64,000 bases of DNA from Chloroflexota bacterium (GTDB lineage: Bacteria; Chloroflexota; Anaerolineae; Anaerolineales; Anaerolineaceae). The stretch spans positions 53,710 through 117,709 of the forward strand of contig JAAYUC010000009.1 in the NCBI GenBank assembly GCA_012517865.1. Direction: 5' to 3'. The notes under the pieces are model-generated. The model did not search any database and was not told the origin of the DNA. It saw only the letters and a list, made by a program, of their open reading frames with translations. Shown here one piece after another: positions 1 to 64,000 of the stretch; within the stretch, counting starts at the first letter, position 1, and every line of letters starts with the position of its first letter. Made by a program: the position numbers and the translations under genes.

Positions 1-1782
1 CACCAACACGCGGCCGTCCCGCAGCAGGGTGGCCGTGTGCATTTGGCGGGCGGAATTCATGGACCCTGTGTCCGACCAGGTATTGGTTTCCGGGTCGTAA
101 ATTTCAGCGCTGGCAATAATATCATTCCCCGAGTATCCTCCGGCGACCAACACCTTGCCGTTCGGCAAAAGGGTGCTGGAGTGGCTTCTGCGCGGCGTGT
201 TCATCGGCGCGGCAGTTGTCCAGGTTTCTGTTAGCGGGTCATAAATCTCCGTGCTGGCGAGGATTGAACTATCGCTTACAGCCACCCCGCCAGTAACTAA
301 CACCCTGCCGTCCGCCAGCAGGGTGGCATTGGATTCATAACGGTTTTCGTTGAGAGACCCTACGATTTTCCATTGGTCCTTAGCGGGGTTGTAAATTTCA
401 CTTTCAGCCACCATGCCTCCCGCGTAAAGCACATCGCCTCCCATCAACAGCGTGGCTGTGGGCAGCATGCGGTGGTAAATCGGCGCAGAGGCAAAGCTTG
501 AGCTTTCACTCAGTGGGTCATAGAGTTCCGCGGTGACGGTCGGTTCATAATAATCCCCACTCAAGATAAGCACTTTTCCACTGACGAGCAGGGTAGCTGT
601 GGAGCCAACCCGAGGAATTTGCAAGGGTCCCCCCGCGTGCCAGGTTCCCTCGCGCAGGTCGAGAATTTCGGAACTGATAAGCGCGCCGCCGTTGTATCCA
701 CCGGCCACTATCAAGCGGCCGTCAGGAAGGAGCGCGGTAGCTTGTTGAAAACGGGCCTGATTAAGCGAAGGTCCGGCAGTCCAGCTTCCCAGCTCTCCGT
801 CTTTGTAATCGTATATTTCCGTTGAGCTTAATCCCTCCCCAAAAAACGAGAAATAACCGCCGGTCACGATGACTTTGCCGTTGGGAAGCAGCGTGGCGCT
901 GTGAATAAAACGTGCGGTATTCATGGAAGGCACGCTCGTCCAGGTATTCGCGGCAGGGTCAAAAACCTCAGCCTCACTCAACGAAGTGCTGCTAGAATCC
1001 GCGCCGCCGGCCACCAGCACCTTCCCATTGGGCAGGAGCACCGCGGTATGAGACGAACGAGGGGTAATCATCGGGCTGACCACTGTCCAGGTATTCAGCT
1101 CGGGGTCATAAATTTCAGCGCTGCTGAGAGCGCTCAGATACCGTTCTCCCCCCGCCACCAGCACTCTGCCGTCTGGCAGCAGCGTGGCGGTGTGGCCGCT
1201 GCGTCCGTCGTGCATGGAGGCGACCTGAATCCACATATCCTCGACAGGGTCGTATATCTCGGCGCTTGGGTCGCCGCTGTTGGAGCCGTATCCTCCCGCG
1301 ACCAGCACTTTTCCATTCAGCAGAAGGGTGGCTGTATGGTAATTGCGCGCCACATGCAAATCGTCGACATAAGACCATAAGTTCATCTGCGGGTCAAACA
1401 GTTCAGCGGTATACAGCCGGCCGCCATTGTACCCGCCAGCCACCAGCACCTTCCCGTTCAGGAGCACCGTCGCCGTGTGCGAGTAGCGGTTGGTCTGCAA
1501 ATTGGGATAAAAGTTCCAGTCATTCGTGGCTGGGTCATATGCCTCCACAGTGGCCATCGCCGCGCTGCCGTCAAACCCCCCAATCACCAGCAGTTTCCCC
1601 TCGGGCAGCAGCACATTGGACGAGGCATAGCGGGGAGTGGTGAGGCTGTCTGTGTAAATCCAGCCCGCGGAGGCTTTGGCCGGGGCCGGGCCAGTGAGGC
1701 TTCCACACAAGAGGAAGGCAAGAAAAACCATCAAAACGCGAACAAAGAGAGATTTGGACATTTTATGCGCCTTGGAATGCAT
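1..1782 (-). CDS. Exported kelch-repeat protein (3' end outside window)
   Basis: This gene is absent from the ORF track because it runs off the left edge without a stop. I read the minus frame from an ATG at 1782 and found it open to base 1 (594 codons). AGGAGG lies five bases before the ATG. The N-terminus has basic residues, a hydrophobic stretch and an AKA-type signal peptidase site. The rest is about 11 complete kelch blades plus the start of a twelfth, each 45-58 residues, with motifs such as GKVLVAGG, HTATLL and SAEIYDP..N.W. Kelch blades form beta-propellers (also seen in galactose-oxidase-like proteins), so an extracellular binding or enzymatic role is likely. Which one cannot be said. 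It is divergent from another exported protein. Confidence 0.85.
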   Translation of the reverse strand, partial: MHSKAHKMSKSLFVRVLMVFLAFLLCGSLTGPAPAKASAGWIYTDSLTTPRYASSNVLLPEGKLLVIGGFDGSAAMATVEAYDPATNDWNFYPNLQTNRYSHTATVLLNGKVLVAGGYNGGRLYTAELFDPQMNLWSYVDDLHVARNYHTATLLLNGKVLVAGGYGSNSGDPSAEIYDPVEDMWIQVASMHDGRSGHTATLLPDGRVLVAGGERYLSALSSAEIYDPELNTWTVVSPMITPRSSHTAVLLPNGKVLVAGGADSSSTSLSEAEVFDPAANTWTSVPSMNTARFIHSATLLPNGKVIVTGGYFSFFGEGLSSTEIYDYKDGELGSWTAGPSLNQARFQQATALLPDGRLIVAGGYNGGALISSEILDLREGTWHAGGPLQIPRVGSTATLLVSGKVLILSGDYYEPTVTAELYDPLSESSSFASAPIYHRMLPTATLLMGGDVLYAGGMVAESEIYNPAKDQWKIVGSLNENRYESNATLLADGRVLVTGGVAVSDSSILASTEIYDPLTETWTTAAPMNTPRRSHSSTLLPNGKVLVAGGYSGNDIIASAEIYDPETNTWSDTGSMNSARQMHTATLLRDGRVLV

Positions 1783-2135
1783 GATAACCTCCTGTAATTG
1801 TGGACTGAATTGGTAAAGTCTGATGGTGCTGCTGGTTGGTCAAGAAAGAACCAGGCTTGTCCAACCAGTCAATAAAAACATGGTTTTTGGCTGATGCGAA
1901 GCGGTGATTTGGAGTGTGTCTCCTCCTGTTTCAAATGGCGGGACCTTGGATACAAAGAATTTTACCACGCTTGCACCCTTTGTTTTGTTTTTTTCCTAAA
2001 ACTCCCTCTTGAAAATTCTGAAGCGTTATATAATTAGCAATATCCACCCAATGTACCCTCACATTGCGAATTGCATTTAAGCAAAGTACCTTATGTGCAC
2101 ATATACATTTCACAATTGACTAACAGGAGGCGGCT
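1783..2135. other. Divergent intergenic region, no gene seen
   Basis: This AT-rich gap of about 350 bases lies between two divergent exported-protein genes and must hold both promoters. An inverted repeat (CTGGTTGG ... CCAACCAG, about 1827-1869) lies in the leader of the kelch gene. The 60-residue minus ORF at 1931-2113 has no family features and I do not accept it. No clear -35/-10 pair can be assigned. Confidence 0.5.
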
Positions 2136-4508
2136 GTGCGTAAATTGATTGGTAAGTATGTGGGAAAACATATTTTTGTTTCAGTTCTGGTTGTATTATT
2201 CTCTCTATCATCTCTTCAAATCCAACCTATCAGGGCTCAGGGAAACACAATTTATTACGCCGCGCCGTCCCCAATGGGCGTGGGGGACTGCAGCGCGTGG
2301 GAGAACGCCTGCGACCTGCAGACCGCGTTGACAACAGCCGTGGCGCCAGCCGAAATTTGGGTGAAGGCGGGCGTGCACAAGCCCACCATTGTCCCGGACA
2401 GCCGGGACGCAGCCTTCACTCTGCGCAGCGGCGTGGAAGTGTACGGCGGCTTTGCCGGCACCGAAACTGCGCGCGAACAGCGCGACTGGCGGCTGAACCT
2501 GACGATTCTCAGCGGGGATATTGACAATAACGACATCAATGAGGACGGCAACTTCATCATTGAGGATGTGGTTGAGATTGTGGGCGCAAACAGCAGGCAT
2601 GTGGTGGTAGGCAGCGGTGTGGACGCCACCAGCATCCTGGATGGGTTGGTGATTACTGCGGGGAAAGACGCGGGCGTAACAGGCGCAGGTATTTTATTGG
2701 TTGGGGGCAGCACGCCAATCTTTAGAAATCTGCTGATTTCTGGCAACTACGCAGGGACGGGAGGCGGCTTAAATATCGACGGTAGCGGGCCTACCATTGT
2801 AAATACCATCTTTGCACACAACTTTGCGGAGTACCGCGGCGGCGGCATGAATGACAGCGTCAATATTAACACAACTCTGATTAACTGTGAGTTCTACGAT
2901 AATGTTTCCCGGGATAACCACGGCGCAGCGATTATGACGGGGTATTCCAAGCTGACAGGCGGCGTACTGAAAATAATCAACACGCTCTTCCATTACAATT
3001 ACACACCGTATGCAGTCGCAGGAATATTCGCCGATAATACCAACGTGCAGCTTTACAATGTCACGTTCAGCGAAAATATCTCAGGTGGAGAGCCCGCGGC
3101 TGTTCTTTCTTATCAGAGCACCTGGACCGTGGCTAATGTTATCGTATGGGGAAATCACTCGCCGGGGGGTATCGAATTTCAGTATGTTTCCTCTTCCAAT
3201 ATTAATATCCTAAACAGTGATATCGCAGCTTGCGGCGCTTCGGGGGCTACCTGGCATCCTGAATTATGCGGCTCCGACGGCGGAGGCAACATCCAGGCAG
3301 ACCCCTTGTTTGTGAACCCCGGGCTTGGGAACTTCCGCCTGGGCCAATCCTCGCTGGCGGTTGACGCGGGAAATAACGCCTTTGTCCCGGTTGGAATCAC
3401 TACCGACCTGGACGGCAATGCCCGTTTCGTGGATATGCCCGTCCCGGATACCGGCCTGGGCACCCCGCCGATTGTGGATATGGGCGCGTACGAAGCCTAT
3501 GAGGACGCAGCTGCTCCGACGGTGAGCTCCATCACAGCGCGTGACCCAAACCCGACGAACGCGAACCATGTGCGCTTTTTGGTGAACTTTTCTGAACCCG
3601 TCTTTGGAGTCAGCACTGAAAGCTTTGACCTGTCCTCGATAGGGCTGACCGGCACCAATATTGAATCGGTTACGGGCGGACCGGTTTATTGGGTGGTGAC
3701 TGTGAACACCGGCGAGGGCGACGGCAGCCTGCGTCTGGATGTACCCGAAGGGGCTGAGGTCTGGGACCTGATGGGCAACGCGCTCACGGGCCTGCCCTAT
3801 CAGGGTGGGGCGAGCTATGTCATTGACCGCACCCAGCCGGAAGTGCTTTCCAGCACGCGCGCAAACCCCAACCCGATCAACACTTACCTGGTAAACTTCG
3901 ATGTGACTTTTAGCGAAACGGTGACTGGCGCGGACACGAGTGATTTTGAATTGAGCGTGGAAGGCGGCATCTCGGGTGCCAGTATTTATACCATTTATGA
4001 CTTTGGGGACCATATTCGTGTGGCAGTGCTCACCGGCAGCGGTGATGGGACCATCCGCCTGGATGTGGTAGAGGAGGCGGAAATCGCCGACCTGGCCGGC
4101 AATCCGATTGCCGGGCTGCCGTATACCGAGGGCGAGGCGTACACGATAGATAAGACCCGTCCCACTGTGCTTTCCATCCTGCGCGCTGACCCGAACCCGA
4201 CCCGGGAACTGGAGGTGGATTACACCGTCACTTTCTCAGAGGCTGTCTCGGGGGTGGGCGTGCCGGATTTCGTGGTAACCGGATTTGGCGGCAATACCGG
4301 AGCGAGCGTCTTGAGCGTCAGCGGCAGCGGGGACTCGTATGTCGTGACGGTATCCACCGGTACGGGTGGCGGCAGGCTGCGCCTGGATATTCCTTACACG
4401 GCCATTATTTGGGACGCGGCAAATAATTGGTTTGAGGGATATTACACCAGCGGCGAAGAGTACACTGTGCTGTACTTTGACATGTTCCTGCCGCAGCTGA
4501 GCAAGTAA
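2136..4508 (+). CDS. Exported beta-helix protein with three Ig-like repeats
   Basis: The product has 790 residues. The start is a GTG with AGGAGG five bases upstream. A signal peptide (about residues 1-34) is followed by a right-handed parallel beta-helix region (about 35-445) rich in Asn and Gly with short hydrophobic rungs, in the style of pectate-lyase or polymorphic-outer-membrane-protein-like passengers. Three tandem Ig-like modules of about 105 residues follow, each opening with DPNPT- or NPNPI-like residues, containing VTFSE(A/T)V, and most closing with YTIDKT-like linkers. The protein ends FDMFLPQLSK. The likely role is a cell-surface or secreted binding protein or polysaccharide-active enzyme. 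I see no defined catalytic residues. It ends at a strong palindromic terminator. Confidence 0.8.
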   Translation: MRKLIGKYVGKHIFVSVLVVLFSLSSLQIQPIRAQGNTIYYAAPSPMGVGDCSAWENACDLQTALTTAVAPAEIWVKAGVHKPTIVPDSRDAAFTLRSGVEVYGGFAGTETAREQRDWRLNLTILSGDIDNNDINEDGNFIIEDVVEIVGANSRHVVVGSGVDATSILDGLVITAGKDAGVTGAGILLVGGSTPIFRNLLISGNYAGTGGGLNIDGSGPTIVNTIFAHNFAEYRGGGMNDSVNINTTLINCEFYDNVSRDNHGAAIMTGYSKLTGGVLKIINTLFHYNYTPYAVAGIFADNTNVQLYNVTFSENISGGEPAAVLSYQSTWTVANVIVWGNHSPGGIEFQYVSSSNINILNSDIAACGASGATWHPELCGSDGGGNIQADPLFVNPGLGNFRLGQSSLAVDAGNNAFVPVGITTDLDGNARFVDMPVPDTGLGTPPIVDMGAYEAYEDAAAPTVSSITARDPNPTNANHVRFLVNFSEPVFGVSTESFDLSSIGLTGTNIESVTGGPVYWVVTVNTGEGDGSLRLDVPEGAEVWDLMGNALTGLPYQGGASYVIDRTQPEVLSSTRANPNPINTYLVNFDVTFSETVTGADTSDFELSVEGGISGASIYTIYDFGDHIRVAVLTGSGDGTIRLDVVEEAEIADLAGNPIAGLPYTEGEAYTIDKTRPTVLSILRADPNPTRELEVDYTVTFSEAVSGVGVPDFVVTGFGGNTGASVLSVSGSGDSYVVTVSTGTGGGRLRLDIPYTAIIWDAANNWFEGYYTSGEEYTVLYFDMFLPQLSK

Positions 4509-4539
4509 ACCCTTGATTTACTGTATCTTCAGGTTAATC

Positions 4540-4576
4540 CAAGCACACCCGCCGCGGCGGGTGTGCTTGCTGTTTT
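4540..4576. terminator. Intrinsic terminator between convergent genes
   Basis: A perfect 30-base palindrome (4540-4569, arm CAAGCACACCCGCCG) is followed on the plus strand by CTGTTTTG. It lies between the beta-helix gene and the convergent DUF998 gene and may serve both. Confidence 0.75.
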
Positions 4577-4593
4577 GTATATGGAAACGAGAC

Positions 4594-5247
4594 TTACAGC
4601 GCCAGTGCAAGCACGGCGAACCACAGCACCATGCTCAGAAAGACTGCCCACTCTGCGATGCTCAGGCGGCTGACGCGCGGGCGGGCTTTTTCGGCGGGGG
4701 CTTCCAGGGCTTTATTTTCTTTGTTTCGCCGCGCGGCCAGCGCCAGGAAGTACGCAAACGCGGCAATGCCGGGCAGCCCTGCCAGGCCGTAAGCCCGCGC
4801 GATGCGCACGGCGCCTTCCGGTTGGGTGATGATGACAAAGGTGAAGAGGATTAACATCGCCAGGCCGGCGCGGAAGAACGCTATGGCCGAGGCGGCGTGC
4901 TGTTTGTACAGGTTGAGCGGGAAGAGCCCCACCAGCGCCAGGCTGATGGCGCACAGCGCGCCAATCACACCCGCGATTCTGGCCAGCGTGCCCGGCAGAA
5001 TCATGCCCAGAGAGATGCATGCAATCAAGAGGCACAAGCCGCTGACTATGAGGCTGAAGTTGAACCAGCCGGCTTTCGCGGAAACACCTTCCTCGCCAAG
5101 TTCGGAGATGAAATGATTCAGGGGGGAGTAGCGCTCGCCGTCTTTGCCGCGGTAAAAAATGCCGGCCACCAGCGCGCCAATCAGCACTACCAGCACGCCG
5201 GCAGCGCCGGCGAGTTTGAAGGTAAGAGGGTCAGAGAAGAATGCCAC
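4594..5247 (-). CDS. DUF998-type membrane protein
   Basis: The ORF track starts at 5325. I prefer the GTG at 5247, because AAGGAG lies seven bases upstream of it and the longer form would run into the preceding gene. That gives 217 residues with about six hydrophobic segments. The motif NHFISELGEEGVS after the first membrane span is typical of the DUF998 family of small integral membrane proteins, whose function is unknown. The C-terminus has a charged loop and a last membrane span. It follows the Cys-rich gene on the same strand with a 43-base gap, so the two may be cotranscribed. Confidence 0.65.
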   Translation of the reverse strand: MAFFSDPLTFKLAGAAGVLVVLIGALVAGIFYRGKDGERYSPLNHFISELGEEGVSAKAGWFNFSLIVSGLCLLIACISLGMILPGTLARIAGVIGALCAISLALVGLFPLNLYKQHAASAIAFFRAGLAMLILFTFVIITQPEGAVRIARAYGLAGLPGIAAFAYFLALAARRNKENKALEAPAEKARPRVSRLSIAEWAVFLSMVLWFAVLALAL

Positions 5248-5290
5248 AGGTAAGCTCCTTGGGTTGGTCTGATGAAAGTATACCCTGAAC

Positions 5291-5986
5291 TCAGGCCGCG
5301 GAGCGCCCCGCCCGGTAGGGGCCAAATTTGCGATAAGCCTCTGGTTTGGCGCGGCTCAGGCGTTCGGTGGCCGGGCTGAGCAGGTAAAAACCGCCGTTGC
5401 GGTGTAATAAGGGGATGCGCCGGCGGGCCTGGATGAAAGCCTCGCGCATTTCTTCCGAAAGGTAATAGTAAGAGTCGTAATCCTCCGGGCAGTCTGCCAG
5501 CAGCTGGTCGTAGGTCTGGATGAACTCGGCGCGGAAGTCTGTGCTTACCGCGTCCAGATGGCTGAGCAGCCAGCAATACGGCTCAAAATCCCAATGGTAA
5601 GCCAGCCCGATAAAGCGGTCGTCCGCGGTGATGTAGGGGAAGAAGGGGAACTGCCGGCAGCTGACGCTGCGGTATTCGCGCTGGCAGGCCTGGGGGCCCA
5701 GGCAGGCCAGCAGGCGCATATGGGCGGGCGTGTCGGCCTGAAGGCGGCCGGGGTCTTCCGGCTCGGAGGCGCACTCGTCGCCGCGCCAGGGGTGCCAGCG
5801 CGCGGTGCGCGCGCGCAGGTACTCCCATTCCTCGAGGTAGGCGGCCGGTACAGCCCAGCAGATATCGCAGCAGAAGGGGATGCCGCGCGGATTGTGTGGC
5901 GCACAGCGCAAGCCGCAGTCGAAGCTGGTGGCAGGCGCGTTAAAGCCGGCGTAGAGCGCGGGAATGTTGAGCGGTGGCCTGGACAT
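5291..5986 (-). CDS. Cysteine-rich hypothetical protein
   Basis: The product has 231 residues. About nine cysteines are present, with a dense N-terminal cluster (C-x3-C, then CCDIC near residues 24-43) that could bind zinc or an iron-sulfur centre, as in YkgJ-type cysteine-cluster proteins. That family link is only a resemblance. The rest is rich in aromatic residues (YHWDFEPYCWLL, DYDSYYYLSEEM) without a recognisable fold. There is no signal peptide or membrane span. The ATG has no Shine-Dalgarno sequence, but a TGATACAAT extended -10 box ends six bases before it, so the message is probably leaderless. Confidence 0.6.
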   Translation of the reverse strand: MSRPPLNIPALYAGFNAPATSFDCGLRCAPHNPRGIPFCCDICWAVPAAYLEEWEYLRARTARWHPWRGDECASEPEDPGRLQADTPAHMRLLACLGPQACQREYRSVSCRQFPFFPYITADDRFIGLAYHWDFEPYCWLLSHLDAVSTDFRAEFIQTYDQLLADCPEDYDSYYYLSEEMREAFIQARRRIPLLHRNGGFYLLSPATERLSRAKPEAYRKFGPYRAGRSAA

Positions 5987-5992
5987 GCGTTC

Positions 5993-6001
5993 ATTGTATC
6001 A
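5993..6001 (-). promoter_or_regulatory. Extended -10 box, leaderless start of Cys-rich gene
   Basis: On the minus strand the sequence reads TGATACAAT, then GAACGC, then the ATG at 5986. The six-base gap puts the expected transcription start at the A of the start codon. Confidence 0.6.
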
Positions 6002-6011
6002 GGATGACGAG

Positions 6012-6050
6012 TTTTCGTCATTGCGAAGGAGCGTCAGCGACTGTGGCAAT
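6012..6050 (+). repeat. Dispersed GTCATTGCGAAGGAGCG-type repeat
   Basis: The sequence GTCATTGCGAAGGAGCG... GCAATC resembles a short dispersed repeat seen across many bacterial genomes. Related pieces occur in this window at 38780-38976, about 39060-39090 and 59966-60050. Confidence 0.5.
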
Positions 6051-6057
6051 CTGCCCC

Positions 6058-6184
6058 CGTTCTTGCATGGTCTCCCGACCATGCAAGGCGCCTGACCGTT
6101 AGGTCTCCCTTTTTCAACGAGCGCAAAAACGGAGACCTAAAGGTCATCTACCCCGCTCGGTGAGGACACCGGCGGGAACACGGG
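6058..6184. repeat. 127-bp direct repeat, copy 1 (two internal hairpins)
   Basis: This is nearly identical to 6200-6326, offset by exactly 142 bases. Each copy holds two inverted repeats: CTTGCATGG/CCATGCAAG, and TTAGGTCTCC/GGAGACCTAA. It ends in GGCGGGAACACGGG. No coding potential was seen. The gap between the Cys-rich gene and tRNA-Gly consists mostly of these two copies. Confidence 0.85.
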
Positions 6185-6199
6185 TTTTCGTCATTGCCT

Positions 6200-6326
6200 C
6201 GTTCTTGCATGGTCTCCCGACCATGCAAGGCGCTTGACCGTTAGGTCTCCCTTTTTCAACGAGCGCAAAAATGGAGACCTAAAGGTCATCTACCTCGCTC
6301 GGAGAGGACGCCGGCGGGAACACGGG
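6200..6326. repeat. 127-bp direct repeat, copy 2
   Basis: This is the second copy of the element at 6058-6184, with only a handful of base differences. Both inverted repeats are kept, so RNA or DNA secondary structure appears to be maintained. Confidence 0.85.
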
Positions 6327-6394
6327 GACATTGTACCCCCTGAGGGTGTTCAAGCCGGCTGATACTTGGAAAATCAGGTGTGTTAAAAGGAAAA

Positions 6395-6466
6395 AGCGGG
6401 CGACCGGATTCGAACCGGCGAATGTTAGCTTGGAAGGCTAATGCCTTACCACTTGGCGACGCCCGC
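6395..6466 (-). tRNA. tRNA-Gly(TCC)
   Basis: A cloverleaf is readable on the minus strand: acceptor GCGGGCG/CGCCCGC, anticodon loop CTTCCAA (anticodon TCC), and T-loop TTCGAAT. CCA is not encoded. It lies directly downstream of gatB on the same strand, so it could be processed from the gatCAB transcript. The minus-strand T-run after the gene may end transcription. Confidence 0.95.
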
Positions 6467-6533
6467 GTGCACTATATTTTATGCAATTCGCAGCCCGGCG
6501 TCAATGCCGGCGCCGCGTCAAACCTATGCCAGT

Positions 6534-7970
6534 CTACTGCCTCAACAACTCCAAAAGCAGCTCGCGGGTGCGTTTGGGGTCGGCTTTTCCGCCTGTGCGG
6601 CGCATCACCTGCCCCACAAACCACCCCAGCAGGCTTTCCTTGCCAGCCCTAAAGTTCTGCATTTCAGAGGGGGATTCTTCCAGAATGGCGGCGATTTGCT
6701 GGCGCAGGGTGTCTTCATCCGCGATTAACCCCAGGCCTTCGTCCGCGACAATTTGCGAGGCTTTCCCCGCTCCGGCTTCCACTCTGGCAAGCAGGCTTTT
6801 GCCAGTGGCTGGATTAATCTTTCCGCCTTCCACCAACTGGATAATTTCCGCCAGGTCCGCCGGTCGCAGGCGCAGTTCAGCGGCGCTCTTGCCGGTGTCG
6901 TTCATCAGGCGGATGAGGTCATTCATCATCCAATTGGAGACGAGCTTTGCCGCGCCGCCGCAAAGCTGCACGCTTTCCTCGTAGTAATCCGAGAGCCCGC
7001 GTTCGCTGGTCAGAATTTCCGCGTCGTAGGCTGAAAGCTGGTAATCCTGGATAAAGCGCGCGCGCCGGGCGAGCGGCAGTTCCGGCAGGCTGTTTTGCAC
7101 CGCCGCGATTTCCGCGGCTGTCAGCACCACGGGCAGCAGGTCGGGCTCGCGGAAGTAGCGGTAGTCGGCCTCTGTTTCCTTGGAGCGCATTTTGCGCAGA
7201 GTGCCGGTATCGGCGTCCCAATCCAAGGTGTAGGATTCGATGCGCTGGCCGGCTTCCACAGCGTCAATCTGGCGCTTGGCTTCTTCGCTAATCGCCTGGC
7301 GCACCGCGTCGATGGAATTGACGTTCTTAATTTCTGTTTTGGTGTTCAGCATGCTGCTGCCGGCTTCGCGGATGGAAACGTTCGCGTCGCAGCGCAGGTG
7401 TCCGCGCTCCATATCCGCTTCTGAAACGCCAATCCAGCGCAGCAGCTGACGCAGCTGCGTGAGGTACTGGGCGGCTTCCTCGCCTGAGCGCAAATCGGGC
7501 TCGGTGACCATCTCCACCAGCGGCACGCCGCAGCGGTTGAAGTCCACCAGGCGTTCGCCGCGATCAATCTTGGTTTTGCCGGCGTCCTCCTCCAGGTGCA
7601 GTTTGTGGATTCGCACGCGCCGCTCGGAACCGTCGGGCATGCGCAGGTCCATGTAACCGCCCTTGCCGATGGGTTCGTCGAACTGGGTAATCTGGTAGCC
7701 TTTGGGCAGGTCCGGGTAAAAGTAGTTTTTGCGGTCAAAGTAAGAGATTGGATTGATTTCGGCGTGCATGGCGGCGGCCAGCAGCGCGCCTTTTCGCACA
7801 GCTTCAGCGTTCAGAACGGGGAGCACGCCGGGCAGGCCGCTGCAGACCGGGCAGATGTTGGTATTCGGCGGCGCGCCCCACGAATCCGCCTTGCAAGAGC
7901 AGAAAATTTTGCTGGCGGTGTTCAGCTGAATGTGCGTTTCCAGGCCGATGACAATTTCGTAAGTTTTCAT
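6534..7970 (-). CDS. gatB: Asp/Glu-tRNA amidotransferase subunit B
   Basis: The product has 478 residues starting at MKTYEIVIGLETH. The track start at 8018 adds 16 residues inside gatA, and I reject it. The ATG overlaps the gatA stop by four bases (ATGA) and has AGGTGA upstream. GatB carries the kinase/tRNA-binding part of the GatCAB enzyme, which converts mischarged Glu-tRNA(Gln) and/or Asp-tRNA(Asn) to the correct amide form. Visible signatures are GLETHIQLNT and DRKNYFYPDLPKGYQI, followed by a helical C-terminal tail domain ending in a YqeY-like region. The length is normal for the family. Confidence 0.97.
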   Translation of the reverse strand: MKTYEIVIGLETHIQLNTASKIFCSCKADSWGAPPNTNICPVCSGLPGVLPVLNAEAVRKGALLAAAMHAEINPISYFDRKNYFYPDLPKGYQITQFDEPIGKGGYMDLRMPDGSERRVRIHKLHLEEDAGKTKIDRGERLVDFNRCGVPLVEMVTEPDLRSGEEAAQYLTQLRQLLRWIGVSEADMERGHLRCDANVSIREAGSSMLNTKTEIKNVNSIDAVRQAISEEAKRQIDAVEAGQRIESYTLDWDADTGTLRKMRSKETEADYRYFREPDLLPVVLTAAEIAAVQNSLPELPLARRARFIQDYQLSAYDAEILTSERGLSDYYEESVQLCGGAAKLVSNWMMNDLIRLMNDTGKSAAELRLRPADLAEIIQLVEGGKINPATGKSLLARVEAGAGKASQIVADEGLGLIADEDTLRQQIAAILEESPSEMQNFRAGKESLLGWFVGQVMRRTGGKADPKRTRELLLELLRQ

Positions 7971-9571
7971 GCTTTCACCTCGCTGCCGCGCAGCGCCTGC
8001 GGTTGTACCGCGCGCCATTCCGCGTCCCGGGTAGCCTGTTCGTACGCGTAAGCCGCCCGCAGAATGATATCTTCGCGGAAATCCATGCCAAAAAACTGCA
8101 CGCCGATGGGCAGCCCTTGCGGGTCCAGGCCGGCGGGAATGCTGACAGCCGGGATGCCGGCGTGATTGCCGGCCACAGTCATCTGGTCGGAGTACTGCAT
8201 CAGGACTGAATCGCCCATCACCTCGCCGCGGCGGAAAGCGGTGGTCGGTGTGGTGGGCGTCAGCAGCGCGTCCAGGCGGTACGCGCCGTTGGGGTCAAAG
8301 GCGCGTTCAAAGTCCGAACGAATCATCGAGCGCACGCGCAGGGCTTTTTGATAGTATTGGGCGCTGTGCTGTGCCGCGCTCACGTACATGCCCATCAGGA
8401 TGCGCAGCTTGGGCTGCAGCCCAAAGCCTTCGGCGCGCGTGGCGCGGTAAAGTTCGCTCAGGTCCAGGGCTGGTTTCCTGGCGCGGTAGCCGTACTTGAC
8501 GCCGTCGAAGCGGTGCAGGTTGGAAGCCGCTTCCACGCGGGAAATGACAAAATAAGCAGGGATGCCGTGGCGGGCATTGGGCATCGGCACGTTTTCTACG
8601 ATTTCCGCGCCGAGCTGCGCCAGCACTTCAGCTACAGCGCGTACAGAAGTGTTCATCTCCGGTTGAATGGCCTGAATGCTCATTTCACCGGTCAGGGTGT
8701 CTGGATAGGTGATGTGGTCATAATCCGGCGAAATTCCAATACGCATTCCGCGCACGCCTTCTTCCAGCGCTGCCAGATAGTCCGGTACCGGAGCAACCGC
8801 GCTGGTGCTGTCTTTGGGGTCGGCGCCCGCCAGCACCTGCAGCATCAGGGCCGCGTCTCTCACGTCGCGCGCCAGCGGACCAGGGCAGTCCAGCGAGGAG
8901 CCAAAGGCAATCAGGCCGTAGCGGGAAGTGCGGCCGTAGGTGGGTTTCAGGCCGACCACTCCGCAGAACGCCGCCGGCTGGCGGATGGAGCCGCCGGTAT
9001 CCGTGCCAAGGGAAAGCGGCACTTCGCGGGCGGCCACAGAAGCGGCCGAACCGCCGGAGGAACCGCCCGTGACGCGCTCGGTGTTCCACGGGTTATTCGG
9101 GTGCGGTTGAAAAGCGCTGGATTCACTTGAGGAACCGTAGGTGAATTCATCCAGGTTGGTTTTACCGATAATGAGCGCGCCGGCCTGCGCCAGACGCTCC
9201 ACCGTTGTGGCCGTATACGGCGGCCGGAAATTGTACAAAATGCGGGAAGCGGCTGTGGTGGTGGTGCCCTGCACGCAAAAGATGTCTTTAATCGAAACCG
9301 GCACACCAGCCAGCAGACCAGGGTCTTCGCCGCGCTCGAGCCGTGCCCGCACCTGCTCCGCCTGTCTGCGGGCAAGGTCCGCGGAGACTTCTATAAAGGC
9401 ATGCACCTTGCTTTCTTCAGCGGGGTCAGAGGTTTTGGGTTCCAGGCTGCCAGGAACGCCGTCCACCGCGGCAATCTGCTTCAGGTGGTCCTCCAGAACC
9501 TCCAGCGGAGAAAGCAAACCAGCGCGCACTTTTTGCGCAATTTGATAGGCCGAGAGTTGAATGCTGCTCAT
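7967..9571 (-). CDS. gatA: Asp/Glu-tRNA amidotransferase subunit A
   Basis: The product has 534 residues, somewhat longer than the usual 480-500. It is the amidase subunit that hydrolyses glutamine and passes ammonia to GatB. The amidase signature is intact: catalytic Lys in VSIKD, then GGSSGGSAASVA with the scissor Ser, and GTDTGGSIRQPAAFCG with the nucleophile Ser. Extra length lies in an N-terminal insert (about residues 38-52, PGSLEPKTSDPAEES) and a region around ILAGADPKDSTS. The ATG overlaps the gatC stop by four bases, and the three subunits are translationally coupled. Confidence 0.97.
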   Translation of the reverse strand: MSSIQLSAYQIAQKVRAGLLSPLEVLEDHLKQIAAVDGVPGSLEPKTSDPAEESKVHAFIEVSADLARRQAEQVRARLERGEDPGLLAGVPVSIKDIFCVQGTTTTAASRILYNFRPPYTATTVERLAQAGALIIGKTNLDEFTYGSSSESSAFQPHPNNPWNTERVTGGSSGGSAASVAAREVPLSLGTDTGGSIRQPAAFCGVVGLKPTYGRTSRYGLIAFGSSLDCPGPLARDVRDAALMLQVLAGADPKDSTSAVAPVPDYLAALEEGVRGMRIGISPDYDHITYPDTLTGEMSIQAIQPEMNTSVRAVAEVLAQLGAEIVENVPMPNARHGIPAYFVISRVEAASNLHRFDGVKYGYRARKPALDLSELYRATRAEGFGLQPKLRILMGMYVSAAQHSAQYYQKALRVRSMIRSDFERAFDPNGAYRLDALLTPTTPTTAFRRGEVMGDSVLMQYSDQMTVAGNHAGIPAVSIPAGLDPQGLPIGVQFFGMDFREDIILRAAYAYEQATRDAEWRAVQPQALRGSEVKA

Positions 9572-9888
9572 TTCGCCTCCTCACCGCCGCGGCGGAAATC
9601 CGGGACGCGAAAGTATTCTCCGTTGCTTTCCGGCGCCAGAGCAAGGATTGCCGCGGAATCGGGGAAGGGTAGCCATTCGTCCGGTCGGGGAGGGTTGCCC
9701 TGACAATCCAACCCGTGCAGGCTGGGCTGCACGCCCTCTGCCAGTTTAATCTCACTCAATTCCTTAACCGCCGCCAGCTGGTGATTGAGTTCCGTGCGCA
9801 GATACTCGCTTTCTTCGGGGGTCAGCTCCAGGGCGGCCAAAGTGACCAGCTTGGCAAATAATTCCGGCGTGATGTAGTCAGGCGTCAT
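9568..9888 (-). CDS. gatC: Asp/Glu-tRNA amidotransferase subunit C
   Basis: The product has 106 residues. The track begins at a GTG (9894), but AAGGAAG sits at the right distance from the ATG at 9888, which I take as the start. GatC is the small linker that wraps around GatA and stabilises the GatA-GatB contact. The sequence shows the family pattern: an N-terminal helix with LAALELTPEE, a second helix, and then PxxHGL..xNPPRPDE-like residues. It is the first gene of the gatCAB-(tRNA-Gly) unit. Confidence 0.93.
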   Translation of the reverse strand: MTPDYITPELFAKLVTLAALELTPEESEYLRTELNHQLAAVKELSEIKLAEGVQPSLHGLDCQGNPPRPDEWLPFPDSAAILALAPESNGEYFRVPDFRRGGEEAK

Positions 9889-9920
9889 AAACACTTCCTT
9901 TTGTCATTGCGTTACGCGTT

Positions 9921-9929
9921 ATTATAACA
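9921..9929 (-). promoter_or_regulatory. Extended -10 promoter of gatCAB
   Basis: TGTTATAAT on the minus strand lies about 33 bases before the gatC start. No good -35 hexamer stands 17 bases upstream, so this fits an extended -10 promoter. Confidence 0.6.
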
Positions 9930-9986
9930 AGTTTCCAGCCGCGCCTGCTGAAAGCTCTCCGGCTCTGTGTGGTTTGCCCGCCTGAA

Positions 9987-9995
9987 TGCTATAAT
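9987..9995 (+). promoter_or_regulatory. Extended -10 promoter of the GT-C gene
   Basis: TGCTATAAT ends eight bases before the first ATG (10004). The predicted transcription start falls at or next to that ATG. Confidence 0.6.
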
Positions 9996-10003
9996 CTCCA
10001 GGT

Positions 10004-12064
10004 ATGGAGACCGTAATGACTCCAGCCATCCCGAGCAAACAAAAAAAACGCCTCGACCCGCGACATTGGGGCGCGGAAAACTGGTTTTTCGCGGCCGGCC
10101 TGGCACTCTACCTGCTGACCCGCTTTATCCAGCTGGATAAATTTCCCATCTTTTTCTTCACCGATGAAGCCGTGCAGACCATGTCGGCAGTGGACCTCAT
10201 CGCGCGCGGCTTTAAGGACACAGCCGGCCGCCTGCTGCCGGTTTACTTTGAGAACGGCGGTCAGTACAACCTGAGCCTGTCCGTGTACTTGCAGCTGCTT
10301 CCGGCGCTGCTGCCGCGCTCGGTGTGGCTCACGCGCGGCATTTGCGCCTTGGTAACACTCGCGGTGCCGCTCAGCATTGGGCTGGCTTTGCGGGATTACT
10401 TTAAGGCGCGCGCCTGGTGGCTTGCGCCGGTGTTCGCCGCGGCAGTGCCAGCCTGGTTTCTCCATTCCCGCACCGCTTTTGAAACGAGCCTCGGCGCGGC
10501 AATGTTCAGCCTGTTCCTTTATTTCTATCTGGGTTACCGCCTGAAAAAGCGCAGCCTGCTGCCCACCGCGCTCATTTTTGGGGCGCTGGCATTCTATGCG
10601 TATAGCCCTCTCCAGGCTGTAGTTGTGCTCACTGGCGCCGCGCTTCTGATTGTCGATTGGCGCTACCACTGGCAGGATAAGCGCGCCCTGCTGGCCGGCC
10701 TGTTCGTGCTTGCCCTCGCGGCGCTGCCGTACGCGCTCTTTCGCATCACCCATCCCGAAGCGCTGACGTGGCACCTGACCCTATTGCATTCCTATTGGGT
10801 TTCCGACGCGTCTTTGCCAGCCAAAATTGGCGCATATCTGCGCAGTTACCTGAGCGGGTTGGACCCACGCTACTGGTTTTTCCCGAACCAGATAGACCTT
10901 GTAAGGCATCAAATGAAGGGCATGGGGCACTTTCCCCTGCTCAGCCTCCCGCTGGTCTTGCTGGGATTGGCGGAAGCCTTGCGCGGCTGGCGCGAACCTG
11001 CCAAAAGAACCATTCTAATCGCGCTGCTGGCCGCGCCCGGCGGCGCGGCGCTGGTCTCGCCAACCATCACGCGCCTGCTCGTGATGATTGTGCCGCTGTG
11101 CTTCCTCGCGCTGATTGGCACAGAAACTGCGCTTGCGCTGCTGAACCCCCAATCGCGGCTGCGTAAGCTGCTTCCATCGGTGTTCTGGGCTGTGTGGGCT
11201 GTGCTGAGCGCGTTCATGACTTATGACGCCCTGAAGAACGGCCCAACCTGGTTTGAAAATTACGGCATGTACGGAATGCAGTGGGGCGGGAAGACGCTCT
11301 TTGATGAAATCAAGGCTTTCGCGCGGGAAAACCCGGAAAAGAACATTTCCTTGAGCCCGAATTGGGCAAACGGCACCGATGTTATCGCGCGCTACTTTTT
11401 GGGAGACCCGCTGCCCATCACCGTGGGAGATATCGCTCCTTACACCCTGTACGAGCTGCCACTGGATAAGACCAGGGTCTTTGTGATGACTCCGGAAGAG
11501 TTTGATTGGCTGCCCAAAACTGGCAAATTTACCGATGTTGAAGTGCTGAAAGTGCTGCCCTATCCCAATGGGAAGCCGGGTTTCTACTTCATCTCTCTGC
11601 GGTATGTGGATGGCATCGCGGATGTCTTCGCGAAGGAGCAGGCGGAGAGGCGCAAGCCCAAAAGCGCCCAGCTAGAGCTGTTCGGGCAGCAGGCGCGGGT
11701 GCAGTACTCGCCGCTGGATATCAACGACATCTACCAGGCTTTTGACGGAGACTCCTCAACCCTTATCCGCACTTTTGAGGCCAATCCGCTGGTTATCAGC
11801 CTGGAATTCCCGCAGCCGGTCGCCCTCAGCCGGGTAACGGCGCTGATTGGCAACGCGGCCAGCCGACTGGAGGTGGAACTCACTCCCGCGGACGGCAGCG
11901 AGGCGGCGCGTTTCAGCGCGGAAACAGGCGGCTTTGCCCAGGTCAGCCCGCTAAGTGTGGAGTTTGGAGAACCGCGGAGCCTGACGGGGCTCAGGGTTTC
12001 TCTCTGGAACGTGAACGACGGAGAGCCGGCGCATGTCCACCTGTGGGAATTAATACTGGAATGA
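10004..12064 (+). CDS. GT-C family membrane glycosyltransferase (ArnT/PMT-like)
   Basis: The product has 686 residues. About 10-12 hydrophobic segments span residues 25-405, and an acidic motif (FFTDEAVQ, near residue 55) sits in the first extracytoplasmic loop, as in polyprenol-phosphate-sugar dependent GT-C enzymes. The C-terminal 280 residues are soluble. The last 130 or so look like a beta-sandwich of discoidin or carbohydrate-binding type (YQAFDGDSSTLIRTFEANP). The likely role is transfer of a sugar from a lipid carrier to a surface protein or glycan. The start may be the ATG at 10004 (leaderless) or the one at 10016, which has GGAG six bases upstream. Confidence 0.75.
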   Translation: METVMTPAIPSKQKKRLDPRHWGAENWFFAAGLALYLLTRFIQLDKFPIFFFTDEAVQTMSAVDLIARGFKDTAGRLLPVYFENGGQYNLSLSVYLQLLPALLPRSVWLTRGICALVTLAVPLSIGLALRDYFKARAWWLAPVFAAAVPAWFLHSRTAFETSLGAAMFSLFLYFYLGYRLKKRSLLPTALIFGALAFYAYSPLQAVVVLTGAALLIVDWRYHWQDKRALLAGLFVLALAALPYALFRITHPEALTWHLTLLHSYWVSDASLPAKIGAYLRSYLSGLDPRYWFFPNQIDLVRHQMKGMGHFPLLSLPLVLLGLAEALRGWREPAKRTILIALLAAPGGAALVSPTITRLLVMIVPLCFLALIGTETALALLNPQSRLRKLLPSVFWAVWAVLSAFMTYDALKNGPTWFENYGMYGMQWGGKTLFDEIKAFARENPEKNISLSPNWANGTDVIARYFLGDPLPITVGDIAPYTLYELPLDKTRVFVMTPEEFDWLPKTGKFTDVEVLKVLPYPNGKPGFYFISLRYVDGIADVFAKEQAERRKPKSAQLELFGQQARVQYSPLDINDIYQAFDGDSSTLIRTFEANPLVISLEFPQPVALSRVTALIGNAASRLEVELTPADGSEAARFSAETGGFAQVSPLSVEFGEPRSLTGLRVSLWNVNDGEPAHVHLWELILE

Positions 12065-12182
12065 AGCAAGAAGGCAGGCTGCTTACCATTCGGATGAGGC
12101 GGGCGGTATCCGCGGCGGAACCAACTTTCCGCCGGCGCGCTGAAATCTATAAAACCATCAAGATAATCCAAAAAGGAGTGGC

Positions 12183-12815
12183 ATGGGCGCAAAATTAACC
12201 CCCAAAGTAATCCTGGAAGGCACGCGGCTGACCTTCAAGACCGAAATCGCGTTCAGACTGAACGAGCATCCGCGTTTCGTTGGCCCCCGCAAGTACCGCT
12301 ACCACTCGCCGCTCATCTCCGCGGAATGGTGCGCCTTTACAAATTTCCCCTGGGGGCGCGGACTGATAAACTATCAGCCGGAAGAAGAAGCCCTGGCGAT
12401 GGAGACTTACCGCACCTGGGCGCGCCTGTTTGAGCTGCAGCGCTATTATTCCTGGATTATCGACCGGTTTCATCTTTCCACCCAGGCCTGCCAGCTGCAG
12501 ACCTACGGAAAATGCCCGGATTTTAGCTGGCTGGAGGAGCGGCTGCTGCCCCTCAATTTTCGGTTGATATTTTGCACGCGCAGCCCGGAATCCTTCGCGG
12601 CAGCGCGGGAAGAAAGGCTGAAAGTTTCCGGCAATCCGCGCCAGTACGACGACCTGGAGATTTTCAAGCGCGAACAAGAGTTGATGGAACGCCTGGTCTC
12701 CCAGAGCCGGCTGCCCTGCCTGCGTCTGGACCTCTCGGACAACGCGATTGACCTGGCAGTGGAACGCGTGGTGGACTGGATGGAAGCCACGGGCGGTTTG
12801 AGCATGCCGGATTAA
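12183..12815 (+). CDS. P-loop kinase-like protein with degenerate Walker A
   Basis: The product has 210 residues. AAAGGAG stands five bases before the ATG. The N-terminus LEGTRLTFKTEIAFRLNEH lines up with the LEGxDGSGKST start of thymidylate/deoxynucleoside kinases. The second Gly of the P-loop is Phe (GTRLTFKT), but Lys-Thr are kept. A DRFHLS motif further on matches the DRYxxS motif of dTMP kinase-like proteins. It may be a nucleoside or small-molecule kinase, or a nucleotide-binding relic. It precedes a Nudix hydrolase gene by 23 bases, which fits a nucleotide-related theme. Confidence 0.55.
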   Translation: MGAKLTPKVILEGTRLTFKTEIAFRLNEHPRFVGPRKYRYHSPLISAEWCAFTNFPWGRGLINYQPEEEALAMETYRTWARLFELQRYYSWIIDRFHLSTQACQLQTYGKCPDFSWLEERLLPLNFRLIFCTRSPESFAAAREERLKVSGNPRQYDDLEIFKREQELMERLVSQSRLPCLRLDLSDNAIDLAVERVVDWMEATGGLSMPD

Positions 12816-12838
12816 CCCGGCGGGCAGGAGGCGTGACC

Positions 12839-13303
12839 ATGAAAGACCGGGTCAGAAATTCAGTCAAAGCGGTCATTATCCAGGCGGGGAAAATCCTGCT
12901 TGTGCAAAAAGCTGACATACTTGGCGCTTACACAGTTCTGCCCGGCGGAGGGCAAAGAGCAGGCGAGCCCTTGCCCGAAGCGCTGCGGCGGGAATGTCTG
13001 GAAGAAATCAATGCGCAGGTGACGGTAGGGGAGCTGCTATTCGTGCGCGATTACATCAGCGAGCACCACGAATTCGCGGATATCTCGGGGCATGTTCATC
13101 AGGTCGAGTTTCTTTTTGCCTGCTCTGTTTGCGCGGAGTACCAACCCGCCAGCGGAAGCGAACCGGACCGCGGGCAGCAGAACGTGATGTGGGTGCCGTT
13201 GGAAAACTTGGAGCAGGCCAACTTTTACCCCCGCGCGCTTGTAAAACACTTGCGGCGCCTCAGCGAGGCACATCAGCCGGTTTACCTGGGAGATGTCAAC
13301 TGA
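12839..13303 (+). CDS. Nudix hydrolase
   Basis: The product has 154 residues. I chose the ATG at 12839 because AGGAGG is seven bases upstream. The track start is a GTG two codons earlier. The Nudix box is complete in its catalytic acids: GGGQRAGEPLPEALRRECLEE, followed by I-N in place of the common T-G. Nudix enzymes cleave a nucleoside diphosphate linked to another group, using Mg2+ on the glutamates. The substrate cannot be read from sequence. C-terminal WVPLENLEQANFYP is typical of MutT-like family members. Confidence 0.88.
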   Translation: MKDRVRNSVKAVIIQAGKILLVQKADILGAYTVLPGGGQRAGEPLPEALRRECLEEINAQVTVGELLFVRDYISEHHEFADISGHVHQVEFLFACSVCAEYQPASGSEPDRGQQNVMWVPLENLEQANFYPRALVKHLRRLSEAHQPVYLGDVN

Positions 13304-13357
13304 CCTGACCGCCAGGCGGCAGGATTGCACAGCAAATCCGCGGTTTTTTCGTAAAGG

Positions 13358-13363
13358 TATAAT
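13358..13363 (+). promoter_or_regulatory. -10 box for the dynamin-like gene
   Basis: TATAAT lies 43 bases before the ATG at 13407, within the longer ORF-track version of the gene. This supports the later start. Confidence 0.5.
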
Positions 13364-13406
13364 ACTCACAGAGCTTTTCGTGCGCTCCGCGCTCAAGGAG
13401 ATAAGT

Positions 13407-15155
13407 ATGCGCCAGACCTTGCTTACCAATGACCAACTGCTGCACCTGCAAAAAGAAAAAACAGTGCTGAATGAAGCCGTCAATTTGCTATCGGCTTTTG
13501 CGCTCCCGCGGGAAGCTTTAGACGCGCTGGAAAACGCCGCGCGTCAGCTGGATGAACTCTTTCTGCTCGTGGTAGTTGGGGAATTTAACTCGGGAAAAAG
13601 CGCGCTGATTAACGCCCTCCTGGGCGAACGGATCTTGCGCGAAGGCGTTACGCCAACGACCGCGCGAGTCACCCTGGTGCGTTGGGGCGAAAAACCCGGC
13701 GAACAAATCGTCGATGACGGCTTCGCGATTTTTACCTACCCGCTTGATTTGCTTAAAGAAATCAATATCGTGGATTCCCCAGGCACGAACGCGATTATCC
13801 GCCAGCACGAAATCCTGACAAATGAGTATGTGCCGCGCAGCGACCTGGTCCTGTTCACCACTTCGGCGGACCGTCCGCTGACCGAAAGTGAGCGGCTCTT
13901 TCTCGAAAAAATCCTTTCCTGGGGCAAGAAGATTGTTCTGGTTGTCAATAAGGCGGATATCCTTGAAAACCAGGAAGCGGTGGAAGAAGTGCGTTCGTTT
14001 GTCTCCCGTCACACGGCGGGGATTCTTGGTGCCGAACCCGAGCTGTTTGTGGTTTCCGCCCGTCTTGGCCAGAAAGCTCTGCTGGCAGAAAACGCTGACC
14101 AAAAAGCTGCCTTGCGCGCCGAAAGCGGCATGGAAGCCCTGGAGACTTACATTACCAGGACTCTGGATGACCGCGCCAGACTGGGCCTGAAGCTGAACAG
14201 CCCGCTGGGAGTGGCCGAAAACGTGCTGCGTATGGCCCAGAGCCTCAATCGGGAGCAAGCCAAAGAATTGGAAGCCGACACGCGCCTTGTGGCGGACCTG
14301 GAAGGGATGCTGGGCGCCTACGATAAAGCGCTGCAGTCCGAAATCGTGCCGCGCCTGGCGGAAGTTGAGAACGTCTTGCAGCGCTTTGAGGCGCGCGGGC
14401 AGGACTTTTTCGACAGCACCCTACGCCTGACCAACATCGGCAACCTGGCCAAGAGCGAAAAAATCAAAGCCAAATTTGAACAGGAAGTGCTCGCGGAGGT
14501 GCCGCAGGAAATTGAAGAAAAAGTCCGGGCGATGATTGACTGGCTGGTGGATAAGGATTTGAACGTCTGGTATCAGGTGATGGCCGCGCTTGAACGGCGC
14601 CAGGCTGCCGACCGCGCGAACCTGAACGGCTCCCATCTGAGCGCCCAGGCGGAGCGCCGCAAGGACTTGATGGAAAGCGTCGGGCAGACCATTCGGGGAA
14701 TTGTAAACAGCTACAACCGCAAGAAAGAGGCGGAAGAATTAAGCGCTTTTGTGGAAGGCGCGGTCGCGCAGACAGCCCTCTTTGAAGTCGGCGCGGTAGG
14801 CCTGGGCGCGCTGGTGGCCACGGCGCTGTTTTCTTCCGCGATGGATGTGACCGGAATCGTCGCGGCCGGCACGCTGGCGATACTGGGTTTGTTTGTGATT
14901 CCCTACAAACGCAAGCAGGTGAAGCAAAGTTTTAAAGAAAAAATGGAAGAGCTGCGTGCGAACCTGATGAACACCCTTTCCGCGACTTTCCGCCGGGAAT
15001 CGGAGTTGGCAATTCGCCGGCTGAACGGTAAAATTTCACCTTACACCGCGGAAGTGCGCGCCGACCAGGAGAAAATCAGCTCCGACGCGAGCAGCCTTTC
15101 CGCGCTGGAAACTTTACTCAAGGAGACCCGGGACGCGATTACTAAAGTCCTGTAA
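13407..15155 (+). CDS. Bacterial dynamin-like GTPase
   Basis: The product has 582 residues. I use the ATG at 13407 because AAGGAG precedes it, a TATAAT box stands upstream, and the extra 38 residues of the track ORF look non-coding. GTPase motifs are G1 GEFNSGKSA (about residue 59), G3 DSPGT and G4 NKAD. A long helical region follows, with a pair of hydrophobic segments near residues 450-495 (GLGALVATALF, GIVAAGTLAILGLFVIP) and a helical C-terminus. This is the layout of bacterial dynamin-like proteins, which bind and remodel membranes. A lipoprotein gene follows after 10 bases. Confidence 0.85.
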   Translation: MRQTLLTNDQLLHLQKEKTVLNEAVNLLSAFALPREALDALENAARQLDELFLLVVVGEFNSGKSALINALLGERILREGVTPTTARVTLVRWGEKPGEQIVDDGFAIFTYPLDLLKEINIVDSPGTNAIIRQHEILTNEYVPRSDLVLFTTSADRPLTESERLFLEKILSWGKKIVLVVNKADILENQEAVEEVRSFVSRHTAGILGAEPELFVVSARLGQKALLAENADQKAALRAESGMEALETYITRTLDDRARLGLKLNSPLGVAENVLRMAQSLNREQAKELEADTRLVADLEGMLGAYDKALQSEIVPRLAEVENVLQRFEARGQDFFDSTLRLTNIGNLAKSEKIKAKFEQEVLAEVPQEIEEKVRAMIDWLVDKDLNVWYQVMAALERRQAADRANLNGSHLSAQAERRKDLMESVGQTIRGIVNSYNRKKEAEELSAFVEGAVAQTALFEVGAVGLGALVATALFSSAMDVTGIVAAGTLAILGLFVIPYKRKQVKQSFKEKMEELRANLMNTLSATFRRESELAIRRLNGKISPYTAEVRADQEKISSDASSLSALETLLKETRDAITKVL

Positions 15156-15165
15156 CCGAAAAAAC

Positions 15166-16089
15166 ATGAGAGTTTTAATAAACACAAAGCACATTGCCCT
15201 TTTTTTGCTAATTTTTGCGCTTCTTATCAGCGCTTGCGCCGCGCCAACAGCTGTACCGCCGGCGGAAACACCCGCCGCGGTCATCCCGCTGGACCTGCAA
15301 GCCAAAGGTTCGTCGTTTAACGTTATTCAGGGCGGGTACAATTTTACCGCCCCTGCCGGCAGCGACGTCAGCATCAGCGGCTCCGGCACACTTATCAGCG
15401 CGCTGGATTCCTCTTTGCTTTTTTCGCTCAACGGCATCAACGAAATGTCCACCGAAAAAACGGATGAAGAAATCCTGGAGGCTCTGCTCACGTCCCTTTT
15501 TAGCGGAGGACAAAGCAGCTATAAGAAGTCCGCGCTGATTAGCGCTTCGGTGGAAGGGTATGAAGGAGCGGCTTACGATTTCTCCGGCAAATTCCTGGGT
15601 TCCCAGGTGGAAGGCCGCGCGCTGGTCATCAAACCGGAAGCCAGGCGCTATGTTTCCATCCTTGGGATGGCGGTGGTGGAAGATAATCAATCCTTATGGA
15701 CCACAACTGGTAAAGAGGCCTTTAATTACATCCTCTCCAGCTTCCGGATTCTGCCCGCCGAGGAGCTTTTAACCGCGGTCGTCTGCCCTGTTTCTCCCAA
15801 CGCGAAATACGGGTTTTCCCCCTCGGAAGCGATTAAGGTGGGCGGAGGCCTGTCGAGCGGACCATTGCGCGAGCGGGCTTATCTGGACAACCTGCTGACA
15901 AGCGACGGCAAGCCAATTACCTATACCTGGGTACGCTCGCTCGAATCGCCGGACAGTATTGTGGACGAATACACCCTGACAGTCAATGGCAAAGAAGTCA
16001 CGCTGTATTTGGACCAGTACTCTTACGGGGTCATCAACGCGCCGAGGGGTTTTGGCTGCATGGGAGCGTTTCCAATCAGCGAGCCGTAG
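15166..16089 (+). CDS. Putative lipoprotein
   Basis: The product has 307 residues. The N-terminal hydrophobic stretch ends in the lipobox LISAC (Cys about 24), followed by a Pro/Ala-rich linker. That predicts a membrane-anchored extracytoplasmic protein. The body is beta-rich and unrecognised. A PsbP/MOG1-like reading of residues 45-190 (FNVIQGGYNFTAPAG ... SFRIL) is possible but unproven. The start has no clear Shine-Dalgarno sequence and lies 10 bases after the dynamin-like gene, so it is probably cotranscribed with it. Confidence 0.7.
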   Translation: MRVLINTKHIALFLLIFALLISACAAPTAVPPAETPAAVIPLDLQAKGSSFNVIQGGYNFTAPAGSDVSISGSGTLISALDSSLLFSLNGINEMSTEKTDEEILEALLTSLFSGGQSSYKKSALISASVEGYEGAAYDFSGKFLGSQVEGRALVIKPEARRYVSILGMAVVEDNQSLWTTTGKEAFNYILSSFRILPAEELLTAVVCPVSPNAKYGFSPSEAIKVGGGLSSGPLRERAYLDNLLTSDGKPITYTWVRSLESPDSIVDEYTLTVNGKEVTLYLDQYSYGVINAPRGFGCMGAFPISEP

Positions 16090-16167
16090 GAAGAGCGCTG
16101 GTTGTGGTGCGGGAATAATCAGCCGGGGCTGATGAGGGGTTTGTCCGCACAGGAGCACGGGACACGC

Positions 16168-16204
16168 AAAAAAACAGGCGCGCTTGCCCAGCAAGTGCGC
16201 CTGT
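16168..16204 (-). terminator. Intrinsic terminator of pyrH
   Basis: The minus strand has a long stem (ACAGGCGCACTTGC / GCAAGCGCGCCTGT) followed by seven T residues, just after the pyrH stop. It also faces the convergent lipoprotein gene. Confidence 0.85.
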
Positions 16205-16228
16205 AATATTCCCTATAAACAGCACTAA

Positions 16229-16969
<741 letters not shown>

Positions 16970-16977
16970 TTAGAGCT

Positions 16978-17005
16978 AAAAATAGAGCCAACTCTTGGTT
17001 GGCTC
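16978..17005 (-). terminator. Hairpin with T-run between tsf and pyrH
   Basis: On the minus strand AGAGCCAAC/GTTGGCTCT (9 bp, 5-base loop) is followed by ATTTTT. It is placed to end or thin out rpsB-tsf transcription before pyrH. The T-run is short, so partial readthrough is likely. Confidence 0.65.
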
Positions 17006-17015
17006 TGGTTCGTTG

Positions 17016-17636
17016 CTATTCAGCGGGCTCCTGCTGCTTGGTGGTTTCTCCGAGCGTCCAGCGCACAAAGCGCCGAACAATCAGATTCTCGCCCAGGGAG
17101 CTGACCTTGTCAGTGATTAAATCCGCCACGGTTTTGGATTCATCGCGGATATATTTCTGATTCAAAAGGACGTGCTCATCCTTGAACTTCTTCATATAGC
17201 CTTCCAGAATCTTGGGGATGATGGCTTCGGGCTTGCCTTCCGCGCGCACCCGTTCGGTCACGGCGGCGGCTTCCGCTGCCAGGACCTCGGCGGGAATATC
17301 CGCTTCGGAGATGTAGGTAGGCTGCGCGGCGGCAATTTGCAGCGCGATTTCGTGCGCCAGCTCCTGGAAAGAAGCGGTTTTGGCGACAAAGTCAGTTTCA
17401 CAGTTCAGTTCCACCATCACGACCAGGCGGCCGTCGCTGTGGATATAGACTTCCAGGCGTCCTTCGGAAGCCACGCGGTCAGCGCGTTTTTCAGCGGTCT
17501 TCAGACCTTTTTCGCGCAGTTCCATCATCGCCTGTTCCATATTGCCGTTGGATTTCTCCAGAGCAGAGCGGCAGTCCATGATACCGCAGCCGGTCTTCTC
17601 ACGGAGTTCTTTGATCATGTCGATTGTAATTTGCAT
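17016..17636 (-). CDS. tsf: Elongation factor Ts
   Basis: The product has 206 residues, the short form with a single core domain, as in Thermus. EF-Ts releases GDP from EF-Tu. The N-terminal UBA-like module (MIKELREKTGCGIMDCRSAL) and the core motif VELNCETDFVAK, which contacts EF-Tu, are both clear. It follows rpsB by 43 bases, the standard bacterial pairing. AAGGAA precedes the ATG. The tuf partner gene is in this window at 54081. Confidence 0.97.
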   Translation of the reverse strand: MQITIDMIKELREKTGCGIMDCRSALEKSNGNMEQAMMELREKGLKTAEKRADRVASEGRLEVYIHSDGRLVVMVELNCETDFVAKTASFQELAHEIALQIAAAQPTYISEADIPAEVLAAEAAAVTERVRAEGKPEAIIPKILEGYMKKFKDEHVLLNQKYIRDESKTVADLITDKVSSLGENLIVRRFVRWTLGETTKQQEPAE

Positions 17637-17679
17637 TTTATTCCTTCTCGCGTCTGATGTTTAGTGCGTTGCCTCTGGA

Positions 17680-18534
17680 TTATTCTTCCGCAGCGAAATC
17701 GCCGGCATCCAAATCTTCTTTGGCAGGTATCTTGGCGCGGGTCGCGTCTCCGAGCAGTTCGTCATCACCCAGTTCGATGTCTTCGTCAATCTTGCGGGAA
17801 ATGACGGAGCGGGACTCGGGCAGTTCTTCCTCGATTTCCTCGTCCTTACGCATCAGGCGGCCTTCCACAACGGCATCGGCAATGCGGCCGACGATGAGTT
17901 TGATGGCGCGGATGGCGTCGTCATTGGACGGAATGACATAATCTACCATGCGCGGGTCGCAGTTGGTATCCACCATGGCGATAACCGGAATTTCGCGGAT
18001 GTAGGCTTCGCGCATCGCGGTTTCTTCGCGTTCAATATCCACGATGAACACCAGTTTGGGCAGTTGTTTCATGTTGCGAATACCGCTCAGGCGGGTCTCC
18101 AGGCGGGCGATTTCGCGCTGGATGAGCAGGCCTTCTTTTTTGGTCAGCTGGTTGATTTCGCCGGATTCCACCATTTTCTCCAGGCGGGTCAATTCAACAA
18201 TACGCTGTTGGATGGTTACCCAGTTGGTCAGGGTGCCGCCCAGCCAACGCTGGTTGACATAGGGCATGCCGCAGCGTTCAGCTTCTTCCTGGATGGTTTC
18301 CTGGGCCTGGCGCTTGGTGCCGACGAAGAGGATGGTGCCGCCTTCAGCTACGGTGTCGCGCACTTTGTTGAAGGCTTCATCCAGCAGCTTGACAGTCTGC
18401 TGCAGGTCGATGATGTGGATACCGTTGCGTTCGGTGAAGATATACGGACGCATTTTGGGGTTCCATTTATTGGTACGATGTCCGAAATGGACGCCGCTCT
18501 CGAGGAGCGCTTTCATAGATACAGCGGGTGACAT
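17680..18534 (-). CDS. rpsB: 30S ribosomal protein S2
   Basis: The product has 284 residues. Family motifs are [42 protein letters not shown] and [28 protein letters not shown]2 sits on the back of the 30S body and needs S1 or its counterpart for assembly. The C-terminal 50 residues are an acidic extension ([11 protein letters not shown] ... [10 protein letters not shown]) beyond the usual length. AAAGGAGT precedes the ATG. A GC-rich leader of about 120 bases and an extended -10 promoter lie upstream. Confidence 0.97.
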
Positions 18535-18653
18535 ATATACTCCTTTGCGTTATGCCTCCGCCCGGCTTTGCGGCAGCTCCGAACCCTTGCGGGCACGCGG
18601 GAGCGCCTGTGCCTTGGCGTGTGTGATTAGTGTCTCTGGCTTCTGCCAGAGCG
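18535..18653 (-). promoter_or_regulatory. Leader region of rpsB
   Basis: This is an untranslated stretch of about 120 bases between the rpsB promoter and start, GC-rich with several short complementary blocks (for example CCGCAAAGCCGGGCGG). S2 leaders are autoregulated in many bacteria. I cannot match this one to a known motif by eye. Confidence 0.4.
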
Positions 18654-18659
18654 TCCCAT

Positions 18660-18682
18660 AGTATAACATATTTTTCTGTCAA
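18660..18682 (-). promoter_or_regulatory. Promoter of rpsB-tsf
   Basis: The minus strand reads TTGACA, 11 bases, then TATACT with TGT in front (TGTTATACT). The spacing is too short for a standard -35/-10 pair, so the extended -10 is the likely active element. Confidence 0.55.
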
Positions 18683-19066
18683 GAGCGTGCGCGCGACTGT
18701 GTGGGAATCCCTCTTTTATTTTGGATTTTTATGTGGAAGCGGAGGTTAAACCTTCCCTGCGGTCAGGTCTCGCGAGTAGCGCGCAGGCGAATTTTTGTGG
18801 GGGAGGACTGTCATAATCCCTCCCTATTTGGGAAGGGTTGCTCAGCGAGGTAGAAGGTAGCTGCTCAGCCTTCCCCTGGGGGAAGGTGCCCGCAGGGCGG
18901 TAGAGGGTGTTTTCTCCCACTTCAGTCTCGCCGCGCCCGCCAGCTTAGCTTCTGGGAAAGCCTGACAGATCTCGCCGCGCTCGCCGGCCTGGCAGCCGCA
19001 CGCCCAGGCTTCCCAGCCAATCCCAGCCCGCCTGCGGAAAGCGCCTTCTGACCAATTTCCGACTCG
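18683..19066. other. Intergenic region with repeats, no gene
   Basis: This gap of almost 400 bases lies between divergent rpsB and epimerase genes. It holds a dispersed repeat (18869-18909), a related GGGAGG.../CCTCCC segment near 18800-18835, and a partly duplicated TCTCGCCGCGC-CGCC(A/G)GC block near 18926 and 18970. The minus ORF at 18729-18920 is made of this repeat and I do not accept it. Confidence 0.55.
18869..18909 (+). repeat. Dispersed repeat CCTTCCC...GGGAAGGTGCCCGC, copy 1
   Basis: CCTTCCCCTGGGGGAAGGTG is followed by CCCGCAGGGCGGTAGAGGGTG. The inverse copy is at 21719-21760. The first half is self-complementary (CCTTCCCC/GGGGAAGG). Confidence 0.7.
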
Positions 19067-19075
19067 TGCTATAAT
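19067..19075 (+). promoter_or_regulatory. Extended -10 promoter of epimerase-mpg
   Basis: TGCTATAAT lies 31 bases before the epimerase ATG. Confidence 0.6.
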
Positions 19076-19106
19076 CCCTCAAAATTCAGTACAAGGTTTT
19101 GCATCG

Positions 19107-20033
19107 ATGCGATTTTTAATTACCGGAGGGGCTGGTTTTCTGGGGACGGCGCTCAGCAATCGACTCGCCCGTCAGGGGCATTTTGTGCGCGTGCTGGACG
19201 ACCTCTCCAACGGCGATCCCTCCCGTTTGCTCCCCGAAATTGAATTCACCCAGGGCGATATTAACGACAAACCTTTGCTCTGGACGCTCTTACAGGAAAT
19301 TGACTGCGTCTATCACCTCGCGGCAAGGGTATCCGTTCCAGAATCCCAGCTTTTCCCACGCGATTACAATCACGTGAACGTGGGCGGCACAGTCACGCTC
19401 ATGGAAGCGATTCGCGATACGAAGGTGAGGCGGGTTGTCCTGGCTTCTTCCGGCGCGGTCTATGGGGAGCAGGAGACTATTCCCTACAAAGAAAGCGCAG
19501 AGGTCCATCCCCGTTCGCCCTACGCGGTTTCCAAGCTGGCATCTGAGTATTACGTGCGCACCATTGGCGCGCAGTGCGGCGTGGAAGCAGTATGTCTGCG
19601 CATTTTTAACGCGTATGGTCCGGGTCAGCGCGTTCCCCCGTTTCATCCGCCGGTGGTGCCAAACTTTTTGAAACATGCCCTTACCAACGGCTCCATTGTC
19701 ATTCACAGCGACGGCAGCCAGACTCGCGATTATGTCTTTGTTGATGATGTCGTGAATGCGATGGTCACTTCGGCTACTGCCAGCGGTGTGGACCAGCAAA
19801 TTATCAATATCGGCAGCGGGGTGGAAACAAGCGTCCGCGAACTTGCCCGGCTGGTGGTTCAGGCGACCGGCACCAAGCCTGAAGAGATTTACAATCCGCT
19901 TAAATACGGCGGTGCCGACCGCATGTGCGCGGATATCAGCAAAGCCTACGAAAAACTCAATTATCTCCCGCTTATTCCTTTGGATGTCGGTTTGCGCCTG
20001 ACGCTTGAACGCGACCCGCAGTTTCAGAAATGA
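19107..20033 (+). CDS. NAD-dependent sugar epimerase/dehydratase (SDR)
   Basis: The product has 308 residues. It is an extended short-chain dehydrogenase of the UDP-glucose 4-epimerase type. It has the glycine-rich NAD motif GGAGFLG at residue 7, DDLSNG after beta-2, the catalytic ASSGAVYGE and YAVSK (Tyr-x3-Lys), and the substrate-loop RIFNAYGPGQR. It likely interconverts a nucleotide sugar for surface glycans. The exact sugar is not readable. Its stop overlaps the start of the DNA glycosylase gene by four bases. Confidence 0.88.
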   Translation: MRFLITGGAGFLGTALSNRLARQGHFVRVLDDLSNGDPSRLLPEIEFTQGDINDKPLLWTLLQEIDCVYHLAARVSVPESQLFPRDYNHVNVGGTVTLMEAIRDTKVRRVVLASSGAVYGEQETIPYKESAEVHPRSPYAVSKLASEYYVRTIGAQCGVEAVCLRIFNAYGPGQRVPPFHPPVVPNFLKHALTNGSIVIHSDGSQTRDYVFVDDVVNAMVTSATASGVDQQIINIGSGVETSVRELARLVVQATGTKPEEIYNPLKYGGADRMCADISKAYEKLNYLPLIPLDVGLRLTLERDPQFQK

Positions 20034-20629
20034 TCCTCTCTCGCGCGTTTTATTCCGGTTCCGCCATTGATACCGCACCGCGCCTGATTGGCTGCCGCCT
20101 GGTGCGCATTTTAGACGGCAGGCGGCTTTCTGGCATTATCACCGAAACGGAAGCCTATCAGGGCGAAGAAGACCAGGCCTGCCATGCCCGCGTTGGCAAA
20201 ACACCCCGCACGGAAACAATGTACGAAGAGGCCGGGCACGCGTATATCTATTTCACCTACGGGATGCATTGGCTGCTAAACGCGGTGACAGACGCGCCGG
20301 GCATACCTGCCGCTGTGCTCATTCGCGCGATTTTTCCCCTGGAAGGTGCGGACCTGATGGCGGCGCTGCGCCCGATGCTGGCTTACCAGCCGGGCTGGCT
20401 GAACGGACCCGCAAAACTGGCCCAAGCTCTCAATATCGATGGAAGGTTGAATCGGGCTGACCTTTGTTCTGCGGAGAGCGCCCTGTTCATCGAAGAAGGT
20501 ATCAGCGTGCCGCCAGAAACGCTGCGAACGGCCGCGCGCGTTGGCATCAATTCAGTGCCGGAACCCTGGCGCAGCGTTCCCTGGCGCTGGCAGGCAGACC
20601 CGGAGTTCATCCGCCGGATGTGCACGTGA
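20030..20629 (+). CDS. mpg: DNA-3-methyladenine glycosylase
   Basis: The product has 199 residues. It belongs to the AAG/MPG family (not AlkA), which flips out and excises alkylated purines. Family motifs are LIGCRLVR, ETEAYQGEEDQACHA (with the catalytic Glu), MYEEAGHAYIYFTYGMHW and NGPAKLAQAL. The ATG overlaps the epimerase stop (ATGA), so the two are translationally coupled despite unrelated roles. The length is normal. Confidence 0.93.
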   Translation: MILSRAFYSGSAIDTAPRLIGCRLVRILDGRRLSGIITETEAYQGEEDQACHARVGKTPRTETMYEEAGHAYIYFTYGMHWLLNAVTDAPGIPAAVLIRAIFPLEGADLMAALRPMLAYQPGWLNGPAKLAQALNIDGRLNRADLCSAESALFIEEGISVPPETLRTAARVGINSVPEPWRSVPWRWQADPEFIRRMCT

Positions 20630-20664
20630 GGGGTCCCCGGATGTTCCAGCGCGGCTTCCGGGGC

Positions 20665-20670
20665 TATAAT
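20665..20670 (+). promoter_or_regulatory. -10 box of bactofilin gene
   Basis: TATAAT lies 37 bases before the bactofilin ATG, separating it from the mpg unit. Confidence 0.45.
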
Positions 20671-20707
20671 TGAAGTCGAAAACCCTATAAGGACTTGAAA
20701 CCATTCT

Positions 20708-21160
20708 ATGTTAGGCAAAAAGAAAACCGCACCCAGCTTTATCCCAGAACCCACCTCCGAGCGGGTCACTTCAGTAATTGGCCCCGGCATCACCTGGACT
20801 GGAGACCTGCGTGGAAAGGGTGGCGTGCGCATTGAGGGCACGGTGGATGGAGAAATTGCCGTTCAGGGTCTGGTTGTGATTGGTGAAACAGGAAAAGTAA
20901 ACTGCCGCACCTTGCAGGCCGAGAGGTTGATTGTGGCCGGTGCGGTGAAAGGCAACATCTCCTGCGGAAAGCTGGAGATACGCTCCACAGGCAGAATCTG
21001 GGGAGATGTGGTGACCACAAACTTCAGCAGTGAGGATGGGGCTTTCCTGCGGGGTCAGATGCGTATGGAAGACAAGGTGGAAATTACCGACACAGGCAGC
21101 GATCCGCATTCGGAAGCGCTCGAAAACCAGCCGATAGAACCCGCGTCCGAAGAAGAGTAA
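20708..21160 (+). CDS. Bactofilin (polymer-forming cytoskeletal protein)
   Basis: The product has 150 residues. The central part (about 25-120) is a small beta-helix typical of bactofilins: VIGPGITWTGDLRGKGGVRIEGTVDG, then repeats of GEIAVQGLVVIGETGKVN and AGAVKGNISCGKLEIRSTGRIWGDV. Bactofilins polymerise without nucleotide on the membrane and help set cell shape or position wall enzymes. The N-terminus is short and basic. The C-terminus is acidic and probably disordered. No partner peptidase gene is adjacent. Confidence 0.9.
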   Translation: MLGKKKTAPSFIPEPTSERVTSVIGPGITWTGDLRGKGGVRIEGTVDGEIAVQGLVVIGETGKVNCRTLQAERLIVAGAVKGNISCGKLEIRSTGRIWGDVVTTNFSSEDGAFLRGQMRMEDKVEITDTGSDPHSEALENQPIEPASEEE

Positions 21161-21161
21161 G

Positions 21162-21629
21162 CTAAAAATTCCAGGAAGAACGTTCCGGTCCGGGCTGCTC
21201 CAATAAAATGGTCACCGGACCATCATTGATTAAATTCACCAGCATATGGGCGCCAAAGACGCCTGTTTGCGCGCGCAGGCCCATGGCGCGCAAAAAATCC
21301 ACGAACAGCGCACACAGCGGCTCCGCCAGGTCGGGCTTGGCCGCGCCGGTGAAAGAGGGCCGGCGTCCGCGGCGGGTATCCGCGTAGAGGGTGAATTGCG
21401 ATACGACGATAATTTCGCCGTTCACATCCAGGCAGGAAAGGTTCATTTTTCCAGCGGAATCTTCAAAAATGCGCAGGTTGGCCACCTTTTCCGCCAGTTC
21501 GCGCGCGTCCTGTTCGCAGTCTGTGGGACTGATACCCAGCAGCACCACCAAACCCTTTTGGATACTGGCAACCACCTGACTTTCCACGCTTACCTGAGCG
21601 CGGCTGACTCTTTGAACGACTGCGCGCAT
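21162..21629 (-). CDS. dtd: D-aminoacyl-tRNA deacylase
   Basis: The product has 155 residues. It removes D-amino acids (and glycine from tRNA-Ala) from mischarged tRNAs. Both hallmark motifs are present: [20 protein letters not shown], and the Gly-cisPro region [11 protein letters not shown]. It starts [13 protein letters not shown], as usual for the family. It is convergent with the bactofilin gene, with only one base between the stops. Confidence 0.95.
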
Positions 21630-21718
21630 TGCTTTTCTCCTGTGTGTTTGCTCTGATTATACCCGCGAGAGCTCTCCGCGAATCGGGCGGGCGAAGGCGA
21701 GACTGAAGAGGGGGGGGA

Positions 21719-21760
21719 CACCCTCTTCCGCCCTTGCGGGCACCTTCCCCCAAGGGAAGG
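21719..21760 (-). repeat. Dispersed repeat CCTTCCC...GGGAAGGTGCCCGC, copy 2
   Basis: The reverse complement of this stretch matches 18869-18909 (CCTTCCCTTGGGGGAAGGTG and the following bases). A partial third copy (CACCCTCTTCCGCCC...) follows at about 21769-21785. The gap between dtd and the next gene (about 290 bases) holds this and no gene. Confidence 0.7.
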
Positions 21761-21858
21761 CTGTAAGCACCCTCTTCCGCCCTGTGGGCTTACCAACATG
21801 AATTCTGAGATAACTCAGGCGTTCCGGGAGGTGTGCGCTGCTCTGTAAGGTAAAACCA

Positions 21859-21887
21859 AAACATCCGCGCTATAAACGCGGATGTTT
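21859..21887 (-). terminator. Terminator of the GlsB-like gene
   Basis: The stem AAACATCCGCG/CGCGGATGTTT (11 bp, 7-base loop) is followed on the minus strand by TGGTTTTACC. Confidence 0.6.
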
Positions 21888-21923
21888 GCTAATATCCCTG
21901 ATTTAATAACAGGCGGTTAAGTT

Positions 21924-22172
21924 TTACTTCTTTTTCAGAAGGCGATAAATCAACACGACCAGTACCGCGCCGCCAATCGAGACCAGGATGGTAGTCAGGT
22001 TGAAACCGCTGGTCAGGTCAACGCCCAGAAGCAGGCTGGTAATCCAGCCGCCCAGAATACTGCCGGCAACTCCGAGCAGCATGGCAATCCAGAAGCTGAC
22101 ATTGATTTTCATCAGCTTCGCGGCGACATAGCCGGCAATGATGCCGACCAAAATTGTTGCAATGAGACCCAT
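21924..22172 (-). CDS. GlsB/YeaQ/YmgE-type small membrane protein
   Basis: The product has 82 residues with three hydrophobic segments. The pattern MGLIATILVGIIAGYVAAKLM, then a GVAGSILGGWI segment, matches the transglycosylase-associated / GlsB / YeaQ family of small stress-linked membrane proteins. Their biochemical role is not known. An AAAGGAG sequence precedes the ATG. It lies 41 bases downstream of the SRPBCC gene on the same strand. Confidence 0.85.
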   Translation of the reverse strand: MGLIATILVGIIAGYVAAKLMKINVSFWIAMLLGVAGSILGGWITSLLLGVDLTSGFNLTTILVSIGGAVLVVLIYRLLKKK

Positions 22173-22213
22173 CGTAAACTCCTTTTGTGAATGTGTTTTC
22201 TGACAGACAGCCT

Positions 22214-22654
22214 TTACAGGCTTTCAACCAGCTTGCGCAGCGCGGTGGTGGCTTTCTTCACGCGCAGCGCGTCTTTTGGATTGCCGCCGGTGATGAAGTT
22301 GCCCAGAATTCCAGCGCCGGTGAGCGTATCCAGTTTGTATTCGACCTTGCATTCATCCGCGGCAAGACCAAAGAAGCCGCCGGTCGGACGCAGTTCGAAG
22401 GTGTGCTTGTCTTTGTCGTTTCCCATTTGGGTCAGGACAACAAGCTTCTTGAAGGGAACAACTTCCAGGAATTCACCCCGACCTGTCTGACCGTCATCCA
22501 CCCATTCAAACGTGCCGCCTGGCGCTACTTCGCCAGCGTTGGCAATGGAATCGATACCTGGGAACCACTTCGGCCAGTAGGCGGTGTTGGTCAGTACCTG
22601 CCAAACCTTTTCGACCTGAGCGTCAATTTCCACATCGCGTTCAAATTTTGCCAT
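22214..22654 (-). CDS. SRPBCC-family protein
   Basis: The product has 146 residues from MAKFERDVEIDA. The ATG at 22654 has GGAGGTG upstream, better than the track start at 22669. The sequence follows the START/polyketide-cyclase (SRPBCC) pattern: an opening beta-strand, then AQVEKVWQVLTNTAYWPKWFPGI, a run of strands, and a C-terminal helix (KKATTALRKLVESL). Members bind hydrophobic ligands in a deep cavity. No specific ligand or enzyme activity can be assigned. Confidence 0.8.
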   Translation of the reverse strand: MAKFERDVEIDAQVEKVWQVLTNTAYWPKWFPGIDSIANAGEVAPGGTFEWVDDGQTGRGEFLEVVPFKKLVVLTQMGNDKDKHTFELRPTGGFFGLAADECKVEYKLDTLTGAGILGNFITGGNPKDALRVKKATTALRKLVESL

Positions 22655-22793
22655 AATTTTCACCTCCATGACAATAACAGTATCAATTAATATATCACTT
22701 AATTGAGCTTCAATAATTTATTGTTGAAGCCTGCCGGGCTGGCTTTCAGCGCAGCGCTGCTGAAGGCTTTGGACGCGGCGCTTTTGGGAGGGT

Positions 22794-22799
22794 TATAAT
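22794..22799 (+). promoter_or_regulatory. -10 box, leaderless start of rnd
   Basis: TATAAT is followed by AGCCTC and then the rnd ATG (six-base gap). There is no Shine-Dalgarno sequence. A weak -35 (TTGGAC) lies 19 bases upstream. Confidence 0.65.
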
Positions 22800-22805
22800 A
22801 GCCTC

Positions 22806-23945
22806 ATGACTGAGCCTGAAATTGCCGACGCTGCTTACATCGATACGCCTTTACTGCTCGCGAGCATGATAGATGAACTGCGCGAACAGCCGGCGGTCGC
22901 GGTGGATACCGAATCCAACAGCTTGCACGCCTACCAGGAGCAGGTCTGCCTGATTCAAATTTCCACGCGAAGCCGGGATTACCTGGTTGATACGCTGGCA
23001 TTGGCGGACCTTTCCGCGCTGGGCGCGATTTTTGCCGATTTCAATATCCAGAAGGTGTTTCACGCCGGCGATTACGACCTCACCTGCCTGAAACGGGATT
23101 ATCAGTTTGAATTTCACAATGTCTTCGACACCATGCTGGCAGCCTCCGCGCTGGGGGAAGAAAGCCTCGGTCTGGCGGGACTGTTGGAAAAGTACCTGAA
23201 CATCCGGATTGATAAAAAATATCAGCGCGCGGATTGGGGCAGGCGTCCCATCAAGCAGGAAATGCTGCGCTACGCCCAGCTGGACTCGCATTATTTACTG
23301 GATTTGCGGGACTGTCTGGTTCCCCAACTGGAAAAGCTGGACCGCCTGCGCATCGTGCTGGAAGACAGCGCGAGCCTGGCAAGCCAGACGCCTGCTATGA
23401 AAAACCACGAGGAAGACTTCTGGCGGGTCAAAGGCATCAACGGGATGAAGCCGCCCGCGCTCAGCCTGCTCAAACAGCTGAATCACCTTCGGGAGCAGCT
23501 GGCGAAAGCGCAGAACCTTCCTCCGTTCAAAATTCTGAATGATTCCGCTCTGGTCGAAGTCGCGACTACGCAGCCTCAATATATAGAAGAGCTAAATCTG
23601 CTGCCATCGCTTTCTGCCGGGCAGGTAAAGCGCTACGGCAAGGATATCATGCGGGTCGTCGCGCAGTGGCGAAAGTCACCCGGCCGGGTCGCCAGAACGC
23701 GCTCTCAGGCACGCGATGACGCGGTGCTGAGGCGTCGTGAACTTTTGAGCGACTGGCGCAAAGAAACCGGCCTGGCGCAAGGTCTTCCCTCCAATGTGAT
23801 TTTGCCGCGGGATTTGCTGGAAAAAATCGCGCAGGCGCGGATTGAGAGCCTGAGCGCGCTGGAGGCACTGATGAGCGCCAGCCCCAGCAGATTTGAAATG
23901 TACGGGGAAGCGATATTTAATTTGCTAAATGAGGAGCAGCTATGA
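22806..23945 (+). CDS. rnd: Ribonuclease D
   Basis: The product has 379 residues. It is a 3'-5' exoribonuclease of the DEDDy type that trims tRNA and other stable RNA 3' ends. The exonuclease motifs are complete: VAVDTESN (Exo I), FHAGDYDLTCL (Exo II), and YAQLDSHYLL (Exo III, Tyr-x3-Asp). Two helical HRDC-like regions follow (about 205-290 and 295-375). The start appears leaderless. The stop overlaps the beta-CASP nuclease gene (ATGA), and a tRNA gene follows that one. Confidence 0.93.
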   Translation: MTEPEIADAAYIDTPLLLASMIDELREQPAVAVDTESNSLHAYQEQVCLIQISTRSRDYLVDTLALADLSALGAIFADFNIQKVFHAGDYDLTCLKRDYQFEFHNVFDTMLAASALGEESLGLAGLLEKYLNIRIDKKYQRADWGRRPIKQEMLRYAQLDSHYLLDLRDCLVPQLEKLDRLRIVLEDSASLASQTPAMKNHEEDFWRVKGINGMKPPALSLLKQLNHLREQLAKAQNLPPFKILNDSALVEVATTQPQYIEELNLLPSLSAGQVKRYGKDIMRVVAQWRKSPGRVARTRSQARDDAVLRRRELLSDWRKETGLAQGLPSNVILPRDLLEKIAQARIESLSALEALMSASPSRFEMYGEAIFNLLNEEQL

Positions 23946-25339
23946 AACTGCATATTCTGGGCGCGGCCCAAACTGTCACAGGTTCGATGTTTCTGCTGGA
24001 GTTTGGAAAGCATAAGCTGCTGCTGGATTGCGGCATGTTTCAGGGAAAACGGGATGAAACCTATGCGGTCAACCTGAACTTCCCCTTTAATCCGGCCGAG
24101 ATTGACGCGATGATACTTTCTCATGCGCACATTGACCACAGCGGGAATATCCCCAACCTGGTGCGGCAGGGTTATCGCGGGTGGATTTATACGACCAACG
24201 CCACCGCGGACCTGGCGGATATTATGCTGCGCGATAGCGGTCACATCCAGGAAAGTGATGTGCGCTATGTCAACAAGAAACGGCAGAAAAAAGGCCAGCC
24301 GCCCATGCAGCCGCTTTACACGCAGAGAGATGCCGTTGAGGCTATGCCGCAGTTCCGCTCGGTCTGGTACCAGCAGGCTTTCGAGCCTGTTCCAGGGGTC
24401 ACCGCGCGGCTTTTTGACGCCGGGCACATTCTTGGTTCAGCGGCAGTCGCGTTGGACTACACCGAGAACGGCCGGCCAAAACGATTCTGGTTCTCGGGAG
24501 ATATCGGCAGACTGGACGCGCCAATATTGCAAGACCCGGTGATGCCGGAAAAGGCCGATATCCTCTTGATGGAGTGCACCTACGGCGATAAAAAACACGA
24601 AAAACTGGAAGACGCCTACGACGAGTTTGTGGACGCGGTGAATCGCACCGTAAAGCGCGGCGGCAAAGTGATTGTGCCCGCTTTTGCCGTCGGGAGAACG
24701 CAAAACCTGTGTTACATGCTGAGCGAAGCCATTGACCAGGGCGATATTCCCGACATTCCGGTCGTCATCGACAGCCCCCTGGCGGCAAACGCCTCGGATT
24801 TGTACCGCAAACACACCGAATGTTTTGATGACGAAACCTGGCAGTACATCGCCGAACACCGCATGCAGGGTCTGGACTTTGACAACCTCATCTTTACACG
24901 CAGCGTGGATGAATCTAAGGCGCTGAATGAATACAAAGGTCCCATGGTGATTATCTCCGCCTCGGGCATGGCGGAAAGCGGGCGCATTCAGCACCACCTT
25001 GCCAATAATATTGAAGACGGGCGCAATACCATCCTGATTATTTCCTGGCAGGCCCCTGATACCCTTGGCCGGCGGTTGGCAGACCAGGAACGCAAGGTGC
25101 GCATTTTCGGCGAAGAGTATTACCGCAAGGCCGAAGTCGTGACCATCGGCGGGCTGAGCGCCCACGCGGGCCAGGACCTTTTGGTACAGTACGCGCTGGC
25201 GAGCAAGGATACGCTCAAGCAGCTCATTTTGGTGCACGGCGAGGAAAAAGCGGCATCCGCGCTGATGGGCAGGCTGGCGGAACACCCCGGGCTGCCAAAG
25301 CCGGCCTATCCTGTCAAAGGCGCTGTGTTTGAACTTTGA
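23942..25339 (+). CDS. Beta-CASP metallo-beta-lactamase ribonuclease
   Basis: The product has 465 residues. The metal-binding motif HAHIDHSG is followed by DAGHILGSAAV, ECTYGD (zinc ligands), the beta-CASP block, SASGMAESGRIQHHLANN, and a C-terminal RMMBL part (GGLSAHAGQDLL, LVHGEEKA). This is the CPSF/Ysh1-like class of RNA endonucleases also found in bacteria. RNase J differs in length and C-terminus. It is translationally coupled to rnd, making an RNA-processing pair. Confidence 0.92.
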   Translation: MKLHILGAAQTVTGSMFLLEFGKHKLLLDCGMFQGKRDETYAVNLNFPFNPAEIDAMILSHAHIDHSGNIPNLVRQGYRGWIYTTNATADLADIMLRDSGHIQESDVRYVNKKRQKKGQPPMQPLYTQRDAVEAMPQFRSVWYQQAFEPVPGVTARLFDAGHILGSAAVALDYTENGRPKRFWFSGDIGRLDAPILQDPVMPEKADILLMECTYGDKKHEKLEDAYDEFVDAVNRTVKRGGKVIVPAFAVGRTQNLCYMLSEAIDQGDIPDIPVVIDSPLAANASDLYRKHTECFDDETWQYIAEHRMQGLDFDNLIFTRSVDESKALNEYKGPMVIISASGMAESGRIQHHLANNIEDGRNTILIISWQAPDTLGRRLADQERKVRIFGEEYYRKAEVVTIGGLSAHAGQDLLVQYALASKDTLKQLILVHGEEKAASALMGRLAEHPGLPKPAYPVKGAVFEL

Positions 25340-25346
25340 AAACGGG

Positions 25347-25352
25347 TATAAT
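25347..25352 (+). promoter_or_regulatory. -10 box of tRNA-Ser
   Basis: GGGTATAAT lies 14 bases before the tRNA-Ser 5' end, in the gap after the nuclease stop. Confidence 0.5.
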
Positions 25353-25366
25353 CATGGCACAATTTC

Positions 25367-25457
25367 GGAGAGATGCCAGAGTGGTTGATTGGGACGGTCT
25401 CGAAAACCGTTATGGTCCTTGTGGCCATCGTGGGTTCGAACCCCACTCTCTCCGCCA
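25367..25457 (+). tRNA. tRNA-Ser(CGA), CCA encoded
   Basis: The acceptor is GGAGAGA/TCTCTCC, the anticodon stem-loop is ACGGT CTCGAAA ACCGT (anticodon CGA), there is a long variable arm, and the T-loop is TTCGAAC. The 3' CCA is in the DNA. The other tRNA genes in the window lack it. Confidence 0.95.
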
Positions 25458-25467
25458 GTAAAGTACT

Positions 25468-25501
25468 AATCCCCAGCCTCGCGCACGGGGATTCTTTTTT
25501 T
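25468..25501 (+). terminator. Terminator of tRNA-Ser
   Basis: AATCCCC/GGGGATT with a 12-base loop is followed by C and seven T. Confidence 0.8.
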
Positions 25502-25575
25502 GAGGGAGAGCGATGGAGATAATTCAGCCTGACCAAAGCGGAAACAATTTCCTGTATTCAAAATGATTTCACAAA

Positions 25576-25608
25576 CAAACGCGGCGGGGACGCCGCGTTT
25601 GTTTATTT
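25576..25608. terminator. Hairpin, plus-strand terminator-like
   Basis: The stem CAAACGCGGCG/CGCCGCGTTTG (11 bp, GGGA loop) is followed on the plus strand by TTTATTT. Confidence 0.6.
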
Positions 25609-25615
25609 GGACTTC

Positions 25616-25650
25616 AGCCGCTGAGAGAAAGGATTTCTCAGCGGCTTTCT
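25616..25650. terminator. Hairpin in the 3' region of the multicopper oxidase gene
   Basis: AGCCGCTGAGA/TCTCAGCGGCT (11 bp, 9-base loop) lies just past the oxidase stop. The T-rich tail is on the plus side (TTCTT), so on the minus strand it may act as a 3' stabilising hairpin. Confidence 0.45.
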
Positions 25651-25661
25651 TGGCTTACAGC

Positions 25662-28600
25662 TTATGGGATGGTGATGGTAACAATGTTGGAAGGCGCAGA
25701 CTCTTCCGCGATGGTCGGGAAACCAACTGCCGGGGCGGCATAAACGGTGCGGTCGCCCACCACATTGACCGCGATGACCCGGTAGAAGTAGCTGCCAGAG
25801 CCAACAGCGTCTTCGTACGAGACCGTATCCGCTGGCAGTGTCGCGATGGTGGTCCACGGGCCCGCTTCGTCCTCCGCGCGCTGCACCAGGAACTCCGTTT
25901 CACTAATGGAGTTATCCGTCCAGGTCAGCAGCGCGCCGATGACTGAAAGTTCCGCCAGAAGGTCTCCCGGAGCATTTGGCGCCACAGCCAGACCGAGCGC
26001 GTGCATCATGTCCATTTCTTCGTGACTGAGCAGGTGGCAGTGCCATACGTACTCCCAGCCGTAGTTAATGAAGCTGTTGCTCACTGTTATCGGTATGCCA
26101 GTCGGGTCCTGGAAGCCCAGCGGGCCGCCCATCAATTCCACGCCTTCAGGGCGGGTTGGGTCAATCAACCGCACAGAGTTGGGGACCTCGAAAGGTTGGG
26201 TTGGGACAGCCGGCCGCATAGCGATGATGGTGTGTTCCAGCGGATTCACGCGGATGGTTTCTTTCCAGCCCAGTTCATTGGCCTCGGGGGGCATCACCAG
26301 CCCGTCCCAGGCCACGCGGTTGATAACCTGCGCGTTCACCAGGTGGATATGGATGGTGTGGGTATCCACGCCGTTGTGGGTGATTTTCCAGATTTGGGTT
26401 CCGTCTTCCAGGCTGCCGATTGGTTCGCTGGTGATGGAAGCCTTCCACAGGTCTGTCAGCGGGCTGAGGAAAGGGTAGAGCAGGAAGGTTTGGTTGGTAG
26501 CCGAACTTTGGTCAAGTTCAAGCCCTAAAAAGCCGCTCATGCGTCCGTACTGGTCAAAAGCCTCTCCCATTTCATCCTGGATGGCTTTGTTGTTGAGAGG
26601 AATGGTGATGGGAACCGCCGCGGCCACCGCGCCAGTGCCGCCACCTCCAGTGAAGCTGATGGTTGGAGCGCTGGTATAGTTCTGACCGGGGTTCGTAAGG
26701 GTAACGGCCGTGACCGCGTCGCCGGTAATCTCTGCAACAGCTTCCGCGCCGCTGCCGCCTCCGCCTGTGATGGTAACAAGCGGCGGTTCGGTGTAACCTG
26801 AGCCGCCGGCAGTGACCAGGATGCCGGGCAGCGGCCCATTATAGAAGGACTTGGTGTAGTCCTGCAGTTGGACAAACATACGCATGTCGGAGGGGTAGGT
26901 TTCTCCGTAAGCGCTGTTGTAATAGGTTTGCGGGATGATGAAGCGGTCCTGTCCGGCTTCAAAAACGCCGGGCTTGGCGCCGTTTCTGGCAAAGATTTGC
27001 ATCAAAGCGGGCAGGTCAAAGCTGGCGCTGCTCTGCAGGTTGGCAACCGCTGTCGCGCCAAAACCTCCGCCTCCCACCAGGTTCACCAGCGGCACGGTCT
27101 CATAGGAACTGCCGCCGGATGTGAGCACCACTTCGTCTACCCGCAGGGTGGCGACCGCGACCGGCCACAAGGGGTTGGGGGGCAGCGGCGGTCCGCCGGG
27201 GCCGCTTCCAAACAGGAGCGGCGCAAAGATTTGATAGGGGCCGGGCACCAATGTGACCGTTGGGGCGGAAGTGTAACCGCTGCCTGGGTTGGTCACCGTG
27301 ATGCTGACGACCTTTCCATTGGCCATGTTCGCGACAGCCTGGGCTCCGGTGCCGCCGCCGCCGCTGATGATTACCTGCGGGGTGTAGGTGAGGTTCACGC
27401 CGGGATTGGTGATATTGATGCGGTCAACCGAACCGAGGGCGTAGCCTTCAGCGCCGGAACCGCCGCCGCCAAAGATGTCCACGAGCGGCATGGTGTTGAA
27501 ATTCTGTCCGCCGTTGAGCACCTGGATGGAACTGACCACGCCGGTGCCTCCGCCAGCTGCGGGCCGGACGCGAATTTGCATTAACGTGCGCGTGTTGGGG
27601 CCGTACCCGGCCTGGGTGGTGGGCGTGCCGCCTGAGGAAGTCAGGTCTGGGTGGCCGGTGTAGTAATCGTAGCGGGGGTCAATCGCCGGGAAAGCAGCCG
27701 GGGCATCGTTGTACAGAATCAGCGTTTTACCGGCATAATTCGAGAAATCGACCAAAACATCGGCGCGTTCGGCCGTACCAACCAACAGGGAATGGTCGGT
27801 GACATTGCCGGCGTTAAAGAGGGTCACGTCCCCCTGCCAGTTGATTGGCTGCGGAGGAATGATGGCGGGTTCGGGCAAAAACCCGCCTTCAGTGCCAATC
27901 TGGATCCAATCCGGACCCATCAAGGCGGGGTCAGGCACGCCGCCTTCGCGGCCGTCGGTAGACCATTTCTCCGGGAACCCAGGGGTAGCCACCGCAGGAA
28001 CCATTCTGACTTCGGTATTGCGCCTGCCGTCCACGCTCTCCATGGATGGGTCGGCCACGTACAGGTGCAGGTTGAAGAAGCGGTCATCGGCCGCGTTCAG
28101 GATGCGGAAACGCACAACGGTAGGGTCGACCTCCAGGTAGGGATAGGCTGTGCCATTAACCGTGGGGGTATCCATGAAGGCTTCCATCCCCATGGAAGGA
28201 TGGGGAACATTCGGACGCATCGGCGGCTCGCACCATCCCAGTTGAGGGTCGCAGTTCGGGTCATAGTATTCGTTGGGCACGGGGGGGAACTCAATACCCG
28301 TAGTGGGCGGCCAGAACCATGCGCCGTACTGCCAGCGGCCGTACGCGCTTACGCCTTCCACGGAATACGGGTTCTGGGCTGGCATATACACGGAAGAAAC
28401 CCACAGGTCGCCGGTATTGGGCGTGCCGGGCGTGGTTCCCCATCTCCAGGTTGGGTCCTGAGCCAAAATCGTGAAAGCGTCCACAAAGGTCTTGTCCTGA
28501 ATAACCAGGGGAATGCCGTAGCCGGGCAGAATCTGAAGGTTATCCGGGTTGACGCCGCTCAGGTTGGTGCCGTTGATGAGGTCCTGTTCAATCTGGTCGC

Positions 28601-29933
28601 TCAACAGGTAGGCGGCAGCCTCGCCGGCGTAGACGTTCAGCCGGGTGATGCCAAAGGAGTGGTCGTGATAGAACATCAGCCGGGCGCTCTGCTGGTTGTT
28701 ATAGTAAAAGGTGAGCGAACCATCGCCGGGGTCGTTTGTGGCGACAGCCGGGTTTGGGTTGGTGGTGGAAGCTCCGGGGAGCACATTCCCATTTTCAAAC
28801 CACATATCCGGCACAAACCGGACGCTGACGCCGCGGGGGTAAGGGGTATCCTCATTGGCGGGCGTCGTCCATTGGTGGGGCGTCCCGTCTGAAATCCAGG
28901 GAACAAAGCCGCCGTGCAGGTGAACCGTGGCGCGGTTTTGCTTGTACAGCTGGCATTCCATGCCGGGCATAGGCATCATCGGGTCGCACTCCATGCCCAT
29001 CTGGTCAATCGGACCTTCGCCAGCGCCCATGACAGTGGTATCCACAGGCAAAAAGAGGTCTCCGGCTTCGCCTGTGGGCAGACTGTTGGTGAATTTAATC
29101 CTGACCGGGACGTCTTTTTGGGCAATGATGGTCGGTCCCAGGTAGCGGAACTGGTTCACGTTGGGGTCGCTGCTGTTCGTCTGTCGGTAACCCAACACTG
29201 TGGTGGGCGGCAGATCGCTGTTGAACTGGTGGGTAAACTTGCCCAGCTCAATTTCGTAATAATCAGAGCCGGGGAAGGTGGTCGTGTCTGGAACCGCCAC
29301 AGGCAGGAATTGACCGAGGTTGTTCGCGTTCTCAGGGCCTAAGCCCGGCAGGGAGTCTATGAACTTGCGGATTCCGCCGCTGAGATTTGCGCTCAGGTGC
29401 GCGGTGGCTTCCGCTCCGCTGCCGGTAGGGTCTGTGATGGCAACGATTGGCGCGGTGTAATTCGCGCCTGGGTTGGTAAGGGAGATGCTGGCGATTTTGC
29501 CGTTGGAGACAATTGCCTGCGCCAGGGCGCCTGAACCTGTCCCATATACATCCAAAACCTCTACCTGCGGGTTGGTATACCCGGAGCCGGCAGCGTCAAC
29601 GGTGATGAAGCCGACCGGGCCTTTGGGCATGGGAGAGTTCGCGTAATTGGGATAGGGGCCAAAATAATGGGGAATGATAGTATCAAGGGAATTTTGCGCG
29701 GCATTTCCGCGCAGACCTGCTACACCGGGCAGGATGCCGGCTTTTCGGTTTTGTTCAGCGGCTTTTTGAATATCGCCGGCTGTAACGCGGCCGTCAAGGA
29801 AAACCAGGCCTTCCTGGCCTGGCGGTACGGAGGGAGGGTCAACGGATTGCGCAATGACAGCGGCTGCGCCGTTCAGAACGGCACCCAACAACATCCCGAT
29901 GAGAATCAGGACTTTTGCCATTTTCGTTTTCAT
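25662..29933 (-). CDS. Giant exported multicopper oxidase with Gly-rich repeats
   Basis: The product has 1423 residues, two to three times the common laccase length. AAGGAG precedes the ATG. It has a signal peptide (about 1-29). All four copper motifs are present: HLHGG (about 337), MFYHDHSFG (about 423), HTIHIHL (about 1193) and the type-1 site WHCHLLSHEEMDMM (about 1299). Between and before them are about eight Gly-rich modules of about 40 residues (GSGYT..P.V.I.GGGGSGA.A.A, then V..I.VTNPG). The C-terminal 95 residues are a fibronectin type III domain. It oxidises a substrate (metal ion or phenolic) with O2. Which substrate is unknown. Confidence 0.88.
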   Translation of the reverse strand: MKTKMAKVLILIGMLLGAVLNGAAAVIAQSVDPPSVPPGQEGLVFLDGRVTAGDIQKAAEQNRKAGILPGVAGLRGNAAQNSLDTIIPHYFGPYPNYANSPMPKGPVGFITVDAAGSGYTNPQVEVLDVYGTGSGALAQAIVSNGKIASISLTNPGANYTAPIVAITDPTGSGAEATAHLSANLSGGIRKFIDSLPGLGPENANNLGQFLPVAVPDTTTFPGSDYYEIELGKFTHQFNSDLPPTTVLGYRQTNSSDPNVNQFRYLGPTIIAQKDVPVRIKFTNSLPTGEAGDLFLPVDTTVMGAGEGPIDQMGMECDPMMPMPGMECQLYKQNRATVHLHGGFVPWISDGTPHQWTTPANEDTPYPRGVSVRFVPDMWFENGNVLPGASTTNPNPAVATNDPGDGSLTFYYNNQQSARLMFYHDHSFGITRLNVYAGEAAAYLLSDQIEQDLINGTNLSGVNPDNLQILPGYGIPLVIQDKTFVDAFTILAQDPTWRWGTTPGTPNTGDLWVSSVYMPAQNPYSVEGVSAYGRWQYGAWFWPPTTGIEFPPVPNEYYDPNCDPQLGWCEPPMRPNVPHPSMGMEAFMDTPTVNGTAYPYLEVDPTVVRFRILNAADDRFFNLHLYVADPSMESVDGRRNTEVRMVPAVATPGFPEKWSTDGREGGVPDPALMGPDWIQIGTEGGFLPEPAIIPPQPINWQGDVTLFNAGNVTDHSLLVGTAERADVLVDFSNYAGKTLILYNDAPAAFPAIDPRYDYYTGHPDLTSSGGTPTTQAGYGPNTRTLMQIRVRPAAGGGTGVVSSIQVLNGGQNFNTMPLVDIFGGGGSGAEGYALGSVDRINITNPGVNLTYTPQVIISGGGGTGAQAVANMANGKVVSITVTNPGSGYTSAPTVTLVPGPYQIFAPLLFGSGPGGPPLPPNPLWPVAVATLRVDEVVLTSGGSSYETVPLVNLVGGGGFGATAVANLQSSASFDLPALMQIFARNGAKPGVFEAGQDRFIIPQTYYNSAYGETYPSDMRMFVQLQDYTKSFYNGPLPGILVTAGGSGYTEPPLVTITGGGGSGAEAVAEITGDAVTAVTLTNPGQNYTSAPTISFTGGGGTGAVAAAVPITIPLNNKAIQDEMGEAFDQYGRMSGFLGLELDQSSATNQTFLLYPFLSPLTDLWKASITSEPIGSLEDGTQIWKITHNGVDTHTIHIHLVNAQVINRVAWDGLVMPPEANELGWKETIRVNPLEHTIIAMRPAVPTQPFEVPNSVRLIDPTRPEGVELMGGPLGFQDPTGIPITVSNSFINYGWEYVWHCHLLSHEEMDMMHALGLAVAPNAPGDLLAELSVIGALLTWTDNSISETEFLVQRAEDEAGPWTTIATLPADTVSYEDAVGSGSYFYRVIAVNVVGDRTVYAAPAVGFPTIAEESAPSNIVTITIP

Positions 29934-30190
29934 TTTTTCTCCTTGAAAACACTATTCAGTTAACAGCGGATGAGATGCGGTACTGCAGCGGGACGTGTTG
30001 TTAACGCTGGCGTACCTTCAACAGGACGGGTTTGAGATGGACGGTAAGGTGCAATTAACAATACTAATCTTATAGTAATAGTATATATAAAATATACTGC
30101 TCCAGCCGGCAAAAAGAAAATAAGTGTATAAGTAATCTGTCATCAATGGCGGATGTGAACGGCCAGGCGAGCGATACTGGCATTAAATTA
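29934..30190. other. AT-rich promoter region of the oxidase gene
   Basis: No gene is present. The AT-rich block 30055-30100 holds an inverted repeat (AGTATAT/ATATACT, about 30077-30095) and several TATA-like hexamers on the minus strand. Two GTTAAC sites (about 29958 and 29999) flank a 40-base segment. It is the probable promoter and operator region for the copper oxidase. Confidence 0.45.
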
Positions 30191-30236
30191 AAGACAGACA
30201 CCGGATTCTTCTGGTGTCTGTCTTGATTTGTTTTTG
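30191..30236. terminator. Terminator after the SWIM gene
   Basis: A perfect 12-bp stem AAGACAGACACC/GGTGTCTGTCTT with a 10-base loop has T-rich flanks on both strands (plus GATTTGTTTTT, minus TAATTT). Confidence 0.75.
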
Positions 30237-30309
30237 TCACTCTGCCGGCCGTCTGGCAGCCGGACTGGGTTCTGCGCTCTGCATCGGCGCAGATGTTGAC
30301 ACACTTATG

Positions 30310-30555
30310 TTACGAGCTCAGCTCCGCTTTATCGACCATGCCGTTCAGCACCATTTCAAGCGCCATGGTATGAACGCATACCCCGCGCGTTTGGAAAAAT
30401 GAACAGTCGCAAACCCATTTGCCCTGTTCATAATGCACGATGTGGTCGTTGTTATCCCCTTTGACCGTGGCTTGGAAATTGGTGAATGTGATGCGATTTT
30501 TCTCCTCGGCATATCGTTTTGCTTTTTCGATTTTTCCGATCATTCCGCTATCCAT
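30310..30555 (-). CDS. Small SWIM zinc-finger protein
   Basis: The product has 81 residues. The only clear feature is the SWIM motif, CDCSFFQTRGVCVHTMALEM (C-x-C ... C-x-H), which binds zinc and is used for DNA or protein contact. In longer proteins it appears near SNF2 helicases or in SWIM/Sws1 recombination factors, but here it stands alone. The stretch before it (ATVKGDNNDHIVHYEQGKWVCDC) is the usual beta-hairpin that precedes SWIM. TAGGA lies upstream of the ATG. The gene has its own terminator and no obvious partner. Confidence 0.7.
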   Translation of the reverse strand: MDSGMIGKIEKAKRYAEEKNRITFTNFQATVKGDNNDHIVHYEQGKWVCDCSFFQTRGVCVHTMALEMVLNGMVDKAELSS

Positions 30556-30743
30556 GGTGTCCTAAGCTCCGTTTCTCTGGAAAATTTAAACAAAAACACG
30601 CGCCAAATACCCCGGGCGTGTGTTCCGCTGTGCCAATCCGCTGCAGTACCTTCGCGCGGACCATACTATTCAGGCTAACTCCTTCATAATAATTACATTA
30701 TACCTTAAGACGGCAGTTTTTCCTCAAAATCCTCAGCGAATTG

Positions 30744-30782
30744 CAAAAAAAACACGCCGGAACCAATTTGGTTTCGGCGTGT
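30744..30782 (-). terminator. Terminator of the AraC-family gene
   Basis: The minus strand has a 13-bp stem (ACACGCCGAAACC / GGTTCCGGCGTGT, one G-U pair) followed by eight T. Confidence 0.88.
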
Positions 30783-30800
30783 ATCGTCAACCTCAGGCGT

Positions 30801-31718
30801 TCAGGCGATGGGTTCGACGGGCAGCGCTTCGATGTATCCGCGGTAGCCCATCGGCGCCAGCTGAAAGCGCGGAGCGACTTCGGGCGCCCACCGGTAGCCG
30901 TACAGAGTCGGGTCGAAAGTCGCGATGTGGTTCCAGACTTCCTGGATGGCTTCCTCGAACACGCTGTCGTCGTACGGTTCGCCCTGGAATACCATCATCT
31001 TGCAGGGCGGCAGGTCAATCAGGTCGTATCCTTCCGGTACAGCTCCGCTGTAGTCCAGGGGCAGTTCCACCCCCTGTGCGTATTTGGATGTGCCTTCAGG
31101 AATCAGGTGGGCTGGCAGCCACAGGCCGACCGGTTCGTACAGGGCTTCCTTAATGCTGCAAAGAACCCCCCAGACGTCGCATCCAACTTCTTCGCAATAG
31201 GCATAATAATGTTCGGCTTTCTGGCCGCGTTTGAGCAGCAGCTTTCTGGCAGGTCTTTCGACGACCTGGACAAAGATGGTTCGGGTGGTGCTTTCTGGTG
31301 TCATTTTTCTTCCTCCTTGATGCAATGCGTGGTAACTGGCAAGTACTTTGTAAGGGATGAACAGGTTCAGCGGACCGCCTTTTTTGCGGTACTCGCTGGG
31401 CGATAGTCCAAACTGCCGCGTGAAGGCGCGGGTGAATCCAGCGTGAGATGAAAAAACAAAATCCAGGGCAACTGTAAGGATGGAATCACTGCCGTCCCGC
31501 AATATCAGCGCAGCGCGCGAGAGCCTGAGGGCGCGGATGTATTCAAACGGGGTTTTTCCGGTGTGTTCTTTAAACAGGCGGGCGGCGTGAAAAGGAGAAT
31601 AGCCAGCGGCATTTGCCAGAGTACGCAGGTTGATGGGTTCCCGCAGGTTCTCCTCAATATATTCCTGCATTTTCTGGACGGCAGCAAGTTCGGGCGGGTT
31701 GGTCTGAGGTGTCAACAT
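30801..31718 (-). CDS. AraC-family regulator with GyrI-like effector domain
   Basis: The product has 305 residues. The N-terminal 110 residues are a double helix-turn-helix of the AraC/XylS type (INLRTLANAAGYSPFHAARLFKEHTGKTPFEYI ... GFTRAFTRQFGLSPSEYRKK). The C-terminal 150 or so are a GyrI-like/effector-binding fold (FVQVVERPARKLLLKRG ... YDLIDLPPCKMMVFQG). This DNA-binding-first layout is that of Rob/MarA-like activators, which respond to small toxic or amphipathic molecules. The ATG has no Shine-Dalgarno sequence and a TATAAT box ends six bases before it. Targets are unknown, and the neighbouring copper oxidase is one candidate. Confidence 0.88.
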   Translation of the reverse strand: MLTPQTNPPELAAVQKMQEYIEENLREPINLRTLANAAGYSPFHAARLFKEHTGKTPFEYIRALRLSRAALILRDGSDSILTVALDFVFSSHAGFTRAFTRQFGLSPSEYRKKGGPLNLFIPYKVLASYHALHQGGRKMTPESTTRTIFVQVVERPARKLLLKRGQKAEHYYAYCEEVGCDVWGVLCSIKEALYEPVGLWLPAHLIPEGTSKYAQGVELPLDYSGAVPEGYDLIDLPPCKMMVFQGEPYDDSVFEEAIQEVWNHIATFDPTLYGYRWAPEVAPRFQLAPMGYRGYIEALPVEPIA

Positions 31719-31724
31719 AGCCCT

Positions 31725-31730
31725 ATTATA
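31725..31730 (-). promoter_or_regulatory. -10 box, leaderless start of AraC-family gene
   Basis: The minus strand reads TATAAT, AGGGCT, ATG (six-base gap). Confidence 0.65.
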
Positions 31731-31933
31731 ATGAGAGAGCAGCTTCTTGCTTTGCAGAAATTGCGCATTTTTCCGTTACCAACGCTTGCCTAAATCGGCG
31801 CGGCAGCCTGGGAAACACTTAGAGGGATTTGTTTGGGAAAATTTCGTTCTCCATCAGGCTGCGGGCTTATGCTGACGAAAAAGCGGGCCTGCCAGTATGC
31901 GGCTGCCTCGCGGAGCGGAGAGCTTTATCCAGC

Positions 31934-32419
31934 CTAATCGGAAAGGAGCTTTTCAAAGACCAGGCCGTCTTCGCCGCCCACATAGTATCCGCGCGCGGTT
32001 TGAATCTGGCGGTAGCCGGTACGCTCATAGAGATGAATGGCAGGCGTGTTGGAAGCGCGCACGGTAAGGCGGATAACGCGCGTCCCCAGCGCGTGCTCTC
32101 CGGCTGCCAGCAGCCGCTCCCCCAGCTGGCGGCCCTGCCAGGCAGGCGCTATCCCAATAGAGGAAATCCAGCCCACCTCCCTTCCGGAAAGCGTATACCC
32201 GGAGAGAAAGCCAATCACCTCCTCCGACTTTACCATCTTCAACCGGACCATCCCAGGCGAGGTGAGCACCCACAGAGATTCAACCAGCGGCCAGATATCC
32301 TCCCGGCGGAAACAGGCCTTCTCCAGCCGGCGCACCGCGCGCAGGTCGCTCAATCCGGCAGGCAAAATCAGGATGTCATCGCTGAGGGCTTCGTCAGCGG
32401 GGACCGGCAGGCTTTTCAC
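31934..32419 (-). CDS. GNAT-family N-acetyltransferase (RimI-like)
   Basis: The product has 161 residues from the GTG at 32419, which overlaps the ABC-F stop by four bases (GTGA) and has GGAGGA upstream. The track start lies 13 codons inside the ABC-F gene. GNAT features are ISSIGIAPAWQGRQLGERLL (acetyl-CoA loop, Q-x2-G-x-G/L variant) and NTPAIHLYERTGYRQI. It resembles RimI, which acetylates the N-terminus of ribosomal protein S18, but similar sequence serves many substrates. Coupling to an ABC-F translation factor supports a ribosome link. Confidence 0.8.
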   Translation of the reverse strand: MKSLPVPADEALSDDILILPAGLSDLRAVRRLEKACFRREDIWPLVESLWVLTSPGMVRLKMVKSEEVIGFLSGYTLSGREVGWISSIGIAPAWQGRQLGERLLAAGEHALGTRVIRLTVRASNTPAIHLYERTGYRQIQTARGYYVGGEDGLVFEKLLSD

Positions 32420-34347
32420 TGCGGGTCCTCCTCCAAGCTGGTTGCCAAAGCTTCCCACTCCGCCAGAAGGGGCTCCAGTTCTTCTTTTAGTTTGTTGTAG
32501 GCTTCTGCCAGATGCGCCGTTTTGACGGGGTCTGCGGGCGGGTTGGCAAGTTTTGCTTCGTGCAGGGCGCTTTCGCGCTCCAGGGCGTGAATCCGCTCCT
32601 CGAGCGCATCCAGTTTCTTTTGGATTTGCTGGCGCTGGTTGCGGCTGAGCGTTTTTCTGCCGGCGGGGGCAACCTCCGGCTGCGCGGCGGCAGGCTCTGG
32701 AACAGGAACGGCAGTTTCTGGAACGGGCTGGACGGCCGCGCTTTGCGCGATTTTGTACTCTGAATACGTGCCGGAAAACACCTTGAGCATGCCCGCGTCC
32801 GGGTCCATCTCCCAGATTTGGGTGGCCAGCGCGTCTATCAGGTAGCGGTCGTGGGAGACCAACAGGATGGTGCCCGGGTAATCAGCCAGCACGTTTTGCA
32901 GCACTTCCTGAGTGGGCAAATCGAGGTGGTTGGTGGGTTCATCCAGAAGGAGCAGGTTGGCGTCCGTAAGCGCCAGCTTGGCCAGTGCCAGGCGTCCGCG
33001 CTCCCCACCGGAAAGCGTGCTGACGGCCGCGAACACCTCCTCGCCGGTGAATCCGTACTTTGCCAGGTAATTGCGCGCTTCCGCCGGCAGCATCGCGAGG
33101 GCGACGGTGTTGATTTCCTCAATCAGGGTCAGTTCCGGGTTGAGCCCTTCGTGCGCCTGAGCAAAATAGCCCACTTTCAGGCTCGCGCCCAATTCTATCC
33201 GGCCGGCGTAAGGCGGAATTTGGTTGAGGATAGTTTTGAGGAAGGTTGTTTTGCCCGCGCCGTTGGGGCCGATAATGGCCACGCATTCCCCGCGCTTGAG
33301 CACCAAATCCGGGGCACGAAAGAGCGGTCGTCCTTCATCCTGATAACCAACCTGCAAATCGTAACTACGCAGCACCAGGTCGCCAGAGCGGCCCGCCAGA
33401 GCGAGGCGGAGGTGCATTGGCCGGATATTTGCTTTGGGCGCGCTCAGACGGGAATCCGCCAACAGCCTTTCCAGGCGGCGCTGCCTTCCGCGGGCCTGGT
33501 TGTTGTTTTGGGTGCCCAAAAAGCGGCGGATGTAATCCTCCTGCTTTTCGATGTATTCATTTTGGGCTTCATATTCCGCCAGCCGGCGGGTATACCGGGC
33601 TTCCCTTTGGGTGAGGTAGGCGGTGTAGTTGCCGCGGTAGACTTCCAGCGCGGGGGTCATCTCCCAGACCTGGGTGGCAGTCTGGTCCAAAAAGTAGCGG
33701 TCGTGAGAGACAATCACCACCGCGCCGTCCCAATCCCGCAGCCAGGCTTCCAGCCATTCCACCGCGGCGATATCCAGATGGTTGCTGGGTTCATCCAGGA
33801 GCAGCAGGTCGGGCTCGTCCAGCAGCAGGCGCGCCAGCACAGCGCGTGTGCGCTGACCGCCGGAAAGCTGGGTGAGCGGACGCTGGTAATCCGTTTCCAG
33901 GAATCCGAGCCCAGCCAGGGTTTGCTGAATACGGTTGGCATAGGTGTAGCCGCCGCCCTGTTCAAAGCGGGAGAGCACCGTTCCGTAGCGCTGCAGCACA
34001 TCCGGAGGGCAGTCCGGGTTCTGCATTTCGCGCTCAAGGGCTTTCAGTTCGTCCGCCTGGGCCAACAGCTCTTCAAACGCCATCAGGCAGTACGACCACA
34101 GCGTTCCTTCGCGGATTGTGACAGCCTCTTGTGGTAGATAGCCAAGCGTCAGGCCGCGCGCGCGGTGCACCGAGCCGCGGGTGGGTTCTTCCACGCCGGC
34201 CAGGATGCGCAGCAGGGTGGTTTTGCCGACGCCGTTGGGGCCGACGATGGCGATGCGCGCACGCCGGGGTATCGCGAACGTGAGGTCTTCAAATATATCC
34301 ACCGGGCCGAAGGATTTGCCAAGATTTTGAGCGCTTAAAACCGACAT
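32416..34347 (-). CDS. ABC-F ATPase (translation factor type)
   Basis: The product has 643 residues from MSVLSAQNLGKSFG. The track's 20 extra residues are non-conserved. Two ABC domains lie on one chain with no membrane part: Walker A GPNGVGKTT and GPNGAGKTT, signatures LSGGQRTRA and LSGGERGRL, and Walker B LLLLDEPSNHLD and LLLLDEPTNHLD. The linker between them is helical and charged (YIEKQEDYIRRFLGTQNNNQARGRQRR), and the C-terminal 80 residues form a coiled coil. ABC-F proteins act on the ribosome (EttA, Uup, YdiF classes). The long C-terminal coil favours the Uup/YdiF type. Confidence 0.92.
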   Translation of the reverse strand: MSVLSAQNLGKSFGPVDIFEDLTFAIPRRARIAIVGPNGVGKTTLLRILAGVEEPTRGSVHRARGLTLGYLPQEAVTIREGTLWSYCLMAFEELLAQADELKALEREMQNPDCPPDVLQRYGTVLSRFEQGGGYTYANRIQQTLAGLGFLETDYQRPLTQLSGGQRTRAVLARLLLDEPDLLLLDEPSNHLDIAAVEWLEAWLRDWDGAVVIVSHDRYFLDQTATQVWEMTPALEVYRGNYTAYLTQREARYTRRLAEYEAQNEYIEKQEDYIRRFLGTQNNNQARGRQRRLERLLADSRLSAPKANIRPMHLRLALAGRSGDLVLRSYDLQVGYQDEGRPLFRAPDLVLKRGECVAIIGPNGAGKTTFLKTILNQIPPYAGRIELGASLKVGYFAQAHEGLNPELTLIEEINTVALAMLPAEARNYLAKYGFTGEEVFAAVSTLSGGERGRLALAKLALTDANLLLLDEPTNHLDLPTQEVLQNVLADYPGTILLVSHDRYLIDALATQIWEMDPDAGMLKVFSGTYSEYKIAQSAAVQPVPETAVPVPEPAAAQPEVAPAGRKTLSRNQRQQIQKKLDALEERIHALERESALHEAKLANPPADPVKTAHLAEAYNKLKEELEPLLAEWEALATSLEEDPQ

Positions 34348-34356
34348 AGCGCTTGT

Positions 34357-34365
34357 AGTATACCA
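34357..34365 (-). promoter_or_regulatory. Extended -10 promoter of ABC-F gene
   Basis: The minus strand reads TGGTATACT, nine bases, then the ABC-F ATG. This predicts a leader of at most a few bases. Confidence 0.55.
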
Positions 34366-34492
34366 GCGATGCGCCGCCCGGGGGCTGCTTCTGGAAGCGC
34401 GCCGCACAGCGGGGAAGCCTTTTTGGCGCAGACGCGGCCGACAGCTGGTAACCTGCGTGCTGTCACAATAAAGGTTCTTCCTTCTTCAGGGA

Positions 34493-34501
34493 TGGTAAAA
34501 T
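34493..34501 (+). promoter_or_regulatory. Extended -10 box, leaderless start of flippase-like gene
   Basis: TGGTAAAAT, then CGGGTT, then the ATG at 34508 (six-base gap). No Shine-Dalgarno sequence is present. Confidence 0.6.
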
Positions 34502-34507
34502 CGGGTT

Positions 34508-35587
34508 ATGAAATTAAAACGTTGGCATATCTGGCTTGGGGTGGCAATCAGCGCTGTTTTTCTGTATCTGGCGTTCCGCAAAGTAGACTTTGCTCTGGTC
34601 TGGCAGTACCTCAAAGGGGCGCAGTGGTCCTGGGTGCTGTTCGGGCTGGCATTCTATTTCGTTGGGGTGCTGCTGCGCGCCTGGCGCTGGCAGGTGCTGC
34701 TTAATCCGCTCAAGCGCCTGCCCATCCGGCGGCTGTTCCCTGTGGTGGCCATTGGCTACATGGGCAATAATGTCTATCCCGCCCGGGCCGGTGAGGTGCT
34801 GCGCTCCGTCCTGCTCAAATCAAAAGACCAGGTGGATATCTCCGGCAGCCTGGCGACCATCGTGGTGGAGCGCCTGTTTGACGCGATTGTCATCCTTGGC
34901 CTGGTGCTGCTAAACCTGCGCCAGCTGACCGGCATGCCGGCCGCCGCGGAGTGGGTCGGGAGCATCCAAAAGGGCGCGGTGATTGGCAGCGCGGTTTTCC
35001 TGTTGCTGCTGCTTATCTTCCTTGCAATGGTGTTCTTTCCGGCGCGTACCCAAAAGGTCAGCGCCTGGGTTATCAACCGCGTTGTGCCCGCTCGTCTGCG
35101 CGCGCCCCTGAGCGGGATTGTCGCGCGCTTCATCACCGGACTATCCAGCCTGCGCTCACCAATTGAAACGCTTAAAGTGCTGCTGCTCTCCATCGCCATC
35201 TGGACCTGTGAGACCGGCCTGTATTGGGGCGTGATGCGCGCGCTGGGGATGGACCTGAGCTTCATGACTCTGATGCTGCTGAACGGCGTGGTGAACCTCG
35301 TCCTGCTTGTGCCGGCAGCCCCGGGCGGCCTGGGCACCTTTGACGCGGCCTGCAAAGCCATGCTGATATTATTTGGGATTGGCGCGGAGCAGGCGCTGGG
35401 GTATACCCTGCTGCTGCGGGCGGCGCTGTGGGTGCCTATCACGGTCCTGGGCGCGCTCTTCTTCCTGCGCGAAGGGTTTACGCTGAGCACCGATGTGGGC
35501 AGCCTGAAGGAAAGATACGCTGACGAAAACAAACCGGCAGCGGGCGGAGAAACGCCTGCTGATACGCAAGAGGATTTGACAAAATGA
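34508..35587 (+). CDS. Flippase-like / LPG-synthase transmembrane-domain protein
   Basis: The product has 359 residues with about eight membrane spans. The first part (WRWQVLLNP...VVAIGYMGNNVYPARAGEVLRSVLLK) and the later PAAPGGLGTFDAACKAML match the UPF0104 family, related to the membrane half of lysylphosphatidylglycerol synthase (MprF), which flips lipids. The aminoacyl-transfer half is absent. It likely moves a lipid or lipid-linked sugar. The stop overlaps the FAD oxidoreductase start (ATGA), so the two probably share a pathway, perhaps in glycolipid or isoprenoid metabolism. Confidence 0.85.
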   Translation: MKLKRWHIWLGVAISAVFLYLAFRKVDFALVWQYLKGAQWSWVLFGLAFYFVGVLLRAWRWQVLLNPLKRLPIRRLFPVVAIGYMGNNVYPARAGEVLRSVLLKSKDQVDISGSLATIVVERLFDAIVILGLVLLNLRQLTGMPAAAEWVGSIQKGAVIGSAVFLLLLLIFLAMVFFPARTQKVSAWVINRVVPARLRAPLSGIVARFITGLSSLRSPIETLKVLLLSIAIWTCETGLYWGVMRALGMDLSFMTLMLLNGVVNLVLLVPAAPGGLGTFDAACKAMLILFGIGAEQALGYTLLLRAALWVPITVLGALFFLREGFTLSTDVGSLKERYADENKPAAGGETPADTQEDLTK

Positions 35588-36921
35588 TGAGTGATAGTAA
35601 TCGCAAACAAAACATCGCGGTCATCGGAGCGGGGATTGGCGGCCTGAGTGCCGCTTATGACCTGGTGCGAGCCGGAAAGAACGTCACCATTTTTGAAGCC
35701 TCTGACCATCCCGGCGGTTTGGCGGCTGGTTTTAAGGAGCCGCATTGGGATTGGTCGGTAGAGCGCTACTATCACCACTGGTTCACCTCCGATAAACATA
35801 TGCGCGGCCTGATCGCGGAGCTAGGTTGGTCCGACCAGGTCATTTTTCCAAAGCCGGTCAGCGTAATGTATTACCGCGGTAAATTCTATCCCTTCGACTC
35901 TATCACAGCCGCTCTGATGTACCCCGGTCTGGGTTGGGGGATTAATAAGATTCGCTTTGGCCTGGTAGGGCTGTACCTGCGCCTGACCAAAAAATGGCAA
36001 AACCTGGAAAAGACCACTACCGACGCCTGGATGCGCGCCAAAGCCGGAAACAAGGTGTACGAGAGCATGTGGGAACCGATGATGATCGGGAAATTTGGCG
36101 AGCGCTACGCCCGACAGGTCAATATGGCCTGGATGTGGGCGCGTCTGCACTCCCGCAGCACCCGCCTGGGCACGTTCATCGGCGGTTTCCAGGCCTTCGC
36201 GGATAAATTCGCGGCCCGGCTGGAAGAGCTGGGAGCTGCCGTTGTCTATAACACCAGCGCACAGAGCATCGAACAGGCCGCGAACGGCCGGGTTTTACTG
36301 TGTTTTGCCGGCCGGGAAGCGCAGGAATTCGACCAGGTGTTGGTCACCCTGTCGCCGGGTATCATGGCCAAACTCACCCCCGGTCTGCCGCAGGACTATC
36401 TGGCAGGACTGCTGAGCCTCAAGAGCATGGGCGCGGTGGTGATGACGCTTTCCTTAAAACACGCGCTTTCTCCGCAGGGGTATTATTGGTACAACATCCC
36501 CAAGCAGGTGGGCTTCCCCTTCCTCTCGTTGGTGGAGCACACCAACTTTCTGAAGCCTGAATACTTTGGCGGCGACCATATTTTGTACATTGGCGATTAT
36601 CTGGAAGTGGACCACCCGAATTTTCAGAAAAGCGATGAACAACTTACAGCCGAATTTTTGCCGCATCTCGCGCGCATCAACCCTGAATTCAGACCGGACT
36701 GGGTGAAAAAGGTGTGGGTTTCCAAGACGCCCTACGCCCAGCCGATTCCGCTGGTGAACCATTCCAGGAACATCCCGTCCATCAAGACGCCGGTGCCGGG
36801 CGTGTATTTTGCCAGCATGAGCCAGGTGTATCCGTGGGACCGGGGAACGAACTTCGCGGTGGAAATTGGCCGGCGCGCGGCTAAATTGATGCTTGAGGAA
36901 GATGGCAGCTCCAGCGCGTAG
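35584..36921 (+). CDS. FAD-dependent oxidoreductase (amine-oxidase fold)
   Basis: The product has 445 residues. The N-terminus has the dinucleotide-binding motif VIGAGIGGLSAAYDLVRAGKNVTIFEAS, then the second FAD motif DHPGGLAAGF. The C-terminus closes with VYFASMSQVYPWDRGTNFAVEIGRRAA, the usual FAD-contacting end. The middle resembles protoporphyrinogen-oxidase/phytoene-desaturase-like or UDP-galactopyranose-mutase-like proteins. It is coupled to the flippase-like gene. The substrate is unknown. Confidence 0.8.
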   Translation: MMSDSNRKQNIAVIGAGIGGLSAAYDLVRAGKNVTIFEASDHPGGLAAGFKEPHWDWSVERYYHHWFTSDKHMRGLIAELGWSDQVIFPKPVSVMYYRGKFYPFDSITAALMYPGLGWGINKIRFGLVGLYLRLTKKWQNLEKTTTDAWMRAKAGNKVYESMWEPMMIGKFGERYARQVNMAWMWARLHSRSTRLGTFIGGFQAFADKFAARLEELGAAVVYNTSAQSIEQAANGRVLLCFAGREAQEFDQVLVTLSPGIMAKLTPGLPQDYLAGLLSLKSMGAVVMTLSLKHALSPQGYYWYNIPKQVGFPFLSLVEHTNFLKPEYFGGDHILYIGDYLEVDHPNFQKSDEQLTAEFLPHLARINPEFRPDWVKKVWVSKTPYAQPIPLVNHSRNIPSIKTPVPGVYFASMSQVYPWDRGTNFAVEIGRRAAKLMLEEDGSSSA

Positions 36922-37210
36922 CTGAGCGGGGATGCGGTCTCTGATTCCCAATCAGGAATCACTATCCCAAAAATCAGGCGTGACTGTTCCGAAATTACCC
37001 GAAATAAATAAACCTAATTGCAGGTATTAATTAGACAAACCGCTAATCATCCCCTATATATAGGGTGTAATAAGGGTTCTTATTCCTTGCATTTAGGGGC
37101 GGCCCTCTTTCCGGCGCTGCAGCGGAGATTCTTTCGAGTCCCTGATAAATTTTAAGAATTCCGATTCTTAAAGAATTGTCATTTTTTAAGCCGGCGCAGG
37201 CTCTGATGCC
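36922..37210. other. AT-rich palindromic region upstream of dnaA
   Basis: No gene is present. It holds several inverted repeats: TGATTCC/GGAATCA (36942-36961), a perfect 14-base palindrome CCCTATATATAGGG (37052-37065), ATAAG/CTTAT (about 37070-37083), and TTAAGAAT/ATTCTTAA (37152-37171). I looked for DnaA boxes of the TTATCCACA type and saw none. It could be an origin-like or operator region. Confidence 0.45.
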
Positions 37211-37239
37211 TTGAACGCCAGGGGTGGGGATGTTAGAAT
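37211..37239 (+). promoter_or_regulatory. Promoter of dnaA
   Basis: TTGAAC, 17 bases, then TAGAAT with TGT in front (TGTTAGAAT). This is one of the few complete -35/-10 pairs in the window. It leaves an untranslated leader of about 130 bases. Confidence 0.65.
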
Positions 37240-37378
37240 CGGCATACCGAACTGAAGAACAACAGCATACAGGTTCTTACAGCGGATCCATATCATCGGG
37301 ATAATCGAGATTCGCTTCTTGAAGTGTTGTTCCGTTCAGAAAAAACCGCATTTCAGGCGGAATATCAGGAGAAACGCG

Positions 37379-38713
37379 ATGAACGCACAGCAGGCGTGGC
37401 AGGCAGCGCAAGGACAATTACAGATGGAGCTTTCCAAAGCGACGTACGACACCTGGGTGAAGCAAACCCAGCTTATTCGTTACGACGAGCCCGCCGGCAT
37501 CTTTCATTTTGGGGCTTCCAACGCCTATGCCTGCGACTGGCTGGAAAGCCGCTTGAAAGCCACCCTGATTAATAAATTGAGCGGAATGATGGCCCGGCCG
37601 GTGGAGGTCGTCTTTTCGGTATGGGCGGCGCAGGTGGTGGAGCAGCCCGCGGACGAGGTGGTTGTTCCCCTCCGGCCCCAGGAGCCCGCGCGGGAGATGT
37701 TCGAAACCCACCTTGCTCCCAAATACCGCTTTGATAACTTCGTTGTCGGCCCCAACAACCGCCTGGCGCACGCCGCCAGCCTGGCCGTGGCGGAACACCC
37801 CGCGCGCGCCTACAATCCCCTTTTCCTGTACGGCGGGGTGGGACTGGGCAAAACGCATATTCTGCACGCCATCGGAAACGCCGTGCTGCAGCAGGGACTG
37901 CAGGTGCTTTATGTCTCCTCAGAAGAGTTCACGAACGACCTGGTAAATGCCATTCGCACGAAAACGACTGCGGCATTCCGCGAGAAATACCGCCAGGTTG
38001 ACGTTCTGCTGATTGACGACATCCAGTTCATTTCCGGAAAAGAATCCACGCAAGAAGAGTTCTTTCACACCTTCAACACCCTGCACGGACAGGATAAGCA
38101 GATTGTCATGACCTCTGACCGGGCACCCAAGGCGATGAGCACGCTGGAGGAACGGCTGCGCTCGCGCTTTGAGTGGGGGCTAACGGTGGACATCCAACCT
38201 CCGGACTATGAAACCCGCCTGGCCATCCTGCGCACGAAAGCCGAGAAGGCCAACCGCGAGGTCCCGACTGAGGTTATGGAAATGATCGCGCGCGAAGTTC
38301 AGGCGAATATTCGCGAACTGGAAGGCGCCTGGAATCGCGTTTTGGCCTACGCTGATTTGAGCGGCGAAAGGCTCACGCTGCAGCTGGCCAATAACGCGAT
38401 GGTTGATTTCCTTCCGCAGCGCAGCGAACTGGTGCCAAAGGATGTCATCAGTACAGTCTCAAAGTTCTTTGGCGTATCCAGCGACCGCATCCTGAGCAAG
38501 GACCGCTCCAAAGACGTCGCGCTCCCGCGCCAGGTGGCGATGTATCTGATGCGCGAACTGGGCGGGGTTTCGCTTCCCAAGATTGGCGAGGAACTGGGCG
38601 GCAGGGACCACACCACGGTGATGTATGCCTGCGACAAGGTGGCGGATATGATTGAATCGGACGACCGCATTCGCCGGCAGGTACTGCAGCTGCGCGAACA
38701 ATTAATCGGTTAG
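37379..38713 (+). CDS. dnaA: Chromosomal replication initiator DnaA
   Basis: The product has 444 residues from MNAQQAWQAAQGQ. CAGGAG lies upstream, and the track start 20 codons earlier lacks support. Domain I is residues 1-85 with a short linker. The AAA+ domain begins near 110 with Walker A GGVGLGKTH and Walker B LLIDDIQF. Domain IV ends with the DNA-binding signature GGRDHTTVMYACDKV (Tyr where many have His). It opens the origin and binds DnaA boxes. The usual neighbours dnaN, recF and gyrB are absent: upstream is an oxidoreductase and downstream a convergent polA. Confidence 0.97.
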   Translation: MNAQQAWQAAQGQLQMELSKATYDTWVKQTQLIRYDEPAGIFHFGASNAYACDWLESRLKATLINKLSGMMARPVEVVFSVWAAQVVEQPADEVVVPLRPQEPAREMFETHLAPKYRFDNFVVGPNNRLAHAASLAVAEHPARAYNPLFLYGGVGLGKTHILHAIGNAVLQQGLQVLYVSSEEFTNDLVNAIRTKTTAAFREKYRQVDVLLIDDIQFISGKESTQEEFFHTFNTLHGQDKQIVMTSDRAPKAMSTLEERLRSRFEWGLTVDIQPPDYETRLAILRTKAEKANREVPTEVMEMIAREVQANIRELEGAWNRVLAYADLSGERLTLQLANNAMVDFLPQRSELVPKDVISTVSKFFGVSSDRILSKDRSKDVALPRQVAMYLMRELGGVSLPKIGEELGGRDHTTVMYACDKVADMIESDDRIRRQVLQLREQLIG

Positions 38714-38750
38714 GGGGCCGGGGCGGCAGGTAGTTTACGGGCTTATTTGT

Positions 38751-38777
38751 GGGCGGCGTTTGCGCCGCCCTTTTTAT
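38751..38777 (+). terminator. Terminator of dnaA
   Basis: GGGCGGCG/CGCCGCCC with a TTTG loop and a TTTTTA tail. Confidence 0.88.
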
Positions 38778-38779
38778 GC

Positions 38780-38976
38780 CATCGCGAGCCTGCGAAGCGA
38801 ACTGCCCGCTGTCAATCGTCATCGCGAGGCACGAAGCGACCTGCCTGCTGTCAATCGTCATCACGAGCCTGCGAAGCGAACTGCCCGCTGTCAATTGTCA
38901 TCGCGAGCCTGCGAAGCGACCTCCCTGCTGTCAATCGTCATCACGAGCCTGCGAAGCGAACTGCATGCTGGCCTGA
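38780..38976. repeat. Tandem array of five 39-40-bp units
   Basis: The units begin CATCGCGAGCCTGCGAAGCG and end near CTGTCAATCGT. Starts are at 38780, 38820, 38859, 38899 and 38939. The second unit is one base shorter and the last is incomplete. They follow each other without spacers. The unit core matches the repeats at 59966-60050. The rest of the gap up to the polA stop (38977-39147) has one more degenerate copy near 39058-39092 and no gene. Confidence 0.85.
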
Positions 38977-39147
38977 GGAGAACGTGAACAAAAACCGGCA
39001 GGTTACCGCGCCCCCTTCCCGCAGTTCCAAGTCTCATCCAATTCGGAGAGCAGGGGCTCGCAAAGAGGAATCCCACGAAGGCTCGCAGTGACGCACACCT
39101 GGTGTCTGCCACATGGACGCCCGCTCTACAGCAAAATAATCGAACCC

Positions 39148-41964
39148 TTAGGCTCCGGTCAAATCTTCAATCACCGAATCGCTGACCGGCTCCAGCTCGC
39201 CCCAGTTGCTGCCTGTGCGCGCTTCGGTCAGCAGGGGCACATCCAGCGGCAGGGTGTGTTCCATCACAGCCCTGGCTGCCGCGATTGTTTCAGCCACCTC
39301 TTTCTCGGGAACTTCAAAAATTAGTTCATCATGCACCTGCAGCAGCATGCAGCCTTTCAGGCGGGCTTTGGCAAATGCTTCGGGCAGCTGAATCATGGCC
39401 AGCTTGATAATATCCGCCGCGGTTCCCTGAATGGGGGCGTTGATTGCTTCGCGTTCCTCCCGCTGGCGCATGGCGAAATTGGTGCCGGTCTGCAGGTTGG
39501 GGAAATAACGGCGCCGGCCGAGCAGCGTCTCGACGTAGCCTTGTTTGGCCGCCAGTACGCGCGTGTTATCCAGCCAGGCTTTCACCTTCGGGAAATGGTC
39601 AAAGTAGGCCTTGATGTAGTTTTCCGCTTCCGCCAGCGTCAGTTCGGTCGCGCGCGTCAGGCCAAAAGCGCTCATGCCGTAGATGAGTCCAAAATTGATG
39701 GCTTTGGCGTGCCGGCGCTGACTTTTGTCCACTTTTTCCAACGGTATGTTGTAAATCGCGGCGGCAGTGGCGGCATGAATATCCTGCCCCTGTCGGAAAG
39801 CTTCCAGCATGGCTTCGTCCTGTGAGATGTGCGCCATAATGCGCAGCTCAATCTGGGAGTAGTCAATCGAGACCAGCTTTGTGCCGGGCGAGGCGATGAA
39901 ACCCTGCCGCACCCGCCGCCCCAGTTCAGTGCGCGTGGGGATATTCTGCAGATTTGGGTCCTGAGAAGCTACCCGCCCGGTGACGGTGCCCGTTTGATTA
40001 AATGAGGTGTGAATCCGGCCGGTTTTGGGGTTCACCTGCAGAGGCAGCGCGTCCACGTAGGTGGATTTCAGCTTGGTCAGTTCGCGGTATTCCAGAATCT
40101 CGTCAATCACCGGATGCTGGCCGCGCATGTTTTCCAACACGCCCGCGGCTGTAGAAAGCTTGCCCGAGCTGGTTTTGCGCGAGCGGTCAGGTGGTTCCAG
40201 AGCCAGGCGTTTGAAAAGCATATCCGAGAGCTGCTGGGTGGAATTGATATTGAACCGCTCGCCCACGCTCGCGAAGATGGAATCTTCTATGCGCTGGATT
40301 TGTTCGTTTAATTCCCGCGCGAAGTCTTTGAACATGGCGGTATCCAGTAGAATGCCTTTTTGTTCCATATCCGCGAGCACAGGAATTAACTTGACTTCCA
40401 CATCGCGGTTCAGGCGTTCTGCCTGGTGGGCAGCCAGTTCAGCCGTCAGGGGTTCAACCAGACGCAGGGTCATCACCGCGTCCGCAACCGCGTAGGGAGC
40501 GACTTTTTCTATGGGCACTTCCGCCATGCTTTTCTGGTTCTTTCCTGTGCCAATCAATTCTTCAATGTGCGTCATTTCCACTCCCAGGCGCACCCAGGCC
40601 AGGTTTTTCAATCCCAAATTGCGGGAATCAGGGTTAATCAGCCACTCCGCGATCATCGTGTCAAAGCTGATGGGCGCGACCTTGTATCCAGCCTGCTCCA
40701 GGCAAATCAGGTCGTACTTGCAGTTGTGACCGACTTTGCCGATTTTGGGATTTTCCAGGAGCGGCTGCAGCGCCTGATAGACCGCTTTGGGCGCGAGCTG
40801 CTTGCCGCGGGCGTGCCCCAGCGGAATGTAGAACCCGCGGGAGGGCGAACCGGCCAGTGATATCCCGACCAATTCCGCCTTCATTGGGTCTGTGCTGGTC
40901 GTTTCCGTGTCGAAGGCAATTTGTTCCGCGCCCGAAAGTTCTTCAGCGCAGGTCCGCAATGCTTCTTCGCTGTCGACAAGAACGGTTGTCCAGTCTCCGC
41001 TGCTGACCAATTCCAGTACCGGGGCGGATTCCTGAGCGAACAGGCTTTGCTGTGTGGCGCGGTCCAGGCTGGGCCGCATTTTTCTGACCAGAGAATGCAA
41101 GCGCTGGGTGAGCGTGCGGAACTCCAGCTGGCGGAACAGGTCCTCCACGGCCGCGGGGTTAAAGCGGTCGGCTTCTGCCTGCGTCAGGTCAAAGCGCAGC
41201 TTCAGGTCAGTGCGGATGCGCGCCAGGTCCTGGCTGAGGTAGGCATCCTGTTTGCCGGCCGCCAGCGCGGCACCGGCCCGGCCGCTGATTTCAGCCAGAT
41301 GTTCATAGATGTTGTCCAGTGTGCCGTATTTAGAAAGCAGACTCACCGCAGTTTTTTCGCCGATGCCCTTTACGCCCGGGATGTTATCGGAAGGGTCTCC
41401 CACCAGGGCTTTGTAGTCAACGACCTGGCTGGGGAGGATGCCCAATTTGCGCTGGACATCTTCCGGGAAGTAATCCTCGCTGGTGTTTGTTTTACTGTTG
41501 GGGAGGGACACCACCACGCGGTTGGTTACCAGCTGCAGCAGGTCGCGGTCGCCAGTGATAATTTTGACGCCCAGACCTTCTTCCTGGGATGCCCAGACCG
41601 CCAGACTGCCAATGACGTCGTCCGCCTCGTAGTTTTCCACCTCCAGGCGCGGAATGTTGAACGCGTCCACCATTTCGCGGATGCGTTCCACCTGACCGCG
41701 CAGGTCTTCGGGCATCTTGGCGCGCGTGCCTTTGTATTCAGAATAGAGTTCATGCCGGAACGTGCGTCCGGTGTCGAAAGAGACAGCCAGATAATCGGGT
41801 TGGTCCTGTTCCAGAATCCGCAGCAGGGTGTTGGCAAAACCAAAAACGCCGGCGGTGGGCTCGCCGGAGCTGGTTGCCCAGCGGGCCGTTCCGCCCGAAG
41901 TCAGGGCAAAGTAAGAACGGTAGGCCAACGCGTGGCCGTCCAGAAGGTAAAGAATTTTCGGCAT
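39148..41964 (-). CDS. polA: DNA polymerase I
   Basis: The product has 938 residues. It has three domains. The first is the 5' nuclease (1-290; LLDGHALAYRSYFAL, YEADDVIG, GDRDLLQL, GDPSDNIPGVKGIGEKTA). The second is a 3'-5' exonuclease (about 315-510) that appears active because IAFDTETTSTDP, NCKYDL and YAVADAVMTL keep the acidic residues. The third is the polymerase (about 540-938; DYSQIELRIMAH, RRHAKAINFGLIYG, QVHDELIFEVP). It fills gaps and removes primers. AGAGGTC precedes the ATG. It is convergent with dnaA. Confidence 0.98.
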   Translation of the reverse strand: MPKILYLLDGHALAYRSYFALTSGGTARWATSSGEPTAGVFGFANTLLRILEQDQPDYLAVSFDTGRTFRHELYSEYKGTRAKMPEDLRGQVERIREMVDAFNIPRLEVENYEADDVIGSLAVWASQEEGLGVKIITGDRDLLQLVTNRVVVSLPNSKTNTSEDYFPEDVQRKLGILPSQVVDYKALVGDPSDNIPGVKGIGEKTAVSLLSKYGTLDNIYEHLAEISGRAGAALAAGKQDAYLSQDLARIRTDLKLRFDLTQAEADRFNPAAVEDLFRQLEFRTLTQRLHSLVRKMRPSLDRATQQSLFAQESAPVLELVSSGDWTTVLVDSEEALRTCAEELSGAEQIAFDTETTSTDPMKAELVGISLAGSPSRGFYIPLGHARGKQLAPKAVYQALQPLLENPKIGKVGHNCKYDLICLEQAGYKVAPISFDTMIAEWLINPDSRNLGLKNLAWVRLGVEMTHIEELIGTGKNQKSMAEVPIEKVAPYAVADAVMTLRLVEPLTAELAAHQAERLNRDVEVKLIPVLADMEQKGILLDTAMFKDFARELNEQIQRIEDSIFASVGERFNINSTQQLSDMLFKRLALEPPDRSRKTSSGKLSTAAGVLENMRGQHPVIDEILEYRELTKLKSTYVDALPLQVNPKTGRIHTSFNQTGTVTGRVASQDPNLQNIPTRTELGRRVRQGFIASPGTKLVSIDYSQIELRIMAHISQDEAMLEAFRQGQDIHAATAAAIYNIPLEKVDKSQRRHAKAINFGLIYGMSAFGLTRATELTLAEAENYIKAYFDHFPKVKAWLDNTRVLAAKQGYVETLLGRRRYFPNLQTGTNFAMRQREEREAINAPIQGTAADIIKLAMIQLPEAFAKARLKGCMLLQVHDELIFEVPEKEVAETIAAARAVMEHTLPLDVPLLTEARTGSNWGELEPVSDSVIEDLTGA

Positions 41965-42037
41965 GATGACCTCTTTTCTAAAGGCATGCAGGGGCGCGGA
42001 GGATGAAGGGCTCTGAAGCCGCCGCGTTCCCGCCTAA

Positions 42038-42553
42038 TCAAAAAATCTGCAGCCAGCCGTCCCCAACCGCGGAATCATCCGGCTGGCTTTGCTGGCCGAA
42101 GGGTAATCCTTGTGTTGCTTCGTTTTCGGACGGCGCTGAAAACAGCGCTTCCTGCCAGTTCTGCGGGCCTGGAACGCTGTTCTTGCGCGCTTTCAGGCCG
42201 TTCAGGTCCGGCATCTCCGGAACGCCTGACAATTTACTCAACTCAGAAAACACCTTCTGGATATCGTCGAAACTGGTTTCAATTGCAAATAACAGGCTGA
42301 CAGCCCGGCCCGGGCGCAGCGTGCTGCTGACCAGCACAAACTTGCGGTTGTCAAAATCCAACAGCTGATATTCACCAAACGCGCCCGGCTGCTGGGGGCA
42401 GCGTTCTTCGAGCAGGCGGATGATTCGGGCAGTGCAGGCGCGCAGTTCGGGCTGAACGGAGGAGCTTATCCGGTCTTCTGCCGTGATGAAAATTCCCGCG
42501 GCAGCGCTGGTTGGTAGAAAACGAGCAAGAAGGGAATCAAAATCCTGCGGCAC
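42038..42553 (-). CDS. Hypothetical protein (possible roadblock-like fold)
   Basis: The product has 171 residues with a GTG start and a weak upstream signal, so the start is uncertain. The N-terminal 110 residues alternate strands and helices (AAGIFITAEDRISSSVQPELRACTARIIRLLEE ... LLDFDNRKFVLVSSTLRPGRAVSLLFAIETSF), a pattern that recalls roadblock/LC7 proteins, but no motif proves this. The C-terminal 60 residues are low-complexity and end in DGWLQIF. There is no signal peptide or membrane span. It lies upstream of polA on the same strand with a 73-base gap. Confidence 0.5.
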   Translation of the reverse strand: MPQDFDSLLARFLPTSAAAGIFITAEDRISSSVQPELRACTARIIRLLEERCPQQPGAFGEYQLLDFDNRKFVLVSSTLRPGRAVSLLFAIETSFDDIQKVFSELSKLSGVPEMPDLNGLKARKNSVPGPQNWQEALFSAPSENEATQGLPFGQQSQPDDSAVGDGWLQIF

Positions 42554-42671
42554 AGTAAAACAGCCTGAAAACGCGGCCTCTCCTTAGTAAAAATAGTTTA
42601 GCATGCCTTAAGGGCAGGTGCAAGCAGGCGCGCCAAACTTCTACGCGCGGGATTCGCGCTGGTTCTCCATT

Positions 42672-42677
42672 TATAAT
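42672..42677 (+). promoter_or_regulatory. -10 box of lpdA
   Basis: TATAAT lies 31 bases before the lpdA ATG, which has its own AAGGAG. Confidence 0.5.
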
Positions 42678-42708
42678 AATCCCAAGCACACACAAAGTAA
42701 GGAGCAAA

Positions 42709-44106
42709 ATGGAAAATTTTGATGTGGTGGTGATTGGCGGAGGGCCGGGCGGTTATGTGAGCGCCATCCGGGCGGCGCAGCTTGGCCTGAAGACCGCGTT
42801 GGTGGAACAAAAAGCGCTGGGCGGGGTATGCCTGAATCTGGGCTGCATCCCCTCCAAGGCGCTTCTGCGCAACGCTGAACTGGCCTACCTGCTGCGGGTC
42901 AATGCCAGTGCTTTCGGCATTGCCATGGACAATTTGCGTCTGGATTACGGCGCGGCTTACAAACGCAGCCGGCAGGTTTCTCAGCGGCTGACCAAAGGTG
43001 TGGCTTTTCTGATGAAAAGCCGCGACATCAGCGTGTATTACGGCCGCGGCTTTCTGCTCAGCCCCAGAGAGGTGCGGGTGGATGCCAGCGACGGCAGCAG
43101 CCAGACGATCGCAGCCAAAAACATCGTCCTGGCGACCGGGGCGCATCCGGTGGTGGTGCCCGGAATGGAACCGGACGGCGAGAAAATTCTTGATTATGTT
43201 CACGCGATTCTATTGGAAAAGCTGCCCAAATCGGCGCTCATCATTGGCGGCGGCGCGATTGGCGTGGAATTTGCCACCATCTGGAGCGCTTACGGCACGG
43301 AAGTGCACCTGGTTGAGATGCTTCCGCACATCCTTCCGGCTGAAGATGAAGAGGCGGCAGCCGAACTGACAAAAGCTTTCGCGAAGCGCGGCGTAAAGAT
43401 TTACGCCGGCACCAAGGTGCTCGCGTTGGAAAAAACTGAAACCGGCACCCGTGCAAAGCTGGCAGCCGAATCCGGAGAACTGAGCCTGGAAACTGACCTG
43501 ACCCTGGTGGCAGTGGGTTTTAGGCCCAACTCGAAAGACCTGGGTCTTCAACAGCTGGGCGTGCAGCTGGACCAGCGCGGCTTTGTAGTGGTAGACGGCA
43601 GTATGCGCACCAACATCCCCGGCATCCGCGCGATTGGCGACCTGACAGGAAAACTGCTTCTGGCGCACACCGCTTCCAGCATGGGAATCATTTGCGCGGA
43701 AAACATTGCCGGACTGCCCGTGCGCGAGCTGGACTACCGCATGATACCGCGGGCAACCTACAGCCAGCCGCAGGTGGCCTCCTTTGGGTATACCGAGGCG
43801 CAGGCAGTACAGGCCGGCTTTAAAGTGCGCGCGGGTAAATTCCCATTTCAGGCAAACGGAAAGGCGCTGGGTTACGGCGAGTACGGCGGATACGCGAAGC
43901 TGATCACCAACGAGGAAAATGGCGAGATTCTTGGAGCTTCCATCGTTGGCCCGGACGCGGCGGAGCTGCTGCCAGAACTCATCCTGGCGCAGGCCAACAG
44001 GCTGCCCATCAGCGCGATTGCCCAGTCTGTCCATGCCCACCCCACATTGAGCGAGGTGGTGATGGAAGCAGCGGAGGCCGCTTTGGGGCACGCTATTCAT
44101 CTGTAA
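42709..44106 (+). CDS. lpdA: Dihydrolipoyl dehydrogenase
   Basis: The product has 465 residues. It reoxidises dihydrolipoamide of 2-oxoacid dehydrogenase or glycine-cleavage complexes with NAD+. It has the FAD motif VVVIGGGPGGYVSAIRAAQLG, the redox disulfide GGVCLNLGCIPSKALLRNA, the NAD motif IIGGGAIGVEFATIW, the second FAD motif IRAIGDLTGKLLLAHTASSMG, and the dimer-interface His-Glu in HAHPTLSEVVMEAA. AAGGAG precedes the ATG. It stands alone, with no E1/E2 genes nearby, and ends at its own terminator. Confidence 0.95.
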   Translation: MENFDVVVIGGGPGGYVSAIRAAQLGLKTALVEQKALGGVCLNLGCIPSKALLRNAELAYLLRVNASAFGIAMDNLRLDYGAAYKRSRQVSQRLTKGVAFLMKSRDISVYYGRGFLLSPREVRVDASDGSSQTIAAKNIVLATGAHPVVVPGMEPDGEKILDYVHAILLEKLPKSALIIGGGAIGVEFATIWSAYGTEVHLVEMLPHILPAEDEEAAAELTKAFAKRGVKIYAGTKVLALEKTETGTRAKLAAESGELSLETDLTLVAVGFRPNSKDLGLQQLGVQLDQRGFVVVDGSMRTNIPGIRAIGDLTGKLLLAHTASSMGIICAENIAGLPVRELDYRMIPRATYSQPQVASFGYTEAQAVQAGFKVRAGKFPFQANGKALGYGEYGGYAKLITNEENGEILGASIVGPDAAELLPELILAQANRLPISAIAQSVHAHPTLSEVVMEAAEAALGHAIHL

Positions 44107-44131
44107 GCCGGGCAGCGGCGAATAAAACAGC

Positions 44132-44161
44132 GGCATCCCCAAAACCGGGGATGCCTTTTTT
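44132..44161 (+). terminator. Terminator of lpdA
   Basis: GGCATCCCC/GGGGATGCC with a 6-base loop and a TTTTTT tail. Confidence 0.9.
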
Positions 44162-44234
44162 CTGGGAGACCTTTTCTTGCGCCGAAGAACACCGAACTTT
44201 TAGAGAATAATTGTTACTTAGTTAAATGTGAATA

Positions 44235-44243
44235 TGCTATACT
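44235..44243 (+). promoter_or_regulatory. Extended -10 promoter of the 44-51 kb operon
   Basis: TGCTATACT, then TCATCT, then an ATG at 44250. This is the same six-base spacing as other leaderless candidates. It is the only promoter-like site seen before the operon. Confidence 0.55.
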
Positions 44244-44249
44244 TCATCT

Positions 44250-44378
44250 ATGGGAGTTGGGCTGTCTGAGAACCATCTGGTAGTTCAACATCCGGAAACA
44301 CGGCGAATGACGGCAATTGACTCTGTCCGCTGTTCAAACACACTGCCGCGCGCCTGCTTCAGAGGAATTCAGGGTTAG
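44250..44378 (+). CDS. Possible 42-residue leaderless upstream ORF
   Basis: This ORF is too short for the track. It starts MGVGLSENHLVVQHP and stops at a TAG 12 bases before the ATG of the first operon gene. Its ATG lies six bases after an extended -10 box and has no Shine-Dalgarno sequence. The peptide has no recognisable domain. It could be a leader peptide that couples translation to the next gene, whose own ribosome site is poor, or it could be chance. The position and spacing are what make it credible. Confidence 0.35.
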   Translation: MGVGLSENHLVVQHPETRRMTAIDSVRCSNTLPRACFRGIQG

Positions 44379-44390
44379 TTGGGGTCTCTC

Positions 44391-45155
44391 ATGATAGAAG
44401 GGATGAGTAACGTTGACTTGCTTTCGCTTGCGATTGTGCTGCTGGCACTGCTCAGCCTTGGCCTGAATTTGTTAATCCACCGGAAATACCCCTACCGTTG
44501 CTTAAGAAAAAACGACGCGCTTTTGGACGCGGAAAAACTGATGCACGCGGCTGCCGAGAAGGGGCTGCGGCTTACCATTGGCCTGGGTGCCAATCCAAAC
44601 AACAGCGTTCCCGCACCGGCAAGCCTGGCCGGGCTGCCTGTGCTGCGATTGATGACCATGCGCTCTGTCTTCAACGACCGTCCCGCGCAGGCGCTGTCGG
44701 GGGATGGGGCGCTGGCCAGCCTCAGTCAGCTGATTGTGCGCGGAAAGTACCAAAACGCGCTCGCGACAGAACTATTCAAACCCGATTTTGGACTGCTGGC
44801 AGGCGCGGCCCCATACGCCTATCTGGCCGGCCTGCTGCCCGAAGTGAATTACCGCGCCAACGCGGGCGTTTTTCTGATTGGCAGGCACCGGCCTGAAACG
44901 CTCCTGGCCGCGAATTTGGCGGATCAGAAAGGAATCCCGTTGGTGGCCGGCAGCGATGAGCTCAGCACGCAGGCGGTTCTTTTTGCTACCAACGCCCGCC
45001 TATGCCTGGGTGAGGACGCGCTCTATGCTGGCGCGGCCTTGGAGACAGACGCAAGTGCGGCGGCCGCGCTGCGCGCGCAGGATTGGCTGCGGGTGCTGGC
45101 CGCGCTCGGACTGCTGGCAGGCGCGGTATTAAAGCTGCTGGGGGCGTGGCCGTGA
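44391..45155 (+). CDS. Membrane-anchored protein of unknown function (DUF6754-like)
   Basis: The product has 254 residues. The track start is a TTG at 44379. The ATG at 44391 is more likely, and another ATG at 44403 is possible. It has an N-terminal membrane span (about 9-28, LLSLAIVLLALLSLGLNLLI), a soluble alpha/beta domain of about 190 residues (LTIGLGANPNNS ... AGVFLIGRHRPETLLAANLADQKGIPLVAGSDELSTQAVLFATNARLCLGED), and a C-terminal span. The soluble part reads like an arrangement of sensing or binding strands with no catalytic signature. I recall a Chloroflexi domain family of this kind (DUF6754) but cannot confirm it here. First gene of a six-gene operon. Confidence 0.6.
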   Translation: MIEGMSNVDLLSLAIVLLALLSLGLNLLIHRKYPYRCLRKNDALLDAEKLMHAAAEKGLRLTIGLGANPNNSVPAPASLAGLPVLRLMTMRSVFNDRPAQALSGDGALASLSQLIVRGKYQNALATELFKPDFGLLAGAAPYAYLAGLLPEVNYRANAGVFLIGRHRPETLLAANLADQKGIPLVAGSDELSTQAVLFATNARLCLGEDALYAGAALETDASAAAALRAQDWLRVLAALGLLAGAVLKLLGAWP

Positions 45156-45766
45156 AAAAGACCCTCCCGATTTTGGTTGCAGTGCTGACGGCTGTGTTTA
45201 TTCTTGCGGCGCTCATCCTGCGGCCCCAGCTGAACGGTTGGTTGGATGTCGTGCTGAATTGGGCGGTGGTCACTGCCTCAGCCGCGCTGCTGGTGGCGGT
45301 CGCCACCCTGCTATTAACGCATTTGCGTGCCATCCTTCGCGGTCAGCGCGGCTTTATCTACAGCATTATTCTCATCAGCGCTTTTTTGGTCAGCTTTATA
45401 GGCGCGCTGGTGCTGGGACTGGAAAACAGCGCTTATTTGCGCTGGGTGGCTGCTGTTCAGCTTCCCTTGGAGACGAGCTTGCTTGGCCTGGCAGCGCTGG
45501 TGATGACCGGCGCCGCGCTGCAAATTTTCCGCAGCCGCGGCTGGTCGCTATTGACGATTTCCTTCGGAATCAGCGCGCTGGTCTTTTTGGTTATTTCTCT
45601 TGGGCTGCTGCAAGCACTCAATATTCCTTTATTAAGCACCGTCATCGCCTATCTGCAGCGGCTGCCTCTGATTGGAGCGCGCGGTCTGTTAATTGGCATT
45701 GGCATCGGCGCCCTTTTGACGGGCCTGCGCGTTTTGTTCGGTTTGGAAAGAAGCTGGGGTGAATAG
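45152..45766 (+). CDS. Polytopic membrane protein, unknown function
   Basis: The product has 204 residues from the GTG at 45152, which overlaps the previous stop (GTGA). The track's 23 extra N-terminal residues are not credible. There are about six hydrophobic segments covering almost the whole chain. Polar residues inside membranes are few. There is no transporter signature. It ends directly against the ATG of the zinc-ribbon gene (TAG then ATG). Its place between two proteins with soluble extracytoplasmic domains suggests a subunit of a membrane complex. Confidence 0.6.
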   Translation: MKKTLPILVAVLTAVFILAALILRPQLNGWLDVVLNWAVVTASAALLVAVATLLLTHLRAILRGQRGFIYSIILISAFLVSFIGALVLGLENSAYLRWVAAVQLPLETSLLGLAALVMTGAALQIFRSRGWSLLTISFGISALVFLVISLGLLQALNIPLLSTVIAYLQRLPLIGARGLLIGIGIGALLTGLRVLFGLERSWGE

Positions 45767-47584
45767 ATGAGCGCGGAGATGATTCAATGTCCGCACTGTG
45801 GGAAGGACAACCTTCCACAGGCCACGCGCTGCGTTCACTGCGGCAAAGATTTAGATAACCTCTTTAAAATCGAAGGTGCCGAGGCGGATGCCGGACTGCC
45901 GGAAGAACCGGAAATTTCCGTTTCGGACCTTTTAAGAACCTTCCGGCAGGAGGAAGACAGCCAGGCTGAGGAGCACAGGCCGGCTGTTTCCAGCGGGCCA
46001 AGCGCCGTTTTTGCCTCGCGCGAGGATACCCCGCGGGCGGAAACACCTCAGGAAGAAGAACAGGCGCCCGAGTGGCTCATCCGCATACGCAAACGCGCCA
46101 TGCAGGAAGAGGACGCTGCCGGAGAGCTTTCGCGTAAATTTAACTCATTGGAAGCCTCCCGCAGCCAGGAACATCAGGGGCGCGTGGACGAAGAGTTCGC
46201 GAACTGGATTGCCCGCATCCGGGAGAACGCCCGCCGGGAGAACCTGCAGGCTGCCAAATCCGCGCAGGCAGGCTCTGAAAGTGAGGGCGGCGTGCCGGAG
46301 TGGCTGCGCCGGGTCCGCGAACTGCAGCCTGAAGGCCTGGAGGAAAACCAGGCGGTTCAGGAAGAACCCGAAGAACCCCGCGCGGAAGAACCGGAGCAGG
46401 AAAAAGAACTGCCCGCAAAAGCTGAACAGGCGCAGGCGCAAGAGGCTGAATCCGTTGTCGAGAGCGGCCCGGAGGAGGCGATAGAAACTGCTGAGCCGGC
46501 CCCGGACGCGGAAGGCGCAGGAGAGCCGCCGCTCTCCGGCCACGAGACCGGCGCCGAAACCCCGCCCGCGGAAGAACCCACTGAAAGCCCGAAAACCCCG
46601 GAAATTAAGCCGGTAATAGAAGAATTGGGCCTCGCGTCGGAAGTCAGCGCGCTGGACCTGGAAGAAAGACCAGCCTCGAGCGAAACGCTTTCGGCTGACT
46701 TGCTGCTTTTGCGCAAACAGAAAGAAAGCGCGCAAATTCTGATGAACCTGATTGGCGAGGAGGGCAAAGGCCTTCCGCCTGCCAAGACCCCGCGTGAAGG
46801 TTCCAGGGGCTGGTATCGGTTCATTCTGGGCGCCTTCCTGCTGCTGGTGCTGATAGCTGTCATTGTGTTTGTCCCGCAGGCCAGGCCGGCAACCTACGAG
46901 AACCCCACGCCAGCCGTGGCCCTGAAAGACGCGCTGAACGCTTTGAAGAACGGCGATAAAGTTCTTGTTGTGCAGGAATATCAGGCCGCTGCCAGCGCTG
47001 AGATGGAGCAGGTCAGCGCTCCGGTTCTGCGCGCTTTGGAGGAGCGCGGGATTGCGCTGCAGTTCCTGACCACGCACCCCAACGGTTTGTGGCTGAGCGC
47101 TAATTTAATGAACGCGGCAGAAATCCCCGCGCGCGAGACTGCCTATCTGGCAGGCGGGCGGCTGGGTGTGCTGACGGCAGCGCTGCTTGCTGATGAATCC
47201 AGCGCCATGCTTCCGGAAGGGCTTGAAAGCCTGGAAAACTACCAGCTAATTCTCCTCCTGGAAGACTCCCAGGCGGATATTCAGAACTGGATTGAACAGG
47301 CCGGACCCTGGCTGGGGGCAGGTAAACTGGGAGTGCTGGCAAGCAGTCAGAATGCCGCGCTGCTGCTTCCTTATTATGACGCTGGCCAGCTGGCTGGTTA
47401 CACGGCGGGGGCGCTGGAGGGGCGCGTTCTGGCCGCGGCGCTGGGGCAGACTGCCTCCACCGGCATGCCGCTGCGGGCGTATCAGGCCGGCTTGCTGGTG
47501 ATGATCGCCGTGCTGTTGCTGGGCATTATCATTAAGGCGGAAGCTGATTCCAACGCCCGGCATCAAAAGGAGCCGGAAGGATGA
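45767..47584 (+). CDS. Zinc-ribbon membrane protein with WL-R repeats
   Basis: The product has 605 residues. The N-terminus is a four-Cys zinc ribbon (IQCPHCGKDNLPQATRCVHCGKDL). Residues 45-330 are acidic and probably disordered, with three copies of a W-[IL]-x-R-[IV]-R motif (EWLIRIRKRA, NWIARIRENA, EWLRRVRELQ). A membrane span lies near 348-368, then a domain of about 200 residues related in style to the first operon gene (VLVVQEYQAAASAEMEQV ... YLAGGRLGVLTAALL), and a second span near 580. The zinc ribbon and repeats would be cytoplasmic and could dock partners. Confidence 0.65.
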   Translation: MSAEMIQCPHCGKDNLPQATRCVHCGKDLDNLFKIEGAEADAGLPEEPEISVSDLLRTFRQEEDSQAEEHRPAVSSGPSAVFASREDTPRAETPQEEEQAPEWLIRIRKRAMQEEDAAGELSRKFNSLEASRSQEHQGRVDEEFANWIARIRENARRENLQAAKSAQAGSESEGGVPEWLRRVRELQPEGLEENQAVQEEPEEPRAEEPEQEKELPAKAEQAQAQEAESVVESGPEEAIETAEPAPDAEGAGEPPLSGHETGAETPPAEEPTESPKTPEIKPVIEELGLASEVSALDLEERPASSETLSADLLLLRKQKESAQILMNLIGEEGKGLPPAKTPREGSRGWYRFILGAFLLLVLIAVIVFVPQARPATYENPTPAVALKDALNALKNGDKVLVVQEYQAAASAEMEQVSAPVLRALEERGIALQFLTTHPNGLWLSANLMNAAEIPARETAYLAGGRLGVLTAALLADESSAMLPEGLESLENYQLILLLEDSQADIQNWIEQAGPWLGAGKLGVLASSQNAALLLPYYDAGQLAGYTAGALEGRVLAAALGQTASTGMPLRAYQAGLLVMIAVLLLGIIIKAEADSNARHQKEPEG

Positions 47585-48264
47585 ACCCGATGGATATTGT
47601 TCTGGGCTTCATTGGCATTGCCTTATCAGTGATGATATTCAGCTATCTGTTAGGCGATAATTTCTTCTTTCGGGTGGCGCTCTATATTCTGGTGGGGGTG
47701 TCCGCTGGCTATGGAGCGGCCGTCTTACTGCTCAAGGTGATTATTCCGCGCCTGATTGAACCTTTGAAGGAGAGCGGGACGGACGCCTTTTGGCTGGGAT
47801 TGGTTCCGCTGGCTCTGTGCCTGCTTTTGGCGCTGATGCTCGTGCCGCGCACAGTCAGAGCGGGAACCCTGCCGCTGTCCTTCCTGGTCGGGGCGGCCGC
47901 GGCGGTGGGCATCGCCGGGATTTCCCGCGGGACGCTCGCGCCCCAGCTTCTGGCTGTTGTGAACCGCTTCAGCCCTGAATTGCTGCTGGAAAATTCGGCC
48001 GCGGATTGGGGCGGTATCGTGGAAGCGTTTTTCATACTTTTTGGGGTAATCTCAGTGCTGTTCTATTTTCACCACCGCTTAAGCAGAAAAGGCGCCGGAA
48101 CACAGCGGCCGCTGCTGGTGGAAGGAATTTCCGATGTGGGACAGGTTTTTCTGGGCATCAGCTTTGGGATGCTCTTTGTTGGTTTTTACAGCGCGGCGCT
48201 GACCGCGCTAATCGCGCGGATAGTCTGGCTGAAAGATTTTATCCTTGCCCTTTTAGCCGGATAA
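47581..48264 (+). CDS. Polytopic membrane protein, unknown function
   Basis: The product has 227 residues. The ATG overlaps the stop of the zinc-ribbon gene (ATGA). There are about six membrane spans. A longer loop (FSPELLLENSAADWGG) and a cytoplasmic HHRLSRKGAGTQRP segment separate spans. It is similar in size and shape to the 204-residue membrane protein of the same operon, so the two may pair. No family is recognised. Confidence 0.6.
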   Translation: MNPMDIVLGFIGIALSVMIFSYLLGDNFFFRVALYILVGVSAGYGAAVLLLKVIIPRLIEPLKESGTDAFWLGLVPLALCLLLALMLVPRTVRAGTLPLSFLVGAAAAVGIAGISRGTLAPQLLAVVNRFSPELLLENSAADWGGIVEAFFILFGVISVLFYFHHRLSRKGAGTQRPLLVEGISDVGQVFLGISFGMLFVGFYSAALTALIARIVWLKDFILALLAG

Positions 48265-48277
48265 AGGAAGACAGGCG

Positions 48278-49975
48278 ATGGAAACCCGCAGAAGCTTGAG
48301 CGTGGATATTGGTTCACAAAACACGCGCGCGTGGCTTTTTGAACAGCGCGAAGACGGCTTCGTGCTTGTTGGCAGCGCCAGCAGCGAGACAAGCGCTGCG
48401 GCCGGAGAGGACATTCGCGGCGGCGTGATTCAGGCGCTTGAGCGGCTTCAGGAAAAAGCCGGCCTTCGCCTGCTGGACCTGAAGCAGAAACTCATTCGCG
48501 GCGCGGAAGGCGTGAGTGTTTGTGGACTAAGCCTGTCGGCTGGCAAACCCATCCGAACCGTTCTGATTGGCGTCTCCGACACCTATTCTCTGGCTGTGCT
48601 GCGCAGGCTGGTCAGTCTGTTTTACACCGATGTGGTTCTGGAAATTGACCTCCAGGATGACTTGAACGCTACCGCCCAGCTGGAAAAATTAATCCACGCG
48701 AACGCGGACCTGTTTGTGACGGCCGGCGGCGTGAACGACGGCGCGTTCCGCCCGGTGCGGGCCGCGTTGGACAATTTGCGTGTTGTCTATCAGAGCCTGC
48801 CCAGGCTCATCCGGCCGCAGCTTGTCTACGCGGGAAACGAGGCCTTGGCGGAGTACGCTCGGGAGGAACTTGACGCGGGTGAGGATTTCCACAGCGCGCT
48901 GAACGTACAGGCCAGACTGGAGGCTGAATCGTTGGCGGCTGGCTGGCCGGCAATGCTGGGCGCTTTCAGCCGCCTGCGCCGGCAGCAGTTGACAGGTCTG
49001 GCGGAACTGGAAACGGAATGGAACTGCACGGCTCTGCCCAGCGCTTTCGCGGTAAGCCGAATTGTGCGACTGATTGACCGCATGAATCCCGAAGGCAAGG
49101 GTGCCATGGCTTTGGATGTGGGATGCAATTCCACCATCGTTATCGCGGCGCGCGGGGATGATTTCATTGGCGCCATCAGCCACCCTCCCATCTCTGCGCA
49201 GGTTGGCAAAGAGACCAGCCGCTTTTCCACACTGCCCATCGATGCGACGACGGCCGCGGCGTATATGTTTAACAAAAAACTGCACCAGGCCTTCCTGCCT
49301 GCCACTTTGGAAGACCTTGCCATTGAACAGGCCTGGACGCGGGTGCGTTTGCACTACGCGCTGCGCCGCACGCGTGAACTCTTCCCTTGGTTCGCGTACG
49401 ACCCCGAAATGGGGCTGCTGGAACCCTACGAACCGGTGCTGCTCTCGGGGGAGAGCCTGGTGCGGGTTCCTGCCGCGCAGCAAACATTGTTGATGGCATT
49501 GGATGGACTGCGCCCGCACGGTATCACCACCTTCGCGATGGATAAAGACCAGCTGCTGGCTGGGCTTGGCAGCCTGGCGGATAAAGAGCCGCTGCTGCCT
49601 GTGCAGGTGATTGATTCCGGCGTGTTTGCGAATCTTGGCACCGTGATTTGCGCCGATGCCCCCGAACGCGCAGCGAAGCGGGTGCTGACCCTGGAAATTG
49701 ACCGCGGAGAAGGCGCGCGCGAGAATTTGGATGTGCGCAAAGGCGAAATTAAGCGGGTGGAAACAGCCCCGGGCACCAGCACGCGCATTTACCTTTCCCC
49801 GGGCGAGCTGACTGACGTCGGGATGGGCCTGCCCGGCCTGGGAGGATGGGTTACGGTGCCAGAATCGGAAGTGGGCACTGTCATCGACGCGCGCGGCAGA
49901 CCGCTGGACCTGCCTGACGATATGAACAAACGCAGCGAAGCTTTTTACAACTGGCTGTGGGAACTGGGCGGTTAG
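48278..49975 (+). CDS. MutL-like ASKHA ATPase (glutamate mutase L family-like)
   Basis: The product has 565 residues. AAGGAAG lies upstream. Two ASKHA phosphate loops are visible: LSVDIGSQNTRAWLFEQ at residue 6 and MALDVGCNSTIVIAARGDD near 275. This is the fold of actin, Hsp70 and the MutL/DdrA-type reactivating factors of adenosylcobalamin mutases. Database convention would name it glutamate mutase L. No mutase gene is nearby. The C-terminal 120 residues look beta-rich (VLTLEIDRGEGARENLDVRKGEIKRVE). It is likely the energy-using part of the membrane assembly encoded by this operon. Confidence 0.65.
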   Translation: METRRSLSVDIGSQNTRAWLFEQREDGFVLVGSASSETSAAAGEDIRGGVIQALERLQEKAGLRLLDLKQKLIRGAEGVSVCGLSLSAGKPIRTVLIGVSDTYSLAVLRRLVSLFYTDVVLEIDLQDDLNATAQLEKLIHANADLFVTAGGVNDGAFRPVRAALDNLRVVYQSLPRLIRPQLVYAGNEALAEYAREELDAGEDFHSALNVQARLEAESLAAGWPAMLGAFSRLRRQQLTGLAELETEWNCTALPSAFAVSRIVRLIDRMNPEGKGAMALDVGCNSTIVIAARGDDFIGAISHPPISAQVGKETSRFSTLPIDATTAAAYMFNKKLHQAFLPATLEDLAIEQAWTRVRLHYALRRTRELFPWFAYDPEMGLLEPYEPVLLSGESLVRVPAAQQTLLMALDGLRPHGITTFAMDKDQLLAGLGSLADKEPLLPVQVIDSGVFANLGTVICADAPERAAKRVLTLEIDRGEGARENLDVRKGEIKRVETAPGTSTRIYLSPGELTDVGMGLPGLGGWVTVPESEVGTVIDARGRPLDLPDDMNKRSEAFYNWLWELGG

Positions 49976-49976
49976 G

Positions 49977-51032
49977 ATGGCGACGGAAATCCTTGCAATT
50001 GCCTGCGATCAACAAATTCTGCGAACGTACGCCCTGCCTTTTGCCGGCAGCGTGTTGGTACGCACCGGTCAGGAGGTTTCCGCCGGTGAACCTATCGCGG
50101 AAATTAAGATGCCTGAGCGCTACCAGGTTTTTGATGTAGTCAACGGATTGAAGATTAACCCGAAGCACATCGACCGCCACATTGAACGATTGGTAGGTGA
50201 ACCCGTGAAAGCCGGCGATGTGGTAGCGCAAAAGACGGGCCTGATTTCCCGCATTTTCCGCGCCTCGCAAAATGGCATGGTAGTCGCTGTGCGGGACGGC
50301 AGGATTACGTTGGCTTTGGGCGAAAAGAAACTGCAGGTGCTGGCCACTTATCCCGGCACCGTTGTGGAAATTATCCCGGAACGCGGGGCTGTTGTGGCTG
50401 TCCAGGGGATGCTTTTGCAGGGTGTATGGGGCAACGGTTTAAACAGCTCCGGGGAGTTGGTAATCCTTGACGCTGAAGCCCACTCGCCAGACAAGAAAAG
50501 GCCGTCCGGCGACCTGCAGGGGAAGATTGTCGCGGCGCAGCACGCGGCCGATTTGGAATCCTTTGCCAGCCTGCTGAATCGCAAACCCGCCGGCTTGGTG
50601 CTTGGCTCGGTGATGCCGGAGGTGCAGCCCGCTCTGCAAAATGCGCCCGTGCCCGTGATGCTTTTGGTCGGTTATGGCGAATTTGAAATTGACGCGCTCA
50701 GCGCGGCGATGCTCCGGCAGATGGAAGGCCAGTTCGTCTATCTAAACGCGAATGAACCCGACCCTTCGGAACACAGCCGTCCGGACCTGATTCTGCCAGG
50801 AAAGGCGCAGGTCTCTCCGGGGTTGTTTCACGAGGAGCTGCGTCTTGAGGTCGGCAAGCACGTGCGTCTGCTTGGCAAACCTTACACCGGCAACACTGGT
50901 GTCATCGTGGAACTGCCGGAGGAACCGGAAAAGTTTGCCAGCGGGTTGGTTATGCGGGCTGTGGTCGTACAGCGCGAGGATGAGCAGATTATCCGCATCC
51001 CGCGTGAAAACGTTGAATTGATTTTGGAATAA
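49977..51032 (+). CDS. Beta-rich protein with swivel-like domain, unknown function
   Basis: The product has 351 residues. The ATG follows the preceding stop by one base (TAGgATG). The N-terminal 150 residues resemble a barrel-sandwich hybrid (lipoyl/biotin-like swivel): LPFAGSVLVRTGQEVSAGEPIAEIK and GEPVKAGDVVAQKTGL. No modifiable MKM or DKx lysine motif is obvious. A central part (GKIVAAQHAADLESFASLLNRKPAGLVLGSVMP) may be alpha/beta. The C-terminus (VGKHVRLLGKPYTGNTGVIVELPEEPE) looks like a KOW-type small barrel. Last gene of the operon. Function unknown. Confidence 0.6.
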   Translation: MATEILAIACDQQILRTYALPFAGSVLVRTGQEVSAGEPIAEIKMPERYQVFDVVNGLKINPKHIDRHIERLVGEPVKAGDVVAQKTGLISRIFRASQNGMVVAVRDGRITLALGEKKLQVLATYPGTVVEIIPERGAVVAVQGMLLQGVWGNGLNSSGELVILDAEAHSPDKKRPSGDLQGKIVAAQHAADLESFASLLNRKPAGLVLGSVMPEVQPALQNAPVPVMLLVGYGEFEIDALSAAMLRQMEGQFVYLNANEPDPSEHSRPDLILPGKAQVSPGLFHEELRLEVGKHVRLLGKPYTGNTGVIVELPEEPEKFASGLVMRAVVVQREDEQIIRIPRENVELILE

Positions 51033-51037
51033 GCCTG

Positions 51038-52222
51038 CTATTTGGCGGGGGTGGCGGTAATCAGAAAGCGGGCGGATACCCATCCGATTTTTCCATCCTG
51101 CAGGCGCACCTTTTCCCAGTACATACCGTCCTTTTCCACCCTCTCTCCCAGAAGCACAACTTCGGTCAGGTCGTTCAGGTATGTGACCACGCTGGCTGTG
51201 CTGCCTGGTTCGGAGCGCACAATCACGCCGGTATCCGAGCGAATCAGAGCGCTGACCAGGGTGGGGGTGGGAGTGATGCTGGGCAAAGCGGTGATAAGCG
51301 GATTTTGAATATTGGCGGTCGGCGTGGCGGGCTTCGCGGTGGGGGGCAGCGGCGTTCGCGTGGGCGGCGCGACTGCTGCCGGCTGGGTGGGAGTGCCGAC
51401 TGGAGGCGGAGTGGTGTTGACGGCTATTGCCTGGCTCAGATGATGCTGGGTCGAGAGAAAACCAAACAGCGCCAGCGCGCTCAGGCCAATGGCCAGAATG
51501 AAAAGCGCCCAGCCAGCCGTTCGGCGCGGCAGGAGCCCGGCTGCCCAGAATGTGACCAGAGCGCACAGGAGCGCAACAGCCGCATAGGCGGCGCACAGCA
51601 GAAGCAGCCCGGCGCTGGTGTATGGAGAACCCGACTGCAGCGCCCAGCCTGCCAGGCCCAGCGGAAAGAATATCAGGGCTGTTACCAGGGCGGATGCCAA
51701 GCGGGGCGTTTCCCGCTGGCGGATGAGCATGGCTGCCAGGAGAGCGCTGCCAAGCAGCAGCACCGCCCATTCCAACCAGCCGTGCTCAAGCAGATGCAGG
51801 AAGGGCAGCTTGGCGGCGGAACTTACCCGGGAGGGCGCGAGCGCGGAGAGCCAGCCAGCCCCAAAATACACAGCGGCTGTGAGCAGCAGCGCGGCAAACG
51901 AGCGCAGCATCAGCCCCCAGGATGGGATGACCGCGCTGAGCGTCAGGCCCATCAGCGGAGCGTTGAATGGCGCGCACAGCAGGGCTGCCAGCAAAAGCAA
52001 GGGGGAGTTGGTCAGGAGGGCTGCGCCCAGGAGAAGCGCGCTGAGTGCCAGCGTGACAAAATAAACGGGATTCAACGCGGTTTTTGGCTGCAGGTCGTCG
52101 TGCAAAAAGCCTGCAATCTCCGCTTCAGAGGCGCTGCGGATAATCAGACGCATACGCCGCTTCTGGTTGGGAGGCAGACTGTTAAACCCATCCGGATTGG
52201 TCTGACTGGTAGGTATATTCAT
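51038..52222 (-). CDS. DUF389-like membrane protein with SH3 domain
   Basis: The product has 394 residues. About six to seven membrane spans lie within residues 50-260. The stretch LLLAALLCAPFNAPLMGLTLSAVIPSWGLMLRS matches the DUF389 pattern. A Pro/Thr-rich linker (about 270-315) leads to a C-terminal bacterial SH3 domain (VIVRSEPGSTASVVTYLNDLTEVVLLGERVEKDGMYWEKVRLQDGKIGWVSARFL). Such SH3b modules usually bind cell-wall peptides, so the tail is probably outside. It is convergent with the 44-51 kb operon, with five bases between the stops. Confidence 0.75.
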   Translation of the reverse strand: MNIPTSQTNPDGFNSLPPNQKRRMRLIIRSASEAEIAGFLHDDLQPKTALNPVYFVTLALSALLLGAALLTNSPLLLLAALLCAPFNAPLMGLTLSAVIPSWGLMLRSFAALLLTAAVYFGAGWLSALAPSRVSSAAKLPFLHLLEHGWLEWAVLLLGSALLAAMLIRQRETPRLASALVTALIFFPLGLAGWALQSGSPYTSAGLLLLCAAYAAVALLCALVTFWAAGLLPRRTAGWALFILAIGLSALALFGFLSTQHHLSQAIAVNTTPPPVGTPTQPAAVAPPTRTPLPPTAKPATPTANIQNPLITALPSITPTPTLVSALIRSDTGVIVRSEPGSTASVVTYLNDLTEVVLLGERVEKDGMYWEKVRLQDGKIGWVSARFLITATPAK

Positions 52223-52366
52223 TGGAATCCGGTCTCCTTGTTCTGATATGGAGGCTGCGCCGCGTAATGGTTATTTAAAGGATTATACCGCCTTTGAATG
52301 CGCCCATTTCGGGATTGCAGAAATCTATGTATAGATACCCGCGCGCGCCAAAGTTCCGTCATGCGG

Positions 52367-52372
52367 TAAAAT
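52367..52372 (+). promoter_or_regulatory. -10 box, leaderless start of BMP-type lipoprotein gene
   Basis: TAAAAT, then TGGCGGC, then the ATG at 52380 (seven-base gap). No Shine-Dalgarno sequence. Confidence 0.5.
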
Positions 52373-52379
52373 TGGCGGC

Positions 52380-53447
52380 ATGAACACCCGAAAACTGCTG
52401 ACATCAATCCTGCTGGTTCTGAGCGCGCTTTTGCTGATAGCTGGCTGCGCGCGGCCCAGCGCGACCGAACCCACGGCTGTCCGGACGGAGACCGCAACCT
52501 CCGCCCCAACGCTGATTATCGTGGATACCGCCACGCCGGAACCGACCCCCGAACCTATCGCGCTAATCACAGCGGATATTGTAATTTGGGCGCCGCCGAA
52601 CGCGGATTTCTCTCAAGCGCAGACCCTTGTGCCGGATTTGACCGCTTACGCCGCCGCGAACGGACTGCTGCTGGAACAGCGCGAGCAGCTCAGCGCGGCA
52701 GAGCTTGGCGAGTCGGTGCGGCTGGTTGTCGCGCTGGCTTCCGCCGCTGAAATCAGTGCCGCGGCGGCTGGCGCGCCCAACACGCAGTTTCTGGCTGTGG
52801 GCGTGCCGGATGTGCAGGTCGGCGCGAATGTGCATTCTCTGAACACTTCTCCTTCCACTCTGGAAGAGCGCGCGTTTTTGGCCGGGTACTTGTTGGGCAT
52901 GGTGATTCCTGATTACCGCGTGGGCGTCATCAGCCAGGCAGGCACCGCGGAAGGGCAGAAAACCTTTGATTCCTTTACCGTAGGCGCGCGCTATTTTTGC
53001 GGGCTGTGCAATTCGCGCTTTGGCCCCATTCTTTTCTATCCAAAGGGCGCCCAGATTACTGACCCGGCAAATCCGGGCGATTGGCAGGCAGCGGCCGATT
53101 TGCTTCTGGCGAACACGGTAAAGGGAGCCTTTATTCAACCCGAGGTCAGCTCCCCCGAGCTGGTGAACTACCTGCAGGCTGCCGGTGTTCAGTTGGTGGG
53201 TATTGAAGGCCAGGCGGGGTATAACGACAGCCCGCTCTGGCTGGGCTTGTTTGGTTCCGACCTGAGCAGCGACGCGGTTATTCTGGCGGCCCGCCTGCTG
53301 CAGGGCGGGCAGGTTGGGGCGGTGAAAACCGGCATCACGCTGACGCACATCAACGCGGATGTCATTACAGAAGGCAAACAGCGGCTTTTTGATGTGACCG
53401 TGCAGGATGTGCAGTCAGGCCTCGTGCGGGTCACGCCAGTTCAATAA
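52380..53447 (+). CDS. BMP-family substrate-binding lipoprotein
   Basis: The product has 355 residues. The lipobox LIAGC (Cys about 22) is followed by a Thr/Pro-rich linker. The body resembles the basic membrane protein (BMP/PnrA, Med-like) fold of nucleoside-type ABC importer receptors: NTQFLAVGVPDVQVGANVHSLN, EERAFLAGYLLGMV, AAADLLLANTVKGAFIQPEV, AAGVQLVGIEGQAGYND. It would bind a small ligand outside the membrane. No permease or ATPase gene is adjacent, so it may serve a distant transporter or act as a sensor. Confidence 0.75.
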   Translation: MNTRKLLTSILLVLSALLLIAGCARPSATEPTAVRTETATSAPTLIIVDTATPEPTPEPIALITADIVIWAPPNADFSQAQTLVPDLTAYAAANGLLLEQREQLSAAELGESVRLVVALASAAEISAAAAGAPNTQFLAVGVPDVQVGANVHSLNTSPSTLEERAFLAGYLLGMVIPDYRVGVISQAGTAEGQKTFDSFTVGARYFCGLCNSRFGPILFYPKGAQITDPANPGDWQAAADLLLANTVKGAFIQPEVSSPELVNYLQAAGVQLVGIEGQAGYNDSPLWLGLFGSDLSSDAVILAARLLQGGQVGAVKTGITLTHINADVITEGKQRLFDVTVQDVQSGLVRVTPVQ

Positions 53448-53615
53448 GGGCTGTATCTGGCGCGCAAAAAAGAGGCTGAAAGTCGCATTGGCATGCCGGA
53501 GCAAGGGGCGGCGCGGCAAAAAAATCTGGAAGTTTTGGGGCTGAATCGGCTTGACGAAAGGGCTTTAACCTGATAGACTCACGCCTTGCTGGAATGGCAG
53601 GCCCCTGAATCGGTC

Positions 53616-53644
53616 TTGCAGTTTGACAAGGCATTTGATATACT
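53616..53644 (+). promoter_or_regulatory. Promoter of the tRNA-tuf cluster
   Basis: TTGCAG, 17 bases, TATACT, with TGA before the -10 (TGATATACT). It lies 43 bases before tRNA-Thr. The gap 53448-53615 holds nothing else recognisable. Confidence 0.6.
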
Positions 53645-53687
53645 TGTTCAGCTAAAAGCCGATATTTAATAATTTAATAAGAAGGGC

Positions 53688-53759
53688 GCCGGCGTAGCTC
53701 AATGGTAGAGCAACCGCCTTGTAAGCGGTAGGTTATGGGTTCGATTCCCATCGTCGGCT
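53688..53759 (+). tRNA. tRNA-Thr(TGT)
   Basis: Acceptor GCCGGCG/CGTCGGC (one G-T pair), anticodon loop CTTGTAA (TGT), T-loop TTCGATT. CCA is not encoded. First of a tRNA trio before tuf. Confidence 0.95.
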
Positions 53760-53842
53760 CAGATTAACCGTTAGCGATTGAGATTGATGCTGATCAACCT
53801 CGATCTCCAGCGGGTAAAGAGCAAAGCGCCCGGCAGCAATGA

Positions 53843-53925
53843 GGACGGTTACCCAAGTGGACAACGGGGACTGACTGTAAATCAGTTGGCAGAGGCCTTC
53901 GGAGGTTCGAATCCTTCACCGTCCA
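53843..53925 (+). tRNA. tRNA-Tyr(GTA)
   Basis: Acceptor GGACGGT/ACCGTCC, anticodon stem-loop ACTGA CTGTAAA TCAGT (GTA), and the long variable arm expected for bacterial tRNA-Tyr. Confidence 0.95.
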
Positions 53926-53961
53926 TTTCAGATCACAGGAATGTGACCTGAAATTACGGCT

Positions 53962-54034
53962 GCCCTCATAGCTCAGTCGGTAGAGCGCGTTCTTGGTAAG
54001 AACGAGGTCATGGGTTCGAATCCCATTGAGGGCT
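53962..54034 (+). tRNA. tRNA-Thr(GGT)
   Basis: Acceptor GCCCTCA/TGAGGGC, anticodon loop TTGGTAA (GGT), T-loop TTCGAAT. It lies 46 bases before the tuf ATG and is surely cotranscribed with it. Confidence 0.95.
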
Positions 54035-54080
54035 CTATGCCGAAATATGAATACGACATGTAATTATTAAGGAGATAAGC

Positions 54081-55286
54081 ATGGCAAAACAAAAATTCGA
54101 CCGGTCTAAACCCCACATGAACGTGGGCACCATGGGCCATATTGACCATGGTAAGACTACCCTGACAGCCGCAATCACCAAGGTTTCCGCTCTGCGTGGT
54201 TTTGGTGATTTTCGCGCATTTGATTCTATTGACAATGCCCCGGAAGAAAAAGCCCGCGGTATCACAATCAACATCGCGCATGTTGAATATTCCACTCCCA
54301 AGCGCCACTACGCTCACGTGGACATGCCCGGCCACCGCGACTATATCAAGAACATGATTACCGGCGCGGCGCAGGTTGACGGCGCCATTCTGGTTGTTTC
54401 CGCTCCAGACGGCCCTATGCCCCAGACTTACGAACACGTGCTGCTAGCCCACCAGGTGGAAGTTCCCGCCATCATCGTCTTCCTAAACAAGGTTGATATG
54501 ATGGACGACCCCGAACTGCTCGAACTGGTTGAGATGGAAGTCCGCGAACTGCTGACCAAGAACAAGTTCCCCGGCGACGAAGTCCCGATTATTCGCGGTT
54601 CCGCCAAGCTTGCCCTGGAAAGCACCTCCACCGACATCAATGCTCCGGAATACAAGCCGATCATTGAGCTGCTGGACGCTGTTGACAACTACTTCCAGGA
54701 CCCTGTCCGGGAGCTGGACATGCCCTTCATGATGCCCGTTGAGGACGTATTCTCGATTAAAGGCCGCGGCACCGTGGTGACCGGCCGTATCGAGCGCGGT
54801 CAGATCAAAGTCAACGACCCCGTTGAAATCGTTGGTCTGCGCGATAAGAGCATGACCTCTGTGGTTACCGGCGTGGAAATGTTCCACAAGCAGTTGGACA
54901 CCGGCATGGCTGGCGACAACGCTGGTCTGCTCCTGCGCGGTATTGACCGTGATGACGTGGAACGCGGTATGGTTATCGCCAAACCCGGAAGCATCACCCC
55001 GCATACCACCTTCGAATGCTCCGCTTACATCCTGAAGCGCGAAGAAGGCGGACGCCACAGCGCGTTCTTCTCCGGCTATCGCCCGCAGTTCTACATCCGC
55101 ACAATGGATGTGACCGGCGACGTGACTCTGCCCGAAGGCGTTGAAATGGTCCTGCCTGGTGACAATGTGAACGGCATGAAAGTCAAACTGATTACCAAGG
55201 TTGCTCTGGAACAGGGTTCCGAATTCGCCATCCGCGAAGGCGGTCTGACTGTTGGCGCCGGCAAAATCACGAAGATTATTGAGTAA
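54081..55286 (+). CDS. tuf: Elongation factor Tu
   Basis: The product has 401 residues. It is a GTPase that brings aminoacyl-tRNA to the ribosome. G1 is [10 protein letters not shown] (Ile where Val is usual), with the switch-I part [13 protein letters not shown]3 [12 protein letters not shown] and G4 NKVDMMD. Domains 2 and 3 are complete to the C-terminal [16 protein letters not shown] precedes the ATG. It is embedded in a tRNA-tuf-rpmG-tRNA-secE-nusG cluster like the ancestral tufB locus. The only copy in this window. Confidence 0.99.
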
Positions 55287-55303
55287 AAAATTCTGATGGA
55301 GGA

Positions 55304-55335
55304 AACATGGCTGCCTCCAAAAAGGCAGCCATGTT
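55304..55335 (+). promoter_or_regulatory. 12-bp perfect hairpin between tuf and rpmG
   Basis: AACATGGCTGCC/GGCAGCCATGTT with the loop TCCAAAAA. It is followed by AAAATGAG rather than a T-run, so it is not a normal terminator. It buries the ATG of a micro-ORF and ends eight bases before the rpmG start. Confidence 0.7.
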
Positions 55336-55342
55336 AAAATGA
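55307..55342 (+). CDS. Micro-ORF (11 residues) upstream of rpmG
   Basis: The peptide [11 protein letters not shown] has a proper site (GGAGG, four bases, ATG) and a stop separated by one base from the rpmG ATG (TGAgATG). The rpmG start has no Shine-Dalgarno sequence of its own. The peptide resembles the rpmG N-terminus (MASKKK), so it might be a partial duplication of the gene start. It could couple rpmG translation to upstream ribosomes by reinitiation. Confidence 0.45.
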
Positions 55343-55343
55343 G

Positions 55344-55514
55344 ATGGCGTCAAAAAAGAAAGATATCAGACCAGTCATAAACCTGGCATGTACGGAATGC
55401 AAGGAGCGCAACTACACTTCTGTCAAGAACCGCCGCAATGACCCCGGGCGTCTTGAACTGAAGAAGTACTGCCCCCGCTGTCGCACGCACCGCGTGCACC
55501 GCGAGGTGAAATAA
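55344..55514 (+). CDS. rpmG: 50S ribosomal protein L33
   Basis: The product has 56 residues, below the track cut-off. It reads [20 protein letters not shown] and continues to RVHREVK. It is the four-cysteine zinc form (CTEC ... CPRC). L33 sits near the E site of the large subunit. It lies between tuf and tRNA-Trp/secE, its usual place in many bacteria. Translation may depend on the micro-ORF that ends just before it. Confidence 0.96.
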
Positions 55515-55548
55515 CCCGAGTCTGCCGTGAGACAGGCGAAGGTTGCCT

Positions 55549-55621
55549 AGGTCAGTAGCTCAATTGGCAGAGCACCGCTCTCCAAAAGCGGGGGTTGTGG
55601 GTTCAATTCCTACCTGACCTG
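55549..55621 (+). tRNA. tRNA-Trp(CCA)
   Basis: Acceptor AGGTCAG/CTGACCT, anticodon stem-loop CCGCT CTCCAAA AGCGG (CCA), T-loop TTCAATT. It lies between rpmG and secE. Confidence 0.95.
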
Positions 55622-55681
55622 TTGAGAAGGTTTCAACGCCGTACAAGTTGCGGCGTTGAGTTTTCAACCAGGAGAACTATA

Positions 55682-55897
55682 ATGGCACAGATTGAAACGA
55701 AACCGAACTTTTTTCAAAAAATCAAACGCTTCTGGCGCGAGACGGTTGGTGAATTGCGCAAGGTCACCTGGCCAACCCCCCAGGAAGCCTGGGCGCTGAC
55801 CAAGCTCGTTTTAATCGTGACCGTCATCATGGCCGCCCTCTTGGGCTTTATGGACTTTGTGTTCAGTCAGCTGATTAAACTGTTGGTGGCCGCGTAA
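55682..55897 (+). CDS. secE: Preprotein translocase subunit SecE
   Basis: The product has 71 residues from MAQIETKPNFF (AGGAG upstream). The track start lies inside the tRNA gene. This is the short, single-span SecE: a cytoplasmic amphipathic helix FWRETVGELRKVTWPTPQEAW (with the conserved KVTWP) and one membrane span. It clamps SecY in the translocon. It is followed by nusG, the standard pairing. Confidence 0.96.
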   Translation: MAQIETKPNFFQKIKRFWRETVGELRKVTWPTPQEAWALTKLVLIVTVIMAALLGFMDFVFSQLIKLLVAA

Positions 55898-55931
55898 GAC
55901 GTTGAAGGAAAAGCCCCTGAGGGCTAAGGTT

Positions 55932-56600
55932 ATGGATAACGAAGAAATGGAAGACAAGAAGCCGGTTGAAGGCTTGCCCGCTGAAGAGCAGAATACGACC
56001 CCTGAAGAAGGGTCTGCTGCGCTTTCCTCTGCCGGCGCTGCCGGCGCGGGAAAAGCCGCGGCAGGCGCCCAGGATGACGCGCGCCAATGGTTCGTTATCC
56101 ATTGTTATTCCGGATACGAGAACAAGGTGCGCAAAAACCTGGAACAGCGCATCGAGACCATGAACATGAAAGACAAAATCTTCGACGTGGTCATCCCCAC
56201 GCAGGAAGAGATTGAAGTCCGCGATGGTAAGCGCCGCACAGTCGAGCGCCATGTATTCCCGGGCTATGTCCTGGTCAATATGATTCTGGAAGAGGAATCC
56301 TGGTTTGTTGTGCGCAACACGCCCGGCGTGACCGGCTTTGTTGGCATGGGTGATGAGCCTACGCCGCTTCGTCCGGAAGAGGTCGCACAAATTTTACGGC
56401 GCATGGAAGACGAATCGCCCACGTATAAGGTCACTTATCATGCCGGCGACCGGGTGCGCATTGTGGATGGACCATTTAACGATTTCCGCGGAACAGTCGC
56501 GGAAGTGAATATGGAGCGCTCGAAGATTCGCGTGATGGTGAACTTCTTTGGGCGCGAAACCCCTGTGGAACTGGATTTTCTGCAGGTAGAAAAAGCATAA
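55932..56600 (+). CDS. nusG: Transcription termination/antitermination factor NusG
   Basis: The product has 222 residues from the ATG at 55932. The track's TTG start ten codons earlier has no ribosome site. An N-terminal extension of about 48 residues, acidic then Ala/Gly-rich, precedes the NGN domain ([21 protein letters not shown] ... [12 protein letters not shown]). The KOW motif is at the C-terminus ([22 protein letters not shown]). NusG joins RNA polymerase to Rho or to the ribosome. Such N-terminal tails occur in several phyla, and their role is unclear. Confidence 0.97.
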
Positions 56601-56621
56601 ACCGGACAAGTCCGGAAATTC

Positions 56622-56656
56622 GTGGGAGGGACCGCAGGACGGCCCGTCAGCACCAC
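56622..56656 (+). promoter_or_regulatory. L1-binding-type leader element before rplK
   Basis: GTGG-GA-GGGaCCG ... CGGCCC-GTCAGCA-CCAC folds into an outer GTGG/CCAC stem, an asymmetric loop (GA opposite GTCAGCA), and an inner GGG-CCG/CGG-CCC hairpin. The same plan recurs before rplA at 57111. L1 is known to repress the L11-L1 operon by binding a 23S-like site in its mRNA. I infer that role here. Confidence 0.6.
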
Positions 56657-56670
56657 AAAGGAGAATTGTT

Positions 56671-57099
56671 GTGGCAAAAAAGGTAAAAGCAGTAATCAGG
56701 CTCCAGATCACGGCAGGAAAGGCTAACCCCGCTCCGCCTATTGGTCCCGCGTTGGCTCCGCACGGCGTCAATATCATGGCGTTCTGCAAGGAATACAACG
56801 CGCGTACAAGTAACCGCACCGGCGAAATTGTGCCGGCCGAAATTACCGTATTTATGGACGGCTCATTCAAGTTTGAGCTGAAGTCCTCACCAGCCCCCGT
56901 GCTGCTCAAGAAAGCAGCCGGCATCACCAAAGGTTCTGCCACCCCGCATTCCGCCAAGGTCGGCAGCGTCACCCGCGCGCAGCTGCGTGAGATTGCTGAA
57001 GCCAAGTTCAAAGATATGAACGCCAACGATATCGAAGGCGCTATCAAGCAGCTTGAAGGCACCGCCCGTAATATGGGCATCACGATTGTCGAAAAATAA
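56671..57099 (+). CDS. rplK: 50S ribosomal protein L11
   Basis: The product has 142 residues with a GTG start and AAAGGAG upstream. It has the conserved Pro-rich N-terminal domain ([33 protein letters not shown]) and an RNA-binding C-terminal domain ([28 protein letters not shown]). L11 forms the GTPase-associated centre with 23S rRNA and is the docking point for factor-dependent signals. It is paired with rplA in the standard order. Confidence 0.99.
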
Positions 57100-57110
57100 C
57101 CAGAGTGAGC

Positions 57111-57142
57111 GTGGGAGGGTTCTTTGAGCCCGTTGGCACCAC
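57111..57142 (+). promoter_or_regulatory. L1-binding-type leader element before rplA
   Basis: GTGG-GA-GGGTTC-TTT-GAGCCC-GTTGGCA-CCAC. The inner stem sequence differs from the element at 56622 while pairing is kept, and the internal loop (GA / GTyrGCA) is conserved. The element ends just before the rplA Shine-Dalgarno sequence. Confidence 0.6.
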
Positions 57143-57154
57143 GGAGGAGTAATC

Positions 57155-57877
57155 ATGCCTAAACACGGCAAAAAATACGAAAACGCAATAAAGAATATCG
57201 ACCTGGACAAAACCTACAGCCCGCGGGAAGCCCTGCAGCTGGTAAAGGAACACAGTTTTGCCAAGTTCGATGAGACTGTTGAAATCCATCTGCGCACTGG
57301 TCTGGATCCCCGCCAGGCTGACCAGCAGATACGCGATGTGGTTGTCCTGCCAAACGGCCTGGGCAAAACCATCCGCGTGCTGGTGTTCGCGCAGGGAGAA
57401 GCCGCCAGCGCCGCGCGCGAAGCCGGCGCGGATTTCGTCGCGGAAACAGACGAAGAGATTAACCGTATCGCTCAGGGTTATACCGACTTTGATGTGGCGG
57501 TCGGTACCATGGATATGATGGGCAAAGTTGGCCGTCTGGGCCGTGTGCTTGGTCCCCGCAACCTGATGCCGAACCCGAAAGCCGGTACAGTCGTGCAGCC
57601 AGCCGATATCGCCCAGGCCATCAAGAATGCCAAGGCCGGCCGCGTGGAATTCCGCCTGGATAAAACCGCGAATATCCACGTTCCGCTTGGGAAAGTTTCC
57701 TTCAGCGTTGACGCGCTTGAAGAAAACATGACCGCCCTGATGAGCGCGATTCGCAAGGCGCGCCCTTCCGGCGCGAAAGGCCTGTTCGTGCGCAAGGTCA
57801 CCCTGTCTTCAACGATGGGACCTGGCGTAAAGGTTGACGCGAACACCGCCATGTCTATGGAGAGCGGCAAGATATAA
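57155..57877 (+). CDS. rplA: 50S ribosomal protein L1
   Basis: The product has 240 residues. GGAGGAG precedes the ATG. Motifs are [16 protein letters not shown] at the N-terminus, [40 protein letters not shown] (the L1 signature) and KPSGAKG-like [27 protein letters not shown]1 forms the mobile stalk at the E site and is the likely autoregulator of rplK-rplA through the two leader elements. Confidence 0.99.
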
Positions 57878-57895
57878 GGGCTTTACCCCGGGATG

Positions 57896-57904
57896 TGGTA
57901 TACT
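57896..57904 (+). promoter_or_regulatory. Extended -10 promoter of rplJL
   Basis: TGGTATACT just after the rplA stop. It gives rplJ-rplL its own transcript start ahead of the leader. Confidence 0.55.
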
Positions 57905-57911
57905 AACCGGG

Positions 57912-58065
57912 TTTGAAAATTGAATATTGTTCTTCACTGAAGAAAGCTGGTGCCGTTGCGGCTTAATTTCCCGCCGAGGTGGAGATTGGATACCTAACGT
58001 TCGTTTAAGACGAGAGTATTTAAATCTCTTTCCGCGGGAAAAACGGAAAGAGATTTTTATTTTTC
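57912..58065 (+). promoter_or_regulatory. Ribosomal L10 leader with attenuator hairpin
   Basis: This leader of about 150 bases lies before rplJ. The first part (CTGGTGCCGTTGCGGCTTAA ... GCCGAGGTGGAGATTGGATACC) resembles the known L10 leader, which binds the L10-L12 complex. The second part is a textbook terminator: the 13-bp stem AAATCTCTTTCCG/CGGAAAGAGATTT (58022-58056) with a TTTATTTTT tail. The logic inferred is transcription attenuation by excess L10-L12. Confidence 0.8.
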
Positions 58066-58087
58066 ACCGAAAGGAGGTGAAACAACA

Positions 58088-58618
58088 TTGGCGTTTTCTA
58101 AACAGCAAAAAGAAAAGATTGTTGAGGATTACCGTTCCTGGTTGGAAAAGAGCAAAGCTGTTTTCGTGCTTTCCTACTCCAAGATGCGCATGCCGGAAGT
58201 GAATGCCGCGCGCGCGAAACTGCGCGAAGCGGACGGCAAACTGCATGTCGTCAAAAACCGCCTGTTCAAGCGCGTTCTGGATGAACTGGGCTACAAATAC
58301 GACGAGAAGTTCTGGGAAGGAAACAACGTGGTCGTCTTCGCGTTCGAAGACGCGCCCTCTGTCGCCAAGGCCCTCGCCGAAGTTACCAAAGGTAATGAGG
58401 TTTTGGCTGTACGCGGCGGTTACCTGGATAAGGCAGCCCTCTCTGTCAAACAGGTTGCTTCGTTGGCAGACTTGCCGACCCTGCCTGTTATGCGCGCGAT
58501 GCTACTGGGCACTCTGCTTGCCCCGGCCAGCAAACTCGTTCGCACCATCGCCGAGCCCGCTCGCGGTCTCGCCGCTGTAATCAAAGCAAATTCGGAAAAG
58601 CAGCCCGCAGCTGCCTGA
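58088..58618 (+). CDS. rplJ: 50S ribosomal protein L10
   Basis: The product has 176 residues with a TTG start and a strong AGGAGGTG eight bases upstream. The N-terminal RNA-binding domain (MAFSKQQKEKIVEDYRSWLEKSKAVFVLSYSKM ... LHVVKNRLFKRVL) is followed by the C-terminal helix that carries L7/L12 dimers (SKLVRTIAEPARGLAAVIKA). It is the base of the L12 stalk and the likely repressor through the leader upstream. Confidence 0.98.
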   Translation: MAFSKQQKEKIVEDYRSWLEKSKAVFVLSYSKMRMPEVNAARAKLREADGKLHVVKNRLFKRVLDELGYKYDEKFWEGNNVVVFAFEDAPSVAKALAEVTKGNEVLAVRGGYLDKAALSVKQVASLADLPTLPVMRAMLLGTLLAPASKLVRTIAEPARGLAAVIKANSEKQPAAA

Positions 58619-58687
58619 CGTTTGAAAGGTCGACCCGATAGGGAAGACAATATTAAAAGAAATACTAAATGATAGGAGTAAAAAGAA

Positions 58688-59068
58688 ATGGCTGATTTAG
58701 CTAAACTTGTTGAGGAACTGAGCAAGCTTTCCGTTTTGGAAGCCTCTGAACTGGTCAAGATGTTGGAAGAGAAATGGGGCGTTTCCGCCGCCGCGCCTGT
58801 GGCTGCTGTCGCCGCCGGTCCCGCTGCCGCCGCCGTTGAAGAAGAAGTCGAAGAAAAGACTGAATTCACCGTTGTGATTAAGAACGCCGGCGCCAAGAAG
58901 ATCGAAGTCATCAAAGTCATCCGCCAGCTCACCAGCCTGGGCCTCGTCGAAGCCAAAACCCTGGCCGAGACCCCCGACGCCAAAGTGCTCGAAGCTGTTA
59001 GCAAGGAAGTCGCGAACGATGCCAAGGCCAAGCTCGAAGCAGCTGGTGCCGAAGTCGTCCTGCTCTAA
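58688..59068 (+). CDS. rplL: 50S ribosomal protein L7/L12
   Basis: The product has 126 residues. It has an N-terminal dimerisation domain ([29 protein letters not shown]), an Ala/Pro-rich hinge, and the C-terminal factor-binding domain ([35 protein letters not shown]). AGGAGT lies before the ATG. The gene is followed by a terminator, not by rpoBC. Confidence 0.99.
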
Positions 59069-59087
59069 TTCCCGCGCAGACAACAAC

Positions 59088-59120
59088 AAAAAAACCGTAT
59101 GCGAATACGGTTTTTTTATT
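59088..59120 (+). terminator. Terminator of rplJL (bidirectional)
   Basis: ACCGTAT/ATACGGT with a GCGA loop, flanked by A7 and T7. It serves rplL on the plus strand and probably lexA on the minus strand. Confidence 0.9.
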
Positions 59121-59133
59121 TAAGCCCCCAAAC

Positions 59134-59841
59134 TCAGGCTTTTTCGAGCTGGCGGATGACCAGCACCACTTTGCCTTGCACTTCCACGATGCTGGGGTCT
59201 TCGATGATGATGGGCTGCATGGAGGGGTTGGCGGGCTGCAGTCGGACGCGGCCGTTTTCCTGGTAGAAATATTTCAGGGTAGTTTCGTCCCGGTCTGCCA
59301 GCCAGATAGCGACCATTTCGCCGTTGCGCGCCTGGTCCACCTTTTTCATCACCACGATATCGCCGTCGTTCACCATGGCATCAATCATCGAGTCCCCATG
59401 GACGCGCAGCGCGTAGAGCTGGTCCAGCGGGTCGGAAGAGGGCAGCAGGCTGCGGGCGATATCAATACCGGATTCGGGGTCGTAGTAGGAAAAATCAGAA
59501 GAGGGGACGGGCATCGGCTCGCCGGCGACGATATTGCCGACCAGCGGGATGGTGACCAGCTGGTCCATCGCCTGTGCGGCGGCGTTTTTCATGGTTTGAA
59601 GGATGCTGCCGCCGGCATTTTTGATGAGATTTATCCCGCGCGAGACGTTGCTGCGGCGTTCGATGTAACCCATTTCTTCCAGCTGGTTCAGGTAATACTT
59701 GACCACCGAGGTAGAACTGATTTGGGTATGGTCGCCAATTTCGCGGATGGATGGGGGGTACCCTTTATCCTGTTGGTATTCCTCCAAAAAAGCGAGGATT
59801 TTTTTATGCCTTGGGCTCAAACCGCTTCTTCGTCTCGCCAT
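59134..59841 (-). CDS. lexA: LexA repressor
   Basis: The product has 235 residues. It is the SOS repressor. It has an N-terminal winged helix (about 1-72, YPPSIREIGDHTQISSTSVVKYYLNQLEEMGYI), cleavage site Ala106-Gly107 in GNIVAGEPMP, and a catalytic dyad Ser151 (HGDSMIDA) and Lys190 (TTLKYFY). It autocleaves when stimulated by RecA filaments. A GAAC-N4-GTTC box lies 54 bases upstream of the start, so it should repress itself. Confidence 0.97.
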   Translation of the reverse strand: MARRRSGLSPRHKKILAFLEEYQQDKGYPPSIREIGDHTQISSTSVVKYYLNQLEEMGYIERRSNVSRGINLIKNAGGSILQTMKNAAAQAMDQLVTIPLVGNIVAGEPMPVPSSDFSYYDPESGIDIARSLLPSSDPLDQLYALRVHGDSMIDAMVNDGDIVVMKKVDQARNGEMVAIWLADRDETTLKYFYQENGRVRLQPANPSMQPIIIEDPSIVEVQGKVVLVIRQLEKA

Positions 59842-59894
59842 TGCGTCTCGCTTTCTTTAATAGATTGGATGCGCGTTCTAAATTTATAATAACA

Positions 59895-59906
59895 GAACAA
59901 ATGTTC
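59895..59906. promoter_or_regulatory. LexA (SOS) box of lexA
   Basis: GAACAAATGTTC, a perfect inverted repeat of the GAAC-N4-GTTC type used by Gram-positive LexA. It lies next to a TATAAA-like minus-strand -10 (about 59881-59890). This was the only such box I noticed in the window, but the scan was by eye. Confidence 0.85.
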
Positions 59907-59965
59907 ACTGTCAAGGGCGCGCTGGCAAGGGATGCGGAACTGCGGCGGGCTGCCTTGTATGTAAA

Positions 59966-60050
59966 CAGGGAGATCGCTTCGCGGGCTCGCGATGACAAAG
60001 CCCTTCGCGAATTCGCCTTGACGAAGCTCTCTCGCGGGCTCGCGATGACG
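59966..60050 (-). repeat. Two copies of the CATCGCGAGCC-GCGA repeat
   Basis: On the minus strand GTCATCGCGAGCCCGCGAAG and a second GTCATCGCGAGCCCGCGAGA are 53 bases apart. The first continues into CGATCTCCCTG, close to the fourth unit of the 38780 array. The lexA-YitT gap (59842-60130) holds these, the SOS box and no gene. Confidence 0.7.
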
Positions 60051-60130
60051 CAAAAAGCACAAATCTATCGCGGCCTCCGGGTGACAATACCGCGCCGCTT
60101 ACTAAAGCAGAGACCCGCCTGGCTTTAGCG

Positions 60131-60136
60131 TATAAT
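60131..60136 (+). promoter_or_regulatory. -10 box of YitT-family gene
   Basis: TATAAT lies 40 bases before the chosen GTG start at 60177. Confidence 0.45.
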
Positions 60137-60176
60137 TGGCATCGGTTTTCAGTTTTCCGGAAAGGTGGAAACGCAT

Positions 60177-61061
60177 GTGATTAAACAGTTTTTTCAGAAA
60201 ATCGAATACACTCCACGCGCTCTGCGCGATTATTTGCTCATCCTGCTCGGCGCATTTGTCCAGGCGCTCAGCCTGCGCCTGTTTTTGGTGCCCGCCAGCC
60301 TGGTCAGCGGCGGCATCAGCGGCGCCGGCCAGCTGCTCTATTACACGCTCGGTTGGCCGATTGGCCTGGTGGTGCTGCTTGGGAACCTGCCTCTGTTCAT
60401 CTTAGGCTGGCGCTACCTGGGCGGCCCGCGCTTTGCCTCCCGCACCATCCTGGCCATCGTCAGCTTTTCCATTTTCACTGACCTGCTGATTTACCTGACC
60501 GGTTCTGCCGGTCTGACCGATGACCCGGTGCTCAACACGGTCTTTGGCGGCCTTCTGCTTGGCATCGGGCTGGGCATTGTTTATCTCGGGCGCGGCACCA
60601 GTGGCGGCACCGACATCCTGGGCCGAATCCTGAACAAGCGGCTGGGCATCTCCATCTCCATGGCGTACATGATTACGGATTCGCTGGTGGTGCTGCTGGC
60701 GGGCTTTGTGTTCGGTTGGGAGAAGGCGCTGTACGGCCTGATGATGATTTATCTCTCCGGCGTGGCGGCGGACCTGGCCTCGGAAGGCGCGAATATCACC
60801 AAGTCCGGTTTCATCATCACCCTCAAGCCGGACGCGGTCATTGCGGCTATCCAGGAGGAACTGGAACGCGGCGTGACGATTATCCCGGCGGTGGGCGGCT
60901 ATACCCGCCAGGAACGCGCCATGCTGTGGTGCGTGGTGACAGCCGCGGAGGTGATGCGCCTGAAAACCATCGTGCACGAGGCTGACCCGGATGCCTTTAT
61001 GGTGATTGGGCAGGTGAGCGAAGCGCTGGGCGAAGGTTTTAAGGCTTTCAAGGAAAGCTGA
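60177..61061 (+). CDS. YitT-family membrane protein
   Basis: The product has 294 residues. The track starts at the GTG at 60165. AAAGGTGG is better placed for the GTG at 60177. Five to six membrane spans fill the first 200 residues, with the family motifs LVPASLVSGGISGAGQLLYY, LGIVYLGRGTSGGTDILGRIL and DSLVVLLAGFVFG. A C-terminal cytoplasmic domain (DUF2179, about 90 residues, TLKPDAVIAAIQEELERGVTIIPAVGGYT) follows. The family is broad and its function is unproven. Confidence 0.88.
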   Translation: MIKQFFQKIEYTPRALRDYLLILLGAFVQALSLRLFLVPASLVSGGISGAGQLLYYTLGWPIGLVVLLGNLPLFILGWRYLGGPRFASRTILAIVSFSIFTDLLIYLTGSAGLTDDPVLNTVFGGLLLGIGLGIVYLGRGTSGGTDILGRILNKRLGISISMAYMITDSLVVLLAGFVFGWEKALYGLMMIYLSGVAADLASEGANITKSGFIITLKPDAVIAAIQEELERGVTIIPAVGGYTRQERAMLWCVVTAAEVMRLKTIVHEADPDAFMVIGQVSEALGEGFKAFKES

Positions 61062-61083
61062 TTTCCGGCCTGAAGAAAATAAA

Positions 61084-61113
61084 GAAGAGGCTGCCTGAAC
61101 AGGCAGCCTCTTT
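61084..61113. terminator. Bidirectional terminator, YitT / CPBP
   Basis: AAGAGGCTGCCTG/CAGGCAGCCTCTT with a 2-3-base loop. T and A runs lie on the two sides. It separates two convergent units. Confidence 0.88.
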
Positions 61114-61119
61114 TGCGTC

Positions 61120-62103
61120 TTATTCCGGTTTGGGCGGGTTTGGCTCCCCGTCTTGCGGGAGGAGAATTGGCTCGGGGCGCCACTTCTCTTTGCCAGGCGC
61201 CAGCGCGCCGGGTTTCAACAGCAGCACGAGCGCGAGCAGTGTAAAAAACAGCCCGCCAATGAGCCCGGTGGGAGCGGGCCCCAGCAGCGTGTTGGGTGCG
61301 CCTTTCTGCGCCACCAGCCCCAGCGCGGCGATGCCGTTAATCGCGCCGTGACCGATAACCGCCGGCCAGACGCTGCCTTCCTTAAGCGTCAGCCAGCTGA
61401 AAATGGTGCCCAGCGCGGCGCAAAACCAAATCATCGCCACGATGCCCAGCCAGGGCGCGCCCGGGTAGTCCAGGCCGTAGTTGTGCCCCATGGCAATCAC
61501 CGGCGCGTGCCACACGCCCCAGATGAGCCCGGTCAGCAGCACGGCCCTGCGGGTGCCCAGCGGGAGCAGCCTGGGCAGTAGGTAAGCCCGCCAGCCGAAC
61601 TCCTCGCCAAAGCAAAAGAGCGCGTTCAGGATGGGTGCGAGCAGCAGCGCCTGGAGCGTGTTCATCAGCAGGTAGGTCCAGGGCGAAATGTTCTGGTCCG
61701 GCGCGGCGGAGGAAAGCATAGCCCGCAGCGTTTCAAGGTTTCGGTCGAAAGCCGAGGGGAAGAGCGCGAAGTAGAGCAGCGCGCCCAGGATTGTGCCGAC
61801 AGCCGGAAGCAGCCAAGCTAAAAGCCAAAAGCGCCAGGGCTTCGCGTGGCGCGCGGGCTTGAGCCACAGGTCGGATTTGCCTTCCCGGGTGAGCGCGCGT
61901 GTGAGCAGGTTTGCCAGGGCGGGCGCCATCATCACGCCGCCAGCCAGCAGCACGGCAGCCAGGCTCAGGTTCAGTTCCGGGATGAGTAAAGGGCTTTGGG
62001 CCAGCCCGCCCTTGAGGTAGATGAATAGCGAAACGAGCCAGGCAATCCCAAAGGCCAGGGCGAGGAAGAGTAACAAGCGTTTTTTGTTTAGTTTTTCAAT
62101 CAA
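61120..62103 (-). CDS. CPBP-family intramembrane protease (Abi/CAAX type)
   Basis: The product has 327 residues with about eight membrane spans and a TTG start two bases after the DUF262-HNH stop. The metal and catalytic motifs of CPBP proteases are all present: FGEEFGWRAYLLPRLL (Glu-Glu-x3-Arg), GLIWGVWHAPVI (His), and IGHGAINGI (His-x3-Asn). Relatives process prenylated proteins in eukaryotes. In bacteria they are tied to bacteriocin immunity and phage abortive infection. As the third gene after a methylase and an HNH protein, it may be part of a defence unit. Confidence 0.88.
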   Translation of the reverse strand: MIEKLNKKRLLLFLALAFGIAWLVSLFIYLKGGLAQSPLLIPELNLSLAAVLLAGGVMMAPALANLLTRALTREGKSDLWLKPARHAKPWRFWLLAWLLPAVGTILGALLYFALFPSAFDRNLETLRAMLSSAAPDQNISPWTYLLMNTLQALLLAPILNALFCFGEEFGWRAYLLPRLLPLGTRRAVLLTGLIWGVWHAPVIAMGHNYGLDYPGAPWLGIVAMIWFCAALGTIFSWLTLKEGSVWPAVIGHGAINGIAALGLVAQKGAPNTLLGPAPTGLIGGLFFTLLALVLLLKPGALAPGKEKWRPEPILLPQDGEPNPPKPE

Positions 62104-62105
62104 AG

Positions 62106-63206
62106 TCAGATACCAGCTTTCCTGCGGTTGCAGTCCTTACACAGCATCTGGCAGTTCTCCGGCAGGGTTTTGCCCCCCAGGTGCCAGGGGGTGATATGGT
62201 CGCCTTCCATCTCGACGAATTCAAAATGCAGCCCGCAGCTCCGGCAATAGCCGTTCTGCCTTTCGTAGGCAGCTCGCTTTTGACTTTCGGAAAAAGAACG
62301 GATGCTTAATGTTTTCTCGTTGCGGGTCAGCACAAAGGCATACACACCACGCTTGTTCGTAACATCATCATCCATCATCAGGTTCTTGATTTCCTGCTCT
62401 AATTTCACTGTGTCAAAAAGGGTGTCCTTAAATTGGTCGTAGAGCTCGCCCCAGGGCAAGCCCTTCATTTCCCGACGGTAAACCGGAAAAGTGAGCTCCA
62501 CCCAGTCAATCACGTTGCGGAAGTACAGCCACAGCTCGTTGGCGTTCGGGTCGTGCTGATGCGCGCCCATGTAGGCTTCGATGCGGTCTGCCATATTCGG
62601 CCCGCTTCCGGTAATCCAATCCAGAGCCTTCTCGAGGATTTCCTGCCGGATGGGCGAGCCGTTCACGTATTTATTCGCCAGCCCGTATGCCGCGCAGTTG
62701 CTCTTGCTGAACTTGAGCTTGGCGTCCGAAAGCCAGGGGCCGGTGTAGACCGCGTTGCGCATTTCCTGGTCGGTCAGCTTTAGCCCGGCGATATTGATAA
62801 TGCGAAACCAATCCAGCCTTTCTTTTTCGTCGCCCTCGCAGAAGTAAATCATCAGCTTGTAGTCCAGGATTTGGTCCTGCTCAGGCTTGGTGAGGTTGTG
62901 GAAGGCGCGGTTATCAATGGAAAAGTCGCTGTTGACGTACTGGCAGAAGCTGACCGTGCGCTGCTGGCCGTCCAGCATTTCAAAGCTGCCGTCCGCGTTT
63001 TGCATCCAGTACATCACGTTCAACGGAAAGCCTTTGCGGATGGTATCCAGCACTGCGTCGCGCTTTTCGGTGTCGTAGACGAATTCGCGCTGGTACTTTG
63101 GGCGGATGTTGAGCCTGCCGCTGTACCCCAGCACGCCCTCCTCGTCATTATCCACGTAACCCTGCGTCACCTCGCGGATGCTGATTTCGTGCAGGTTGAT
63201 GTTCAT
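62106..63206 (-). CDS. DUF262 plus HNH endonuclease protein
   Basis: The product has 366 residues. The N-terminal DUF262 domain (about 20-120) carries the ParB-like NTPase motif DGQQRTVSF and KYQREFVYDTEKRDAVLDTI. The C-terminus has a zinc HNH nuclease: CRSCGLHFEFVEMEGDHITPWHLGG ... CQMLCKDCNRRK. DUF262 domains in GmrSD bind nucleotide and control the nuclease, which here is a plain HNH rather than DUF1524. The ATG overlaps the methylase stop (ATGA), so a restriction role with that methylase is likely. Confidence 0.88.
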   Translation of the reverse strand: MNINLHEISIREVTQGYVDNDEEGVLGYSGRLNIRPKYQREFVYDTEKRDAVLDTIRKGFPLNVMYWMQNADGSFEMLDGQQRTVSFCQYVNSDFSIDNRAFHNLTKPEQDQILDYKLMIYFCEGDEKERLDWFRIINIAGLKLTDQEMRNAVYTGPWLSDAKLKFSKSNCAAYGLANKYVNGSPIRQEILEKALDWITGSGPNMADRIEAYMGAHQHDPNANELWLYFRNVIDWVELTFPVYRREMKGLPWGELYDQFKDTLFDTVKLEQEIKNLMMDDDVTNKRGVYAFVLTRNEKTLSIRSFSESQKRAAYERQNGYCRSCGLHFEFVEMEGDHITPWHLGGKTLPENCQMLCKDCNRRKAGI

Positions 63207-64000
63207 TGGGCAGCTCCCTTCCTGCGGATGAGAATCCGGAAATATGGCGATTTACCATTGATTGTCAAATCTTTCTCGTCATTGCCTTTACGAAATTTGA
63301 TAATCTCAAACTGGTCGGGATTGTACTTGTCGAGAAATGTGATGGGTACCCCCATTGCTCCCTCATAATCGTACGGGATATCGGTGACCTTATCCACGTT
63401 GATGGCATCGTAGTTGTCGTAGCTCGGGTATTCCTCAGGGGTGTACCGCTTGTAAAGCGTCAGTCTCTCATGGCGTTTTGGAAAATCGAGGTTGGTAAAC
63501 CAGCCAACATTGCGGAATTTAACGCATCCTGTTGCGGGGTTGTATACTCCATCTGCCCATTCTCGGGAATACTCAGAGGGGATAGAAAAAAAGGCATTTC
63601 CATTCGGAAACCCGTTCCCAAGCCAGAGTTTGTTTTCCTTAATTAATTTAAAAATATCCTTATAAGTAATGGCATTCTTGCTACCAATGATTAGAAATTT
63701 CTTGTCAAAATCCACCAATTGCGCCATGTACTCCCTGAAGAGGGAAAAAGGCGGGTTGGTCACCACAATATCGGCTTGTTTCAGCAGTTCCAGGCACTCC
63801 GCCGAGCGGAAATCCCCGTCGCCTTCCAGAAGCGTGAGCGCGTTTTTGCGGCTTTTCAACAGGTTTTCCACGTCCGCCAGGTCCACCGCGCCGTCCGCGT
63901 TTTCATCGGGCACTTCCGTGATTTCAATCTTGCACGCGGGCTTCTCACCGAGAGGTTTTGTCTTGAGCGACTGGATTTCGAAGAGGGGCAGCTGCCCAAA
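63203..64000 (-). CDS. EcoRI-type adenine DNA methyltransferase (5' end outside window)
   Basis: The track starts at a GTG at 63913, but the frame stays open to the window edge and the upstream residues (QLPLFEIQSLKTKPLGEKPACKIEITEV) fit the family, so the gene is cut by the edge. At least 265 residues are visible. Motif IV is NPPF (ADIVVTNPPFSLFREYM), preceded by GDGDFRS. LWLGNGFPNGNAFF and GYxxP-like blocks follow as in the EcoRI methylase family. It modifies adenine N6. The S-adenosylmethionine motif should lie outside the window. It is coupled to the DUF262-HNH gene. Confidence 0.88.
   Translation of the reverse strand, partial: FGQLPLFEIQSLKTKPLGEKPACKIEITEVPDENADGAVDLADVENLLKSRKNALTLLEGDGDFRSAECLELLKQADIVVTNPPFSLFREYMAQLVDFDKKFLIIGSKNAITYKDIFKLIKENKLWLGNGFPNGNAFFSIPSEYSREWADGVYNPATGCVKFRNVGWFTNLDFPKRHERLTLYKRYTPEEYPSYDNYDAINVDKVTDIPYDYEGAMGVPITFLDKYNPDQFEIIKFRKGNDEKDLTINGKSPYFRILIRRKGAAQ

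Follow-up and report, generated by a model that had tools for sequence, protein, structure and literature searches.

A conserved six-gene block of Chloroflexota encoding membrane proteins, a MutL-type ASKHA protein and a candidate peptide-docking array

Why would a MutL-type ASKHA protein be encoded in one run with membrane proteins, and do the genes of that run make up one system? We addressed this question in a window of 64,000 nucleotides from a Chloroflexota bacterium (assembly GCA_012517865.1, contig JAAYUC010000009.1), the window being the whole stretch of DNA analysed.

Layout and conservation of the block

The block consists of six open reading frames, g1 to g6, all on the + strand and close-packed. 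Its features are as follows, with coordinates given as window positions.

44132..44155, + strand: terminator-like hairpin (9 pairs, TTTTTT tail) ending the upstream transcription unit
44379 (TTG; or ATG 44391)..45155, + strand: g1, DUF6754 protein (PF20539 44.7 bits, cut-off 27)
45146..45766, + strand: g2, six-TM membrane protein of no known family, kept in 61/61 complete loci
45767..47584, + strand: g3, zinc ribbon, disordered motif-bearing arm, TM segment, extracytoplasmic domain, TM segment
45788..45841, + strand: g3 zinc-ribbon Cys motif CPHCGKDNLPQATRCVHC (Zn_ribbon_3 E 3.4e-5)
46067..46090, + strand: g3 motif copy 1, PEWLIRIR (residues 101-108)
46199..46222, + strand: g3 motif copy 2, ANWIARIR, degenerate (residues 145-152)
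46295..46318, + strand: g3 motif copy 3, PEWLRRVR (residues 177-184)
46877..47476, + strand: g3 extracytoplasmic domain between two TM segments (consensus with DY, GYlpGG, SAQ..P)
47581..48264, + strand: g4, polytopic membrane protein with 6-7 predicted TM segments
48278..49975, + strand: g5, MutL/GlmL-type ASKHA protein (PF13941 108.8 bits, cut-off 27)
48305-48328, + strand: g5 phosphate motif DIGSQNTR
49115-49135, + strand: g5 phosphate motif DVGCNST
49616..49972, + strand: g5 C-terminal domain past the MutL match, which ends at residue 446
49874-49915, + strand: best-conserved motif of g5, G.VIDARGRP (invariant columns), in the C-terminal domain
49977..51032, + strand: g6, barrel-sandwich, swivel (aconitase X small-subunit-like) and KOW protein

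Successive genes are spaced by -10, 0, -4, +13 and +1 bases, so the overlaps (4 and 10 bases) and gaps (0, 1 and 13 bases) that an earlier note on this DNA had described are real. That note began the block at 44250, which is too early: the reading frame from ATG 44250 stops at TAG 44376-44378. Upstream, the hairpin sets the block apart from a dihydrolipoamide-dehydrogenase-like gene.

The order g1-g6 on one strand was found in 61 of 61 loci, window included, whose contig spans the region. This makes the set a conserved module rather than a local oddity, in line with the earlier treatment of the genes as one set and at odds with homologues scattered singly across genomes. Outside this count, 19 loci stop at a contig edge and one exception has just g5-g6. 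Complete loci include those of small genomes (about 1.9 Mb). The set is less lineage-specific than had been supposed: of 251 Chloroflexota genomes sampled, 149 gave a g5 match; the membrane genes g1, g2, g3 and g4 range less widely than g5-g6. We rejected a defence-system reading of the block, since none of the six proteins matched the PADLOC anti-phage defence models at E ≤ 0.1.

Two of the membrane proteins, g2 (about six TM segments) and g4, are polytopic, as first proposed. The g4 family has the consensus SYl.GDN.lFR and a weak DUF2231 match under the cut-off, and hhalign gave no homology between g2 and g4. The earlier proposal of two extracytoplasmic domains held for g3 and its large domain, the sole case, and failed for g1. 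In g1, TM helices at about 44409-44477 and 45051-45137 lie either side of a Rossmann-like alpha/beta domain, with no K/R ahead of the first helix and five within 15 residues past it. By the positive-inside rule, this DUF6754 domain is probably cytoplasmic. Its AF2 model is confident (pLDDT 93.7, pTM 0.85), and a search of the PDB with the fold gave nothing close (no match below 1e-3). Membership of DUF6754 is above cut-off; we found no paper on this family, whose function is not known. Beyond Chloroflexota, a plasmid search for it was empty and it was absent from 14 control genomes. Homology between the g1 domain and the g3 extracytoplasmic domain was also tried with hhalign, which gave none.

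The g5-g6 pair and the cobalamin mutase question

Over residues 7-446, g5 resembles MutL/GlmL (PF13941), ASKHA phosphate motifs included, and MutL was the sole family matched at E ≤ 1; the FtsA profile (PF14450) gave no match. However, g5 falls far below the cut-offs of the GlmL subfamily and equivalog models (24.3 against 204 for TIGR01319; 30.8 against 475 for NF040745), and it differs from MutL/GlmL in its C-terminal domain with G.VIDARGRP, its constant partner g6 and its lack of a tie to a mutase. Several distant g5 proteins end in a basic-aromatic tail (e.g., KKRGFFRRK), which recalls the membrane tail of FtsA. The nucleotide-site motifs are intact in the window and in about 50 of 58 family members and decayed in about eight relatives, mostly closely related to the window, which keep all six genes wherever the contig spans the block. 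Nucleotide control therefore cannot be universal, and it is doubtful that, as had been proposed, the ASKHA protein generally powers a membrane complex.

The partner g6 has a good AF2 model (pLDDT 89.4), with Foldseek matches to 7cnr_B, 2do3 and NusG. By sequence or fold, its domains resemble the N-terminal barrel-sandwich of RnfC, the swivel subunit of aconitase X and the KOW domain of Spt5/NusG, although all barrel-sandwich- and KOW-like profile matches are under the family cut-offs and no known protein matched the three-domain order. For RnfC_N the score was 23.0 against a cut-off of 25.6 bits, and g6 lacks the Fe-S sites of RnfC because the window protein has just one Cys. A match to a lysozyme repeat (9.8e-8) was discarded as a 30-residue WGNG coincidence. 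Sequence searches gave no convincing solved relatives of the block's proteins.

Across the 251 genomes, 137 had both g5 and g6, 12 had only g5, 8 had only g6 and 94 had neither, a co-occurrence with p = 4e-45 when kinship is ignored and dependent on the E-value limits. The pairing holds even without linkage, since six genomes encode g6 at a distance from g5.

Membership of the MutL family invites the explanation that g5-g6 keeps a cobalamin-dependent mutase active or restores its activity, the role proposed for GlmL/MutL, and in 12 of 61 loci the genes upstream of the block include one for a divergent B12-binding mutase subunit and one that is MeaB-like. Over the 251 genomes, however, g5 showed no association with methylmalonyl-CoA mutase (odds ratio 1.33, Fisher p = 0.43; the test covered PF01642, not glutamate mutase), and 28 of 149 g5-bearing genomes had no PF01642 match. 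This agrees with the earlier view, which did not link this ASKHA protein to such a mutase, and in relatives the ASKHA gene does not always sit beside one. We rejected mutase upkeep on this distribution, and together with the low GlmL equivalog score and the membrane proteins that neighbour the pair, it leaves that role highly improbable. The distribution thus removes a tempting misreading, from MutL-type protein to cobalamin-mutase chemistry.

A repeated tryptophan peptide in g3 and in a TPR protein

The zinc-ribbon profile scores of g3 are just under cut-offs, and all three copies of W-[IL]-x-R-[IV]-R noted earlier were located in the arm that follows. These copies are the remnant of a strongly enriched linear motif, [ED]-[LIV]-P-[DE]-W-[LM], for which we built a consensus from 447 motifs. 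It occurs in up to 43 copies in g3 relatives, and g3 of the window's genus has just 1-3. We counted 269 instances of [LIVM]PxW[LIM], compared with 1.6 in shuffled linkers, and 393 of the 607 Trp residues of the arms (65%) lie inside PxW[LIMV]. The suggestion that the zinc-ribbon protein is a scaffold is thus supported, far more clearly in the relatives than in the window.

The motif is also borne by proteins outside the complete block. In distant genomes (e.g., at loci L125, L132 and L138), g3-like proteins that have the motif and no extracytoplasmic part adjoin g5-g6; at six further distant g5-g6 loci (L133, L134, L135, L137, L139 and L140), the DNA examined held no motif protein. A DNA-pattern search for the motif in four other genomes revealed an unlinked TPR protein (TPR-motif-TPR) that bears it, in 9 of 9 loci examined. 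The TPR protein is spread across Anaerolineales families and is absent from the window's genus and from G050, a genome in that order that lacks g6. Three TPR-motif proteins have a single EIPDFLR copy.

The peptide resembles the tail of FtsZ. FtsA binds the FtsZ tail DIPAFLR (PMC4117426, PMC3418248), and in the E. coli tail DIPAFLRKQAD the residues I374 and L378 are critical (PMC4117426). FtsZ tails in the sampled genomes follow D-[LIV]-[DNE]-[ILV]-P-[ATPS]-F-[LIM]-R, and the g3 motif has its aliphatic, Pro, aromatic and Leu residues in the matching places. However, the g3 peptides are internal, multivalent and Trp-based, a resemblance and not membership. As in the FtsA-FtsZ system, the block combines an ASKHA-fold protein with neighbours that carry acidic-aliphatic-Pro-x-aromatic-Leu peptides, but g5 is not FtsA by sequence and the genomes encode true FtsA and FtsZ at other loci. 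In all 30 genomes tested we found FtsZ and an FtsA-family match, and in none of them SepF. We therefore rejected g5 as the phylum's missing FtsA.

Competing explanations and meaning

We tentatively favour, at somewhat short of an even chance, a single assembly in which g5-g6 would bind the g3 peptide array under nucleotide control. A membrane module would comprise g1 with its anchored cytoplasmic domain, the polytopic g2 and g4, and g3; the constant pair g5 and g6 would form a cytosolic module. The disordered cytoplasmic arm of g3 would act as a multivalent docking platform, bound by g5-g6 in a nucleotide-dependent manner much as FtsA binds the FtsZ tail. The TPR protein may compete for, or share, the g5-g6 reader, and the state of g5 would decide whether membrane complexes cluster or are released. 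Canonical FtsA, present in the genomes tested, could read the motif in place of g5-g6, and the distant g5-g6 loci where no motif protein turned up also speak against this mechanism.

The chief competitor, possible though on balance improbable, is that g1-g4 and g5-g6 work as separate systems, linked in Anaerolineae by nothing more than a common transcript. Among 25 hand-picked genomes, g5-g6 occurred without g1 in 10, and in six other genomes g6 lies far from g5. However, g1 was present in 6 of the 25, each of which also had g5 and g6, and the unbroken gene order likewise favours one assembly. Moreover, g3 bridges both modules, because motif-bearing g3-like proteins adjoin g5-g6 also where the membrane partners are missing. 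Since the block combines a pair of polytopic proteins with an extracytoplasmic domain and an ATPase-fold protein, it might instead encode a transporter or export machine powered by ATP hydrolysis by g5. Given that no protein of the block matches a transporter family and that the g5 nucleotide site has decayed in several relatives keeping the block, such a machine seems very unlikely.

The likeness to FtsZ raises another explanation: the peptide would be a Trp version of the FtsZ tail and the whole complex part of the division or septum machinery, with g3 and the TPR protein offering peptides to FtsA, or to an FtsA-like g5, and so tying an envelope complex to the Z-ring. Agreement with local FtsZ tails, the binding of such a tail by FtsA in E. 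coli (PMC4117426), the EIPDFLR copies, the basic-aromatic g5 tails and the 30-genome survey of FtsZ, FtsA and SepF are all consistent with it. Yet the peptides are no more than alike, g3 has few F-type copies (6 against 1.1 expected), no division gene adjoins the block, and FtsA and FtsZ are also encoded in genomes without g5-g6 (G064 and G090). We consider a role in division quite unlikely.

No protein of the block has a known role, and our literature search found no paper naming or describing the six genes. Blocks kept intact in every complete locus, small genomes too, usually do something important. At its broadest, the single assembly would be an undescribed phylum-wide scaffold, in which g5-g6 reads a multivalent, FtsZ-tail-related ELPDWL code on a membrane complex and a TPR hub, organising envelope or septum; we regard this extension as unlikely. 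The ELPDWL repeat itself offers a concrete handle, since it recasts these uncharacterised membrane genes as a reader-and-peptide problem open to experiment.

Organization of the six-gene block

The earlier note's six-gene block stands, with corrections to the start of g1 and the topology of its product. The start proposed for g1, 44250, fails because the frame from there closes at 44376-44378.

Features in and around the block
44132-44155: terminator-like hairpin between an upstream dihydrolipoamide-dehydrogenase-like gene and g1-g6
44379-51032, + strand: genes g1-g6, with spacings of -10, 0, -4, +13 and +1
51038-52222, - strand: gene for an SH3_3-domain membrane protein, directly downstream of g6 and convergent

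Family searches matched g1 to DUF6754 and g5 to MutL (PF13941). The zinc ribbon of g3 scored just under the cut-off, the barrel-sandwich and KOW resemblances of g6 were both under it, and no family exceeded it for the polytopic membrane proteins g2 and g4. The model of g6 (pLDDT 89) comprises an N-terminal barrel-sandwich, a swivel domain resembling the small subunit of aconitase X, and a C-terminal KOW domain. In that of g1 (pLDDT 94), two transmembrane helices flank a Rossmann-like domain for which the PDB gave no close match. Two extracytoplasmic proteins had been claimed: g3 does have a domain of ~200 residues outside, with its zinc ribbon and motif-bearing arm inside the cell, but positive charges indicate that the g1 domain is probably inside. 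Both phosphate motifs of g5 are intact in the window and most relatives; they are lost in about eight relatives, mostly near the window, which still keep the block.

Conservation and distribution of the genes

Searching the genome collection with a g5 profile returned 80 loci, all labelled Chloroflexi/Chloroflexota or subgroups; the use of best matches biased the sample towards Anaerolineae. Counting the window, g1-g6 were all present in the same order on one strand in 61 of 61 loci with the region covered; 19 more loci ending at a contig edge were left out of this count. The sole exception to the order was L095, with g5-g6 only, and g6 was detected in 57/61 relatives. Hence, g1-g6 is a conserved set. 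The literature searched contained no description of it, and we call it categorically new because, within the collections and literature searched, no known parent system was found that it varies.

Downstream of the block, a relative of the SH3_3 membrane protein occurs in 33/61 loci. A seventh gene, missing in the window, directly follows g6 in 40/61 (e.g., L069:12782-13360). Its product has an N-terminal transmembrane segment, a Thr/Pro-rich region and a C-terminus, LP.TGF...TM...RRLR, resembling an LPXTG cell-wall sorting signal.

Among 251 sampled Chloroflexota genomes, g5 was matched in 149 and g6 in 145, with both in 137 and neither in 94 (p 4e-45, relatedness ignored). One genome group with contiguous g1-g5 has g6 elsewhere in the genome. 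We detected g1 in only 6/25 chosen genomes, and all six have g5 and g6. From this distribution, the membrane set (g1-g4) is a narrower addition to a more widespread core, g5-g6. At five loci with g6 unlinked from g5 (L165-L169), g6 precedes genes for a GAF/response-regulator histidine kinase and for a further response regulator, followed in at least four by an ATP synthase operon.

The earlier view that g5 is not tied to a mutase was borne out. Methylmalonyl-CoA mutase, the enzyme covered, was present in 121/149 genomes with g5 versus 78/102 without (p 0.43), and 28 g5-bearing genomes had no mutase match. A single mutase is encoded in the window's genome, on a different contig. We rejected g5 as a mutase accessory on this lack of association with methylmalonyl-CoA mutase across the 251 genomes. 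In 12/61 loci (L052, L059, L063, L064, L071, L073, L076, L080, L085, L092, L096, L097), divergent genes upstream of g1 encode a B12-binding mutase subunit and a MeaB-like GTPase; we take this to reflect gene proximity within a part of the order.

A repeated linear motif and its candidate reader

The W-[IL]-x-R-[IV]-R motif noticed three times in g3 proved to be a reduced form of a strong pattern. Across 54 g3 proteins, the disordered arms contained [LIVM]PxW[LIM] 269 times versus 1.6 after shuffling, and PxW[LIMV] accounted for 393 of their 607 Trp residues. Whole-protein counts were 587 versus 22, with up to 43 copies in a single protein and the consensus [ED]-[LIVT]-P-[DES]-W-[LM]-x-x-[LMI]-R. 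A DNA-pattern search revealed a second motif protein, unlinked to the block, with TPRs at both ends and 4-19 copies between:

L147:5641-8724, - strand: TPR-motif protein with LPDWL motif in its disordered middle (also L148, L150)

This protein is present across Anaerolineales families. It is missing from the window's genus, whose g3 keeps merely 1-3 copies, and from G050, a genome also without g6. Such parallel loss fits one system, although it represents only one or two evolutionary events and does not amount to a statistical test.

In distant genomes, whose lineage labels are inferred, a motif-bearing zinc-ribbon protein that resembles g3 but has no extracytoplasmic part adjoins g5-g6 (loci L125 and L132). 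Basic-aromatic tails (e.g., KKRGFFRRK, GGWRRFFGRK) end this protein there and g5 in L122 and L126; these are possible membrane-binding ends.

Because a motif-bearing protein adjoins g5-g6 with and without membrane genes, this pair is the best candidate reader of the motif. The motif resembles the FtsZ C-terminal tail, which is bound by FtsA, an ASKHA protein (PMC4117426, PMC3418248). Chloroflexota FtsZ tails are DLDIPAFLRRR-like, and three TPR-motif proteins each have one copy of EIPDFLR. Across 30 Chloroflexota genomes, FtsZ was found in all, often in two copies whose tails are intact; FtsA-family matches likewise occurred in 30/30 and SepF matches in 0/30, and FtsA itself is therefore an alternative candidate reader. 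Overall, the earlier interpretation of the block is partly supported. With g5-g6 as the favoured reader, the simplest reading is that the genes would encode a membrane complex whose multivalent peptide arm may be bound by a cytosolic reader.
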